Positions 1-64,000 of a stretch of 64,000 bases of DNA are shown piece after piece (within the stretch, counting starts at the first letter, position 1; each line of letters opens with the position of its first letter). Origin of the DNA: Sclerodactyla briareus (Eukaryota; Echinodermata; Holothuroidea; Dendrochirotida; Sclerodactylidae); NCBI GenBank assembly GCA_026419785.1, contig JAODTK010005232.1, positions 124,001 to 188,000 of the forward strand, written 5' to 3'. The position numbers and the translations under genes were made by a program. A model generated the notes under the pieces. The model made no database searches. It was given only the letters and a program-made list of their open reading frames with translations, and was not told where the DNA came from.

Positions 1-1198
1 AGGAGTAATAGAAAATCGCAACTGCTCATTGAGCAACATAAGACATTCCTCACAAATTCCCCATTTATCACAGAAAATGACACCATCATCTGGTTCCTGT
101 ACTCTTGTTGAGAAAACGTCACACTGAATTTCAACTTGATTACACCAAGCTATCCAGACTCATCATGTTTCCGGGTTTTTCAGCTTAGATCTCTGTTGAC
201 CTCACGTGACCCTAAATTCGCGGGGCTCAAGTCATGTCACTGATTGGACCATAGGGACACATGATCAGCGTATGAGCTTCAAACCATGAACCACTTGGGT
301 TTGAGTTGTTTTACTAACTCCAAGTTCTTTGTATGAATGACCCTTAAACAGTACAAAAAACAATGGGGTTCCTATACTTTCCCATAAGGGAAGCTACACA
401 CCAAATATAAACTGGACCAGACTAAGCATTCTGGACATTTAAGGTTCAGACTTTGAACTCTGTTGACTCTAACAATTGGTGGTCATGTGATCATCACATC
501 GAAAGCATAACATGAGTATGAGCTTTACCAATCCAGCGGGGTCGAGTTATCATGTTTCACAAGCCATGCCTCACAATGCACACCCAAACACATATACATA
601 CATACAAGCATACTGACATACTGAATGGATCCCTCTGACCTCATCAAGTAGCAGAAGGGCGAATGAATAAGAAGACCAAGAAAATTTTTCATTACAACAC
701 ACCAACACATGTTTCAAATGCACCTCCAAGTAAAAATAGTTAGTCCTCCTTTGTACAAGAGAACCCCTCCTCTCAATCCTAAAGCAAGTTGCTACATGGA
801 AACAAGTCACTGACATAGAAACTAGTTACTAAGGCAATAGAACTTGTACAGGTGGGATGTAGTTATTTTGTATATGCGCCAGCAAAAAATGTCTACATAT
901 CGGCTACCCAGTTTTCTCTCCTACTATTTTTATTTCAGCGAATGTATTGTCCAGTTATTAAGCGTATCATGCATTTTCTCATCCACCAGGAGGCCAGCAT
1001 GAAACATTTTTAGCATCACCCAGGAAACTTTTTTTTTTTTTTTTTTTTTTTCCTGTTCCTAAAGGGCGACAACACAGATATCCACTTCAGATGTCTGAGC
1101 ACATAAGCATCCAATGCAAGCAGTGTAGTAGACTGTTCCCTAAAGTTTTCAAATCTGAAACAATCGCGGCAGAAATTATCAAAATATATGATAATAAT

Positions 1199-1239
<41 letters not shown>

Positions 1240-2834
1240 ATGTATTTCAAAGTGCTTTACAGATCAAAAATGTGTGTCTTGTAGTGGAATTGTTAATTAT
1301 GAAGCATGGTTCTTCACATTCCCTGCTGCGTCATCTGTCATCCTTCCACTGTTTAAAGACTCATTTCATAGCTGACTCAATACAACACATTATTGTTCGA
1401 TTTTGTTTCTCACCTCCAAACATCTTCATACATCTTTGAGCACTCTGGCTTCAGCTCAATATTTTACTCAAGCTAGTTTGCATTAGGCACCGAATAGGTG
1501 ACTACTCGAAACAACGTTTTTCGCTTCCTGTGTTATTCCAAATACTATCAAAAGAAAAAAAAAAAATAATTACGCAAAAGGCGAATCCTTTTCGGGTCGC
1601 GACAAAAAATCAAATGTTCGGGTGACAATTTGAATCGCATGTTGCGCGCGACAGCCCATTATTGGATCATCATGGCATGCTGAATGGGACACTGTATACT
1701 GGGCATTCAGTATTTCGCTGCAAAATATGCATATCATGTCACATACATCATGCAATTTCCACGCATTTTAAATAACCTAGATAGTCCTATCGCTAATACA
1801 AACTGCGTCATATGTTCGAATAGTCGGCATGATATAGTGTTCCCACCACTCGGGTTGGATAGACCCTCGGGAAATCAACCAACCCGGGGAATATATATTT
1901 TTAGCCGGCTTCTGACTCAACCTCAATTTGCAAGCTATAAGACAACCTGTTATACTTACCCTCCTAATTCCGAGCACGATGTAACATTTCCGTTCAGCCT
2001 CTTCCTCAAACCTCTTGAATAAGAGCCAGTCCAACCTCAGCGCTCTCGACATCGTCTCACTCTGGAGGTTTTTTCAGTTTCGCCTTTTGACAAACTCAAT
2101 GCCTGGTAGCTCCCGACATCTGCAAAGCCTGTTGCGCTGTCTTCAATCGGGTTCTCCAGAGAAAAACAGACTTCGGCCCACCAAAACGCCTATTGAAAGC
2201 AGGCATGCCAAATTGAGGAATATTATGATAGCAGTTAAACTACAATTGCAATGAAACATTATTTCGATTACTATGATAATTTATTTGATGATTTACAAGA
2301 CTAATGGCCTAAGTGGCTTGCCTGGTTTTGCCCAATCACACCAAGACAAACCAGTTCTACAATGGGACAAACTCACGAATTTCCAAAAAATATACAAATC
2401 CAGAATGACTGAATGACCACCACGACCTCAGCTTCACTCTCCAAACAAGCAAAAATAGATCGAACACACTTCAGAAATTTACAATAAAAATTAAAAATCA
2501 ATTTAACAAGCTTTGGGCCATGTTCAATTATTCTGCTAATTGGTGCAATTTGAAGGTATTTAGGCTGAAGATGACACTAATCTACAAAAGTAAGCTGAAG
2601 ATTCAGAGTTGCACAAACCACTTGACCTTGCAGCACCCCCACACAAAATGTTCAGCATGAGGGCAGACAGACAGACAAACAACTGGACACAAAACACACT
2701 TGACATAGTGATCACTGCTTACAAGTTCAGTCAAGACAAGCAGTTGTTCCTGAAGACATTGGACGAACAGTACAATTTTTTTGTAACGTTATAATAAACA
2801 TAACATTGGGTCAACAGGGGAGAACAGTACTCAC
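1..2834. other. WDR35 intron / flank without recognised genes
   Basis: Intronic relative to the exon at 2835. I see only simple sequence: a T run at about 1029-1051 and an (AT)n microsatellite at about 1203-1237. No further WDR35 exon was recognised here; the short frames on both strands have no coding character I can name. Confidence 0.6.
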
Positions 2835-2918
2835 CATAATCGGGGATGTGGTTATCTTCATAAACTGAGGCAGCATCCTCAGCCGACCTTCCCAGTAAAT
2901 CCCTTGGTCCTCGAAACT
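2835..2918 (-). CDS. WDR35: WDR35 exon (EDAA ... EDNPHPRLW), frame broken
   Basis: An 84 bp exon between a GTTTCTTTTCAG acceptor and a GTGAGT donor. Read straight, one frame gives [10 protein letters not shown] and YEDNHIPDY. Allowing single-base corrections it aligns with human LRDSRALIEK, KDASQFIEDNPHPRLW. The key point is GAAGATAACCACATCCCCGA, which lacks one C compared with codons for EDNPHPR. This is the most 3' exon in the window; the rest of the solenoid must lie to the left of position 1. Confidence 0.82.
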
Positions 2919-5900
2919 CTGAAAAGAAACAATAGTAGCTGGCAGAGATTATCAGATGGCCTACTTTTAAATACTATATAATATATTGTAAGATAGAATT
3001 ATATATCATATAGTATGGGTTCGTACTCTGCAGGTACAAACATTGGAACCATGACACATCCTTCCAGCATCCAGTCAAAGTAAGCTGCCTGACAGTTTAG
3101 AGCAGAGGTTACCTCCTGGGTTTGTATCCTCAAAGGCTACAATTAAGCTCCCTATGAGACAGTGGGTTTCATGAACTTCTAGTCTCACCTGTTTCGAGAT
3201 CAGTGGTGTTTCATTTGCCTTCAGAGGGTTCGCAACCAATCATGATCTTAGAGGTTGAAGAGAACAAATTGCCAGTTAGGAGATGAATAACAGTCCATAA
3301 CATCTAAAAGCATATAAATACAGTTTGCCAGCCCAGGCTTTGCCGTTTGATGCGCGCGATCGCAGCTCGTACTAAACAAAAATTAAAAAAGAAAAATAAT
3401 AATTCCGAAAGTTGAGACAAAGAATGTTTAAACCTGGTTAAAAACCCTGGGGTTGTATCACTACTTGAATCTCTATTCAATATATTCTTACTGGCAGTCG
3501 CGACAATCGATTTCATGGCTGTATTCACTTCAATAACTACTTCTAAAGGAAAAGGGCGGCGTACTGGGCATAGAGAAATTACAGGACTTTATTACAGGTC
3601 GTAAATGATCATCAGATCATCATAAAATTTAACCCCGCTCAGTTTAGCGCCGGGCTATTTACGAAGCAAGCTACCTACCTTCTGGGCCTCATAACTTAAA
3701 TGCTTTTGGGCATCAACTGCCCAAATATCGGGACCTAATACCACACAAAACTTTTGGATTCGGGCTACCGTACCTACTACACTAGCGGTTATCTCCACCA
3801 TATTGCCAAATTAACATCATTAATCCCACCGAAGAATCCCCAACGCGGTGGTGGCGGGAGGGTCCCAGAATGTAGGTACGCTTCTTCGTAAATAGCCCCG
3901 CTAAACATGAGGCGGGGTTAATTTATTGTCAAACTACCTACCTACCTCGTGGAATCCATAACTATGCGACTACACCTGCTCCTGGTCGGAGGCGTCTCGA
4001 AGGAATACTAAGATACTCCCATGGAGAAGGCTGCTAAGTTACTCTCGTCCAAGCGACGACAAGCGACGAGCCGGCTATCGACCGTTTTACACCCGATTAA
4101 CACTGTCCCACGCCCGTGGCTTGCAGCGCCCGGAACGAGCAGGACATTTCAGACTCTGCTATTAATACGTCACGTAGGTAAACAGAAATAACATTGGAGA
4201 CTTCCAACCCGCTGCCTTTAGAATCTCCTCTAAAGGAACTCACCTGAATAGGCCCAAGAATGAAACCATGGCCCGGACATCATTTGCTCTGGGACTTGTC
4301 CCGGAAGGCCATTGGTAACTCTAATGATGGGCCTGGACGATCCATCATGAAATGGTAGCCTGTTGAGTGCTCGTCTTGTGGACCCTTGATGTCACGAAAA
4401 GGGCAGTACACTCAACCTCGCACGGACCGACGGTACTAAAATACCGTCTCAGCGCATCGTACTGGCACCAGATCGATCCTCTTCCACTGTAACGACCGAG
4501 TTTATGAAGCCACGAAAGAATGTGCGAGGGGCGAACTCCTGTTGCTGGACCCTTTGGATAACAAAGAAGGGTCTGGAATCATCCTGACCCTGTTGTGGCT
4601 CAAACCTCAGGTGGTCCTTGGCCATCGAACGCGCATGGATAAGCACTCCGCCTTCGGCAGGAGCTGCCGCTAAAAGGAAGGCGGTCTTAACAGAAAAGTC
4701 CATGAGCGAACAAGACGCTATAGTTCAAAGAGGTGGCAGCTAGAGTTTAAACCCCCGTAAGTCCCCAAGAGGGGACAAGAAGAACGATACGGGGTCCTCC
4801 TGAGCATAGCGCAACCATGCTTAATAGAGCGGAGATGAAGATATAGAATCACTATCTGCAATCCATGCATCGTCGTATGAAACGGCAATGCTACCGGAAA
4901 CCCCTCACATATTGACTTGACGGCCTGTGTCAAAAGAAATACTAAAAGAATCCTCTAATGGCAGGATAGGGACGCTGTAGCCGGAGAAACGCTTCTATCT
5001 GCACACCATTCCGCGGGAACACTCGCGAGTCTCGCAGATACATTCGTCTTCGGGAAGCTCTCCTGCCTTTGGCCCCAGCGTGGGGGCAGCTGTTCTTCTC
5101 CTCCGAAAATCCCCCTTTCTTCGGAACGCCGTGCGGAGAGACTCCAAACATCAAACGAGTACTCCTCCCCTGATGGGCTCGGATTCCTTGCCCGATGATG
5201 GGTGAGAGGTTCCGACAACCGGAATCACCGAGGGAGATCCGCCAACATCGATAGGAGTGGGAAGTGAAACCACGCTTGGGACCTGGCCAAAGAGCTATTA
5301 TAAATACTGCAGCCTGTCTCCGAGGCCTTCTCCAAGACTCTGGCGATCATTCTCGAATGGGGAAAAAACGTACGCCTCTGTAGGTACGACCATCCTGTCG
5401 AGGCGTCCTACCGCCTCGCACCTGACCCCTGCACCCTTGCGGCAAAATCGAGGCAGGTTGTGGTTGATGTGCACGCGAAAAGGTCTACTCCGGGTACCAC
5501 ATTTGATTGAAGATGGCTGCCGTCACTGACTGTGGGAAGTGACCACTCGGAGTGGCCCAGGAAAACTCTGGATAGGCCATCCGCCCTGGAGTTCTCCCAC
5601 CCCTTGGAAGGTGTGTCGCCCTGACCGCACATGTCGGGCTCGACACCATTGCACAGTCCCCACTTGATTCGCCACAGGCGAAACGAGCGTGTCCCCCACC
5701 CTATCGGTTGAGATACGACACTTACCGTGGTGTTGTGCCGTTCGGATGCACACACTGTGTTTCCTCGAACCTGCTCTCGAATCCCCGAAGAGCATGAGAA
5801 ACCGCTGAAGAGTTCGAGGGCGTGATGGTGCCCAACGACGCAAGGGGGGTTCCCACGGTTGAGCCAACGTTTCCTGGCCCAAGTATACCCCATCACCTAG

Positions 5901-8900
5901 AGTGACACGCATGTCGTCACTATTAAGCCTCTTACCACGGGTTGCGGGATCTGAACCCACCCTGAAAATGTCTCTGAGGTACTGGGCCCGCGGGACCCTG
6001 TGATACAGAGGGTGAACGCGTTGGGCTGAGTGAGCGAGCGGTGAAACTGCCATGGACCATGTTCAGGTCGACCCAGGGGACTATGCCACTAAACTCCGCC
6101 ATGTAACTCCACGCAGACCAGCCATGCTCGCCGGTAGGGAGGGAGAACTCCTGCAGGTAGTCAGATCCTCTTGCTAACACTGCCTAGGACTCTCTGCCCT
6201 CGGTTGGGACGGTCGCTCGCCTCCCCGTGAATCAGATCTAATCTCGGCCACCAGAAAGGTCACTTTCTGACATGGAGTCAGGGAGGACTTCAGTGGATTT
6301 ATTAACACCCCAGTCCCTGAGAAAGGGGTCAAGTACCCCTTGGTGTCCGTCAGAGACCGTTCTAATGGGGCCAAGATAAGCCAGTCGTGTCCAGTGTAAC
6401 ATGAAAATCTTTACCCCCGCCCTGCGGATAGCACTGTGCCACCACTCTGGTGATGCGTGTAAATGTTCCGGGGTCCGTAGAAAGGCCGAAACGGGAGGGC
6501 TTTGAAGAACTGGAACACCGTCCTTCGAAGATAAGCCCGCCAAGGCTGGTCCGCTCGTGTACTGGTATGTGTAGTTACGCATCCGAGAGATCCATGGTAG
6601 TCGCCCAAAGTCACTGCCGCAACTGGGACAAAATAACAGACAGCGTGTCCATTCTGAGCGTAGGCGAAACGTGTCGATTGAGAGGCGCAAATTGATAATG
6701 GGGCGCCACGTGCCTTCCTTCTTGGGCGCTAGAAGGAAGTGGGACAAGAACATGAGGGAGTAGGGTCCTCCACCTCCGTGATAGCTCCTTGTGTAGGCGG
6801 ACCCGGATCTCCGAGCGTAGGGACTGTGTCCTTCGCCCCTCCGCTGGGTCCGGGGTCCCCGTCGCCGCGTTCCCGACTGAGCCATGTGAACTCCAGTGAT
6901 ATCCCTGCATCACCCGTTGACCGACTCTGGCGAGTCTCCTCCCGTTAGAGAGTCTCACGCCTCCGCTTGGAACCGCAGTCTCCCGCCCATGGGGGGGTCC
7001 GATGCCGGAGACTGCGCACTGGAGAGTAATTTGGAACTGCCTCCACGCTTCCCTCGCAAGATCTGCCTCTGCAGCGCCTCGAAAGAGCGGGAAGGGGGCC
7101 TGGCGAGATTGGGAAGGGGATTCCCGGGCCTCTTTTCGCCCTTGGCCTTAGGTTTGCGATCGCCCAATCACGACTGTGCCGTCTCCGTATCTTCCCCGAC
7201 CCTCCCCCTCCCTGGCGGTTTCCCTCCCCGAAAGATGCGCCTGCGACTAAACGGCGTTCGTTTTCTGAAACGTCTCTTGTCTAAGACTTCGGCGCGACCA
7301 CGGCGGGTCTCCCCCTGGCCCAAGGAAGGTCCGGCCCCTGAAGTGGGAGTCTTGTAGTGATCTAGCGCTATCAGCAACCCTACATAGGAATATCCTGGCC
7401 CACAGAGTCGGGTAGTCCCGCCTATGTCCACCCCCCTCGAATATTGCATCCACATGAAGACGGGATACCGCCGAGAGAACATCCCCATCCACATCAGAGT
7501 GTCCTCTGGGTCCCGCGTGTCTGGTGGGGAGGACCGAGCCAATAATCAGTTGACCGATGACGGCAGGGCCTGTGCTTGAGCCCGAAACGGGCCGCCCTAC
7601 GTTCGAAGCTACCATAGTTTTTCCAGGTCCTTTTGCCACGGCGGTGTCTGTTACCCCACCACCAGGTTACCCTCGTAACGCACCCTGTTTCCACTCGTGT
7701 TTGCAACTCGCACCCTTTGCGCCTTATCAAAAGGCGTTCCGCCTATCCTGCAGGTTCGGGAACAGGCATAATGTAAGATCGCCTGAATATTGGGATTGTG
7801 AAGTGTAGGCCCTACAATTGGCGAGCGGACAAGTCTGGAGGACAACCTCGCCTGGCCATATACCCTCGAATAGCTTTTGCAATTCCCCCCGTCGAAGAGC
7901 ATTGAGGGCGGTTTTGTGGCTCGTTACGCCTCGAGGCTCGACCCATGAAATGTGCCGGCCTAGCGGAGTAAGCTCCGAGACGAAGGTTTGCGTAACGGCC
8001 AGCTTTTAAATGGCTGAAGGGCAGCGGCGATCTTTTCAGTTAATCCTCTGTAAGGATGTATCAATAACGACTAAGAGAGTTCATTCCCTTTCGCAGGTTC
8101 CGGGGCTTGGGCTCGCGGGTGCCCGGGTGGGGCAACCCCCGGTTGAAAGCGCTTGAAGAGGCGGTCTCCACCGTGTTGCGGTCGCCCGGAGTCTCTCCTC
8201 GAGCTTCTCTGCTGATAGAGACCGATTCATTGCCTCGGCCGAAATTGTTCGTCTTTCCGCTTCTAGCCTTCGTCAGAGCAATCTTCAAGCTCACTTCTCC
8301 GTGTGCCGTACTGGCGTGTCGGGCGGCAACCGACTGCGTTGGCCTGTGAACCCAGTGTCTTGACCAGAGAGGAGAGCTATTGGGACAAAGCGGCAACGAT
8401 CCTCCGACTTAGTCCTGTCGCTCTGCGGATTATTTCCACTGGTCGCATGGGGGGGGGCGTACGCCTATCCGTGTGGAGAGGGTAGCGCGCGACGGTAACG
8501 AGGCCTCTCTTCGGTGAGCGTGCCTGTCGTGAGGAATGGCTGATTGTCCGACTCTCGATCTGCTTCGTGACCTTTCCCTGGAACGAGGCGACCGTGAGTG
8601 CGAGTGTTTGGACGATCTAGCTCTCGACCTGTGTCGGGATCTGCTTCTGGCCTCCCTTCTCTGTTGGAAGCGGCTACAGCGTTCGTAGCTCTGGTCCCTC
8701 TCGACCGAATGGGCACACATCCCTGTCGATGCTTCTCCCGTGTGCGGGGCATGATAGGGGGAATTCCAGGTGTAGGTGTCACGGGTTGATACCCGACTTG
8801 GTTATGGCTGGAGCGGCAAAATCCAGAAACGGGATTGGACCGTGAGGTACCTGAGCCTGCTGATGGCTGCGCTCCCGTGAGCGGCTTCCCTGAGGATGGA

Positions 8901-11900
8901 CCAGCGACTAGGCCATGTGGAAGGCAGTGGGGTGTGCCGTCGGCGCCAACCCGGGGTGTTGGTGTCCGGTATGGTGGTGGCATCCTGTGCCGTTGTAACC
9001 GCTACGAGCGAGGGGGGGTTCCCCTATGCGGGTCCCTGGCTGTCTTGAGCCCGCTTGGTTGTTTGGCTGCGCATGACAGACCCGCTCTGGTCCACCCTGG
9101 TTCAACCTTGCCAGTGGACTTAGAATTCTGACTCTCTTGACGTACCTGTACCGGGATGATCGGTTCCGTGCGGTAAATGGCACCTCTCAAAGCGTGCTCA
9201 CTTAGCCTGGAACTTACTGGCGTGTCTGTCCGTGTAAAGACAACAGCCTCTCGAAGGGGTCCACGGACTCACCGGCGGAGGGAATAATGTTTGGGGTGCT
9301 CCTCGTCTCAGGCCCGTGTTCCATTCCCCAAACTCTTCTCTCCACATATCCTAACCGTGCCTGTTCCGGCGCAGAACGGAGGGACCTGAATAACGCTGAA
9401 ACGGCTGAAAACGTAGGTCCGTTCCGTGTTTGGGGCACCTCGCAAGGTCCCCACACTAACTCACTCCTCTCCCCCTGGAGTGGCCTACGAACCGCTCTCA
9501 GGGTGAGACCGTAAGAGCGGACGGTAAAAAACCTTGCGCTGCGTTATCAACTCTATTTGATCGAAACTCTGCTTTTCGCTCGTAACAGTGTTTTTTCTCC
9601 GATAACTGAGTTTTTCGACACCATTGCAATTATTCGACCAAGAGTTTAATCGCGCGATAACAGAGTTACGGTCGAAAAACAAACAATCACCTGTGGTCCA
9701 GAGTCTGTAGGCCTAGCACCAGACCATACTCCATTGTGCATTTCAGCTTCTTTTCAGACCTCACGCCAAAGATATTTTGCTCCTCCATTGACTATGCATT
9801 ACGAGGTACTGGCAACGCAAAGTCTCACCTTTGAGTGCACTAAATGCAGTCTGAACCATACTTGAGCAGGCCTCGCTGTATGTAGAGGTCCTTCCAAAGT
9901 TTCTAAATTAACCTCTGTCCAGACACACTAACTACAAACTGACTCCATGGTGTGCATGTACACCGAAGTATCATATCCAACAGAACATACACTACATCGT
10001 GAAGACTAAGCAACTTATGCGTTTTAATTCTGCGAATTTTTAGAACAACCTATTCACCACTCTAGGTTTATACATTAAATAATAGTTAAATAATTATCCT
10101 AATCATATAACAAATGTTGTCGTTTGCGTAAAAGAAGAAATACTAATAGGCCGAGCCAATGCAAACCGTACGTAACCTAGCCTACTCTCTCTCGTAACCT
10201 TGGTCCGTCCGGCAAAGGTTCGTCGTTTATTGCCAATTCGCGATGAAACGTGAGTTATGAACTAAAATTCCCAGGGTATTGTATTATTGTCAATATCTTT
10301 GAAATTCCAGAGTCAAATCTTGATTTCGTGTGATAAAAGTTTCACTTCCGCCTCAAACGCATAAAGTTGCTTTAGGCCCCTAATATTAACCAATTATAGT
10401 GCTACGTGTAGGCTGTAACTACAGGTAAAGGCTGCCCTAGGCTCCATGTTCATTAGCATAGCGAGTCATGTGTAGCCAAGGCTAGGCTAGGCTAGGTGCT
10501 AGCTGAGCCTGTGTCATACCTAAAACTTTTATTAGAAATCAGTAGGTTTTACCTCTTCTTCATGCCTTCTTCCAGAAAGTAGTGCGTAAGCCAGTGCCGA
10601 AAATCGCAGTGCAGTTACGGCTAGGCTATGTTTATGAATATGGAACCAGGCAAAGCTGGGGATGTGAACTATAACTGCATGCTACACAGTACGACGTCTT
10701 GCACAAGTTGCAGCGCAGCGCGGAAGTACTCGGAGCTGAGACAATGACAACCGATAAACAGAGTTTTTCGATAAACTCTGTTTATCGAGCGAAAAAGCAT
10801 ATTTCTTTTTCTCTCGATAAACCCTGTTTATCGGCCGATAAACAGGGTTATCAAAAAACTCTTGCTTGTCGGTCGAATAACAGGTTTTCTATCAACAAAC
10901 TGTGCTTTTCGCTGTTTGAAATAATCGAAACTCTGCTTTTCGATTCGAAAAACACTGTTTATCGATAAACAATGTGGTTAGGAGCGATAAGCAGAGTTTC
11001 CCGTCGATGAACTCTGTTTATCGACGATAAACCATGTTTTTCGCCGATAAAACTCTGTTTATCTAAAAATAACATGTTTATCGGCCTGACAGAAGCAGGT
11101 GTTTGGCCGATAAACAGAGTTATCAACCGAATAAACTCTGTTTTTATCTGAACGAAAAACACTGTTTATCGGCGAAACACTAAACTCTGTTTATCCGACC
11201 GAAAAACACTGTTTATCGGCGAAAAACACTGTTATCGAATTATTGACATCATGGTCTTGCCTATGCGCCTTGTGGAGATAGAGGTTAGAGTGTCACATGA
11301 CATATGAGGGTGAGGGGGACATAGGGGACCAACCCCGCCCCCCCATAACCTGAGGTCACCTGCCCCTCCCTACCGGGAGGGGGTGGGAAGAATCCTGCTC
11401 GGATGGCGAAGCTACGCCCGAGGGTCCGATCTCGGCGCGCTCCCCCTACTACTGGAGGGGGGCACGGTTCGGAAGGGGGTCCACAGGAAGCCACACATCT
11501 TATTCTATCTGCAAAAAAAAAAATTGAATTTTTTTTGCCCGGGGGTTAGATAGAGCCGGGCAAAAAACATGCATAGATTAACCATGTCTGGGATGGCCCC
11601 CCAAGACATCCGTAGTACAATACATGAATATTCAGGCAGACAGTAATATGTGCATGACGACACAACAGGAAATGAGGTCTCATGGTGGCCGGCCAGCCGC
11701 TAGCCGAGCGAGAACAAGCCCAATGAGGGCTTTGTACGTGCTAGGCCTTCCATACATGCACCGTAGCAGGCAAGCGGGAGCGCAGCTCCCGTATGTACAG
11801 TGTGTGAGAATGCTAACGATAACCCAATGGGAGGATCGGAGTGACACCCCAAGCAAGACCTCAAATGGAAAACTTCCTAACGGAAGGGCACAAAAGGGCC

Positions 11901-14900
11901 GACGAATGTGAGAGTGGGCTCAAACTGACCGCAAAAGGATGGGGGACAGAATGAATGAAAATGAAGCCACGCACGAAGCGAGGCGAGGACCTGGGGGGAG
12001 CCCAGCAGGGAGCAAAAGGCTTCGACCGCAGACACAGAGGGCCTATGCAACACACGAGTGCGAGAAAATGGCGCTCGCTCGCAAACGAGCGGAACTCGAT
12101 CGCACTGGGAAACGGGACTACTTTTGCACCGTCCAAACGGTTTAATTGGGAAGAGAAAATGATACATCACCGGATTTCCACGAGGAAGGAGGACAAAGGC
12201 TTGAAAGCTAATTGAGTTGATGAAATGATCACGAAATAAAGGGCAGGGCGATCTCAATACAACCTGTGTGTTTGAGTCGGACCAAAAAGATTAGTTAATT
12301 CGCATTTGGTGGCGTTAACCCGCTACGTGTAGTCGGGTACGGTATTTTAGAAACGCCGAATCCAAAAGTTTTGTTGGTGGTATTTAGGTCCGATATTTTG
12401 GGCAGTTGATGCCAAAATGCATTAGTGTTATGATTCCGCAAAGGTAGGTAGCTTTCTGAGTACATATGTATGTTTTCTTAACATGATATTCAAAATTCTA
12501 ATGAGATATAGGGCACATCAAATGTATCCTAAAAGAGAGACGTTTTGGTTCACAAACTGTAAGATTCCCATGTCTTTACGCAGTTTGAATATCAAATGCG
12601 TCCAAGTTAAATTGGGGAAAACTAAATCTTTCGCGACCGGCGCTTGATTAATACGTGACGCTTGCAAAGCTCCGCAGCTCCGGTCTCTGCTAACTGACTG
12701 TCCAGCCTCAGCCTCTAGCTAGGGTTCGCGTTACCGTTAATCGATTGTGTTGTTATCGTGGGTCATCACCTACTGTTTTCAGGCGCAATGCTAATTGCTC
12801 CCCAATTCCACTGCGTGCTACCAACGATACCAATCCAAGTACCGACGCACGAACCTCCCGCACACACTTTAACTTCAATAGGATTTTCCCATTGGCTCTG
12901 TGATTTAATGAGGGTTATTTACGATAGTCGATCAGCGATACTGCAATATAATTTGTCGCTAGCCTACAATGCCTACGAATGAACAACCGATGACAATTAG
13001 ACAATTGGTGGTTAAAACAATCATACATGAAGGTTTGGCATTGATTTGGTGGCTTTATTTTACAACTAATTTTAGATAGTGCCTTGCGTCGGTTTTCTTG
13101 CTAAAATATCACAGTTACATTAGGGCTTACTGGTAATTGGACCAGCGACCCTGTTTCGGCGGGCTGGGCTTACTTCACGGTAAAGGAGTTTCACGGAGAT
13201 GTTTGAAACATCCGTCTGGTCTATCACTAGATTTTACAAAAAAAACTGCGGGGAAAAGAATATACTTTCGCCAAATCGCCTGTGAGACTGTCAGTCCTGA
13301 ATGTGATAACAAGAGCACCAATTGTGTTGTAGCTCAAACTCAATAAATGCTCATTATTTCACTTCAGAATGATCAACAAGGAGCATTTTAACTTACAGGA
13401 ACTTTTCATGTGCATGCTGTTTGATTCTTTAACTTTCCTTGACCGATCCGCGATTTGGTCAATGATTGTTATTTCATCCCCTCAGACTCATACACACCTG
13501 AGTTATAAGAAAAAAATGTTAATAAATATTAATATTAAGTCTTTTGAAAGTCTGTGACACTTCTTCTGGGCCCACAATTCCCTTTGGTTTTTTTTATTAG
13601 TTGGCGTTGTATCGAGAATTTTTTAGCGTTCTAGGTTAGAAAAGCAGGTCCCAGTCAGTACTCATGGGGTGTTGCCTTGACTCCATATTGGATGAATAAT
13701 AGGAGTATGTTGGTTATATTACGGCAGGCTGCCAAAACCCATCACCGTGGTTGGTCGAAACGTCCTGGATACAGGTTAGCTGAATGTGTACTTGGCTGAA
13801 ACGGTTGTTGGACAAAACTTCTAGAAAGCAGTGTTCAAACTCTAGGCATATCCTAGATGTCAACCAAAGAAATAGTTTGGGCCATACAGGATGCCCTTGC
13901 GACGCCTATTTACTAGTCCGCAACAGAGGACTGAATACTCCCAATGTAAACCATGTCCTTTTATTTGGAAGTGTGTGTGAACCCACTGAACAACAGTCGG
14001 TCATTGAGGACTTAACTGTACTGACTACTGTAGTTCATTTTACCAGTTTCCTCATTTAGCCCAACTTTAGCCTCCCGCCAAGGCTTCACTATTAACAATA
14101 ATACTATGGATCGTCCCCTCCCGCTATTTTGGGAAATTTAGACATTCCATATCATTTTGTAAACTTTTACTTGTTCAGAAACGATGTTTCAAGAGGTACA
14201 AGTCGATAACACCCCCGACCCCCCAGTGTCCGCGTGGTTGTCACACGATCAATGGTTTTTCTGTTGGTCACAATGCAAACAATTACCATGCATTCCAGGT
14301 CTTGCTCCAAGATTTTTGTATTAGCATGTAACAGGACGACTTAATAAATAGTGAACAATTTCAAAAATTCATAGGAACTGGTTTACACATGTCTACCGAA
14401 GGCGTCTATGTATGGTGGAAATATGACTAAAATTGCTGACTTATGCAAATTAGACAAAATTTCAAACTTTCATTGACCTATTTTCTTATATATATATTTA
14501 GTTCAATAAAGATCTCAGAACCAATGGGGTACCACATTACACATTTCATGGGAATCAAAACCACTGAACATTTGCTGAATGAAGCAAATTATACACACCT
14601 GAATAACCCCCAGTGACTCGAGTCAATGTTAAAATAAATTGGGAATGTGAAGGTAGAACACATGCATTCAAGCTTCATAAAAAAATCTAACAAACTTGAA
14701 ATTTGGAATGAATATGCAAAAAAAGCTGAATAACTTCCAAGTCTAAGTGAGGAATGTTGGAAGGTAAGGTTAAGTCATATCTACAAAGTTTCATGGGAAT
14801 CGGCAAACTTTTATATATGCATAAATTATGCAAAGTGGACATTATGTTGAATGACTCCAGTGACCGGAATCCATGATGAAAAAGTTGGAACTGAAGGTAA

Positions 14901-17900
14901 ACCGTACCCACCAGGTTTCATTAAAATCCAACCAACTTCATGAATTTGCATTAAATTATGCAAAGTAGACACATCGGATGACTCCATTGACCCTGTAGAA
15001 TCACTGTTAAAAAAATTCAGGACGGGAAATTTAGACCATATTAAAGTTTAGGAAATATTACAAACTTTGAAATTTCACTACATTAGGCAAATAGACAACT
15101 AATTAGCAATTTTACACTGTAAATCTAATCAGTTCATCGACCATATCCTTCGCTATGTGCCAACCAAACGGTCACCATAGCAATTACGGTTCATCTGTTA
15201 ATCTTGCGAAATGAGCTTAAATCAGTCAATAATCTAAAATCGGGTAATTACCCGCCGTTATAGTGAGTTTTGCGGCCCAGAACTAGCCAGATGGTGTTCA
15301 CACAACCTTGATACTTATACAAAATTTCGTCAAAATTAGCCGCACTGTTCAGAGAAATCCTGCTAAAAATAAAAGTTTTGTCAGGTCAGGCGAAACGAAA
15401 ACGGCATGATTTGCATTTGCATACTGTAAGTATACCACACGGTACCTGTGTGTATTAAATTGGTGTTACACAGTTGTCAGGGATTGGGCCGAGGAGTGGG
15501 TCAGATCAATTGCAAATGTCATCACAAATCTCATTGTTAAAAAAAACATCTAAACCTACCTACAAAAAAACCTTTTTGACCCCCTCCTAATCCCTGACCT
15601 CACTCCTAATACCAATCTCAACAGCCTCCCTCTTGGTCAAAGTTTGTCTCCACGATCTATGACTAGGCACAAGTACATTGGGGTGTACATGCCAATGGGG
15701 ATTAATGCTACCCATGCAATACCGTCTCCGGAATCCATCCCATAGCTACGAGACTGTTGCCGAAAGGGTAAATCTTTCAACGACAACAATTTTGGGCCTA
15801 GTGAAGTCTTTCCAGGCAAATGTTATTTTGTGTGAATGAATACGAAAACAAAATGGTAATTTTCATGGTTCTAATAATTCCACGAGGTAGCCAGCAGTAG
15901 CCTAAGCTACTGAAATTGCTATGATTGTACAGGGACCACACTAGCCTAGATCAGAAAGTGAATATCTAAAGACACCCTGCCAAATAAACATGATTCAATC
16001 TTTTGTGAAAGTGTTTGTATCAACCCATCTTAATGCCTGTTTCATTATCTGATGATTTTCAAATGTTTCAGAGGGCAGATTTTAATGTTCTGTACAGTGA
16101 ATTTGGTCCATTCCACATGGTTAATATAGAGTGTGTACATGCATGTTCTGCAGGGAATCATGGACAAGATTCATGCCCGGTTGTAGAGTGAGAATTAAAT
16201 GGTTAGTGGTTTTTCTCATGTCCTGCGTGTTACCCGATGTATGACACAGACAAAACAGGGTTCCGATACTCAGCGCATCTCCCAACCAGGAGCTCGTACT
16301 AGTGTGACCTACTAATCGATAGACTAGTAGTAATGCTATACTAGCTAATTGGCCTAGGATACATTAGGGTATAGCGGTCAAAGCTACGAGCCCCTGTGCT
16401 TCAAACCTGGCCTGCGAAGTATGTCCAAAATTCTTGATTTCAAGGGTCTATTGATCGCCGTCTTACTTAAAACTTATCAAGTTTCCATCTTTAAAATATA
16501 TCCTTCATGGATCAAAGTCACATATCGACTAGGTACTATAGGAAAGGACCTTACTAATGGAATAGCCTTCTTAAACTTAGCCCTTCTCAGGTGCCTATGC
16601 GAATCCTCGGCCGTCCAGCAATTTGGCACTTCCGGTTGAGGGTATGCAGACAATGCAATCTACGAGTAAACAGCTAGATGGCGAGGTCAGGTCTCCGAGT
16701 GAAGATGGAGAAATGAAGAGGATCATGGGACATAGTCACTTTTCCATGAAATGAGCCTCAAGCTACCGCAGATAACATTGACATGCAGCAAATTTTGTGA
16801 AAAATGCTAGAAGAAGCCACTTGCGAGAAGACAGTCAGAATGCCAATTGAAGAACATCCAATCATATCATAGCGGAAAATGCATTTTGTAGATTTAAACA
16901 AAAGTAGTCCATCATTTCCCTTTAATGGCCTTGACCTTGACCTTCACAAGGTCAAAGTTGTCCCAGGGGTCAATATGAATATGTTCCAAGTTCGGTCCAA
17001 TCCATCAAAGTAGGGACTGTTTAGGGCCAATAATTACTTTTTGTAGCAAGATGTTATGTTTAACTCTAATGGCATTTGATGACGTTCCATCAAAAAATCT
17101 GTGAACAATCTGAAAGGAACACTACCAAAGGAACATTATGACCTGCGTTTCAAGACCATCCAATGCTTTTTGTAGAAGAAGATACATTTTGTAATTTTGA
17201 ACAAAATGGCCAATTGTGAGGCTTTATGAATTGAACCTGACCTCACAAGGTCAGAAATGTCCTCGTGGTCAATGATCATTATGTTCAAGTTTGGTCAACA
17301 TCGATCAAAGACTGATAACTGGCACCGAAAAAGGCAATTGGTGGGAAGCCCCAAAATTTGTGGACACACTGGAAGTAGTAGATAGACAGATTAGATAGAT
17401 AGATAGATAGAAGACTGGCGATCACAATAGCTCAACCAGACTAGCTGGTTTGAGCTAAAAAACAATGTGACAATTGTATGTTTTACATCCTGACGACAAC
17501 CATATAATAATGATGTGTCGCGAAAATTCAGGCCTTGTTGCTTGAGGTGACCATGCAATCAGTTTTATCTTGAGAAAATTGCAGTCATAGGATCAATATT
17601 TCAACTTTTCAAGGCTGGTACATGCAGCCTAAAACATAAGGAAAGGGCCGTTTACGGCCTCTGGGGGGGCGTAAAACCCAATCATCCTAGATTGTTGTCA
17701 AGCATAGGTCCCCCTCAGTCTCTCATAGGTGGTGCACAGTAATCGTAAGGTCAGCGACACCTCCCAATCCAATCATTGCATGGTTAAACATGTCCACTTC
17801 ACATTTTGTAAACATCCCATTATTCATAGCCCTATAAAGCCATCACAAACTTACATTAGAATTCTCAAATTATGTCTTGATTAACATCCGAATAGTTTAA

Positions 17901-20900
17901 GGTTAAGCTAATTGACAGATTTCAAGGTCTGCCATCCAATGACACACATTCTGAGTAAAAACTTTACTATGTACTCTTATCTAACGAAGAATCGCTAACA
18001 AAACATATACTCTTTCAAACGGCTAAGGAGACTCCTGAGAGGTTCCCTTGAGCAAAAAATACACGCATTTAGATTAGGACATACCTTGATATCGACGTCT
18101 AGAACGACTCGTGTTCGGATGATCTGGTCCTTCATGACCTCATCTAGCAACACACAGATTTAATCTGCAGATCTTCAAACTTACAGATATACCCGAACCA
18201 GGAGAGGCTCTGTCACTAGAAGGAATGAAAATGTCGATGAATGGATATAAAAATGGGACAAATGGTACAAAACATATTATGACAATAAAATTCCAATATT
18301 AATGTTAGTGTTGGAAGAATCAGAGTAAATCTTGATGAACAACACACCCTGAAGTGAACAAGCAGCCAGTGTATGAGGGGCATTCTTTAAAACGGCATGG
18401 TCTGATGTTTTGGCATTATGGCTGTTTCTCAGGTTGTACTTTGTCTGAAGGAGATTTGAGCTGACCATGACGAGGATGTTCTTTTCTCGGATATGTTATA
18501 CACATGTTTGCATCTCTGACGACCACAATATGAACTCTGGCAACCAGAGATTAAATAGGTTTGGTTTGTTCTTCCAAATAATAGCTCATCAGGCCCCTTC
18601 GATGTCCCTTGTCCTTGAATCCCTGACACCCGGTAGGTTCATAGTCCCATTGATCTCATGAATGAGTATGATAGTATCAACTGAATGCTAAGAAAGCTTT
18701 TTTTTTTTTTTCAAAGAACAGTTAATTATGCCCTGCATTCACCTTGACCTTACATCCCCGCACACCAGTGCATCACTTGTTCATGATAACACTGACTGGG
18801 TATGCTAGTGATCCAAACTGATCTGTGGGCTTCCTGAGCTGATTCAGAATATCACCCAGTCTGTTGATTCCACCATCAGCAGCAGTGGTGCCTTCATATG
18901 TATATGTTCAATGGATAGATCCCTCTCTCAATTTTGTTTGGTCCTCACTGGTTAGCAAATGTGTGCAGTGAACTTTGGCAGAACAGTTATGGTAAAGTGA
19001 ATTCAGAGCTCACTACTGGTGGTGACTGCATGGCTTCCTGATAGTTGAGTGGAGGGAGGGTCTGCAGGGGAGGTGACCCACACCCTTTCGAGATATTTCT
19101 GATTAGTTCAGGGTCCCAGATTACAATCTGGTTTTACCTTGGCTGAAACATCAGCGTCAGGAATATTTATATTTTTTTTCGAGTAAAAATATACAAACAA
19201 ACAGGAAAAGCCGCATCTCAAAGACTTTCACCTGGAATGACATAATTCCCCTGTAAGATCTTCAAATCCCCCCCAGAGGACCGCCCCCCCACTCCTCTCC
19301 TGGGAAGCACTGCTCTCTAATAACATATCTACCTCTTTTAGTCGTTTTCTAAGGCCATGGTTTGCCTCTTTAGAGCTAACAGTGGTTTTCTAGTAAAACT
19401 TCTCAACCATAATGACATTGGCCTATCTTGATCTTCGCTCAATTTTCTTTGTTTTCAGAACTCTTCATGAAGAGAAAACCCTATTTTCCAAGTCCAAAGA
19501 CTTTATAACAGGATTGAAATAGAGTTCGGTGAACAAAACTGAAATAGCAGGTTTTCTTCAACTTCGTGTTTACCCTCACCTCAGGGTCAAGATTTCTGAA
19601 GATATACATTCTGGTCTTCTCCATCATAGCAAAGAGCTCAACGTTATCCTCTGCCCACCTCATGTCCCACACATCCTTCCTCTCAAATCAGCGCTGACCT
19701 ACGACCTCTTGACCTTCAGGGTTGACCCACTTAGCCTCAAGGTCAAAGAAGGTCAATATACCAGAGATATCGATGATTGCCAGTCGACTGGTAATGGAAG
19801 AATAGGAAACAAATTTCTGTGAGGAGACAAGTGGGTACATGGACCGCTATATAGTCTTGCTTTTCTCACAATCAAGTGGTGGTTGTTTCATTTTGCATTT
19901 AGTATCTTTCAACTATCCTGATCTTAGAAATCAGAAGAGAGAGAATTGCCAGTAAGTAGATAATAACAGCATAATCTAAAAGCATATAGAGGTGGGTAAA
20001 GTTTGCAGGCCTCCAGCAAGTTGGGGGAAAATTTTTTATAAATTTATTTTTATTTCATGGAGATGTTTATGCTTATTATGCCACGTTTGCGATTTTTTGG
20101 GCAATTTTATGCCATATGTATGTAAATTGCTATTTGTTGAGAACCACACCTGTTTGGACATAGGGTATCTGTAACCGTCCCAAGCCCCTGTCTGGTTAAT
20201 AATTGTCACATTTAATGTCCTTTTTCATGCAAGTTCTTCCACTGTTCTAGGATACTGAGAACAACTGCTTCAGTGCTATAGCCCCGGGAAAAAGACATGT
20301 GGCATAATGCATGCATATCAAGCTGTCCACTTTGTAACGCCTGCACAGATGCTAGTCCTCGCCATGTCCTCTTTCTCAATGGCTTTCCAGAATGCAATAT
20401 GCACATGGTGAGGGAACATACTGGACTATCCTGATTTCTTTCGTCGCAAGTTACCGCGCGTTTCTTTCAACAAAAAACTAACAATCAGATCACCCATACC
20501 AATATGCAGGAGGTACTTTTGTAGCCCTCTTCATCATGTGACCACTCCTTGAATTGCATACCATCTCTTCTGTTTTACAGTGGACTCCGAAAAAAAACAA
20601 ACACGATCTGCAAACAAATCACACCCTTTCTCTTCTTGGATCAGTACAGTACTGCTGTATCCATCATACTGCTGCTTTATCTGCGAGGTTGTGGTTTCAT
20701 CCACCTTGAAGGCAATGGAATGTTCTAATGTTCACGATCACCACGTCGTTAAGATATGGCTCTATGCCAACTGGACCCATACTTCATCTTTGTCTGTCCT
20801 TGTTATGGTTCTTGCGAATATCAAATCAGGGAACATACTCTGAAGCGCTCTGCATCATCATTTGTGCTTGCTAAGGCGTAGGTGGACATCAACAACTTTT

Positions 20901-23900
20901 AATGCTTTGACAGCTTCAACCTTCAGAATGATTCATCTTTTATCAATTATGCTACCTTCAGAACGTTGGGGACCTTTTATGCCTGACTGACTGTCCTTTC
21001 ACAAGTCTCTTTAAGCTGAACCTGCTTCCATGTGATCATTCATGAGAAAGATCAGAGCCACCAATTCTGAATTTCTTCTTACTAATAGTACAGTAAGGCA
21101 CTGGTGGTATCACCTTCGACACTCTTGACCTAGGGAATTCTCCCACCCAAAATTTCACAGTAAGTTGTCTGTTCTATTCTATTGGCAATTCACCCTCTGG
21201 ATCTTCCTGAAAAAGTGAAGAAGACCTATTCCATAAAATTCAATTGTTAGTGATCACACCAACCCAACATTGGGTGTGGAGTTTGTTGAGCAAAACATGA
21301 ATGAAATTCCTCTGCCTCTTCACATTTTGGACAGCATTGAATTGAAGGATCAGGTCAACTATCCTAATGAAGTTCGGGACTGACGTAGGAAGCCTACCGA
21401 GCTAGCCTAATGCATGGATATGACAAGAAACCAAGAGCAATGTGGTGCAGTAGTTCCAAACCATGTTATGGCAGCCATCTTGGATGTTCAATGCCACGTT
21501 TTATGAAATAAAACAGTCAACCACAGCTCTGCTCCTGAACACAACAGTTTGGAGTTGACTCTATCTATATAGTAGAGTGATAACATGTGCTAACATTTGC
21601 AAATCAAACCTGGCTCAGATGGCCTTTCCCGCATGCCAAACACAGGGAGCAGTAGTTTGAAACTATGATAAACACAGGAAACTATGCATTTGCCTGATCA
21701 AGTTAAGATTAAAAAACATGAGGAGTGCTAGGCCCATGCCCGTCAAATTACTACAGAAAGATGATGCAGTAATAATTTGCTGTCAATATGGGTAATACTT
21801 TTAAAATGGCAATTAAGAAATGACCCAAGATCTGGTGACAATTCGATGTGGTAAAGTATTTACTGCTAAATCATGCCACAAGCATATACCCTGGTTTGAC
21901 ATAAACAGAGCATCAATGTGCTGTAGCTCGTATTATCAATATATTAAAAGACAATGCAGGCTTGGTTACACAGCGGTTATTATTATGGAGAACGGAAAAC
22001 TGTATCTATAGGTCCAAACCCCATTTCAATACGATGTTCCTATGTAGATTATTGGCCGTCAAAAGATTGAGCAATTCGGCAGCGAAACTTGTGGGAGAAT
22101 CCCAATGGTGCAATAACGCTGAAGTCACACATGGACAACAACGGTAATTAGTTTTATTTGACTTGGTTCATTTGTGAAATAGTCAACATTTATCAGTCAA
22201 GTTCGGTAGTCTTTCTCTAACCACAGTACTATCAACACCTAACCACCCACGACAGCAATCCTCTCCCCTAGACTAAATGTTTTCGAAGTGAAATTAATGT
22301 TTGAGTTTCAATAGAAAACACAGAATGTTTGCCAGGGTTGTGCAAGGATGCATCATTCATTATTGCATGATGGGATGCATTTCGCATCGTGCGCAATACC
22401 ACATGCTTCACACATGCAACAAACTCAGATGACTGTAACTCTGTGTTTGTAACGGAAAGTCTATGAACTTCCGGTTTGGACTGAGGCATTCAGTTTTTAT
22501 CCAGATTTAAATAGCCTGTGTGAATCATCCCTGCAGTTGCCCTTTCGTTGAATGTTAATGGGATGAGGTTGACAAAAATGTTACGGTCAATCAGCCTACC
22601 CATCAACCTAGAAGCCTGATTGCTTGATAGCCCCAATTGTCTTTCGACAACTTTGCATGAAATTGGGAACCAAATAGTCAATTATATGACTGACAAACTA
22701 TGCAAGAAAGCCAACTTCATCTGTAAAAGCAAGCAGCAAGGATTTTGTTGTATTTTCACAAATGAGTATTCAATTGCCTCAATTCCCGAACACACCCCAC
22801 GTGCACCCGTGACGGACAATTACCCAACCCGGTCAATTCCCCCTCAACGGAATGTTTTTTTGTGGTCAGAATTAGGGTCAGGAATAAAATTGTCCGGTGG
22901 GAGTTTGTCCGGGAACCGTCTGGGCCACGGTCAGTGATGGCATCTGAGCAAATACATGACTCTCCAACTATTAGAGAAGCAGTTATTTGACCTTTTCACC
23001 CCCAAAAATAACCATTTAGGGTCCAAAGTGAGAACTAGATGACCAATGACCCCATTTCAGCAGACATCCCACATGTACCATTGAGTCAGTGATGACATGA
23101 CGATATCATAATAAGTCCAAATCAATCTATAGGCGAATCATTTTGACTGTTGATCCCAAAATGGACCCTTTGTGCCCCCTAAAGGACCCTTGACCCCAAG
23201 TTCCTGAACACCCCATATGCCCCACAGGTCGTGAGGACATTGACACCATATCATGATCACCCCATTCAATCTGAAGAAAGAAAGCATTTTTGGCCGTGTG
23301 ACCCCAAAATAACCTTTGGTGGTCAAAAATAACCCTAACGATCTTTGATAAATCCCTGAAACACCCTATCGGTATTGACAGTTAATGACATATTACTGAC
23401 CATTATAGACAAAATACGATTAATGCAGGAGAGCATTGGCATATTGTCACAAAATGGCCCAAAAACTGACCCCTAGATGACCTTTGACCTCAATTTTTTA
23501 AACACCCCAGACGGGACCTTCACTTGGTCTCCTTTGACCAGTTGTTCATCTTATCCATGAAAGAATGGAGAGAGGAGAGGAGCATTAACCAATGGTTGAA
23601 TGGCAGTATAAGATCAATACTATATGTCAGCTTATACCACCATGCAGCTCTATACTCAATCTAATAATTCACAATAATAGCTGCAGTGATTCAAACGAGG
23701 TGGGTATAACTGATACTTCTCTAAGGGGGCATTAGACTAGGAAGGAGGAGTGCTTAGAACAGGGAGATAAGGGTGGAAGGTGATAGAATCTTTTATAAAT
23801 TAGATGTAGGACATGGGTTCTGTTATTAATGTTCACATAACAGCATCAGATTAAAAATGTTTTCATTAAAAAATCTTATAGGCCTAAGTACTGTTGCATG

Positions 23901-26900
23901 AACATTGCAGTGTGCTGTCTAAAAAACATCAAGGAGAATTAAGGCAGAAGCTGTATCCCAACTGTGAGCAATGTGGAGTACATATGTAACCTACACACAT
24001 GACATTTCATGAGACATTAAGGATGAGACAGATATTTATAAGCAATAATATCATTTTTATCACAAATTTTATGATTTTTATGATTTACCCTCAATTTATG
24101 CTATTTTCTGCTATCTGCCCAGTGTCAACCATATTTTAGGAATTTTATGATTTTATGCCACTCTGGGAGGCCTGAGTTTGCCAGCCCTTAAATGCACTAC
24201 CTATAGATGGCACTAATCAGTGACCATTCTCAAATTCATTAGAAATGGTTGTTGACTATGTCTCCTATGGAAAACCAAAGCTTTGGGAAATGGACTAGTT
24301 ATAGCCTAAGTTAGCAAATTAGACACATTCTTGGCCACCAGTGACCATCTAGAATTTGGAATATCTCAGGATGAGGGTGGACAGCACTCAATTGGCCCCA
24401 GGGAATTCAAACAGACTTGAATTAGGCACATTACTGCAGGACTTAAGATCTGTGCTAAAAGAAATTCAGGACTAGAAGTAAACCATACACACCAAGTACC
24501 ATGAGACTCATTAGCATCATTTAAGTGAAATTCTGTCAAATTATACACATCGAATGACCTACAGTGACCACGACTCGATGTGGGAAATTCGGAACTGAAA
24601 GTGAACCATGAATTATGAAAGAGGAGACATCCAAATAAACTCCAGTTACCCATGACTCTTTGTTGAAACAATTCGAGGACTAAAGGTAGACCATTTTCAC
24701 CAAGTTTTGTGAGAATCCGACAGAATTTCACATTCTGCATAACTTATGCATATTGAAAAACAAATTGTACCTTGCAAGACAAAAAATATGTCACAAAAAG
24801 TCAATGTGTTACTTCATCTAGTCACGATGTTGCATGGTCAGTTCTCTCCTTTTAGAGGAACCCAGAAATGATAGGGAATGGAAAATATACCATCAGAAAA
24901 TGTTATGTTAGTTGTCTAATGAATTTCAGTCAGTAAGAGAGACTTAACAGAACTGAATTAATTAATTCATAATCAATCATTGGAGCTGAGAGTGTCTTGT
25001 AGGCTTATATCATCCGACCACCAGTCAAGAAGATTAGGTGAGTGATCACAGGTGCTCATCCCGATCAATATGGCTAGGGTCCCTTGATGTGCCTTTACTG
25101 TGACCTTCCTGAACCTGTAAACATTATTAGTTGGTTATTGTACAGTTGAAATTGAAGAGTAGTTTAGGGATATTGCATGTGGAGGTAGCTAATAGGAGTA
25201 CGTACCTTGGGTTACCATTGAGGGATATCACGGGGAGCCATGTACATACCTCGAGATACAACTGAGGTATAATTGAGCAATATGGCGTGTGAACAGTAGT
25301 TAATATGTGTGCGTACCTCGAGTTACAGTTGAGGGATAGTTGAGTGATATGGCGTGTGAACAGTAGTTAATATGTGTGCGTACCTCGAGTTACAGTTGAG
25401 GGATAGTTGAGTGATATGGCGTGTGAACAGTAGTTAAATATGTGTGCGTACCTTGAGTTACAGTTGAGGGATAGTTGAGTGATATGGTGTGTGAACAGTA
25501 GTTAAATATGTGTGCGTACCTCGAGTTACAGTTGAGGGATAGTTGAGTGATATGGTGTGTGAACAGTAGTTAAATATGTGTGCGTACCTTGAGTTACAGT
25601 TGAGGGATAGTTGAGTGATATGGCGTGTGAACAGTAGTTAAATATGTGTGCGTACCTCGAGTTACAGTTGAGGGATAGTTGAGTGATATGGCGTGTGAAC
25701 AGTAGTTAATATGTGTGCGTACCTCGAGTTACAGTTGAGGGATAGTTGAGTGATATGGCGTGTGAACAGTAGTTAATATGTGTGCGTACCTTGAGTTACA
25801 GTTGAGGGATATCGCATGAGGACGGTAGTTAATGATGTGGTTTTTTGACCAGTGTACGTGCGGGAGCGAGTAGCAGTTGAAGGTCCCAGACTCTCTGCCA
25901 ATCACCAGTAGCTTTTCTGAGGCACAGACACAACAGATCTGGTCAGTGGTTGGCTGGAAGGAGATCAAAACAGACGACAAGAATCAGAATCCAACACGCT
26001 AAATCTACCTCCTGCAGAGATTTACTAGTCAAAATGCCCAATGGATATGAAAGCCTAGTGTCAGCCATTCTACACTCAGTATGGTGAGAAATCCAATGTC
26101 AAGCAGATGTTATTTCCTTGCAGGTGTATATTATACCTTGTAAAATTTTGTGAAGAAACTTACGATCAGTGCTCAAACTCAAAGTTCCATTCAGCCTTCA
26201 TTTCGATCCTTTCCACCCACAAAGCTACCCGTACTGTAGTTTAAAAAAAAGTGTTGAAATGATAGTATTGAGTCAAAATTTGTGTGGTGAAACAAATATA
26301 TTTGTTACAGCCGGCCAGCTTTTTTGAAAATTTGAACAAACTGATCACCATTTTCTCCAAAATAGAAATGATTTGAGTGTAGTTGTGACTGAAGTTCTTC
26401 TGTAGATGAGGCATCGAACGATGGCATTCATTTTCATTATCATTGATGCTCATTTCTGAATATTGCAAAGGCTGAATGGAGCTTTAATGCCAAATGTCCA
26501 ATTTGAAATATTATCACATAATTGTTAGGATGGGTTGGCATACTTGTCAGAACACTACATTGAGGGTGGAAATAAAGTTACCAATTTGCCATCATTGGCA
26601 GAAAGACAAAATTGTTCAAGAAAATAACACCCAGAAATAAAGAGGAAGCAACTGATCTGAGAACTTACAGCGAATGCCTTACTGAAGTCCAGCATTCCTT
26701 CCCCAGCCCCAGATGGCGTGTCGTCGATGTGGTAGACCTTCTCCCGACCATCTCGCTTCTTACTGACGGCGGTGTTCACCTCCATGGCTGTCAGTTTCTT
26801 TGCTGACTTGAACTGCCAGATGTAGAATGCCTCCCTCGATGCAAGCTGATTCCAATGGGTGTTGGTGACAGCAACGTAGCAGGGCTCTTACAGGATTGAC

Positions 26901-29900
26901 ACAAGAAAAGAGTTGAAATGTTAAAAGTTGAAATGTGGTCAAATCGGCATTATATAGGTTTTCTATCTAATGGAAGCCAATGTGAACTCTTGCAGTAGTG
27001 CATGACATACCTCGATTCGGAATGACCATCCATAATGATACAACAAATGATTATCGGCTTGCCAGCGGGTCTGTTAATGTATTTCTTTAAGATGCACAAG
27101 AATAAACTACTGATGGACATCATTGACTGTACCTGTGAAGGCTGTGTTCTGCCCAGGATTACCATCAGATTTCATAGGCCTATGTAAATATGCTCGGGGT
27201 GGGAGTTAGCTCTGAAGTTTGCTTATATCTTGTATTCCATAGTGACGTTGGTTCATAGCTTCTCTTTGTTGACTTTTTTAAAATCTGGGCCCACATATCA
27301 TACCTCCAACTGTCTGGCAGCAGTGCGCTTGTCTGGGAGGCAGAAGTTATGTAGGATTTTTGCCCCACAGAAAATGATTTCGGTTGACACTGCTATTTTG
27401 CCAATGCAATCAAACCTCAACCATTTCTAATCTTTATAAGTCAAATAACTTTGGGTAAGGTAGTGGCAAAATATGCAGACCATTCAATCATGCATATTAC
27501 GTGATAGGTTCTTGATGCATTGAATCACAATGAAAATTAGGCCAAAATTGATTTCTCTTACATAGATGTCTGGGATATATTCACTTCATACTTATGTTGT
27601 AATTATAATGGTACAAGCTGAATGAAAAACTGGGTGTGCTGGCTGCTGATTGCGCTTGTTGGGGGGGGGGGGCACGACTGGTTTTCCATGAGCTGTCCTA
27701 CAGCATGTGCCATCCTGTAGCTAGTTCAGTATTTTCTTCAAATTTGGTTCACCTAAATTTAATGAGTCTGTGCTGTTCTTTGTTCTTGTTCTAATCAGCT
27801 GCCATATTTACAACAAACACTACATATGCATACAAAGAGGACCCATTCACCAATCAAACCTGACACGGCAAGTTTATCAGCCAGTCATCCAATCAGAAAC
27901 CTAATCACAAAGCACTAATGTTCTTGTTGTGCAAGCAATGTTCAACATTCCAGTTAGTACTGCGATCATTGTTATGAAAATGGAAACTGCATGTGCTCCC
28001 TCCATACTTATGTTGTAATTACAAATTCTACCTTCAACTGAAAGTTGGTGGCAACAAACTATCCCCATGTTCTCTAAGTATTGCATACTCAGCCTCTAGG
28101 CCATGAGCAAGTGACCAAGTATCGCAATTCACAATACGGGAGTCCCTGGTTCCGTAAAGGACGGTCATACCCACCCCTTAACAAATTCTATGTAAGCATT
28201 ACAAATGAGGCTGTGTATGACATTGTGCCGAAAGACAATTCCACTGTTCCACCACTGGGTAAGCACTGTGATGCTGCTAGTAACACCGGATAGTTAAAAC
28301 ATTATCTAACTAACTCACCGATGTCAATGTATTTGGACTCCAGTGGGGTTCCAATTGAATTGCACAAGACCAGGACATACTGTGGTGAAAGAGAAGAGAA
28401 TATAAAACAACAGCACCAATGGTGCTATCGCTCAAACGTGCACAATGTACCAGACGAATGTACAATTATATGTCAAATGTTCAAGATCATGAGGCCAAGA
28501 AAGACAGTTTCAAGCAATGGCCTATTGTGCCCCTGTAACAACCTTGACAATGATTTCATATAGCCGAAAATGTCTTATCAGTCAATGAACATTGTTGCTC
28601 ACTTTTTAACAGTCAAATCCATCCAAGAATGCCCAATGAGAGAGAAAGAGTAATTTCACACAATGGCCTATTGCACCCCTTGATACCTTGACCTTCAACG
28701 TGCACAAAAGAAGTCGATTAACATTGGGTCCAAGAAATGTTCCACCATCGAAGAATGACTGTTTTGCTTGCTTTTCATCAAATGTTACTATTTTAATTGT
28801 AACGACGCTATATGATGTTGCATCCAAAATCTGCAAACAAGCTGAAAAGAGCCCTCCAAAGGAACATTATAACATTTTTCAAAAATCTAATGTCCTTTGT
28901 AGGAGAGAGCCATTTTGAATTTTTATAGATAATGGCCTATATTGCCCATGACCTTTGACCCTGACTTTTACGAAGTCAACATGTCTCATGGGTCAATTAA
29001 CAATGTGTCCAAGTTTGTTCGACATCCTCACAGAATGACTGTTTGAGTAGAAAGGCTGTAAGGTATGACTATTCCATCATTATGATAAAGCAGAAGCACT
29101 GTAGGAGGAGAAACAGTTTGCTTGATTGCACGTGGTGGGCCCTCGGGCCCAAACTGGACCTCAAGTCCAAAATTCCTGAGAACCCTGAAGGTATGGCTAT
29201 TAGACCCTATAGACAAAACCAGCAGCATGAATTGTGCATCAAATTTGTGGAAGCATTTTGCCAGATTTAACATGATGGGCCCTCGGGCCCACATTGGGCC
29301 TTCAGCCAGAAGTTGGCAAACACCCCGATGGACCACTAACCGAGGAGAATTACATGTGATTTTAAAGAAAATCAATTGGTACAGTTTAAGTATGCATTTC
29401 AAGTACCATTGTGTGAAATTTCATAGAATGGCCTCGGGCCCATTGGGACTTGGTATTGAAATTCGAACCCCGCAAAAGGTATCGACTGTTAGACCATCAT
29501 TATGACTGAATGTCATAATGTGCACCAGAACTTGTTAAGAGGAGAAGCATTTTGCGTAATTCCACATGGTGGGCCATCGGGCCCACACTAGGCTTTGGGT
29601 TGGGTCCCGAATCCCTGGGCACCCTGAAAGTGCAGCTATTAGACCATCATTATGACCGAACATCAGCATGGTGCAACTAGATTTATAGGAGATACAATAT
29701 TTAACAGTATTTCATCTAATGGGCCCTGGGGCCAAATTCATTGAACACGCCCCATGGCCCTCTACCAAAGGCCATTACATGTAACTTTGGAGAAAATCAA
29801 TTGGAGGGGAGGAGAGCTTTTCAAGCACTATTGTGTAAATATAATAAACACATCCTGGGCCCAAGTCGGACCTTGGGAACAAAAATCCTGAACACCCCGA

Positions 29901-32900
29901 AGGACGTCTATGAGACCATCATTATGAAGCCGAATATTAGACTGTGCAACTAATTTGTTAGGAGGATACAAGATTTTGTTTGCGGGATTTCACATAGGAC
30001 CCTTTGGCCCCAATGGCCTGTGTGCTCAAAATTCTGAACAACCACATTGGAAACATAACATGTAACTTTGAAGAAAAACTTAAAGTCTTGGGAGAAGATG
30101 CATTTTCAAGTAGTACATGTGTTGAATTCATAAAATGGGCCCTCGGGCCCAAGTGGGGACCTTGGATTACAAAATTCCTGAACACACCGAAGGTACGGCT
30201 GATAGGACCATCATTATGATGAACATCGCACTGTTGCCACCAAAATTTGTAGGAGAGGTAGCATTTGCAGTTCTCCCACTATTGGCCCATTGGGCCCCTT
30301 TAATGCCATTTGACCCTTGGACCTTTAGGTGGTCAACGATAACCCAGTTATAGTCAATAACATGTGACCAGTTTGTGGCGAGATTCATCGAAGCACAAAC
30401 ATTCTGTGCCCAAAAAGCAAAAGTTTACAGACTGGATGGATGGATGGATGGATAGATAGAAGGTCGATAGATAGATAGATAGATAGATTAGAGATTGGAA
30501 GACATGGGCAACACAATAGCTCAACAAGCATAGCTGGTTGAGCTAAAAACAAATCGGGGTTTGGGGCATCTGTGAACCCTCATCGGACCATGCACCCCTC
30601 AATATGGTACCGAGTGTCTGGCATTTTACATAGTACGAGTTGAAAACCCCATCGCCCTTCTCTTTTTCCAGGGCTATGTGTACGTATGGCGAAATAAATG
30701 AGGTAATCAGTATTCTAACGTGTCAAGGAGATAAGACAATATAACCCATCCATACCAAACCTGGTGTAAGATGGTGCCACTGTAGCCATTTAGGTTGCAA
30801 TGTTAATCTAATGTGATGCAATGGAGCAAGCCGGATTGTATTAGTATATACAGATCACAAGTTACTTTCTTAGAATCCATTCGGTGTAATCAGGATTGCA
30901 TCTCAACCTCCCTAATATTAGGTGTTCTGCGGGCAGTCAATTATTATGAGGGGCACGTAACATGTGAGAGCATCAGCCAGCCCCAATCAAAAAGGCCAAT
31001 GATAGAGAAGCTCTGCAGGTGCGGCCGGCGAGTGAAAGTTATTGCATACATCATTAAACCACAGTCTACACCTATCAGCCAAGCCGAGCAACATAGTGGA
31101 GTTCAAGAACAATGGTGCTACAGCCAGACATCTTAATAACGTACCATGATGTTACTTTTTGAAAATAACTAGGATGAGATTAATCCACCTGACATAGTAG
31201 AGTCTAAAACTAATGCCTGCAGAGTTTCAAGCTATGGGGCAATATGTTTTCATGGAGTAAGAGAGGAACTGACATGCAGGTTTTCTTTCTTCATGGGCTG
31301 GTTACTTTTCAGGACAATTGACAACATTAGTGCCAAATGAAAATAGTAGAGAAGCTTGCAGGCAACAAGCTTAATATGACGACAAGTATTGCTATCACAA
31401 CAACCTTCTTTAGTCAGCTCAGAGAACACAGGACAACAATATCAGACAGCCTAATAAATGCCATCATGTAAATTAGGCTACCACTAACCTCCTGTCTAAA
31501 TGAAAACCCCACCTGATTAGAAACACAGGAACATCAGACTGAAGTTTTGACGAAAAAGTAATTATTCCATGCAGATAAAATGACCTCCTATGACTCAAAC
31601 GGATGATGACCATTGACTTGGAATCTTGAACATCCCTAAGTACCCTCTGGTTAACTGATGAAAATAACACATGCTACGATTATCTCAAATCATCTGAAAA
31701 AACCAGGGAAAGCATTTGACCCCCGAAAATGCCCTTTGGGTAAAAATATTCTTATAGATGATGCTGACCGTAGTGCTCTAGATGATCGCGGACCCCACCC
31801 CGTAGTGCTCTAGGGATGATCGTGCCGTAGTGCTCTAGAGATCGCTGACCGTAGTTCAGATGATCGCTGACCGTAGTGCACAGATGATCGATGACCGTAG
31901 TGCCTCTAGATGACGCTGACCGTCGTGCACTAGATGATCGCTACCGTAGGGCTTTAGATGATCGCTGAACGTAGTGCGATAGATGAGCTCGACCATAGTT
32001 GCTCCCTAGGATGATCGTATGACCGTATGCTCTAGATGATCGCTGACCGTGTGCTCTAGATGGAATCTTTGAATTTTTTTTTTTGTTTTGCTGACCTAGT
32101 ACTCTAGATGATCGCTGACCGTAGTGCTATAGATGACGATGACCGTAGTGCATCTGATGATGCGCTGGACCGTAGTGCTCTAGATGATCGCGGACCGTAG
32201 TGCTCTAGATGGATCAGCGAACGTAGTGCTAGATGATCGCTGACGCTGACCCCATTGCAGAAAACACCATAGCACCATGCTGCATCATGTGTTAGGCTAT
32301 GCACTGGCCACCAATTACCCCATAATTGGTATTTTTAGGAAAAAACCTAATGCTCTTCATTGGGAATAATTTGGCTTTTTTTCGCACAAGGCTCATCATG
32401 CTCTTCACACATAGCTTGTCCCATCAACTAATGGCTTTTGAGGAAAATAAAAAATGACCACTGTCAAAAACTAGATACCACTAGTCCATGATAACACTTG
32501 CCAAGTATCACAGTAATCCAACCTAATGAACTACTCAATAACGGCAGAAAAATCACCGAAAATTCTGTTTTACAATCCCCCAACCCCCTCTCTTATGACA
32601 TAAATGTTGTCACTTTGCTGGTGAAGTGCCACAAGAAATATGTTCAGTCTATACTATATATACCATACATTAAATGAGGCATGGCATATTGACTAACTTT
32701 CTCGAAAATCAATATTCAAGCTCGCAAAATTGGACCTCCATCATTGACGCAAAACTAATACATCATGCTATACTTATATAAATATACAGCATAAAAGGCA
32801 CATGGCAGTTGTGGCACATGTACTAACTTCTCGAACATCATTTTCAAGCTTGCAAAATTAGATCTCACATATAATGAGCAGTTAAAAACCCTCATTTACA

Positions 32901-35900
32901 ATATTATAAATTTTAGTGACAACTGGTATGTAACAGATTGCTTTAAACTAAATGCCAGCACAGGTGTGAAAAGAGGACATCTCAAAAAAGCCTGCACCAG
33001 ATTTAGAGGGATCTAGCATGTTGCTTGTACTGGAAGTCCAGTTCATCTTGACATGACCATTGGCCTTGGACGAGAATCCAACAAGCAGTCAAGCACCACT
33101 GTACTGCCGCTTGAAGAAGAGCACTTGGCAGTCAAACCAACTATCAACACCATTCAAATCACTTCCTTCCTCCATTTCGATGTTAAAGGCAGCTGCAGAT
33201 TTCTCTTTATTTCGCTCTATGGTGGCCTCAGAGCCAACAGTCAACAACATATACAGCAGGTCCTTAAATTACAGATGGATGGTTCCAAACCGATAACGAT
33301 ATTACACCGGCTCAGATTTACAGGAGGCTTGCGTCTATCCTCCTTGATTTTTGGGACTCTGCCGGTAATTGAGACGCTGACATTAGGTTTGTTTGGGTAA
33401 ATCCGGAGCACGACGACACTCTCAGTGATCACCGTGTGTATGCTCTGATGATGGTGAAGACGGAGCATTTTTCCCCCCACAAAATTCTCCACAGATAAGA
33501 TTTGCTTCCAGTCCCCATCTTTCACTTGAATATCAAATTCACAGGAAGAATGGCAGTGTAGCAAGCTGATTTACGGATTAGGCCCCTCGGTAGCGTGAAG
33601 TGCCTTGAAAGGCTATTAGGAAAAGAAAGAACAAACTGGAGATTTGTGTGTGGAAGGTAGGGGGGGGGGGTACTATTCATCTATTGATGGCAAATGAATT
33701 TTTTAAAGTCATAGGAGCAATTATACAATGGTGCTGTAGTCAAACCAACAAATTACCAGGACGAATGTACAATTTACATGTTAAATGTTCAAGATCATGA
33801 GGGCTAAGAAGGCAGTCCAAGCAATGGCCTATGCTGCCTTTGACAAAGATCTTCATATGCCAAACAGGTCTTAGCAGTCAATGAAACATTGTATCCACTT
33901 TAGTCCACATCCATCGAGAATGCCCAATTGAGAGAGAAAAGGCAATTTCACACAATGCCCGATTGCGCCCCTTTAATGACTCTGACCTTGACCTTCACAA
34001 TCACAGAAGGCAATGAACATTGGGTCAAGTTTGGCCAACATCCATTAAAGAATGATTGTGCTTTTTTATCAAAATATTACGGTTAATTCTATGACATAAT
34101 ATGATGCTGTATCCAAAATCGGCAAACAAGCTGAAGCATCACCAAATGAACATTATGACACCGTTTCAAGAAAGGCTGATGTACTTTGTAGGAGGAAGAT
34201 ACATTTTGAAATTTTATACCCATAATGACCTATATTGCCCTTGACATTCCAAAGTCAAAACAGTCGCATGGGACAATTACCAAGGTGTCCCAGGTTTGGT
34301 CGACATCCGTCACAGAATGACTTTTGGGGGCCTAAAAAGTTAATTGTTGACCCAATGGATAGAGTAGATGGCTATAGGGCCCATGCAAGTGGGTCCTTGA
34401 GCAAAATCCCATAGGTATGACCGATTACATCATGTGTTCAAGCATCAGAATGTAGGAGGAGAAACATTTGCGTGATTGCACGTAACGGGCCCTCGGGCCG
34501 AACGGGCACCAAGTCAAATTCCGGGGCCTGAAGGTACGGTACTAGACCATCAGGTATGACTGAACATCAGCACTGACTGTGCATCAAAAAATTTGTGAAC
34601 ATTTTGCATGATTTAACATGGTGGGCCCTTAGGGTACAACATTGGGACCTGCAGCCAGAAGTGCGCAAACACCCAATGGACCACTAAACCAAGGAACATC
34701 ACATGTAAATTTAAAATCAAATCAATTAGTACGTAATTGTGGGAAGGAGAGGAATTTCTTACAAATGGGTGACATTGCATGAAATGGCCCTCGGGCCCAA
34801 GGATAAAATCCTCAACCACCCCAAAAAAAAGTGCGACTGTTAGACCATCATTATGACCGCCCCCCCCACCCCACGAATGTAAGTAATGATGTGCACCAAA
34901 ACTGGCGAACAGGAAAAGATTTTGCATATTCCACATGGTGGGCCCTTGGGCCCACACTAGGTCTTGGGTCATAAATATCGGGGCACCCTGGAGTACGGCT
35001 TTTAGACCATAATTATGACGGAAAATCAGCATGGTGCAACTAGATTTGTAGGAGGAACAAGAACAGTATTTCATTATAATGGGCCCTAGGGCCAAATTAG
35101 GCCCTGGGCCCAAAATTCCTGAATAACTACAAGGAGCCTCTACCAAGGACCATTACAGGGTAACTTCGAAGAAAATCAATTGAAGCTGTGGGAGGAGATG
35201 CTTTCAAGAACCATTGTGTGAGATATCAGAAAAATGGCATCGGGCCAAAGTCGGACCTTGAACAAAAAAATCTGAACACCAAAAAATCCTGAACGACCCA
35301 CAGAGGTACGTCTATTAGACATCATTATGACCGAACATTCAGACACGATGCAACTAAAATTTGTAGGAGGTACAAAGGATTTTTTATTGGCTTATTCACA
35401 TAATGGGCCCTTTGCCCAAAATCCTGAACACCCACACTGGCCTTCTACAAAGGAACATGACATTAATTTGAAGAAAAATAATTGAAGCTTATAGGAGAAG
35501 AGATGCATTTTCAGTACCATTGTGTGAAAATTTCATAAAATGGGGCCTTGGGCCCAAGTGGGACCTTGGACCAAAAATTCGAAACCACCCCCGAAGGTAG
35601 GGTCAAGAATTTTCCGCATTGCGGAAAAATCGCGCGAAAATTGCCGGACTTCTGTATTATTTGAGTTTAAACGTGGAAAGCATGATCTGCCTTGAAAAGA
35701 AAAAAAACCCTTAAATTTAGGATAATTCCTCGAAAAATGCACAATATCACAATAAATTAAAAAATGGCAATCACGCGAGCCACATCGATGCTGCTGTAAT
35801 CCTGTACCATCCATTGATTCCATGTTGAATTCAACGAAAACAGCTTTTCATTATTCCGCATCTCGAAATGCTACGAACGTTGTGATAGGCAGTGCCGGTA

Positions 35901-38900
35901 AGTGCAAGCCACTAGCATCAGCATTCCGGCCATCCGTCTGTAGTGCTACGTGAACTCGTAACACCGGGGGCTTTGCCATTATTACATACAAATTTTGATC
36001 TATCGCCGAAACTGTGGCCGAACAGTTTTGTGCGCACTGCACACGATAACTGCTGACATGGATCAAGAACATTTCTAGTGTTACGTGTTACTTGTTATCA
36101 AGTTTGATTTAGACTGTCATTTCTAACGATACCGAATCACATCATGTGATTGCAAGGGCACGAGTGATCCACTGTTAGATTATTCCCGAAGAACCGAACA
36201 CGAGCGAAATGCACAGTTCTACTTAAATCGTGCATCAGGGATTAGCTCAAAGTCAGTGTGGCCATACGCTCAAATAACAGACATTTTTAAAAAAGCGGAA
36301 TAAATAAAGCGGAATTGGTCCAAAAAGCAGAACAAAGCAGAACTTTGGGACTTTTAAAAAGCAGAAAATTCTGGCACTCCCGAAGGTACGGCTGATAACC
36401 ATCACATATGACACCGAACATCGCACATGTGCACCAAAAATTTGTAGGAGAAGTAGGTTTTGCAGTTTTAAACCTATTGACCCATTGTGCCACTTTAATT
36501 CTTGAGGTGGTCAAAGACCAATCACCCCCCCCGTCAAAAAATATTGTGACCAAGTCTGGTCGAGATTCATCAAAGCACAAACATTTCGTGGCCCAAAAAG
36601 CAGACGACAGACAGGAAAGACAGATAGATCTATTAGATAAGAGTGACATGGGCATCACAATAGCTCAACCAGAATAACTGGTTTAGCTGAAAAAATCATA
36701 CTACAATACTACAATGAGAATAGATAGGAATGTAAAGGATATGAAAAGTTTATGGAAGAAACAAAACAAAAAATCTTCCAAGTTCAATACGAACATTATC
36801 AAACAGACAATAATTTGAAAGGTGGGATATTTTCGTGCGGAATATTACGTCAATTGCCCATGATGTACAATCCCCCCAATAATCGTTAGTAGAAACAGTA
36901 GTCATTCAGTCTTCAGTCAGTTATTAATTATACACATTATGTGTCAAATGTGAATATGAGGGTAAACCCGTAGCTAGCTGGGTTTTAACAACATGATTAA
37001 GGGATACTAGAGGCTCGTAGTGCTGCGATGGGAGTAGAATGATAACGAACGGTCTTAGCCAGGGATAGACTTGACATGTCCTATAGACTTTCTTTGGAGA
37101 GGACTGAATTTAACTAACGATTAATTAACTGTGATAAGGGCGTCTTTGGGTGTGACAGGTTCATGATAGAAAAACAGGGTTAACTGGGTACAAGGGAGGC
37201 TGTGTGGAGGGTAGCAGTCTTATAGTAGCTGTCATGGAGACTGCCCAGGGGATAGAAGTTATCCAGGCGTAGCAAAAGGTGTCTTGGCATGCAGTTACAC
37301 ACAGTTGGCCGGTTGGGGAAACTTTCCATGCTGTCGAGATCGAAATCCATCTTGCCTGTCCGACAGAAGACCCTATGGCCATCAAGGAATCTTGAAAATG
37401 GGTTTATACTTCCAAGTGAGTAGGTCATATTTTGTTCATATTTCAGAAGATTTGGGCGATGAGAAGAATATCTGGAATGAAAATTTATCATGAAGTTAGT
37501 AAGATCCTCTGTAGAGTGAGAGTGAATAAAAACAGGTATAGACAATTGTAGAATGTCAGTAATAAGTGGTGAGGCAGAAGACCAATGCGAGATATATGTA
37601 ACACAGGAACACAGAGAATTGTCGCAAGTAGGAAATTCATTCATCTGAACAATGAAAATATTTACGAATATATTACTCAATAGCTGTCTGGTGGTGTCCT
37701 CAGCTCGTGTGGCCAGAGTGCAGTGGTCACCAAAGCTGTTATGAGAGTAAAGTCCTCACATACTTACATTTCCTCGGTCAGAAAAGAATAAGGTGAGGGT
37801 TCACTATCATGTTGCAAACAAAGCAAATAGTAGTGTATCACAATCAAGTATATTCATATTTAAAAAATATAAAAAATGTTAGACAGCTATTTGTAGGAGC
37901 CTTTATTAAACCTATTCTACAACCCCAAAAGCCATCCGTTTTGCAAATACAAGGATTCTGATGGCTAATCCCAATACGTCCGCGGACTATTTATTTTTGC
38001 AATAACAAGTCAGCTGTTCGAGAACTAACACAACAATCGAATACTTGCTCCATTTGCTGCGTTTTAAGTAATCGCAGTACTTTTTGAACGCGAATGTAGG
38101 TTGCGTGAGCCTTTGGAAGTTTTGTTACACGCGCAGATCCGGCGTTTAGATACGCGCTCTTCGGAGGGCGTACCGCCTCAACTGGAATACAAACGAGCGA
38201 AACGGACGCGTTGCTCGTTGCATTGGAGAACGCCATGTCACACGCGCAGAACCCTCCGGTTCTGGCACGCGTGGTTTGTATCGCATCTCCGTGGAAATAT
38301 GCACAGCACGCACTGCTTACCTTTTGTGTATAGTACGCAATTGCAATCTTACTTCGGATGAAACCAACGCAATAGTTACCTAGTGCTTATTTACTGTTTA
38401 GGAATACAAAGATATAAATCTAGAGATATAGATATCTCTATAGTTGGATACTTCTTGATTTGCGGGTTGTCGAGTAGGAATAAACTAATGTACAGCAGGT
38501 CGACTTTACTGGTTCATAAACCAGTCTCGACTCTAGAATTGCTTAATAACAGCAACTCGGCTGCGCCTCGTTCGTCATTTACCTAAATTCATACTCTCGA
38601 CTGTTTATTCACAGATCAAAAGTATCCAGTTTGAAGTTTATCCCTAATCAATTGTCTCACACACAGTGGACATGCTACACGTTTGAATGAATCTGCACAG
38701 ACAAGGAGAAAAAGTGTCAGAAGCCCCACAATCTCATCTTATGAAATATATCCCCTACCTTGGAGATATTAAGAGTTTTACTTAACATCTCAGTCACAGG
38801 TGGAAGATTTTGAAGTAGGCAGTCTGGATGTAGCCTCAGACGGAAAACCAGATCCATCATCAAGTTGCAATAACTCTCCAACGCTTTGTCTGATGATTTT

Positions 38901-41900
38901 CAAATTTGCCAACATATGGATAGTTAGATAGATATATGGGATGGGTACAAGATATAGGTGTGGAGCATTGACTCAGAATGCAGCACAAAGCTGATTTTTA
39001 AAAGATCTTGCGCGTTGTAGAACATGGCGCTCGGCTTGAGATGAACCTACCTAGCTGCCATTTTAGATTTTGGGGGGCAAAAGTGTTTCCTACAAATTTG
39101 CACATCTTGGCTCATGGCACTCATTTGAGACGAACAGTCACTCTCAGCCAATGGGTTTCCAAAAGACAAGCCATATTGGATTTCCTGCAGAACTGACTTC
39201 ACAATTGGTGATTCAGCTGATATCATGTCAACCACTATTGCTTGATTATTGGATATACACACTGGTGTTTCACCCCCCAAATCAGGCGGTGTCTAGTTGC
39301 AAGCATGTCTAAAGCTATACCTCTGTTCAACTAGTGGGCACAGGGTTACAGTGGATTCGTCCCCTAACTCGTATGTTTATAGTATGGTTTCCCAAACCTG
39401 GGGTCGCGACCCAACTGGGGTCGTGCAGCAATTCTTGTGGGATCGCAGGTTGTTCAAAATATAAAAGAGCCACCAAGTGCTGTAGCTCAAACCACAGGGT
39501 ACCCAAGACGAATGTACAATTGTGGATTTAATGTTCAAGATCATAAGGCCAAGAGGCCGTTTCAAGCAAGAACTATTGTGCCCCTGTAAAAAACATTTGA
39601 CTTGATCTTATATGGCCAAAAAAATGTTTAGCCAGTTCGATAAACTTGTTACTCCGCTTAGTCTACACATCGGAAGAATGCCCATTGAGAGCGAAAGAGG
39701 CCATTCACAGTCGATGAACATTGGGTCTAAGTTTTGGTTACGACCATCAAAGAACTAGCATGTGCCGAGGGTAAACGCCGACATGTATATCCCCGCAGGA
39801 AATGGCTTTGTGAACCTGTATCTCCCTATAAATCATAAATGATAGATGCTAAACTTGCTAGGAAGCAGTGGGGATTGTTCGCAGTTGCTAAATTGCAAGT
39901 ACATATTTCTCAATAAACTTTATCCTCCTAAAGTGGGGTGGGAGAGGTTGTTTAGCAAGTTTGTCCTTTTTTAAATGGTCTCATAGGTATTTTAAAATTG
40001 TGCCTCATTGGTAATACTTGTCTTTTTTTTAAATCGTCTCATATTGAACAAAGTGATTAGAGCAGTATTCCATGAGATGGCTGTGGTACACCTATCCAAT
40101 GATGAATTACAAAAGCTGGATACTGTACACAAAAGTGTATAATACTAAAGCTACGGTGCACTCGCCAGCCCAGACCAGGGTCAGCAGGGGAACTGTTGTC
40201 AGAGTTTTTTTTTTCCAACTGCACTCAATCCAATATTTCAGAGGGGAGGGTTGTCTAATATATTTATAGGAGACACAATAAATCTCATTTAGGTGCACAT
40301 AGTAATAAGTGTTGCAATTCATTATTCAATTTTCTAAGGCTGTACTACTGCATTGCCTTCAATGTTTTTTTGTTCTCAATTCTATTCAGTTGTTTAAGGA
40401 GGAGGGGTGGTAGAAAATCATTTGTGAATTCTACTCCATTCTCTTGATGGTTATACATACTGCCTTTCATGGAGTTATTTTCATGGACAATGGGTTATAA
40501 ACTGTAATATACTTAAGGCTACTGACCATGACCACACCATGCCTGAATGCCATCAATCAGCGGGATGCTTAAAGGGTGATGCAAATCCCAGGGGCGATTT
40601 TTTATAGGGGGGGTAGGACATCATTGGGATTATAAAAAATGACCTGTGACAGTTACCAAAAACATGTCAAAAACAGTTACTAAGTGATGGAGTGATATAT
40701 ATAGAAACAGTGCACATTTTTTTAATATGGCCACATCATTGATGGTGGGTGTGGGGTGATTGGGGGGGGGGGGGGGTGGGGGTGCAGGCGAGAGGGGGAA
40801 ACAATCCAGATGGGGAATAGAGGAATTAGGAAAGGTGGATCTCAAGAAGAGAAGCAAGGGGGTTGCGAGGGGAAGTCAGGAAATTTCACAGCAGGATCAG
40901 AGACAAAGTTTATTAAAACTTGGATATTAACAGACAGAAAAATTATGTAACTAAATAGTAGTGTAATTTTAGCAACAAAACTGTCTGCCCATAGAACTTT
41001 CAGGACTTGAAATTCAAAGCTATGCTCCTTATCCTCAACACAGTTCAGACTGTTTTTGCTCTTTCATTAGATGTTACTGTTTTAATTCTAACAACAATAG
41101 ATGATGTTGCATCCAAAAATTGCCAAACAAGCTGAAAAGAAAGCACCTCGAGGAAAACATTATGACACAGTTTCGAGGAATCTAATGACTTTGCGGAGGA
41201 GGATACCATCTTGAATTTCTACATTAATGGCCTATGTCAGTATATTGCCCCTGGCCTTCAATGACATTTGGACCTGTCTCATGGGTCATACAGAGGTCAA
41301 TTAACAAGTTTCGGTAAGACATCTGTCACAGAATGACTGTTAGGAGCCAAAGGCAATTGTTGACCACTGAATAGAAAAGATTGGCTGTAGGGCCAAGTGG
41401 GTCCTGTGAGTCCTAAAATTCTTGGAAAGCCTGTAGGTAAGGCTATGGTCCATGTTTCATATTTATGTAAGACACTGTGCACCAAAATTTGTAGGAGAGA
41501 AACATTTTTTGCTGATTGCACTGATATCGGGCCCCTCGGGCCCATACTGGGCCTCGAGTCAAATTCTTGAGGAACCCTGATTGGTCAGTTAATCAGATCG
41601 TCATTATGACCACATCATCAGCTGGCCTGTGCATCCAAATTTGTAGAAGTATGTTGGCATGATTTAAAAATGATGGGGCCGCCCTATGGCTCACATTGTG
41701 ACTTGACAAGTTTGCAAACACCCCTGATGGACCACTAACCAAAGAGCATTCCATGTAACTTGAAGAAAATTGCATTGGAACGGTGGGAGGAGATGCATTC
41801 CACGTACCAAGCGTGAATTTCATCAAATGGGCTATCGGGCCCAGTCTGACCTAAGGACAAAACACTGAACACCCCAAAGGTGCGGCTATTAGACCATCAC

Positions 41901-44900
41901 TATGAACGAACATCCAAGCCATTGTTTCATTTAAATAATTTTTAAGAGATACAAGACTCGCAGAATTTCACATGATGAACCCTATGGCCGCCGAACTGGG
42001 CCCAGGCCCAAAATTCCCGACTACCCCCAGATGGCCCTCTACCAAAGACCATTACATGTACATGTAATTTTGAAGACAATCAATTGACCGCTTTGGGAGA
42101 TGCATTTCAAGGCACCATTGTGTGAAATATCATCAATGGGCCCTCGGGCCCAAGTTGGCCCTTGAACCGAGAAATCCTGAAGATACAAAAGGTTGGCTAT
42201 TGGACCCGCTCACTATGACCGAACATCAGCACTTGCAGCAAAATTTGTATGAGATACAAGGTTTGTGCATTTAAAATCACATGAATGGACCCTCTGGTTC
42301 CAAACTGAGTCTGGCCCAAAATTTGCCTGAACACCCCCAATAAGCCGTCTACCCCAAGAACATTACCTGTAACTGTTTGAGGAAAATCAATTGAAGCTTT
42401 GAGAGGGAGAGCATTTCAAGTACCATTGTGTGAAATTTCCTAGATGGGCCCCTTCGGCCCAAGTGGACCGGTTGGACAAATTCCTGAACACCCTGAAGGA
42501 ACGACTTGTTAGTTAAATAATATGAACCAACATCGCACTGTGTCAACACAATTATGTAGAGTAGCGTTTTTCGATTGTTCCACCACTTATTGCCCCTATT
42601 GGGCCCCTTTAATGCCATTTGACCTTCCTTTTAGTGGTCATGATGAACCCGATCAGTCAATGAACTTGTGACCATGTCTTCTTCGCGATTCATTTTGTTG
42701 CCCAAAAGCAAGTTTGCAGACTGGATAGATAGAGGAATCGATAGAATGACCCCAATGGGCATCACAATAGCTCAAATAGCATAGCTGGTTTGAGCTAAAA
42801 ACAAATCTACGGGTACCCCAAATTTTAACCAAATTTGAACATTTGCAGTCAAATCCTAGTACAAAATTCACCCTGAAAACTCAGATTTAGTGTCTCATTA
42901 GCCTATCTAAGAGTTTTTTTTTTCTGAGGGAATCGGCGTTTCTTCCTTCTTGCTCAATTGTCCTGGCCACCCTGCTTCTGCATATTCCATGCCACCCGTC
43001 TTTTCCTCCACATACAACTACAGTACTGTGAATGCCTGCACACCTCATTATCCGGAGCAACACCTTGGTCTTGCTCGGATGGCCCAACATGAAATGGGGT
43101 CCCCCGCCTTGAAAAGTTTGGAAACCACTGGTTTATGGTAATTCCTACTTTTCACCTTAACTAAAACGTGCCAGGCACTGGAAGTTTCAGTGCCATACAG
43201 TGATGATACATTCAGTGAACAACAATGCAATGGAAGAATAGTACTCTGAAAGAAAACCAACATCTGTTGTCGAAGTTGATAGGTCTTTGTGGGTCAAGAA
43301 CAATGTAACCCAGCCAAACATGATTAATGAATAATCAAATAACTTAGATGGAATATAGCTGACTTACCTCTCCATTTTTTGAGTCCCAGAAGACAACGCT
43401 GTGTTCGACCTTCTCAGGTTTGGTGTAGGTGTAGACGACCGTGTTGGCACAGTATCCCCACTTGTAGTCCGTCGGATATTAATTAGCAAAGTAATAAACT
43501 GTCCACAGCTAGTGCTACATACGGAGACCACTCTGCCTTCCCACGAGACTGCTGTATATCCAGCCCAGGGCTTTGAGAGTCCTCAGATGCTGTGAGGAAT
43601 AAAGGGAAAGTAAAACACAAGTGCCATGACACCATAGTTCACCTATCAATTCCTTGTAGTCCAATGTGATGTCGTAAGGGTTTACTTCCCGTTTGTATTT
43701 CAACGTCTGGCATGAGTTATGGCAGAATGGAGCAATCTATTCGTGTGTGTCAAGGCATGACTACTGAAACTGACCCCTGGATGACCTTTGACCTCTAATT
43801 TCTGATCGCCCAATATTCAACACTGGTCTATGATAACATACCACTTTCAGATCATCCATCCAATCTACTTTGTAGGAGTAGAAGTTATTTTACAAGTTAT
43901 TCAGAACAGAGCAGCAAGCATTGTTTCCCGGGTGTCCAGACCAAGTCACGTCACGCCTATCCTGGAAGAGCTTCACTGGCTGCCATGCCATCTCCGAATA
44001 CAGTTTCGCATGCTACTGTATGTCTATAAAATGCCCTAACGACAATGCCCCTATATATCTACGAGACGCTTACATGTACCAACCTCAACTTAACCTGCGA
44101 TCAAGTGCTGACCGTTCATGCCTTGCAAGATTCCCCACACAGGAAGGTTGGTTGCCGGCGTTCGTAGTTGATGCTCCGTCTCGTGGTGGGGAATGAATTC
44201 CCGTGACAAATCGTGACAGACCCCCCATCGATTTATTTATGTTTTTAAGAAATCTCTTAAAACATACTTTTTCAGATACCATTTTAAATGTAATAATCAT
44301 TTTGTATCTTTTTAGGGTTGCATTTTGTTGTCCGTTGGCCTGTAACTGTTTCTAGTGTACATTTTTTTTTCTATTTTCATATTTTTATATAGATATTTAT
44401 ATATATATATATTACAGCTTGTGCCAATTTACTTTTGTATCATCTGGTTTTTTTTAGGTTTTATATTCGTTTCTTGGGACTTTTTTTCTTTCAATTTTAC
44501 TAGGTGTTTTTTTTCTTTCTTTTTTTCTACAATTGAATTTTATATTCACATTTGTTTTTAAGTTTTCTTTTTGTAAAGCGCCCGATACTTTGGTGATAGG
44601 GCGCTATAAAGCACCAAGTTTTATTTATTATTTATAGAAGTTGCTTGACCATTCAAACGGAATGGCAAGAATTGACCTCACCATGACCTTGGAACACATG
44701 TAAAAAAAAAAGAAAAAAAAGTGAAACTATTGACAACTTTCAGATCATCCCATCTTTCTGTATGAGTAGACACGACTGCTTGGCCATTCTCGCAACTGCT
44801 CAAAACAGACTTCTAAGTAACCTTTGACCTCATATTCCTGAATCCCTCTACCTCACTACTCACTATGCTAATACTGACTAACTTTTATAACCATCCAATC

Positions 44901-47900
44901 TCCTTCGTAGGAATAGAAAATGCTTGACTGTCCAAACAGAATGGCCAGAGTTTACTCAACTTGCTTAGGACTCAAATTCCTGAACACCCCATATTACTTT
45001 CATGATAGAGCAGGATTGACTGCTAAATGTCCTTTTACCCTCAATTCCATGAACCATCTATCTTTGATAGATAAACTGCCAGCTCCAAAAACACGAGGCT
45101 TATTTCGATTCCGCCCCCGAAAGCCTCCAAAAGATCGACCGAACGATATTGCAGGTGGCAATTTTTTTTTTTTAAATCTTAGACAAATTGCCCCAAAACC
45201 GTAACCTAAACTTAAGACAAGAGCTTCCCAAAATAGATTTAGACAAGTTGTGTTTCTTTTCATATAATTTCATTGCCACAGCCCATATTTTACAATTTTC
45301 CAATACTCGGCGGTGTTGTAAAACCAATTTTCAAACCCTACCCACGCGAACGAAAATCAAGCGATCCACGATCGATAATGAGTCTACATGTACGCTAATT
45401 CCCAGCAACGTCTGCAATAATTTATAGCGGGCAAGTCCCGCCTGGTTTCCACATCAAGAATAGTGAATTTTGCACTGTTTTCACAACAGACAGGATCACT
45501 GTACTTCAGGCCCATGTTATGCATACTCATAACATTGCGTGTCAGGGCATTGTAACACTGCAGGACCCTGAAGAGCAACCCATAGAATAAACACGTATAT
45601 GGAGCAAACACTATTTTATGCAATACTCCGGACCCCACGCATCGATAATTTAATTGACATGATTATGTAGAACTGGTGCAATGTACACGTTCTATTTCAA
45701 CCATGTGAATGGGACCAAATTCACTGTAAAATAACTTAAAATCTGCAATCTGAAAACATTTAAAAATAATCAAATAATGAAACAGGCAGTAGATGGTTGA
45801 TTACCAACACATTTCACAACAGATCGAGTCATGTTATTTGCAAGGTGTATTCATACATTCCACTTTTCTGATCTAGGCTAATTGTGTCCCTGTACAAAAT
45901 CATCGCAATTACTTATAGCTTGTCCTACTGCTGGCACCTTGTGGATAGTGAAGCCATTGAAAATTATTTTTTTGTTCTCCTTATTTATGTCACACAAAAT
46001 ACAATTGTTGCCTGGAGAACGTCACTATGGGCCAGAAAAATGTTGCCGTTGAAACTGCATAATTTCTCCACCTTTCGAGAGTCATGTAACTATGGGATGG
46101 ACGCCGGAAACTAACTAAATGGCATGGGTAACAACCTGGCTTATTAGTCCCCATGTACCCACGGCCTATACAGTGTCCCTTTTTGGGCAATAGCTTGCAA
46201 TGCCAGTCGTGATTGCAGATAGGGAGCTGTACCCCTTAGCAAACACATCCTTCCTATTGTGTAAAAACTGGCAATGGTTCGCCGGTATTCTGGTACCAAG
46301 ATCCTCTGATTTATTTTCTATAACTCCCCTTTGAAAAATTTGTGGAGGGGAATTCCCCCCACATTTCGAAAAACGAGCGTAAACAACGATAAGAGCATGA
46401 GTACTAGCTAGTTCACACGCTTCACGTGCTGCAATCGTCGAGTATTAGTACACTACGTTTTGCTGTGTTTATTCAAGCAGATACTTTGCAAATACACAAC
46501 CACACACTGTAATTTGTCATTATAGATATTGTGCGTGTTTTTTATGGCTAATTATTGTTTCATTTAAAAAAGAGCTCTTGAAAACTCAAAAGTAGCACAA
46601 CCCGGAATGAAATTGACGGGGGCGTTTTTTTTTTTAAAATAGCACACGAAAATAAAAGTATTTTGGGGGGGGGGGACACTGACTGGCCACTCATCTATTC
46701 CTCTGATTATAGAAGCCAGTGGCTTGTGATCACCTCATGGAGTCATCTCCTCCAGTCACCCCTCATGAATACCGGGAGAATATGGTAAGACGGTACAGTG
46801 TCGGTCTTTTGGCATGCAACAAGGGTCCCCCCGGGTTCGAATCCCAGCCGATCAGCACCCGGGCGTTTTTCCAGGGAAGTAGTGCTGTAATTTGCTTGCA
46901 TTCGACTGGCCTTGTTCCTGGTCTTAGGTTCCTGTCCCTGCTGTTGAGCAGTGGGCGGGGTAATTTCGGGTGGTTGTGTCGGGGGCCTATGCAAATAAGG
47001 CGCGTCGGTCGGCTGTGAGCAGTCCGCGTCGAACATCTTCCTCTCCTCCCGGTTCTGAGAAATGGTAAGGGTTCCTGGAGGTTCCCTGATCTTCGTCGGA
47101 TGTGACGTAAAATTGCGGTCCCGGGAGCATGTTAGAATTGGTTACACCCCTACTTCGATATCATCTGAGCACTAGTCTAGAAGAGAAGGCGGAGTTGTCG
47201 CCGGTGCTCAATCACGATCAAAATTTGGGGTTAGGGTTCCACGATGTGTCAAATTGGCTTCCGAACCCGTCGCAATAAATCAAATCAATCTCAGCTAGGG
47301 AACCACAATCATTAGTGGTTATATGTCTAGTGTAGAAGTTGAACATGCAAACAGGTTGTGTGGGCATTTCCCATAGATTTGATACCACAGTGAAATGTAT
47401 TGATGATTGCATATGATATTTCTTATCAATGACTTCTGTGTAAGCCGAGTAAATATAACTTTTCTGATGGTAATATTAGGCAGTTCAATCAGGTTGTGTA
47501 CACTCAAAGAACAGTATTGCAAGAACTATCTGACTGCACTTCCGAACACAGGTGTAAAACGGATTATCCTGAGTGTTATGGCCTTTGTTAATGCTCTAAA
47601 GTCTGGATTCCTCCAAGCCTTGCATTTTACCATACATTACTCCTTCCCCAAATGGGCTGGTCGAACTGGGACCACAATTGACTCTCTTGTCCTGAGTTGT
47701 GGACGCGCTCTGAGATCGCAGCCAACGTCCAGGGCGAAACCCTTTTATGGTTCCATTGAAGCCTTTAACTATTGTCATCCCCGTGTCTAATCAAGCCGGA
47801 TCTGTGAAGAAAGCAATAATATATTACAAAAACCTAACATATAAGTTGAATGAAATAGACAGTAATTTGTTAAGTTATATTACCAGTATAACCAGTGGCT

Positions 47901-50900
47901 AGAACAACAAGTATATAATGGTTGTAATGGCTGCTTCTTTCTACGATTCCTTTTCATATGACTGCTGATTTTTTCTGAAACCAAAAGCACAGTATCCTTG
48001 TGATATTCTGGGGCTTTTCCAGGCTGTCATACCATAGCGCTATAATTATTGTAACTGGAGTGAGACAATGAGGGGACAATGTATGTACCATTTGGAGAGA
48101 AGAAATGTCCCTGTGGAGCTAACACCGATATGCAACAAATTCAATTTATATGTAACATTTTAATCATCAACATATATTTATTTGTTACTACTTCAAATTT
48201 AAACTGCGGGAATCACCAGAAACAAATTCTGGGTATAGCAACATGGTGTGGGAAGTACCAGTAATGTGCATGCAATGATATCAAGGTAGAAGTGTTCACT
48301 TCCTTCCAACAACGGTGTGCATGGGAGACATCTCTCCATAAGCATTTCCACCCGTTACCACTTTTTCACATCTCCCTACTGGGTAGCACGAAAGGCTTGA
48401 TATGGCCCTAATTGAAGAAAGTTCAACAAATGTGAACACATTCGGCCAGAAAATTACGCCAAATTTATTCTATGCTTCATAACCTTCCATTCAACTAACT
48501 TGGGGTTCAACATTCAAGATGCAGCATGTCCCTGACGTTGTGGCGTATGCATCTTCAATCAAACTATTCAGGCACTCAGACGGTTAAACCATGCCTGAAT
48601 ATCGCCTCTTATACTAACCATTTTCCTTCTCTTGTGGGGTGTACATAGTGGACAAAGGTTTGTAGACAGTAAATGTGTTTCCCTTAGCATATGCCTGACT
48701 AAGATGCTGACTGATTTGAATCACACATTGCATCATCCACTTACTATCATCCTGCTCGCTGGTCATAATCTGTCTCGTCCGTTGTCAAACAATGGCGAGG
48801 GAAGGCTTTTTGGCTCGAGTACCATGGCGACCATTGTACCAATCAATTGCAGCAATGTTGGCCGCCCCCCCCAGCCGCACCGGTGGCGTTAGCCAAACAA
48901 TGAGCCTGTAACTATTGTCTGTGGAGACAGAAGAATAGTTTCCAACTTATCCCTCTTTCATCCACATCACACAGCTGAAAATTTCAACGGGTGCACCTGC
49001 AACCTTCACTGGTGAAGACAACTATGAAATTGGAACCATGAGTGAAATATGATGGAAAAAATTGGAATTTTCTCTGATTTTTTACCCTGAAAGAATCCAT
49101 GGTAAACTCCAGGCAACCAGAGACCTTCTCACCATTGAAAGCACAGTGTGATAGGTTGTTGGCAGTGAAACACTATTGAATATCGCCTCATTCCGATATA
49201 ATCGTGTCAACTGACTATTGAATGTCCTTTGAATAAAGTTGAAAAATCTATGTGGCAGTTTACTTATTGCCATGTCCATTATTCATAATGTCAAATATTC
49301 ATCTTACTGAACATCACCGTTCTTGTGAGGATGGAGGCGGGGTATGTTTTATACATACCAAATGACTTGACATTTGTGAATCGGCCTGACCTGTCCCAGT
49401 TTAATATGAAATTGTTGACGTTATATCCCAGCAACACTTCCCAAACACGCAGATCAAGTGATCATATGCACTTAATGAGCAAAGGTTGTGATGAGAAGAA
49501 AAGTTGTTATATTCCCTTGTATTTATAATTATGATTTTTTAATCTGATCTATTCAATAACAGGGCTCAGACATTCTGAACACCAAGTCATCTTGGGGGTT
49601 TTATCCGGACCATAACCAGGTCTACTCGCGTCTCCGACATCTTCTATCTTTGAGCGACAATATTCTGACCAATTGTCATGTCCCATGTGAATCCAAAAGA
49701 TATATTTTTAACAACCTCATTTGTCTTCTTCCGCGCCATCTAATTCACAGATTATGTTGGACGAAATTTTGTTAAATGTAGATATTGACCCATTGTTCAT
49801 AAGATCTCAACAAACAAACTGGCACACATCCCTAATGTTGCATTACAATAATTTCTCTACCAAGCTTTCTGAGGAGCTATGATGACATGTTCCCCTTTAT
49901 AGTTATTCAATAATGAAGTAACAAAAAGAAAAGATATCCATGGTCACCTTGGCTATATTAAAGTCCCATAAGACAAAGAAGGGTTGTTATAGGTCACCTC
50001 TGTTACTTTCAGTTCAGTTTGTTATGCCGGTGTGCGACTTGTGCTGGTCAGTAACATACTGACAAAAACCTCCTGTCGAAGATGGATTTTGACAATGAGG
50101 GACGTACTTGCACTGTATTTGGCTCGGAATCATCAAAGACAAGAAAGAAGAAAAAACGGTGGGGGTTCAAGCTTGTGTTTTTGCTTGGAAGTCACTGGTC
50201 GATATGCTTTTAAAAATTTTATCTTATAGGCTATACTCGGAAACCACGGTTGGGGTACCTAATTTAGTTTCATTTTAGCTCAATTCACGTTTTTTTTTTT
50301 TAATATTCCAGAAGCATAATAAATGATATGAAAAGTGAATGCCATCGTCCGATACCTCCTCTACAACAGAACTCAGTAGAATTGGCCGAACCTCAACTAT
50401 TTCTATTTTGCCGTAGATGTTTAACAAGTCTGCCGAATTTTCACCAAAGCCGGCGTAACAAATATTTTTGTATCGCCACGAAAAATTATGAATTTTGACC
50501 AAATAGTTTCAACTATTTCATTTTTCAATTTTATTTTTATTATAGAGTGTAGATTAGCAGGGGGATGTAGTGAGGTTGCGCAAAGGCCTCTGTGACCATC
50601 CCCACCCCCCCCCCCCAAGATTAAGGCATGCATCTCCAGAACTATAAATAGAAATGAGGGTAAGGGTACAGAACGGCATAAGACGAAGGCATCATGACTA
50701 TATATTCCTAATCAGATTGCCTAAATTTTACTGTTGCGATGCAAAACTGCTGAAAACAAATTGCCCTGACCGCATGTGCGCGCTGGTTTCTGTCTATTTT
50801 CCGTTACATGTAAATTACAGTCCCATGACACAATACTTGTCAGCCAATAGGTTTTTTCTCCATACGTATATACATATGGAAGGCACAAGGAGAATTTGGT

Positions 50901-53900
50901 TTGGGACAAAATTAATTCTGCCCCCCACCAATGCTGGCATGCAATGGCCATTTCCTAACATTCTAGGGCCAACAATTCTGAGCATGGAAAATTTGGCAGA
51001 AAATTTTAACGAGAAAACAAATCTGAACATCTCGGGCCAACCTCTAACCCAATTTAAAATCCTTCAGGAGCAGCCAGAATACTTGGGAGGTGAGGAAGGA
51101 ATGAAGGCTCCGGATGAAAAAATTGTAGGGATTAAACATTATTAATCGTTTTTTGTCAATTCAATTGTCAATTTTAGTGATGTTTGCTTATGCCATAAGG
51201 CCCAGGAAGTGCCAATTCCGCATGTGGGGTTCTCGTGTAAAACATGTGTTCTTGAATGCTTCGCGGCCCAACCGATGGGTTGCCCGCGGCTCTAGATGGT
51301 ATAAAAACATCTGTCGCCTTCTCCTTCCCAATATTCAACACAAATCGCTTGCACAGATATTGATGATGATTGTCTCAGGTTAGGAAATCAGTGCGGTGTA
51401 CTATCATTTCAAATTACGGACAAGAGTTTGGGACATGTAGGGCCTATGTATTGATGGGCTGATGGGACCAGATTGTTGTAACTTGCGATATGATAGGCTA
51501 GTATGGAAACTTGGCAGATGGAATGAAATGAAAGCGGTTTTCTGGGTTTGCATGGTTTAGTAGATATGATTCCTTCATCATCGATATCTTATGTATTAAC
51601 ATGTCTATAGATCGATTGTTTTATCATTAAATTAGCAAAACTTAGGAATTGCCAGACCTGAGATTAGACATTTCAGACTGGTTGTGATGCAGCTCAAAAA
51701 CCCCGGCAAGTGACCTTTCCGCCCATTGAAGGGTCTTAAAATCAAAATTTTCGGTACGCTATGCGCCAATCAATGGTGCCACTTCCTGCTTAAATAGTGT
51801 TTGTACCTGAAACAAAATAGCTCACGGTTTGTTATATCAGTAGATTACTACCACTATGACACTGTAGTGATCTATTGTATTGACTGTATGGGTAGCTTCT
51901 TACCCGGAAGGAAAGAAGGACATTGAAATTAAGGTTGAATGGAACTTTAACAAAGTTATTTAGCCTGAATCCAAACCATTTTTACCCTTGCAATCTCAAT
52001 TTCTTTTAGCCCCAAAAGCATTTGTATAGTATTATTCGTAATTCCTTTTTGGCTTTCCCTAAAAGCAATGTGCTTTCCGCTGTCACCCCCCGGCAAATAT
52101 TTCAATCTCAAATGGAACAACCCGTTTGGAACTCGTCAAGCAAAACAGAACAGGGAAAAGTCCCCATGAGACCACATGCCCTATTTTCGTGGCCCTCTTG
52201 CCCAGCGTGACAAAAATTTTCTGTTCCCGCTTAGAGACGGCGGTGAAGAATGGAATTGGGCCAAGGGACAAGCCACTTAGTTGGGCCCCTGCTTGTTGTT
52301 CCTTCTCTTCTCCTCTGAGACCACACAGCTCATTGTGCGATTACCCTGCAATAATTTGGGTTTCCTTCCGAATAGTCCCATTTGCTTAGAAACCTCAAAA
52401 TGCCAGTGACATATCACAACACCTCTATATTCTTTCAGTAGTCATATGTAATAGACTTGCAACTCGCACAAAACTAACATAAAACTTATGGAATAGTGCA
52501 GGCCGATAATGTCTCCTTCCTCTTGGAGCCGTCTGGCATTTATATAGTATACCCTACAATAACCTCACGCCTCGACGAATCCGCATACAACGATACTTTT
52601 TTCAATTTTTCCAAATAATCACAATTAACTCCTTAAACCTTCGGGGCAACAGTACACCGTATCTTCAATGGCACAGAGTTTGTTCTCATTGATCAGTTTT
52701 AGTCACTCACTGCATGTTAGTGTTATATTCTGACTGAATGTTTCACCACTGGCCTCCAAATCAAAAGACCTTCATTGGCTGCCCAGTTATGTATGAACAA
52801 TAGAATCATGGGATACTGAGTTATTGTTGACGAAAATTAATAATAATGGGTGGAAAAGAAAACAATAAAATATGCAAACCACCGGGGTAGTCATATGGGC
52901 ATTTTCCATCAAGTACTCGCAGTTGACTGTAACAACACTTTACATACCCGATATGTGGGACACACGTCACAGAGCAGTACTCCCTGATTGGCTGCCAGTT
53001 TAAGTTAATGTGATGAACAATAGGCATCATGGGATAACTGAGTTATTGTGACGAAATTATAATAATGGGTGGAACAGAAACAATAAAATATGCAAACAAC
53101 TGGGTAGGCACATGGCAGTTTTCTTCTCCATCAAGTACTGAGCAGTTGACTGTAACCACACATGGGCCAGTTTCTCTCCCTCAAGTACTGAGCAGTTGAC
53201 TGTAACACACTTTTTACAAAGATTGTGGGGGCCACACGGCACAGAGCAGTACTCAGAACTTACGCATAATTCCCCTTGGTTTTCATAGACATGGATTCCC
53301 CATGCTCATTCCAAAGAGAAGCATCTTGGCTGTCGGGACCATGCCACATGACACAAGGTATTCCCCTTTAATGTCCTTCCCCCATATCCTGTTGCCATCG
53401 ACAGACCCACAATAACAGCAACCTGTGGAAGAATTCAATACAATGATGAACCAAAGTCATTAAAATTTCTATGGGAACATTTCGAATCAAAAGTATTGTG
53501 AGTTGGGAAAAAAACAAATATGATAACAATGGTTGTGAAATATTAGTTGCCAACTGTTTTTCCTCAGTACACAGATATGGCAATTTCAATTTTGGAATGA
53601 TTATGGAATTAATTAGCACATTGAATGACCTATAGTGACCCCAAATCTATAAAAATTTCAGGAAAATGAAGGTGTTGAAACCAGTACCAACATAAATTCA
53701 TGTGAAAATCTGACACACTTTAGAATTTCAAATGCAAATTAGACATGTTGAATGAATTATGGAATTCTGAAGGTATGTTAAATAACTTGGAACAAAGGTA
53801 AGCCATACCACCAAGTTTCATGAGATCCAACAAGCTTTCAAATTTCAAAAGGTTGATGCGGAATTATAACAACTTATTTATCATAGTTTTACTTGAAAAT

Positions 53901-54701
53901 CCAATACGTACATCCATATCCTGTAGGTGTGTGGCCCAAACCAAAGACTTGAGATGAACATCTAAGGGCCATTCGTAATATTGCTTAACGAGCCAAAACA
54001 ATATATTACATAACATAGGCTACTTAGTTAGTGACTTCCGTGCCCGAAATCGAATCAAATCAATGACCTAGCCCGAAATTGGTATAACCGTTTCGGAGAA
54101 ATAAAATACTGCTAACGGAAGTGTGACTACCACACACACACACAAACCTACAGGTACACACCAATACAATAACAGAAAGTGATGCAGAGTCTCCCATGAA
54201 GTTCGTTTATGTAGGCTTAGTAGATTGAACGTATTGGAAAGAGCAACAAATGTCCATTTGGTTTTTCTCATTCTAAAAAATTTTTCAGTTTGTTAAATAC
54301 AGTAAACACAGAACTTGTGTCGCTTAGAACAGTCACAGTCATTGGGCCCCTGTAGGAGTCATGGATAGGTGGTGTTTGTGCGTGAGGCCAAACTATGAAC
54401 ATTGTCCCGAGGGTTCGAAAGTGCGAATTGTTTTGCATTGAGTTAGCGTTTCGACTCCCTCATCTTCAGAATACTCTGTACACCCTGTAGGTTGACAAAC
54501 TTACTACTTACAAATGAAATCTCAATACCAAAGGTCTAGTCTAACCCCTTCCCCCCTCCTTCAAACTCAGTTCTGCAGCAAGGGTTCAAGTATTTACCAT
54601 CCTGGTATACAATACAGATCCGCTAGTCCATCCCCAGGTCCACAGGCCCATGCTAACAAACAACGATTGTTAGGTTGTTGTCAAGCGGCCCTACCAGTAA
54701 C
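2835..54701 (-). CDS. WDR35: WDR35/IFT121 gene, partial (ten recognised exons joined over introns)
   Basis: The protein is a subunit of intraflagellar transport complex A. It works in retrograde transport and in delivery of membrane proteins to the cilium. The family has two N-terminal WD40 propellers and a C-terminal TPR-like solenoid. Exons recognised, in transcript order: 54598-54701, 53264-53422, 48745-48918, 43368-43589, 28319-28379, 26669-26886, 25790-25953, 19580-19787, 18085-18209, 2835-2918. Together they cover roughly the last part of the first propeller, the second propeller and the start of the solenoid, about residues 100 to 670 of a family length near 1180. The first-propeller N-terminus and nearly all of the solenoid were not found. 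Two internal exons were also not found: one between 43.6 and 48.7 kb (human IQWNH region) and one between 28.4 and 43.4 kb (human KGLISITTCGDFC region). Identification is from memory of the family, and the order of all matches is colinear. Frames are broken in seven exons, most likely by sequencing indels. Confidence 0.93.
3235..3335 (+). repeat. Interspersed repeat copy 1 (shared with 19920-20030)
   Basis: The stretch with ATTGCCAGTTAGGAGATGAA, then CATCTAAAAGCATATA and GTTTGCCAGCC recurs in diverged form near 19920-20030 (ATTGCCAGTAAGTAGAT, AATCTAAAAGCATATAG, GTTTGCAGGCC) in the same orientation. The family is not identified. Confidence 0.6.
3627..3830. repeat. DIRS left inverted terminal repeat with outer extension
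   Basis: Positions 3669-3830 are an imperfect inverted copy of 12280-12453: both share AGCTACCTACCTT, GGCATCAACTGCCCAAA, AACTTTTGGATTCGG and AATTAAC blocks in the same order after complementing. Positions 3627-3668 extend further outward than the right repeat and are matched, inverted, by 3889-3922. Confidence 0.88.
3885..3975. repeat. DIRS internal complementary region
   Basis: The first part, TTCGTAAATAGCCCCGCTAA to GGCGGGGTTAA (3892-3922), is the inverted copy of the outer extension of the left terminal repeat (3628-3665). The second part, CTACCTACCT to GGAATCCATAACTATGC (3933-3966), is the inverted copy of the outer end of the right terminal repeat (12419-12452). A segment that joins complements of both extremities is what the DIRS replication model requires. 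Confidence 0.85.
4140..5220 (-). pseudogene. DIRS tyrosine recombinase, frame-broken
   Basis: The segment encodes the integrase of the element, a relative of phage-type tyrosine recombinases. In pieces from different frames I see VFPRNGVQ and [11 protein letters not shown] (about 4950-5030), the PWDLR-like LLGTYGGL region (about 4740-4790), KTAFLLAAA (about 4660-4700) corresponding to the usual KTAFLLALASAKRV, ILKAAGW (about 4200) and VISVYLRDV (about 4165-4190). The tyrosine in YLRD is the expected catalytic nucleophile and is present. The first catalytic arginine can only be placed in a shifted frame. At least five frame changes interrupt the domain. Confidence 0.82.
5400..6180 (-). pseudogene. 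DIRS RNase H and following connection domain, frame-broken
   Basis: Fragments include GWSAWSYM followed by EFSGIVPW (DASLTGWGA-like start of RNase H, about 6080-6120), SERHNTTV and [10 protein letters not shown] (family TDNTTVVSYINRQGGTRS, about 5690-5750), RADGLSR (family ADALSR, about 5565-5585), and WSLPTVSDG followed by VDLFAC (family PHIDLFAT, about 5460-5530). These are the order and motifs expected downstream of a DIRS reverse transcriptase. The nucleating aspartate of the TDN motif appears as RHN, so the copy looks dead at this site, or carries a base error. Confidence 0.82.
6174..6885 (-). pseudogene. DIRS reverse transcriptase, frame-broken
   Basis: The start of the domain is open and clear: [18 protein letters not shown] (about 6690-6745) matches the DIRS consensus for fingers motif 1-2. 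Then, with frame changes, come [17 protein letters not shown] (about 6480-6530, family YQFKALPFGLSTAPR), [15 protein letters not shown] in the place of YLDDWLILA (about 6360-6400), and [14 protein letters not shown] (about 6250-6290, family EKSSLTPTQKIDFLG). The catalytic YxDD box is therefore damaged in this copy: a frame change sits just before it and only one of the two aspartates survives. Confidence 0.9.
6955..9250 (-). pseudogene. DIRS gag-like region, frame-broken, Arg/Ser-rich
   Basis: This lies upstream of the reverse transcriptase where DIRS elements have gag. It is GC-rich and has several overlapping open segments (7168-7542, 7494-7902, 8430-8720, 8465-8983). The clearest feature is an Arg-Ser dipeptide-rich tract at about 8520-8660 ([19 protein letters not shown], then RERSRSRSR), with a nearby Pro/Arg-rich segment TPTPGIPP. 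No zinc knuckle was recognised. A host SR protein is unlikely, given the position inside the element bounded by inverted repeats. Confidence 0.6.
9530..11246. mobile_element. Foldback-like insertion with arrays of short palindromic units
   Basis: Both ends are built from many copies, in both orientations, of a unit near CGATAAACAGAGTTTATCG. About 155 bp lies at the left (9535-9690) and about 500 bp at the right (10745-11240). The middle (9690-10740) is ordinary AT-rich sequence with a GGCTA-repeat (10483-10500) and no recognised gene. Long inverted ends made of short tandem units are the structure of foldback transposons, including the TU elements known from sea urchin. The insert splits the GC-rich left arm of the DIRS element, so it seems to have entered later. 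I could not find a target-site duplication. Confidence 0.65.
11247..12279 (-). other. Upstream part of the DIRS element (5' leader / possible gag start)
   Basis: GC-rich sequence between the foldback-like insert and the right terminal repeat, with the same composition as the gag-like region. It has open segments on both strands (for example 11877-12257 minus and 11955-12215 plus), but none carries a motif I recognise. An A run followed by a T-rich run lies at 11511-11536. Most likely 5' leader and start of gag of the same element. Confidence 0.5.
12280..12455. repeat. DIRS right inverted terminal repeat
   Basis: Inverted, imperfect copy of 3669-3830. The shared blocks, read on the plus strand, are GTACGGTATTTTAG, CCGAATCCAAAAGTTTT, GGGCAGTTGATGCC and AAGGTAGGTAGCT. 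This is the 5' end of the minus-strand element. Confidence 0.88.
12456..14360. other. Intron sequence, nothing recognised
   Basis: AT-rich intron with short chance frames only (for example 12758-12982, 13784-14059). No motif, splice-bounded exon or repeat family was recognised. Confidence 0.5.
14360..15430 (+). repeat. Tandem-cored interspersed repeat, family E, copy 1
   Basis: Contains diverged tandem units with the phrases TTTCATGGGAATC, GCATAAATTATGCAAA, GACATT or GACACAT, GATGACTCCATTGACC and AACTGAAGGTAAACC. It closes with the tail phrase AAAATTTCGTCAAAATTAGCC and TCAGGCGAAACGAAAA. The same phrases in the same order recur at 24360-24760, 53625-54165 and 60620-61640. Confidence 0.7.
15431..16840. 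other. Intron sequence, nothing recognised
   Basis: No exon, repeat family or motif was recognised; only short chance frames. Confidence 0.5.
16840..17463 (+). mobile_element. Pearl/Helentron-like element, short copy (copy D)
   Basis: Carries the family phrases GGCCTTGACCTTGACCTTCA, CACAAGGTCAAAGTTGTCC, a (GATA)n run at about 17385-17411, and the terminal hairpin TAGCTCAACCAG / CTGGTTTGAGCTA at 17429-17457 followed by A. It has few or no copies of the long core tandem repeat found in the other copies. Confidence 0.7.
17464..18084. other. Intron sequence, nothing recognised
   Basis: No recognisable exon or repeat apart from ordinary AT-rich sequence and a G run near 17670. Confidence 0.5.
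18085..18209 (-). CDS. WDR35: WDR35 exon ([14 protein letters not shown] ... LLDEVMKD)
   Basis: Translation gives [14 protein letters not shown] in one frame and VLLDEVMKD in another, matching human [22 protein letters not shown]. The shift is explained by a two-base GT duplication in a GTGTGTTG run. A second slip lies near the 5' end of the exon. The acceptor is GTGACAG and the donor GTATGT. The exon marks the linker from propeller to solenoid. The intron that follows is about 15 kb long and holds the DIRS element. Confidence 0.92.
18210..19579. other. Intron sequence, nothing recognised
   Basis: Includes a T run at about 18699-18712 and a C-rich patch near 19270-19300. No exon or repeat family was recognised. 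Confidence 0.5.
19580..19787 (-). CDS. WDR35: WDR35 exon (LAIIDISG ... WDMRWAEDN ... FRNLDPE)
   Basis: The exon begins after a TTACCAG acceptor with [18 protein letters not shown] and ends, in a different frame, with [30 protein letters not shown] and a GTGAGG donor. Both halves match the family very closely; the join around 19690 has lost a few bases where the family reads ELLKLERRD. This is the end of the second propeller. Confidence 0.96.
19920..20030 (+). repeat. Interspersed repeat copy 2 (shared with 3235-3335)
   Basis: See the entry at 3235. The two copies sit in different WDR35 introns in the same orientation. Confidence 0.6.
20031..22959. other. Intron sequence, nothing recognised
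   Basis: Short chance frames only. Positions 24050-24190 further on contain a TTTTATGATTTTTATGATTT stretch that faintly resembles the TTTTATGCC segment at 20040-20115, perhaps another old repeat. Confidence 0.45.
22960..23540 (+). repeat. Degenerate tandem repeat, family F, copy 1
   Basis: Diverged units of roughly 150 bp with the phrases TTTTGACT, GTTGATCCCAAAATGGACCC, TGACCCC or TTGACCCCAAG, and TCCTGAACACCCCATATG, repeated about four times. A related array lies at 43740-45010. Confidence 0.55.
24360..24760 (+). repeat. Tandem-cored interspersed repeat, family E, copy 2 (partial)
   Basis: Repeats of CACCAAGTTTTGTGAGAATCC, GCATAACTTATGCATATT, ACATCGAATGACC and AACTGAAAGTGAACCAT, as in the copy at 14360. 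The closing tail of the family was not seen here. Confidence 0.6.
25200..25812. repeat. 67-68 bp minisatellite that repeats an exon end and its 5' splice site
   Basis: Eight near-identical units begin (plus strand, GTACCT) at 25313, 25380, 25448, 25516, 25584, 25652, 25719 and 25786. Two diverged units lie to the left near 25202 and 25249. On the minus strand every unit contains TCCCTCAACTGTAACTC, then RAG, then GTACGC: the last bases of the WDR35 exon plus its donor. The rightmost copy (25786) is the exon end itself. Units alternate C or T at one site and one or two extra A, giving 67 or 68 bp. Confidence 0.95.
25790..25953 (-). CDS. WDR35: WDR35 exon ([10 protein letters not shown] ... SLNCNS)
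   Basis: Intact frame from acceptor CTCCTTCCAG to donor GTACGC. It encodes [20 protein letters not shown], then [12 protein letters not shown] and AISLNCNS, matching human [26 protein letters not shown] and QLSLNCNS. The codon split at the end (AG plus T) joins with the next exon to restore [10 protein letters not shown]. The exon tail and its 5' splice site form part of the repeat unit of the minisatellite that follows in the intron (25200-25812). Confidence 0.98.
25954..26668. other. Intron between two clean WDR35 exons
   Basis: About 0.7 kb of AT-rich intron. Nothing else recognised. Confidence 0.6.
26669..26886 (-). CDS. WDR35: WDR35 exon (REAFYIWQF ... [10 protein letters not shown])
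   Basis: The frame is intact over 218 bp, from a TGTAAG acceptor to a GTAAGT donor. It encodes [44 protein letters not shown] and MLDFSKAFA. These match the WDR35 second-propeller segments [41 protein letters not shown] and VLDYSK. This is one of the cleanest exons and the firmest anchor for naming the gene. Confidence 0.98.
26887..28318. other. Intron sequence, nothing recognised
   Basis: A G run of 12 lies at 27661-27672. No repeat family or exon was recognised. Confidence 0.55.
28319..28379 (-). CDS. WDR35: WDR35 exon ([13 protein letters not shown])
   Basis: A short 61 bp exon with an intact frame. It starts after a pyrimidine-rich TTTCACCACAG acceptor and ends at GTGAGT. It encodes [20 protein letters not shown], matching the human [20 protein letters not shown] almost residue for residue. 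The exon ends after the first base of a codon, which joins to AG of the next exon to give a glutamate, in agreement with the family. The first tandem-cored repeat element begins only about 45 bp upstream on the intron side. Confidence 0.97.
28424..30548 (+). mobile_element. Pearl/Helentron-like element with tandem core (copy A)
   Basis: Starts near GTGCTATCGCTCAAAC. It has a unique left part with GACCTTCAACGTGCACA and similar phrases. A core of diverged units follows with a spacing of about 145-150 bp (GACCATCATTATGAC at 29491, 29640, 29912 and 30206), each with a GGGCCCTCGGGCCC palindrome. It ends with a (GGAT)n/(GATA)n microsatellite (30431-30486) and the hairpin TAGCTCAACAAG / CTGGTTGAGCTA (30516-30545) followed by AAAA. 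Left unique part, tandem core, tetranucleotide microsatellite and terminal hairpin are the layout of pearl and DINE-1-type non-autonomous Helentrons. Confidence 0.75.
30549..31754. other. Intron sequence, nothing recognised
   Basis: Includes a 107-codon chance frame (30813-31136 plus) without recognisable motifs. Confidence 0.5.
31755..32245. repeat. Minisatellite, unit about 24-25 bp
   Basis: About twenty copies of a unit near AGATGATCGCTGACCGTAGTG followed by CTCT. The copies are full of single-base gains and losses and are interrupted by a T-rich patch near 32070-32095. The indel-rich noise contrasts with the clean minisatellite at 25.2-25.8 kb. Confidence 0.9.
32955..33613 (-). CDS. Unassigned exon-like block (possible 3' exon), frame-broken
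   Basis: On the minus strand a very good acceptor, TTTCTTTTCCTAATAG, precedes a coding-like stretch. Fragments: [20 protein letters not shown] and then GGKMLRL (about 33480-33545), [20 protein letters not shown] (about 33350-33410), [20 protein letters not shown] (about 33170-33235), and further [18 protein letters not shown] (about 33085-33140). A stop falls near 32955. The first half has the look of a beta-sandwich domain of F5/8 type C kind, but I do not recognise the protein. It is not part of any WDR35 I know. It could be a nested gene, a retrocopy or a captured exon. Confidence 0.4.
33731..36695 (+). mobile_element. Pearl/Helentron-like element with tandem core (copy B)
   Basis: Begins GGTGCTGTAGTCAAACCA and ends with the hairpin TAGCTCAACCAG / CTGGTTTAGCTG at 36661-36690. 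The core units carry GTAGGAGGA, GGGCCCTCGGGCC and GAACACCC phrases as in copy A. A short tetranucleotide stretch (GATAGATCTATTAGATAAG) precedes the hairpin. The core is split by an insert at about 35603-36375. Many small indels suggest noisy sequence. Confidence 0.75.
35603..36375. mobile_element. Small insert with inverted ends inside copy B
   Basis: The left end reads GTCAAGAATTTTCCGC and the right end, complemented, GTGCCAGAATTTTCTGC, an imperfect terminal inverted repeat. The host phrase CCCGAAGGTA stands on both sides (35590-35599 and 36379-36388), as expected for a target-site duplication of about 10-15 bp. Interior GCGGAA and AGCAGAA repeats lie near the ends. No coding potential seen, so a non-autonomous DNA element is likely. 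Confidence 0.6.
36696..39382. other. Intron sequence with one unusually long open frame
   Basis: Apart from the open frame at 37180-37680 (minus) I see no recognisable exon or repeat. Confidence 0.45.
37180..37680 (-). CDS. Orphan open frame of 166 codons, function unknown
   Basis: An uninterrupted frame of 166 codons in a region where other frames are short. The C-terminal half, with [20 protein letters not shown] and then [15 protein letters not shown], looks protein-like in composition, with a mix of charged and aromatic residues. No domain, signal peptide or membrane segment is recognised. It has no evident splice-bounded partner. It may be a gene fragment, transposon debris or chance. 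Confidence 0.25.
   Translation of the reverse strand: MSNIFVNIFIVQMNEFPTCDNSLCSCVTYISHWSSASPLITDILQLSIPVFIHSHSTEDLTNFMINFHSRYSSHRPNLLKYEQNMTYSLGSINPFSRFLDGHRVFCRTGKMDFDLDSMESFPNRPTVCNCMPRHLLLRLDNFYPLGSLHDSYYKTATLHTASLVPS
39478..42800 (+). mobile_element. Pearl/Helentron-like element with tandem core (copy C)
   Basis: Starts GCTGTAGCTCAAACCAC (39479-39495) and ends at the hairpin with CTGGTTTGAGCTA (42785-42797) followed by AAAA. The 12 bp TAGCTCAAACCA at the start and TGGTTTGAGCTA at the end form terminal inverted repeats. The core units (GACCATCACTATGAACG, GTAGGAG, GGGCCCCTCGGGCCC, CTGAACACCC) match copies A and B. The left part is interrupted between about 39755 and 41047 by an unrelated insert. 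Confidence 0.75.
39755..41047. mobile_element. Insert of unknown type inside copy C
   Basis: Alignment of copy C with copy A leaves off at about 39755 (ATCAAAGAA) and resumes at about 41048 (GACTGTTTTTGCT), so the 1.3 kb between is extra. It contains a G run (40763-40790, broken by one T) and no recognised coding sequence or terminal repeat. Target duplication not seen. A deletion in the other copies is an alternative. Confidence 0.5.
43368..43589 (-). CDS. WDR35: WDR35 exon ([14 protein letters not shown] segment)
   Basis: The acceptor is TTCCTCACAG and the donor GTAAGT. The exon starts HLRTLK (family EHLGTLK), passes through ALAVDS, and ends with [20 protein letters not shown] and [10 protein letters not shown], which match the family closely. 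Two or three indels break the frame in the first half, for example after the WEG-like segment; the second half is open. It lies 237 bp downstream (in + coordinates) of the right end of the nested hAT element at 39383-43130. Confidence 0.93.
43740..45010 (+). repeat. Degenerate tandem repeat, family F, copy 2
   Basis: Units with TGACCTTTGACCTC, TTTCTGATCGCCC or TTCCTGAATCCC, CATCCAATCT, TTTGTAGGAGTAGAAG and TGCTTGACCATTCAAACGG recur two or three times. The array is interrupted by the LINE fragment at 43887-44634. The unit resembles the repeat at 22960-23540. Confidence 0.55.
43887..44634 (+). mobile_element. 5'-truncated CR1-clade LINE fragment with target-site duplication
   Basis: Only the C-terminal end of the reverse-transcriptase ORF is present. 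Recognisable pieces are [13 protein letters not shown], then [20 protein letters not shown] (about 43966-44030), APIYLRDAY (about 44046-44072) and the LRNLLKHTF-like end (about 44240-44275). This is the conserved tail of CR1/L2-like LINEs (family LHWLPVRQRIDFKILLLTYK). The 3' tail runs through GGGCGCTATAAAGC to TTATTTATTATTTA. The 8 bp TAGAAGTT stands directly at both ends (43879-43886 and 44635-44642), a perfect target-site duplication. The ORF has frame changes. Confidence 0.88.
45011..46760. other. Intron sequence, nothing firmly recognised
   Basis: An 84-codon minus-strand frame at 45384-45638 was considered as a missing WDR35 exon and not accepted. A G run lies at about 46664-46675. Confidence 0.45.
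46780..46860 (+). repeat. tRNA-like SINE head
   Basis: The sequence GGTACAGTGTCGGTCTTTTG is a fair RNA polymerase III A box region, and GGGTTCGAATCCC (46831-46843) is a perfect B box. Spacing fits a tRNA-derived SINE promoter. The body probably continues downstream toward 47.2 kb, but I could not find its end or a target duplication. A functional tRNA gene is unlikely, because acceptor-stem pairing is not seen. Confidence 0.55.
47250..48744. other. Intron sequence, nothing recognised
   Basis: Short chance frames only (for example 47407-47790 plus). Confidence 0.45.
48745..48918 (-). CDS. WDR35: WDR35 exon (IDWYNG ... FDNGR segment)
   Basis: The acceptor CTGTCTCCACAG and donor GTAAGT are both good consensus sites. 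The translation contains ANATGAAG, then [10 protein letters not shown], then KPSLAI, FDNGR and IM, matching human NVTGAIS, AGIHWYHG, PCLAVCFDNGR and QIM in order. The frame slips at least twice, once at a run of G near 48870 and once around the FDNGR motif. The exon encodes part of the first propeller near the inter-propeller boundary. Confidence 0.87.
48919..52772. other. Intron sequence, nothing recognised
   Basis: Contains a C run at about 50608-50618, T runs, and a 163-codon chance-like frame (50654-51145 plus) with no recognised domain. No exon seen. Confidence 0.45.
52773..53257. repeat. Tandem duplication abutting a WDR35 5' splice site
   Basis: Two head-to-tail copies start near 52773 and 52986. 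Both share TTGGCTGCCAGTT-like and ATGAACAATAG phrases, CATCATGGGATA, AATAATGGGTGGAA, AATAAAATATGCAAAC, CAAGTACT and CAGTTGACTGTAAC, and close with CACAGAGCAGTACTC. The second copy has an inner duplication of TCAAGTACTGAGCAGTTGAC (about 53130-53210). It ends at 53255, immediately before the donor at 53258-53263 of exon 53264-53422. Confidence 0.85.
53264..53422 (-). CDS. WDR35: WDR35 exon ([13 protein letters not shown] segment)
   Basis: The exon starts after the acceptor CTTCCACAG and ends at a GTAAGT donor. The residues [16 protein letters not shown] are nearly identical to the WDR35 family and are followed, across shifted frames, by HVAWS, MLLFGM and the YENQGNY-like end (human IYDNQGNF). 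At least three small frame shifts are needed to follow the family sequence. On the intron side the donor is directly abutted by the second copy of a roughly 215-270 bp tandem duplication (see 52773-53257). Confidence 0.9.
53625..54165 (+). repeat. Tandem-cored interspersed repeat, family E, copy 3
   Basis: Begins with TTAGCACATTGAATGACC and AAAATTTCAGG phrases. It continues with ACCAAGTTTCATGAGATCC and closes with GACTTCCGTGCCCGAAA, GTTTCGGAGAAATAAAATAC and an (AC)n run at 54131-54145. The order matches the copy at 60620-61640. Confidence 0.65.
54598..54701 (-). CDS. WDR35: WDR35 exon (first WD40 propeller)
   Basis: This is the most 5' exon I can recognise. It begins after a TTCTGCAG acceptor and ends at a GTAAAT donor. 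The last part reads RICIVYQDG, matching the conserved KICIVYEDG of WDR35 and running on into VIVGSVDG of the next exon. The earlier part matches the NNRNKSVVRSMSW segment only if frames are changed, so at least two small indels are present. Exons upstream of this one (the protein N-terminus) were not found between here and 64 kb. They may lie beyond the window or be too degraded to see. Confidence 0.78.
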
Positions 54702-54829
54702 CTGCAGAACAAAAGTCGTTAAGCATTTCAGCTGTGAATACCAAGACAGGGCTGTGGTTGTCAAGAAGAACCATACAGATCAAGTGTATGGGAACATAAT
54801 TGTGTTCATTCATACCTATCAATCATCAT

Positions 54830-55420
54830 TTAACTTAATTGGCCAATTTCGGTCAGCTGACCGGGTTGATCCTGTGAATCTAACAACGTCACACAGCAAC
54901 CACCAATGAGAACATACAAGGCATGACTAATACGCAAATACGACATCACTCGGTTCTGCTTATGGACAATCCAATCACACGTTCCTGATTTCTCACTTTC
55001 AGTCAACCGACATCCCCCGTGTTTTGATCGTTCGGAATTCAAACTCAAATTCAAACTATCCTGCAGTGTCGAAATCTGATCTCTTAGGAGATTCTGCCGA
55101 TGCTCTATAGAGGCAGCTGATATCTCATCGTTTAAACAGTCACCCGTACTCGCACAAAACTCACGGTTTGGACTCCTGTGGCTTGCATACTTACCCATAT
55201 TGCACTTTGCACTGCACACCCCATGCCATTGACATCTGGCACATCTTTCACAGTAGTCCTGGGCGGCCCCCTATCGTTTCCTCCTTACATTGCCAGTTGA
55301 ACATTTCATTTGTAAGCATCTTGGCTAAGAATGCATTGCCGCGAATCCGCATCTCTTTTAATCATTGTGCACACTTGCAGAGGCATTTTTCCCTTCCGAC
55401 TTCAACCTATGGATAAATTA
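54830..55420 (-). CDS. Unassigned cysteine-rich coding-like segment
   Basis: On the minus strand a frame of 129 codons (54830-55219) and a second open stretch just upstream give MRIRGNAFLAKMLTNEMFNW, then CERCARCQWHGVCSAKCNM, then SIEHRQNLLRDQISTLQDSL. The cysteine spacing CxxCxxCxxxxxC is suggestive, and the last part has a heptad-like pattern. A GTAAGT donor-like site lies at 55194-55189. It is upstream of the first recognised WDR35 exon in transcript order but matches no WDR35 segment. It may be another gene's exon or chance. Confidence 0.25.
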
Positions 55421-56864
55421 TCCTTAGTGGAAGATCCTACTGTAAAAGATTGCCAGATTGTTCAATGGCGCGGGGCTGGGGGCGAAGTGCAATTGTGTTA
55501 AGTTTTGAGTGAGTGAATAATTTCACTATCACGACAGTGTCTTGGCATGGCATTTGCATGCAATAACCCGCAATTGCGCTACGCCTACTATAATGGAGCA
55601 TCTTGTTCCACTCACAATCTGACACGTACTATAATTTATGCCTCTGCCAAACATGTTCTGCACTTCAGTCCGTCCACAAAGAAACTGAGGCAGCACTAAC
55701 ATGTGCATATTTTTTTTTTCACAATGTCAAATGTGGTAGAGTGTGATTTCTGTTCATATACACACTGTAGGGTATTAAAGAGCTTGTACATGAACGAAAG
55801 CTAATGGGATTGTGGCACATGATGATGTACTCCGCAGGTTGATTCTATGGAATGCCGATGCGCCACAAATTATGCTGCCTTAGTCGTTCGATACGTTAAT
55901 CTAAGCGTATAAGAACAACCGAGAAGTCATTATTCCTCCTATGTCCAATGCCACATAAGGATAAAAGTTGCTCGTTTAAAATCGCCAATAAATCGGTGGC
56001 TGAAAAATTATCACCGTTTGCGCAAAATTCAAGGCAAGTCTGGTATTACCCATCAGTTTTCAGTGCCGTAATTGAGTTCCTTATTCTTATGGCACCGTCC
56101 ATGTTGTATAATGACTTCTTTCTCTCAATTCGTTCGTCTATTTCGTGCGGGCCATACTAATGACTTAGTTGGTGTTTTAGTTTGGTGTTTTTGCTGCCCA
56201 GAATGGAAATTTGCGTTCCCGTGTGGAATTTGGCTGAAATTTGAAGAAATAACGCAAAATCACAATTGGGCTTTATTTGAGTGTTTCTATGCTATTCATC
56301 CGAGCAGACTAGCTTCGGTATGGCTTCCTGAAACCCGTTACCTCAAGATCTCTCCACGTCTGAATCTGGTATGTAGTCACTTCAGTGCGCAGAATCCTAC
56401 AAATTTGGGTGAGGGGGGACGCAGAACACAACTTTTGATGAATTGTTGTGTGTTACTATCTAAGCAGGAGCGCCACCATTGGTTGGCGAGGATGTACCCT
56501 AAAAATTTTGGGTTTTAAACCTCCCAGATGGCCGGAACGGCACTTCTGAGCGTTGTGAGCTATGTACCGAGTCATAAAACTGGTGTCATGTCTGACATAA
56601 TAGTATTAGATTATTAATAAAATGGATGTTAGAAGAATGATAATGCATTATCAGATGGGCTCTTGGAGACAGCAAATTCTTGCTGAGGGAGTCCGGGGAA
56701 AGGGATTGTCAAACCTTCGCACACTCCCCCCCCCCCCCCCCCCAACCTGAGAAGAAAATCGATTTCGTCCTTTATTACGGTGAATTTCCAGTGCCATGAT
56801 CGAGACTGAGTAATTATGATGGCTCACTCGGGTAGCTCCTTCCCACCCCCAGTTGGGCCACATC

Positions 56865-56940
56865 CCAGTGGTCACGTGGTTAGCGTATACGGACTTGCAT
56901 TATGTTAGGGGTTTTTAGGTCGACTCCGTAGGCTGGGCGA
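56865..56940 (+). repeat. Possible tRNA-like SINE head
   Basis: GTGGTTAGCGTATACGGAC resembles an A box and AGGTCGACTCC an imperfect B box, with plausible spacing. It lies inside the 4.6 kb inverted-repeat element. No end or target duplication was found. Confidence 0.35.
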
Positions 56941-59884
56941 ACCCAAACCCTGGAAAGCTTAACATGTTTTAACCACTTTGGTCCCTCGAATTTTACCCCC
57001 AAAATTTAATAGTTGACAAACTAAGTGCCCCAAATTATTACGTTAGTTTAAAAGACACAAAAGTGGGACCAAATTGGTGTCTTTCAAAAAGTAATAATAA
57101 TCTTTATAAAAATACGAAATCATGAGGTAAACTGGGCTCTCCAGGAAGCCATACCGAAGCTAGCTTGCTAAAGCAGACGTTTATGGAGGAAGCCGCGTTC
57201 AGAAAATAGAGGGCCGGGCTATCGATCTTTATTTAGTATATATACACGGTCTCTTCGAATATCACCAAACATATGGTCTGCAGGTTCGTTAGGAAGAATC
57301 CCAGAAAATTGGGATTTTTGTTTGCTCATTACGATTCAGGTGACGTTAGATGTCTCAGTCATCAGTAGCACATTGGCGTTGATATGGAAGGAGCAACCAT
57401 GAAATAGATTTCTGCGGAAGAATCGCACCATATTTAGTTCATTAATATTTACAGAAGACTTTCAATAACCTTTTACAACACCGAAAATGTGAATTTACGA
57501 AGAATGTGTATTTGAAGCCTAAAATTAACCGAAGCCACTGTTGCGGCTATGCGCAGGCGTATTGCGCTTTTTTGTATCGCTGCAGACGTTCAGAATTTTT
57601 TCAATATTGCCCATTCAAAGGGTAAATGAAAAAGAATATCCATCTAAACGTATGCAAAACTTGGTCGGAGGTGCTAAAAATTTAAATCAAACCATAGAGT
57701 AATTTCACTCGCACAGGAAAGGCCGTTCCCGTAGCTAGATGAAGAGAGAATGTCGATTGCGCAATCACGTTAACACTGTCGCAACACCCACTAGTACCCC
57801 ATGATTCAGCTCGACAGCGAGAGGAACGAGTCGAAAAAGCGTTGTTTAGGCAAATCAAAGTGCGGCGATCAAGGGAGGAGGGGGTGAGACGGCGTCCCCC
57901 AATATTTTGGTTGAGGGGATGCAATGCATTTGTCCCCCCCCCCACCCCCAATATTTGAGCATGACTGTTATATCTGCTGACACTGGATCCGAAATATCCA
58001 GCAGCCACCGTTTTTAAACAAATGCAAAAATGACCCAAACGATCAGTTGATGTGAATTCTGCTACTCCATTTCCGAAAATTGGCCGCGCTACGCGCGCAG
58101 GATGGTGTTAGTGTACCGGAGGGTTCAGATAGACATATGATGTGCTTTGTGCGAATTAAACGGATGTGTCCTCAACAAGAAATGCCTGAAAATTTACTCT
58201 GGGGGGTTTGTTCTTAATTATCAATGAAAGGAGGTTCTCACACTTTCAATCCCATGTTGCATAAGACTGGCTTACCAGCTGTTGCGTTGCCCTTCATTGA
58301 ACGTTGTCGATTTCTTGCTATGGGACCAGTAGATAAGTCAAATAAAGACAAGCCTCACATACAAATCGCCTACCACCTGCAGGATCTTATTTTTTTTTTT
58401 TTCATCCGTCATTTATTGGTTGCGACCACTCGTTGAAAATGTGAAAGTAGGGGTGCAACAGAGCACATGCTATCACTATGGAGGGCACACTGGTACGGCA
58501 TCGGAAATGCGGTAGGGATCGCCCCAACAATTGCGTTGTCAAGAAGGAATGATTCAAAATTCAAATGATGAAAAAAGCTAAGTATTTAAATATTGCTTGA
58601 ATTTTCGATGGAATGCCCACATTGTAACTTTGTTGTTTTTGAAGGAAGGAGGTTGATGTGACGGGTAAGTCCTGCCACCTGGCGGGACCTTGGGAATATT
58701 TGGCATATATGGTCTATTTTGCCAAATTTGGAAATAGGGTATTCGGCAATTAATTTAAGTGTGCGAACCCACTTGTTGAAAGTTGGAGTGCGTGCAATGT
58801 GGCACAACTAAGGGGGCAGGTACATCGGTGCGTGGGGAAACCCCTTAAAAATAGCCATCGGAGAATTCGTCAAGGCAACGCAAAAATTCGTGTAAGACAT
58901 GATTCAAAGAGTGAGATGAGTTTTGTATACAGACAATTTCCTGACTTATATTCCAGTGCAATATGCGGGCTTATTCGCTCTGTGTCTGACCCCAATTGGA
59001 AGTGTTCCCTCCATGCTCCTGTGGTCCGTAAAAGAAAATCAAAATGGTGGCCGTATCTTTGAGTAAAAACCCAGGCCCTATCTCAGTGATAGGCCAGAGA
59101 ACATAACATACGTCAGGTGGCAATGTCGTTGGCCAAATTGGATCCTGTGAAATTTCGCGCTTCGCGCGTAGTGGCTGCTGCATTGCCCATTTCATTACTC
59201 CTTTCAAGACCATAACCTCACTTGCTCGTATTTTAGAATGTCAGCAGGCCCAAGGCAAAACCTCTTGAAAGATGATCCCTAAGCGAGAAGTGTTTGGCGA
59301 AACCTTCCCTAAAATAAAATTATTATCAATTTTAGGACTGCTGCTTACTGTCCCCATAAAGCCAGGAATTGACGTTTCCTGCAATCTAAGAGTCTGTCAA
59401 AAAACGAAAAACTTTTTCCTTCTTCCCCCATCGCCAACACAAATCGCCGCCTTGGAGGCAAATTCACCGATTGGTTACAAGGGCCACACCCTACACATAA
59501 TGAAGTGAATGATGCTGATACAAAGTGAACGAAGTAAAACGCCTGTTTCAACGGACTGATACCGAATCCAATCGACAACGATGGAATGAATTATTGCTCG
59601 GATGATAAGGCACAGAAACACTCAAAAAAAGCCAAATTTGATTTTGCCGTTTCCTTCAAAATTTTCCAGCCAACTTCATACGAAACGCAATTTTCCATTC
59701 TTGGGCAGCGAAACCACCAAACTGGCAACCCTGATTGGAACAATGGGCATTCCCGTGAAGAGCGCTTGTAATTTTGGAAGAGCGCCAACTATTCATGGAA
59801 GGGCGCCAATTTTACGTGCCATAAGGACTTACTTCTAGTCATCAGCCGCTCTCACACTTCTTCCGACACGTGTACGCGGAATAA

Positions 59885-60215
59885 CGACCTAGAACTCATT
59901 GTGCTGTCTACGTCCGGCAAATAATTAGTAATCAAGTCATTATTATGGATCGAGACGGGCTGAATAATGAGTAGTTAAGTAATTTTTATGAATCTGGATC
60001 GGCAGAATAACGAAAAACTAAGTCATTATTAATGAATTGAGAGAGGAGGAATAGACCAGTGTTAATTCATTAGATGACGGGATAGGCAGGATAACGAGCA
60101 TCTAAGTCATTATTATGCCCTCCGAAATAGACGATAATGAGAGAGAAGTTCGTTATTACGGAATGAGACGGTGCAATAAATAATGACTAAGAACTCATTA
60201 TTACGGCACTGGAAA
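59885..60215. repeat. Tandem units containing the palindrome AATAATGACTTAGTCATTATT (degenerate)
   Basis: Five or six diverged units of about 55-65 bp with AAGTCATTATTATG, GAGACGG or GAGAGAGG, and AATAATGA or ATAACGA phrases (59937, 60024, 60107, 60154, 60195). Each unit is itself partly palindromic. A shorter inverted version is present in the left arm of the same element (55931, 56107-56165). Confidence 0.75.
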
Positions 60216-60619
60216 CTGACGGGTAACCATGACTTGCCTTGAATTGTGGCGCAAACGGCGATCATATTTTTCGTCCCTGATTTTTATTGGCGATAAAACC
60301 ATCAATTTTCCTTCATTATTGGCTTGGAACATAGGTGAATAATGACTTATAGGTCGTATTCCGCTTAGATTAACGTAGCAGAATGAGTAAGCCCAGCTAA
60401 TTTTTGGCGCTTCGGCTCGGCGTTCCTATGATTTCGATGCCGGATCACTCATGTCTCGCCCCTGGCATCCCCTGAATTAACCCCCAGTTGTGCATCATCC
60501 TAAGATTAATGAACACGCTTGAACGATGTTTAACTTCTAATCCAATACTGCCCTAAACAAGGCAATCGCCAAAAGTGTCACGCCTGGTTGCCCGATCAGT
60601 GGTTTCTATTATTCACTTA

Positions 60620-61640
60620 CCAACAACATCCCATTTTTATAAACCAGTGAAATTGTCACAGGAACTATGGTTAACTCGTTCCTCCGTGCTTATTCTAACA
60701 GAAGCTATGAACTATGGAACTTCAATCAAATTCAATGACATCACACATCAGATTCAAGAAAATGTTTAAATGACCATGAACCTCCTGAGTTTGGCGAAAT
60801 TTGTACCACGTTGGAAATTGCAATGAATTATGGCAATTAGGCATATACCATAGCTTATAACAGCAGTAAAATTGTCACAAGGAGCTATTGTTTACTCGTT
60901 TTCTCACGTGCTTGATTCTAACATGAGCTTATTATATGATGGAATTCAAATCAAATTCATGAACATATCAAACACACTCAGATCCAAGAAAATGTTAACA
61001 GAACCATACCTACTGAGTTTGGCGAAATTCTTACAAAGTTGTAAATTAGAATAATTAATGTGCAAAATTAGGCACTCAAATGACCTCTCTGCCCTCAGCT
61101 GGTACCCTTTAAAATGATCAGGATCAAAGTGGATCACATGCATCTACCAAGTTTTGTGGAATACAACAATCTTTCAAAATTGCCTACATTTTGCAATTAG
61201 ACACATTATGACTTTAATTTTGAGAACCATGGTAGACCACCAAGTTTCGTGAAAAATCCGACACCTTGAAAAATTCGCATAATTTATGCAAATAGACCAC
61301 TTAATTAGCATATTTTAAGGCTGAACATCTAATCAGTTCATCTACCTTTCCATCCAGGTCCTACATGCCAAACTACAATCATTGTATCACATACAGTTCT
61401 TGGCCTCATCTTGCTAACAAGCTCAACAAATTAATTTACATAAACTACCTATTTGCCCCACTTTAGTGATGACTTCCGCTGCCCGAAACTAATCATATCG
61501 TGTCCCACCAACCCCAGTACTACACACAAAAATTTCGTCATAATCGGCCTCATGGTTTGTGAGAATTCCTGCTAACAAGAATGTTACCACACACACACGC
61601 CATAGACACTAAGCTCTTCCGAATTTCTTCAGGCGAGACA
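60620..61640 (+). repeat. Tandem-cored interspersed repeat, family E, copy 4
   Basis: Shows two long diverged units (GTGAAATTGTCACAGGAACTA at 60646 and GTAAAATTGTCACAAGGAGCTA at 60866 are parallel) followed by units with TCACATGCATCTACCAAG, ATTTTGCAATTAGACACAT and AATTCGCATAATTTATGCAA. The tail is ACTTCCGCTGCCCGAAAC, AAATTTCGTCATAATCGGCC, (AC)n and CAGGCGAGACAAAAA. Confidence 0.65.
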
Positions 61641-63849
61641 AAAAAACATCAACCCTTTTTTTTGTAAACAAGGACACACAGGGCATCCAGTTCCCATACG
61701 TGAGTTTCAGGCAGGTTTTTCCCCTCTGTAGCAAAAGTGATGAACGGCTCCGCTGTGGAATCTATACCACACTTTTTTTGCTTAGGTTTGCAGCAGGACT
61801 CGGTGATAAACAAGATGTGTTATTAAGTTAACATAGCTACTAGTAGATACAATTCCCTGTCTGTCATCAAATCCGTGCCATCAGAGGGCAGTCAAGTGAA
61901 AATTAATACCAATTGTATAAAACTATTATAACCCAAAATTTTTATTTGTTTTTGGGCCACCTGAAACACTAATTTGATAATTTCTAATTGTTTAGGATGT
62001 AATTATGATCAGAATAACAATTGAAAAACATAACTGAAGGTAAAAGAAAAAAGAAAAGTAGAAACATGAATAACAGCTGTCAAGAACAGCAATTTCCACC
62101 AGTTTTTAAAACTAAATAAAAATATAACTTATGTTTTGTGAGAAGTCAGTTTGTTCACTTTCCAATAGATACTGTAAAACCATTGTTGCCTTTCCACCCT
62201 TTGAGAATCACAAACCAACGGAAAAAACAAGAAGTGCACTTCCTGACTCTGTGAAATTCACTCATCTTTTTGCTGAATTGAATTCTACTCTGGGGACATA
62301 CAAACAGAAATCCTACAGGTGCAGCGTGTTTATTTCAGGAAGCCATATATTACAATATGCAATGCACATTGTACTTGTGATACATTTTTATTTACCACAT
62401 TTTTTTACAAGGCCAGGCACTCTCTAGAATTACAAATAACAATTGTACCTTTCAGCCCAGCAGCCATGAGTTCATTTGTGACGGCGAGAGATATTCATTA
62501 TGAAGAGACACGTAGTGTCGCTTGGGGCTTGGGGCGCAAACACCCTGTGGAAGTTTCAAACATTCTGCTATATTTCCTATTCAGGGATTGCAGGATGCAG
62601 GCTGGCTATACCATACTTGTCAGCAGCATTCATATAGTAGCAACTGTTTACCATATGTAACATTGCACTGCTATTTCGGCTACCACCATTGCATGCACAC
62701 CTGCTAGGTAAAAATACTTCTTTTCATATTCCTCCTCTCATCTGGATAACGTAAATGATATTGCCTTTTCTTCCTTTTAACCGAGCGATGAATCGCTTGT
62801 ATTGTCAGTCGTTTTGGTGCGAGGTTACATTTCTGTAGCCTTGATGCAGTCCTTCAATACCAATTTGTCATGGAATGTTATGTTATAATAAGATCGTTCT
62901 CTGGTGACGTGTGCAAAAGTCCTATAGCATCGATGACAGCGCATGCCGCCTTGTAGTTTGTAATATTTTTATTCTAGTCAGGTTACGTCATAATTGGGCG
63001 AAGGGAACAGTCCGAACAGCTTCAATCGAGATTGGACCATTGTCATGCGGAGAGGAAAGACGTTGTTATATCGGAACACTCGGCTTTTTCGTCAACAGTT
63101 TGTCTCTGTGCTTCTTACGAGTAAACCCCGTGAATATAATTTTATTTTAGATTAGCAGTTCCATTTGCCCAACGAATCGAAATGACTGGATCATTTATTG
63201 ATGTTTCGCGCAATTAAAATTAGGGGTGGTCCCATAAAATAACCACCAATATAGCGTTTGATCAGTCCGAAAAAAATACAGGAAGCTGATTCGCTTAGAC
63301 GTCAATGAGAGCACATTGCAGAGACGAGCTCGCTTCCCCACAGCCGTTGCACAGGGCCAGTGCGAAAGTGCTTTTCGTAAGATTGTGTTCGCATAGATTT
63401 TTTGACTGTGGAAGAACGATTCAGGGACGTAAATCCTGATATCTGATCCCATTCCATTCAATGAAACTGTGTAACATAGGCTATTATTTTATTAAAATAA
63501 TAGACTTTTACGTGCCTTCAAGTTTGCCTGCAGTCTCACGGTGATTAATCGCCTAGCCTAGGCCAGGGTAAACAAAACAAACCCGAACAGCCAAGTATAG
63601 GGTCACGCAAAGGATTCGCTTTCCTTTTTCACTGATGTCCGTGAAAATGCCCACGGTCCTGAGATTGGCTACAAACACTTTTCAACAATTTCTCGACACA
63701 TAAATTACACCTAACAGATTTTAGTTAGACAACATCCACATTCCTTCGCACATCATACCGTTAATATAATAGCTCCATGATCTTACATCTCGAACATTTC
63801 GATCGATACGTATGCTTGCTTAATATATTCACAAATTTACATCAGCCCT
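61641..63849. other. Sequence with nothing recognised
   Basis: Short frames only (62131-62427, 62319-62660 plus; 63195-63461 minus) without recognisable domains. A palindromic AT-rich stretch, TATTATTTTATTAAAATAATA, lies at about 63483-63503. Confidence 0.45.
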
Positions 63850-63854
63850 ACGGT

Positions 63855-63925
63855 GACCGAAAGGTGGTGTAGTGTTTAAGACTAACGTTTTCGGATCTCG
63901 CGACCAGGGTTCGATTCATGTCGTG
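63855..63925 (+). repeat. tRNA-like SINE head
   Basis: GGTGGTGTAGTGTTTAAGAC fits a polymerase III A box and GGGTTCGATTC (63908-63918) a B box, separated by about 35 bases. The 3' body runs out of the window. Most likely a tRNA-derived SINE rather than a tRNA gene. Confidence 0.55.
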
Positions 63926-64000
63926 TGCGCAGTTTTGTTTCGTTTTGAGGACCGCTAGTGAATGTGGTTTGTGTTCATTTCGTGTTTCTTAACTTATTTT

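Follow-up and report, generated by a model that had tools for sequence, protein, structure and literature searches.

The intron that follows one exon of WDR35 in the holothuroid Sclerodactyla briareus opens with a run of nine tandem units, each of which ends in a sequence resembling the 5' splice site of that exon. How did so many candidate donors come to stand in a row, and which of them would be used? Having analysed a window of 64,000 nt (the whole stretch from 124,001 to 188,000 of contig JAODTK010005232.1, GCA_026419785.1), we think it most probable that the array is a neutral minisatellite spanning the exon-intron border, of the kind called "mirages" in amphioxus, that it arose in two rounds, and that the first donor, the one joined to the exon, is normally used.

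The host gene can be recognized from both protein family and structure databases. The open reading frame that encloses the exon (25983-25729) matches the Pfam family Beta-prop_WDR35_2nd (PF23390) with an E-value of 2.2e-20, and the exon (25953-25790, minus strand) codes for part of the second beta-propeller of WDR35/IFT121. When this exon and the next are joined, the product aligns without gaps to PDB chains named WD repeat-containing protein 35 over NCNS/SRLAIID, which fixes the true donor as AAG/GTACGC after 25790 (Table 1). This one contig carries five WDR35 exon matches in order, and none lies elsewhere among the matches listed, from which the poor copy on a second contig, considered below, is absent too. 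The exon that bears the array is intact. An in-frame TGA interrupts the next exon (19690-19688, minus strand), between residues that align to WDR35 on both sides; it may be an assembly error, a variant or a real lesion, and the assembled copy may accordingly contain an error or be damaged. Other tandem repeats were seen in the window, namely an array between WDR35 exon matches at 31800-32244 (24/49 bp, 73% matches) and short arrays at 59914-60042 and 11132-11237 (43 bp x 3; units of 20-47 bp).

Table 1. Coordinates of the WDR35 exon, its intron and the units of the array in the window, and (last three rows) of multi-copy arrays at other exon matches in the genome
Feature	Position	Strand	Size	Remarks	Evidence
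WDR35 exon	25790-25953	-	164 nt	Ends with true donor AAG/GTACGC	PF23390; PDB WDR35 alignment across the join; start by eye from acceptor ttccag
Host intron	19788-25789	-	6002 nt	3' end attaccag; next exon begins at 19787	Join backed by PDB alignment
Unit 1	25723-25789	-	67 nt	Terminal donor GAG/GTACGC; holds the in-frame TAA	
In-frame TAA	25729-25731	-		Encountered by any transcript running past the true donor	
Unit 2	25656-25722	-	67 nt		
Unit 3	25588-25655	-	68 nt	Donor 9-mer identical to true donor	
Unit 4	25520-25587	-	68 nt		
Unit 5	25452-25519	-	68 nt	Donor 9-mer identical to true donor	
Unit 6	25384-25451	-	68 nt		
Unit 7	25317-25383	-	67 nt		
Unit 8	25250-25316	-	67 nt	Decayed, 7-9 substitutions relative to units 1-7; donor GAG/GTATGT	
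Unit 9	25206-25249	-	44 nt	Decayed; 11-base word not doubled; donor AAG/GTACGT	
Unit 10 remnant	25157-25205	-		Exon-like; no donor visible at its end	Local alignment 42, shuffle maximum 31
L037	1713-2146			PTK7-like kinase exon (closest PDB match PTK7)	TRF 77 bp, 5.7 copies
L024	1510-2287			Kinase exon	TRF 171 bp, 4.4 copies
L022	762-1500			Kinase exon; 63-bp array with about the last 11 exon bases, next to the donor	

The nine units run downwards from 25789, with lengths of 67, 67, 68, 68, 68, 68, 67, 67 and 44 nt, and each ends in [AG]AG/GTA[CT]G[CT]; TRF reports the array at 25247-25811 with a period of 68, 8.4 copies and 96% matches. The initial annotation had located eight donors by their last exon-like base, at 25790 (the true one), 25723, 25656, 25588, 25520, 25452, 25384 and 25317. 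All eight positions are correct, and its picture of a true donor followed by seven close and two decayed copies is borne out, the decayed donors following 25250 and 25206. Over the 37 bases from -22 to +15, the true donor, unit 3 and unit 5 are identical, and five more copies differ from the true donor by a single base, at -3. Set aside one extra T, and units 1-7 differ from each other by only 0-2 substitutions. Two hallmarks of mirages are found here: tandem units containing exon and intron sequence of one border, and homogenised inner units (1-7) next to a diverged edge unit (8).

The copied segment is longer than the last 20 exon bases per unit originally described. It comprises about 45 exon bases, from TTAACTAC to the exon end, and at least the first 12 bases of the intron, the exon part and the intron start both being present in units 1-8. 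When the border was aligned with its copies, units 1, 8, 9 and 10 scored 67, 34, 44 and 42, exceeding in every case the maxima of 33, 24, 25 and 31 obtained from 1000 dinucleotide shuffles per target; the top border match in the remaining intron (25139-19800) scores only 19. The anatomy of the units and these alignments support the earlier proposal that the array grew by tandem duplication across the WDR35 exon-intron border. Because the copied exon part is coding sequence with WDR35 homologues in other species, the direction of copying was from exon to intron.

Two features of the units bear on how this growth proceeded. The 11-base word ATCNCTCAACT occurs twice in units 1-8 (decayed in unit 8), but the exon and unit 9 each have it a single time. 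Also, between the exon and units 1-7, the final 21 bases differ by 0-1, against 6-7 for the 33 exon-like bases that are older, which is consistent with two rounds of duplication. We infer a history in which an early tandem duplication would have placed in the intron a copy of the border, made up of roughly the last 45 bases of the WDR35 exon and the first dozen of the intron. A segment of 67/68 bases, from the start of ATCNCTCAACT in the exon to its end in the old copy, would then have been duplicated; with the endpoints inside this word, the step would leave it doubled in units 1-8 and single in the exon and unit 9. Units 1-7 would have stayed alike through repeated exchange, while those farther from the exon decayed. 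As an alternative to the second step, a separate 11-base duplication within the old copy, amplified later, is possible.

It might be asked whether the array exists at all in this form. A second contig of the same assembly (C2743, 10,703 bp) covers 31255-20599 in an alignment of 85% overall identity that is broken by numerous small gaps; its identity is 96-100% at 24301-24800 and 21301-21800 and 60-91% elsewhere, as if it were unpolished long-read sequence, close to raw reads, that had been polished in patches. Read by eye, its array consists of seven close and two decayed units, as on the main contig, with both flanks included. Its clearly readable units agree with those of the main contig in having A or G at -3, except unit 1, and units 4 and 5 each show one further A/G difference. 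It may represent the second haplotype, or else derive from reads of the first, which would have gone into the main contig too, so that the equal array length (7+2) possibly does not come from two haplotypes. A simple assembly artefact, a concern raised from the start, is unlikely given that this contig spans the array and both flanks. More broadly, that the array is an artefact or the contig a decayed copy of WDR35 seems very improbable to us: the poor quality of C2743, which comes from the same assembly, and the TGA in the next exon would fit such a reading, but the order of variant units is nearly the same on the two contigs where readable, the graded decay of units 8-10 and the 67/68 variants are unlike simple collapse or inflation, and a decayed copy is hard to reconcile with five exon matches in order on one contig (among the matches listed) and an intact array exon. 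Among the matches listed, 165 bases of the array match just the WDR35 locus and C2743 in the 319-Mb assembly (3171 contigs); a dispersed repeat or transposon is thus unsupported.

The consequences of using a copied donor can be read from the frame. The initial annotation expected transcripts that gain 67-68 bp per unit, mostly out of frame, but the outcome is a different one. The in-frame TAA (25731-25729) precedes the first copied donor, so that the truncated protein would be identical for all nine copied donors, even where the added length is 270 or 540 bases; the true donor alone is predicted to give WDR35. Since any copied donor brings the same early stop and cannot make WDR35, the first donor is probably the one normally used, and the array probably neutral. 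The strength of the donors was scored with a human-type matrix: the true donor scores 7.85, as do units 3 and 5, units 1, 2, 4, 6 and 7 score 7.05, and units 8 and 9 score 8.69 and 9.12. By the same matrix, the true donor and all nine copies rank above 98% of the GTs on that strand of the whole window. That units 8 and 9 outscore the true donor is a point against first-donor use. In vitro, when a donor is present in identical duplicates, the one closest to the acceptor can be preferred. If that copy were favoured here, the array would be harmful and not neutral, which counts against the neutral reading. The array RNA folds more weakly than all 100 of 100 shuffles (z +4.8), and the donors are therefore predicted to be open. 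A structured RNA element was rejected on the grounds of this weak folding and of the lack of any Rfam match at gathering score in 19000-32500.

Two other uses of the copies deserve to be weighed against neutrality. Every unit begins with GT and ends with AG immediately before the next GT, and it would be tempting to see in each a GT...AG/GT cassette and in the array a run of recursive splice sites, by which the intron is removed stepwise and an identical donor rebuilt at each step. Stepwise removal would leave the mRNA unchanged and make the array harmless by construction. However, the would-be acceptors (GAG or AAG) lack, by eye, a strong pyrimidine tract and, at the distance where one would be expected, a good branch site, and units of 67 nt are close to the lower size limit of animal introns; we regard recursive splicing as extremely improbable. 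The other idea, which we judge unlikely, is that splicing does make use of the copied donors, in the manner of human IFI6 (6-16), with a steady share of premature-stop WDR35 transcripts passing to nonsense-mediated decay and the length of the array tuning WDR35 output. On the human-type matrix, units 3 and 5 equal and units 8 and 9 exceed the true donor, all copies sit behind the same stop, the array RNA, with little predicted structure, should be accessible to U1, and IFI6 is said to employ downstream repeat units as donors (PMC4526556). Against this, amphioxus mirages are reported not to disturb splicing in the accounts given by PMC3087553 and PMC3902484, and length-dependent regulation shows no sign, the sole other contig found having the same copy number.

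Is WDR35 alone in this genome in having its donor multiplied? We examined 63 exon matches (54 loci plus 9 matches) to WDR35, sialyltransferase, kinase, kinesin and myosin, with flanks of up to 1500 bases, and flagged a border when its score beat the highest of 60 first-order Markov resamples by more than 6. The profile search yields few exons even for large families (39 kinase and 8 myosin matches). Sialyltransferase GT29 gave 3 matches, and searches for COX1, the GFP family, the molluscan haemocyanin domain and the annelid linker found none, an absence that carries little weight at such a yield. In the border test, in which the ends of the HMM matches only approximate those of the exons, several matches come from one gene and sensitivity is incomplete for donors and acceptors alike, donor-side copies were flagged at 5 of 63 matches: L012, which is the index WDR35 exon, L022, L024 and L037 with multiple copies, and L053 with a single one. 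With the index left out, multi-copy donor-border arrays thus occur at 3 of the 62 other exon matches, in addition to one single short copy. Acceptor-side copies were flagged at none of the 63, L022 coming closest (33 against 29). Among the matches listed, L037 has five copies of the last ~31 exon bases with the donor region and intron start; L024 has four, each with a GTAAG donor, of which three include at least 58 exon bases and the fourth ~27; and L022 has, besides its array, older copies with ~41 and ~56 exon bases. The exon of L024 and its first two copies contain TAG, and the third copy along is without it. L053 has one 23-base copy, made of 19 exon bases and GTGA. An earlier self-BLAST of 46 loci had flagged six, these five and the kinesin exon L052, which we reject as a border array: its array lies about 30 bases into the intron, appears by eye not to be exon-derived, and was unflagged in the border test.

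As a control, 80-base stretches from the flanks of 62 loci, taken 400 bases in, were treated in the same way. Downstream, 6 of 62 were flagged (L035, L052 and L061, besides L012, L022 and L024, where the border arrays themselves were picked up once more), and upstream 4 of 62 (L014, L020, L028 and L056). An enrichment of arrays at donors was accordingly not found in these flanks, where the frequency of border arrays is close to the background rate for tandem repeats. As tandem repeats are common in the control flanks, the most reasonable view is that the donor arrays are ordinary minisatellites that caught a border and were tolerated. This tolerance could partly reflect damaged genes, assembly errors or poor sequence. 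In three of the four genes with multi-copy arrays there are in-frame stops in or near the exon (the next WDR35 exon, the L022 exon with TGA and the L024 exon; L037 has none). When 12 loci were translated, L028, which has no border array, was found to have internal stops too, and in most of the other loci the stops fall close to the match ends, possibly because the match runs into an intron there. We judge it unlikely that donor-border arrays are a regular feature of the genome while acceptor-border arrays are not, on the ground that the first exon-joined donor is taken whereas copied acceptors are used and purged; the count of 4 versus 0, with the index left out, is too small to prove an asymmetry.

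The reading as a neutral border-spanning minisatellite has precedents. In amphioxus globin genes, minisatellite-like tandem duplications of exon-intron boundaries have been described that seemingly do not interfere with regular splicing (PMC3087553), under a name that goes back to the Adh3 case (Canestro 2002, as cited there). Similar repeats are described in PGBD5, with TnC cited as a further case (PMC3902484). Mirages are described as length-variable, and in these two papers the name is used only for cephalochordates. As presented there, the amphioxus mirages (Adh3, TnC and the globins BflGb6 and BflGb9, with PGBD5 similar) share with the WDR35 array the tandem copies of a border-spanning piece, a common range of unit sizes (10-72 bp in Adh3, 150-160 bp in the globins), many copies that carry AG/GT, and inner units that are homogenised beside an edge unit that has diverged. 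The WDR35 array differs in lying in another gene and in showing no difference in length between two contigs.

The unit of the human IFI6 minisatellite is about 12 nt long, whereas that of the WDR35 array has 67/68 nt with about 45 exon bases. Both are minisatellites at an exon end that offer several donors in a row, and according to PMC4526556, which cites Turri 1995, IFI6 uses two downstream repeat units as donors, while the WDR35 copies are putative donors; the title of Turri 1995, on the IFI6 (6-16) minisatellite, is also cited in PMC2572611. A further relative is the gain of introns when an AGGT segment is duplicated in tandem (Rogers 1989; Hellsten 2011, as cited in PMC4974935), in which, as in the WDR35 array, the duplicated segment holds AG/GT and the copies offer GT and AG. 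However, AGGT duplication as described in that source makes a new intron, whereas the WDR35 array lengthens an existing one and its copied AGs look poor as acceptors by eye. The initial annotation knew of no standard description of such a donor array. This stands for WDR35, for which no description together with a minisatellite was found in the literature searched, but not for the class: mirages and the IFI6 donor minisatellite are already known, and the WDR35 array is a new case of it.

What makes the locus of interest is that the true donor and near-identical copies of it lie on one transcript, so that donor choice is unreadable from the local sequence. The WDR35 array is therefore a clean natural test of whether donors are chosen by their order, by their exon context or by their nearness to the acceptor. 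If donor-border arrays did prove to be a regular feature of this genome, they would form a large set of natural experiments, in which position or exon context, not local donor sequence, would set donor choice. As such arrays recur in the same genome, with three further multi-copy cases among 62 other exon matches, this is testable more than once.
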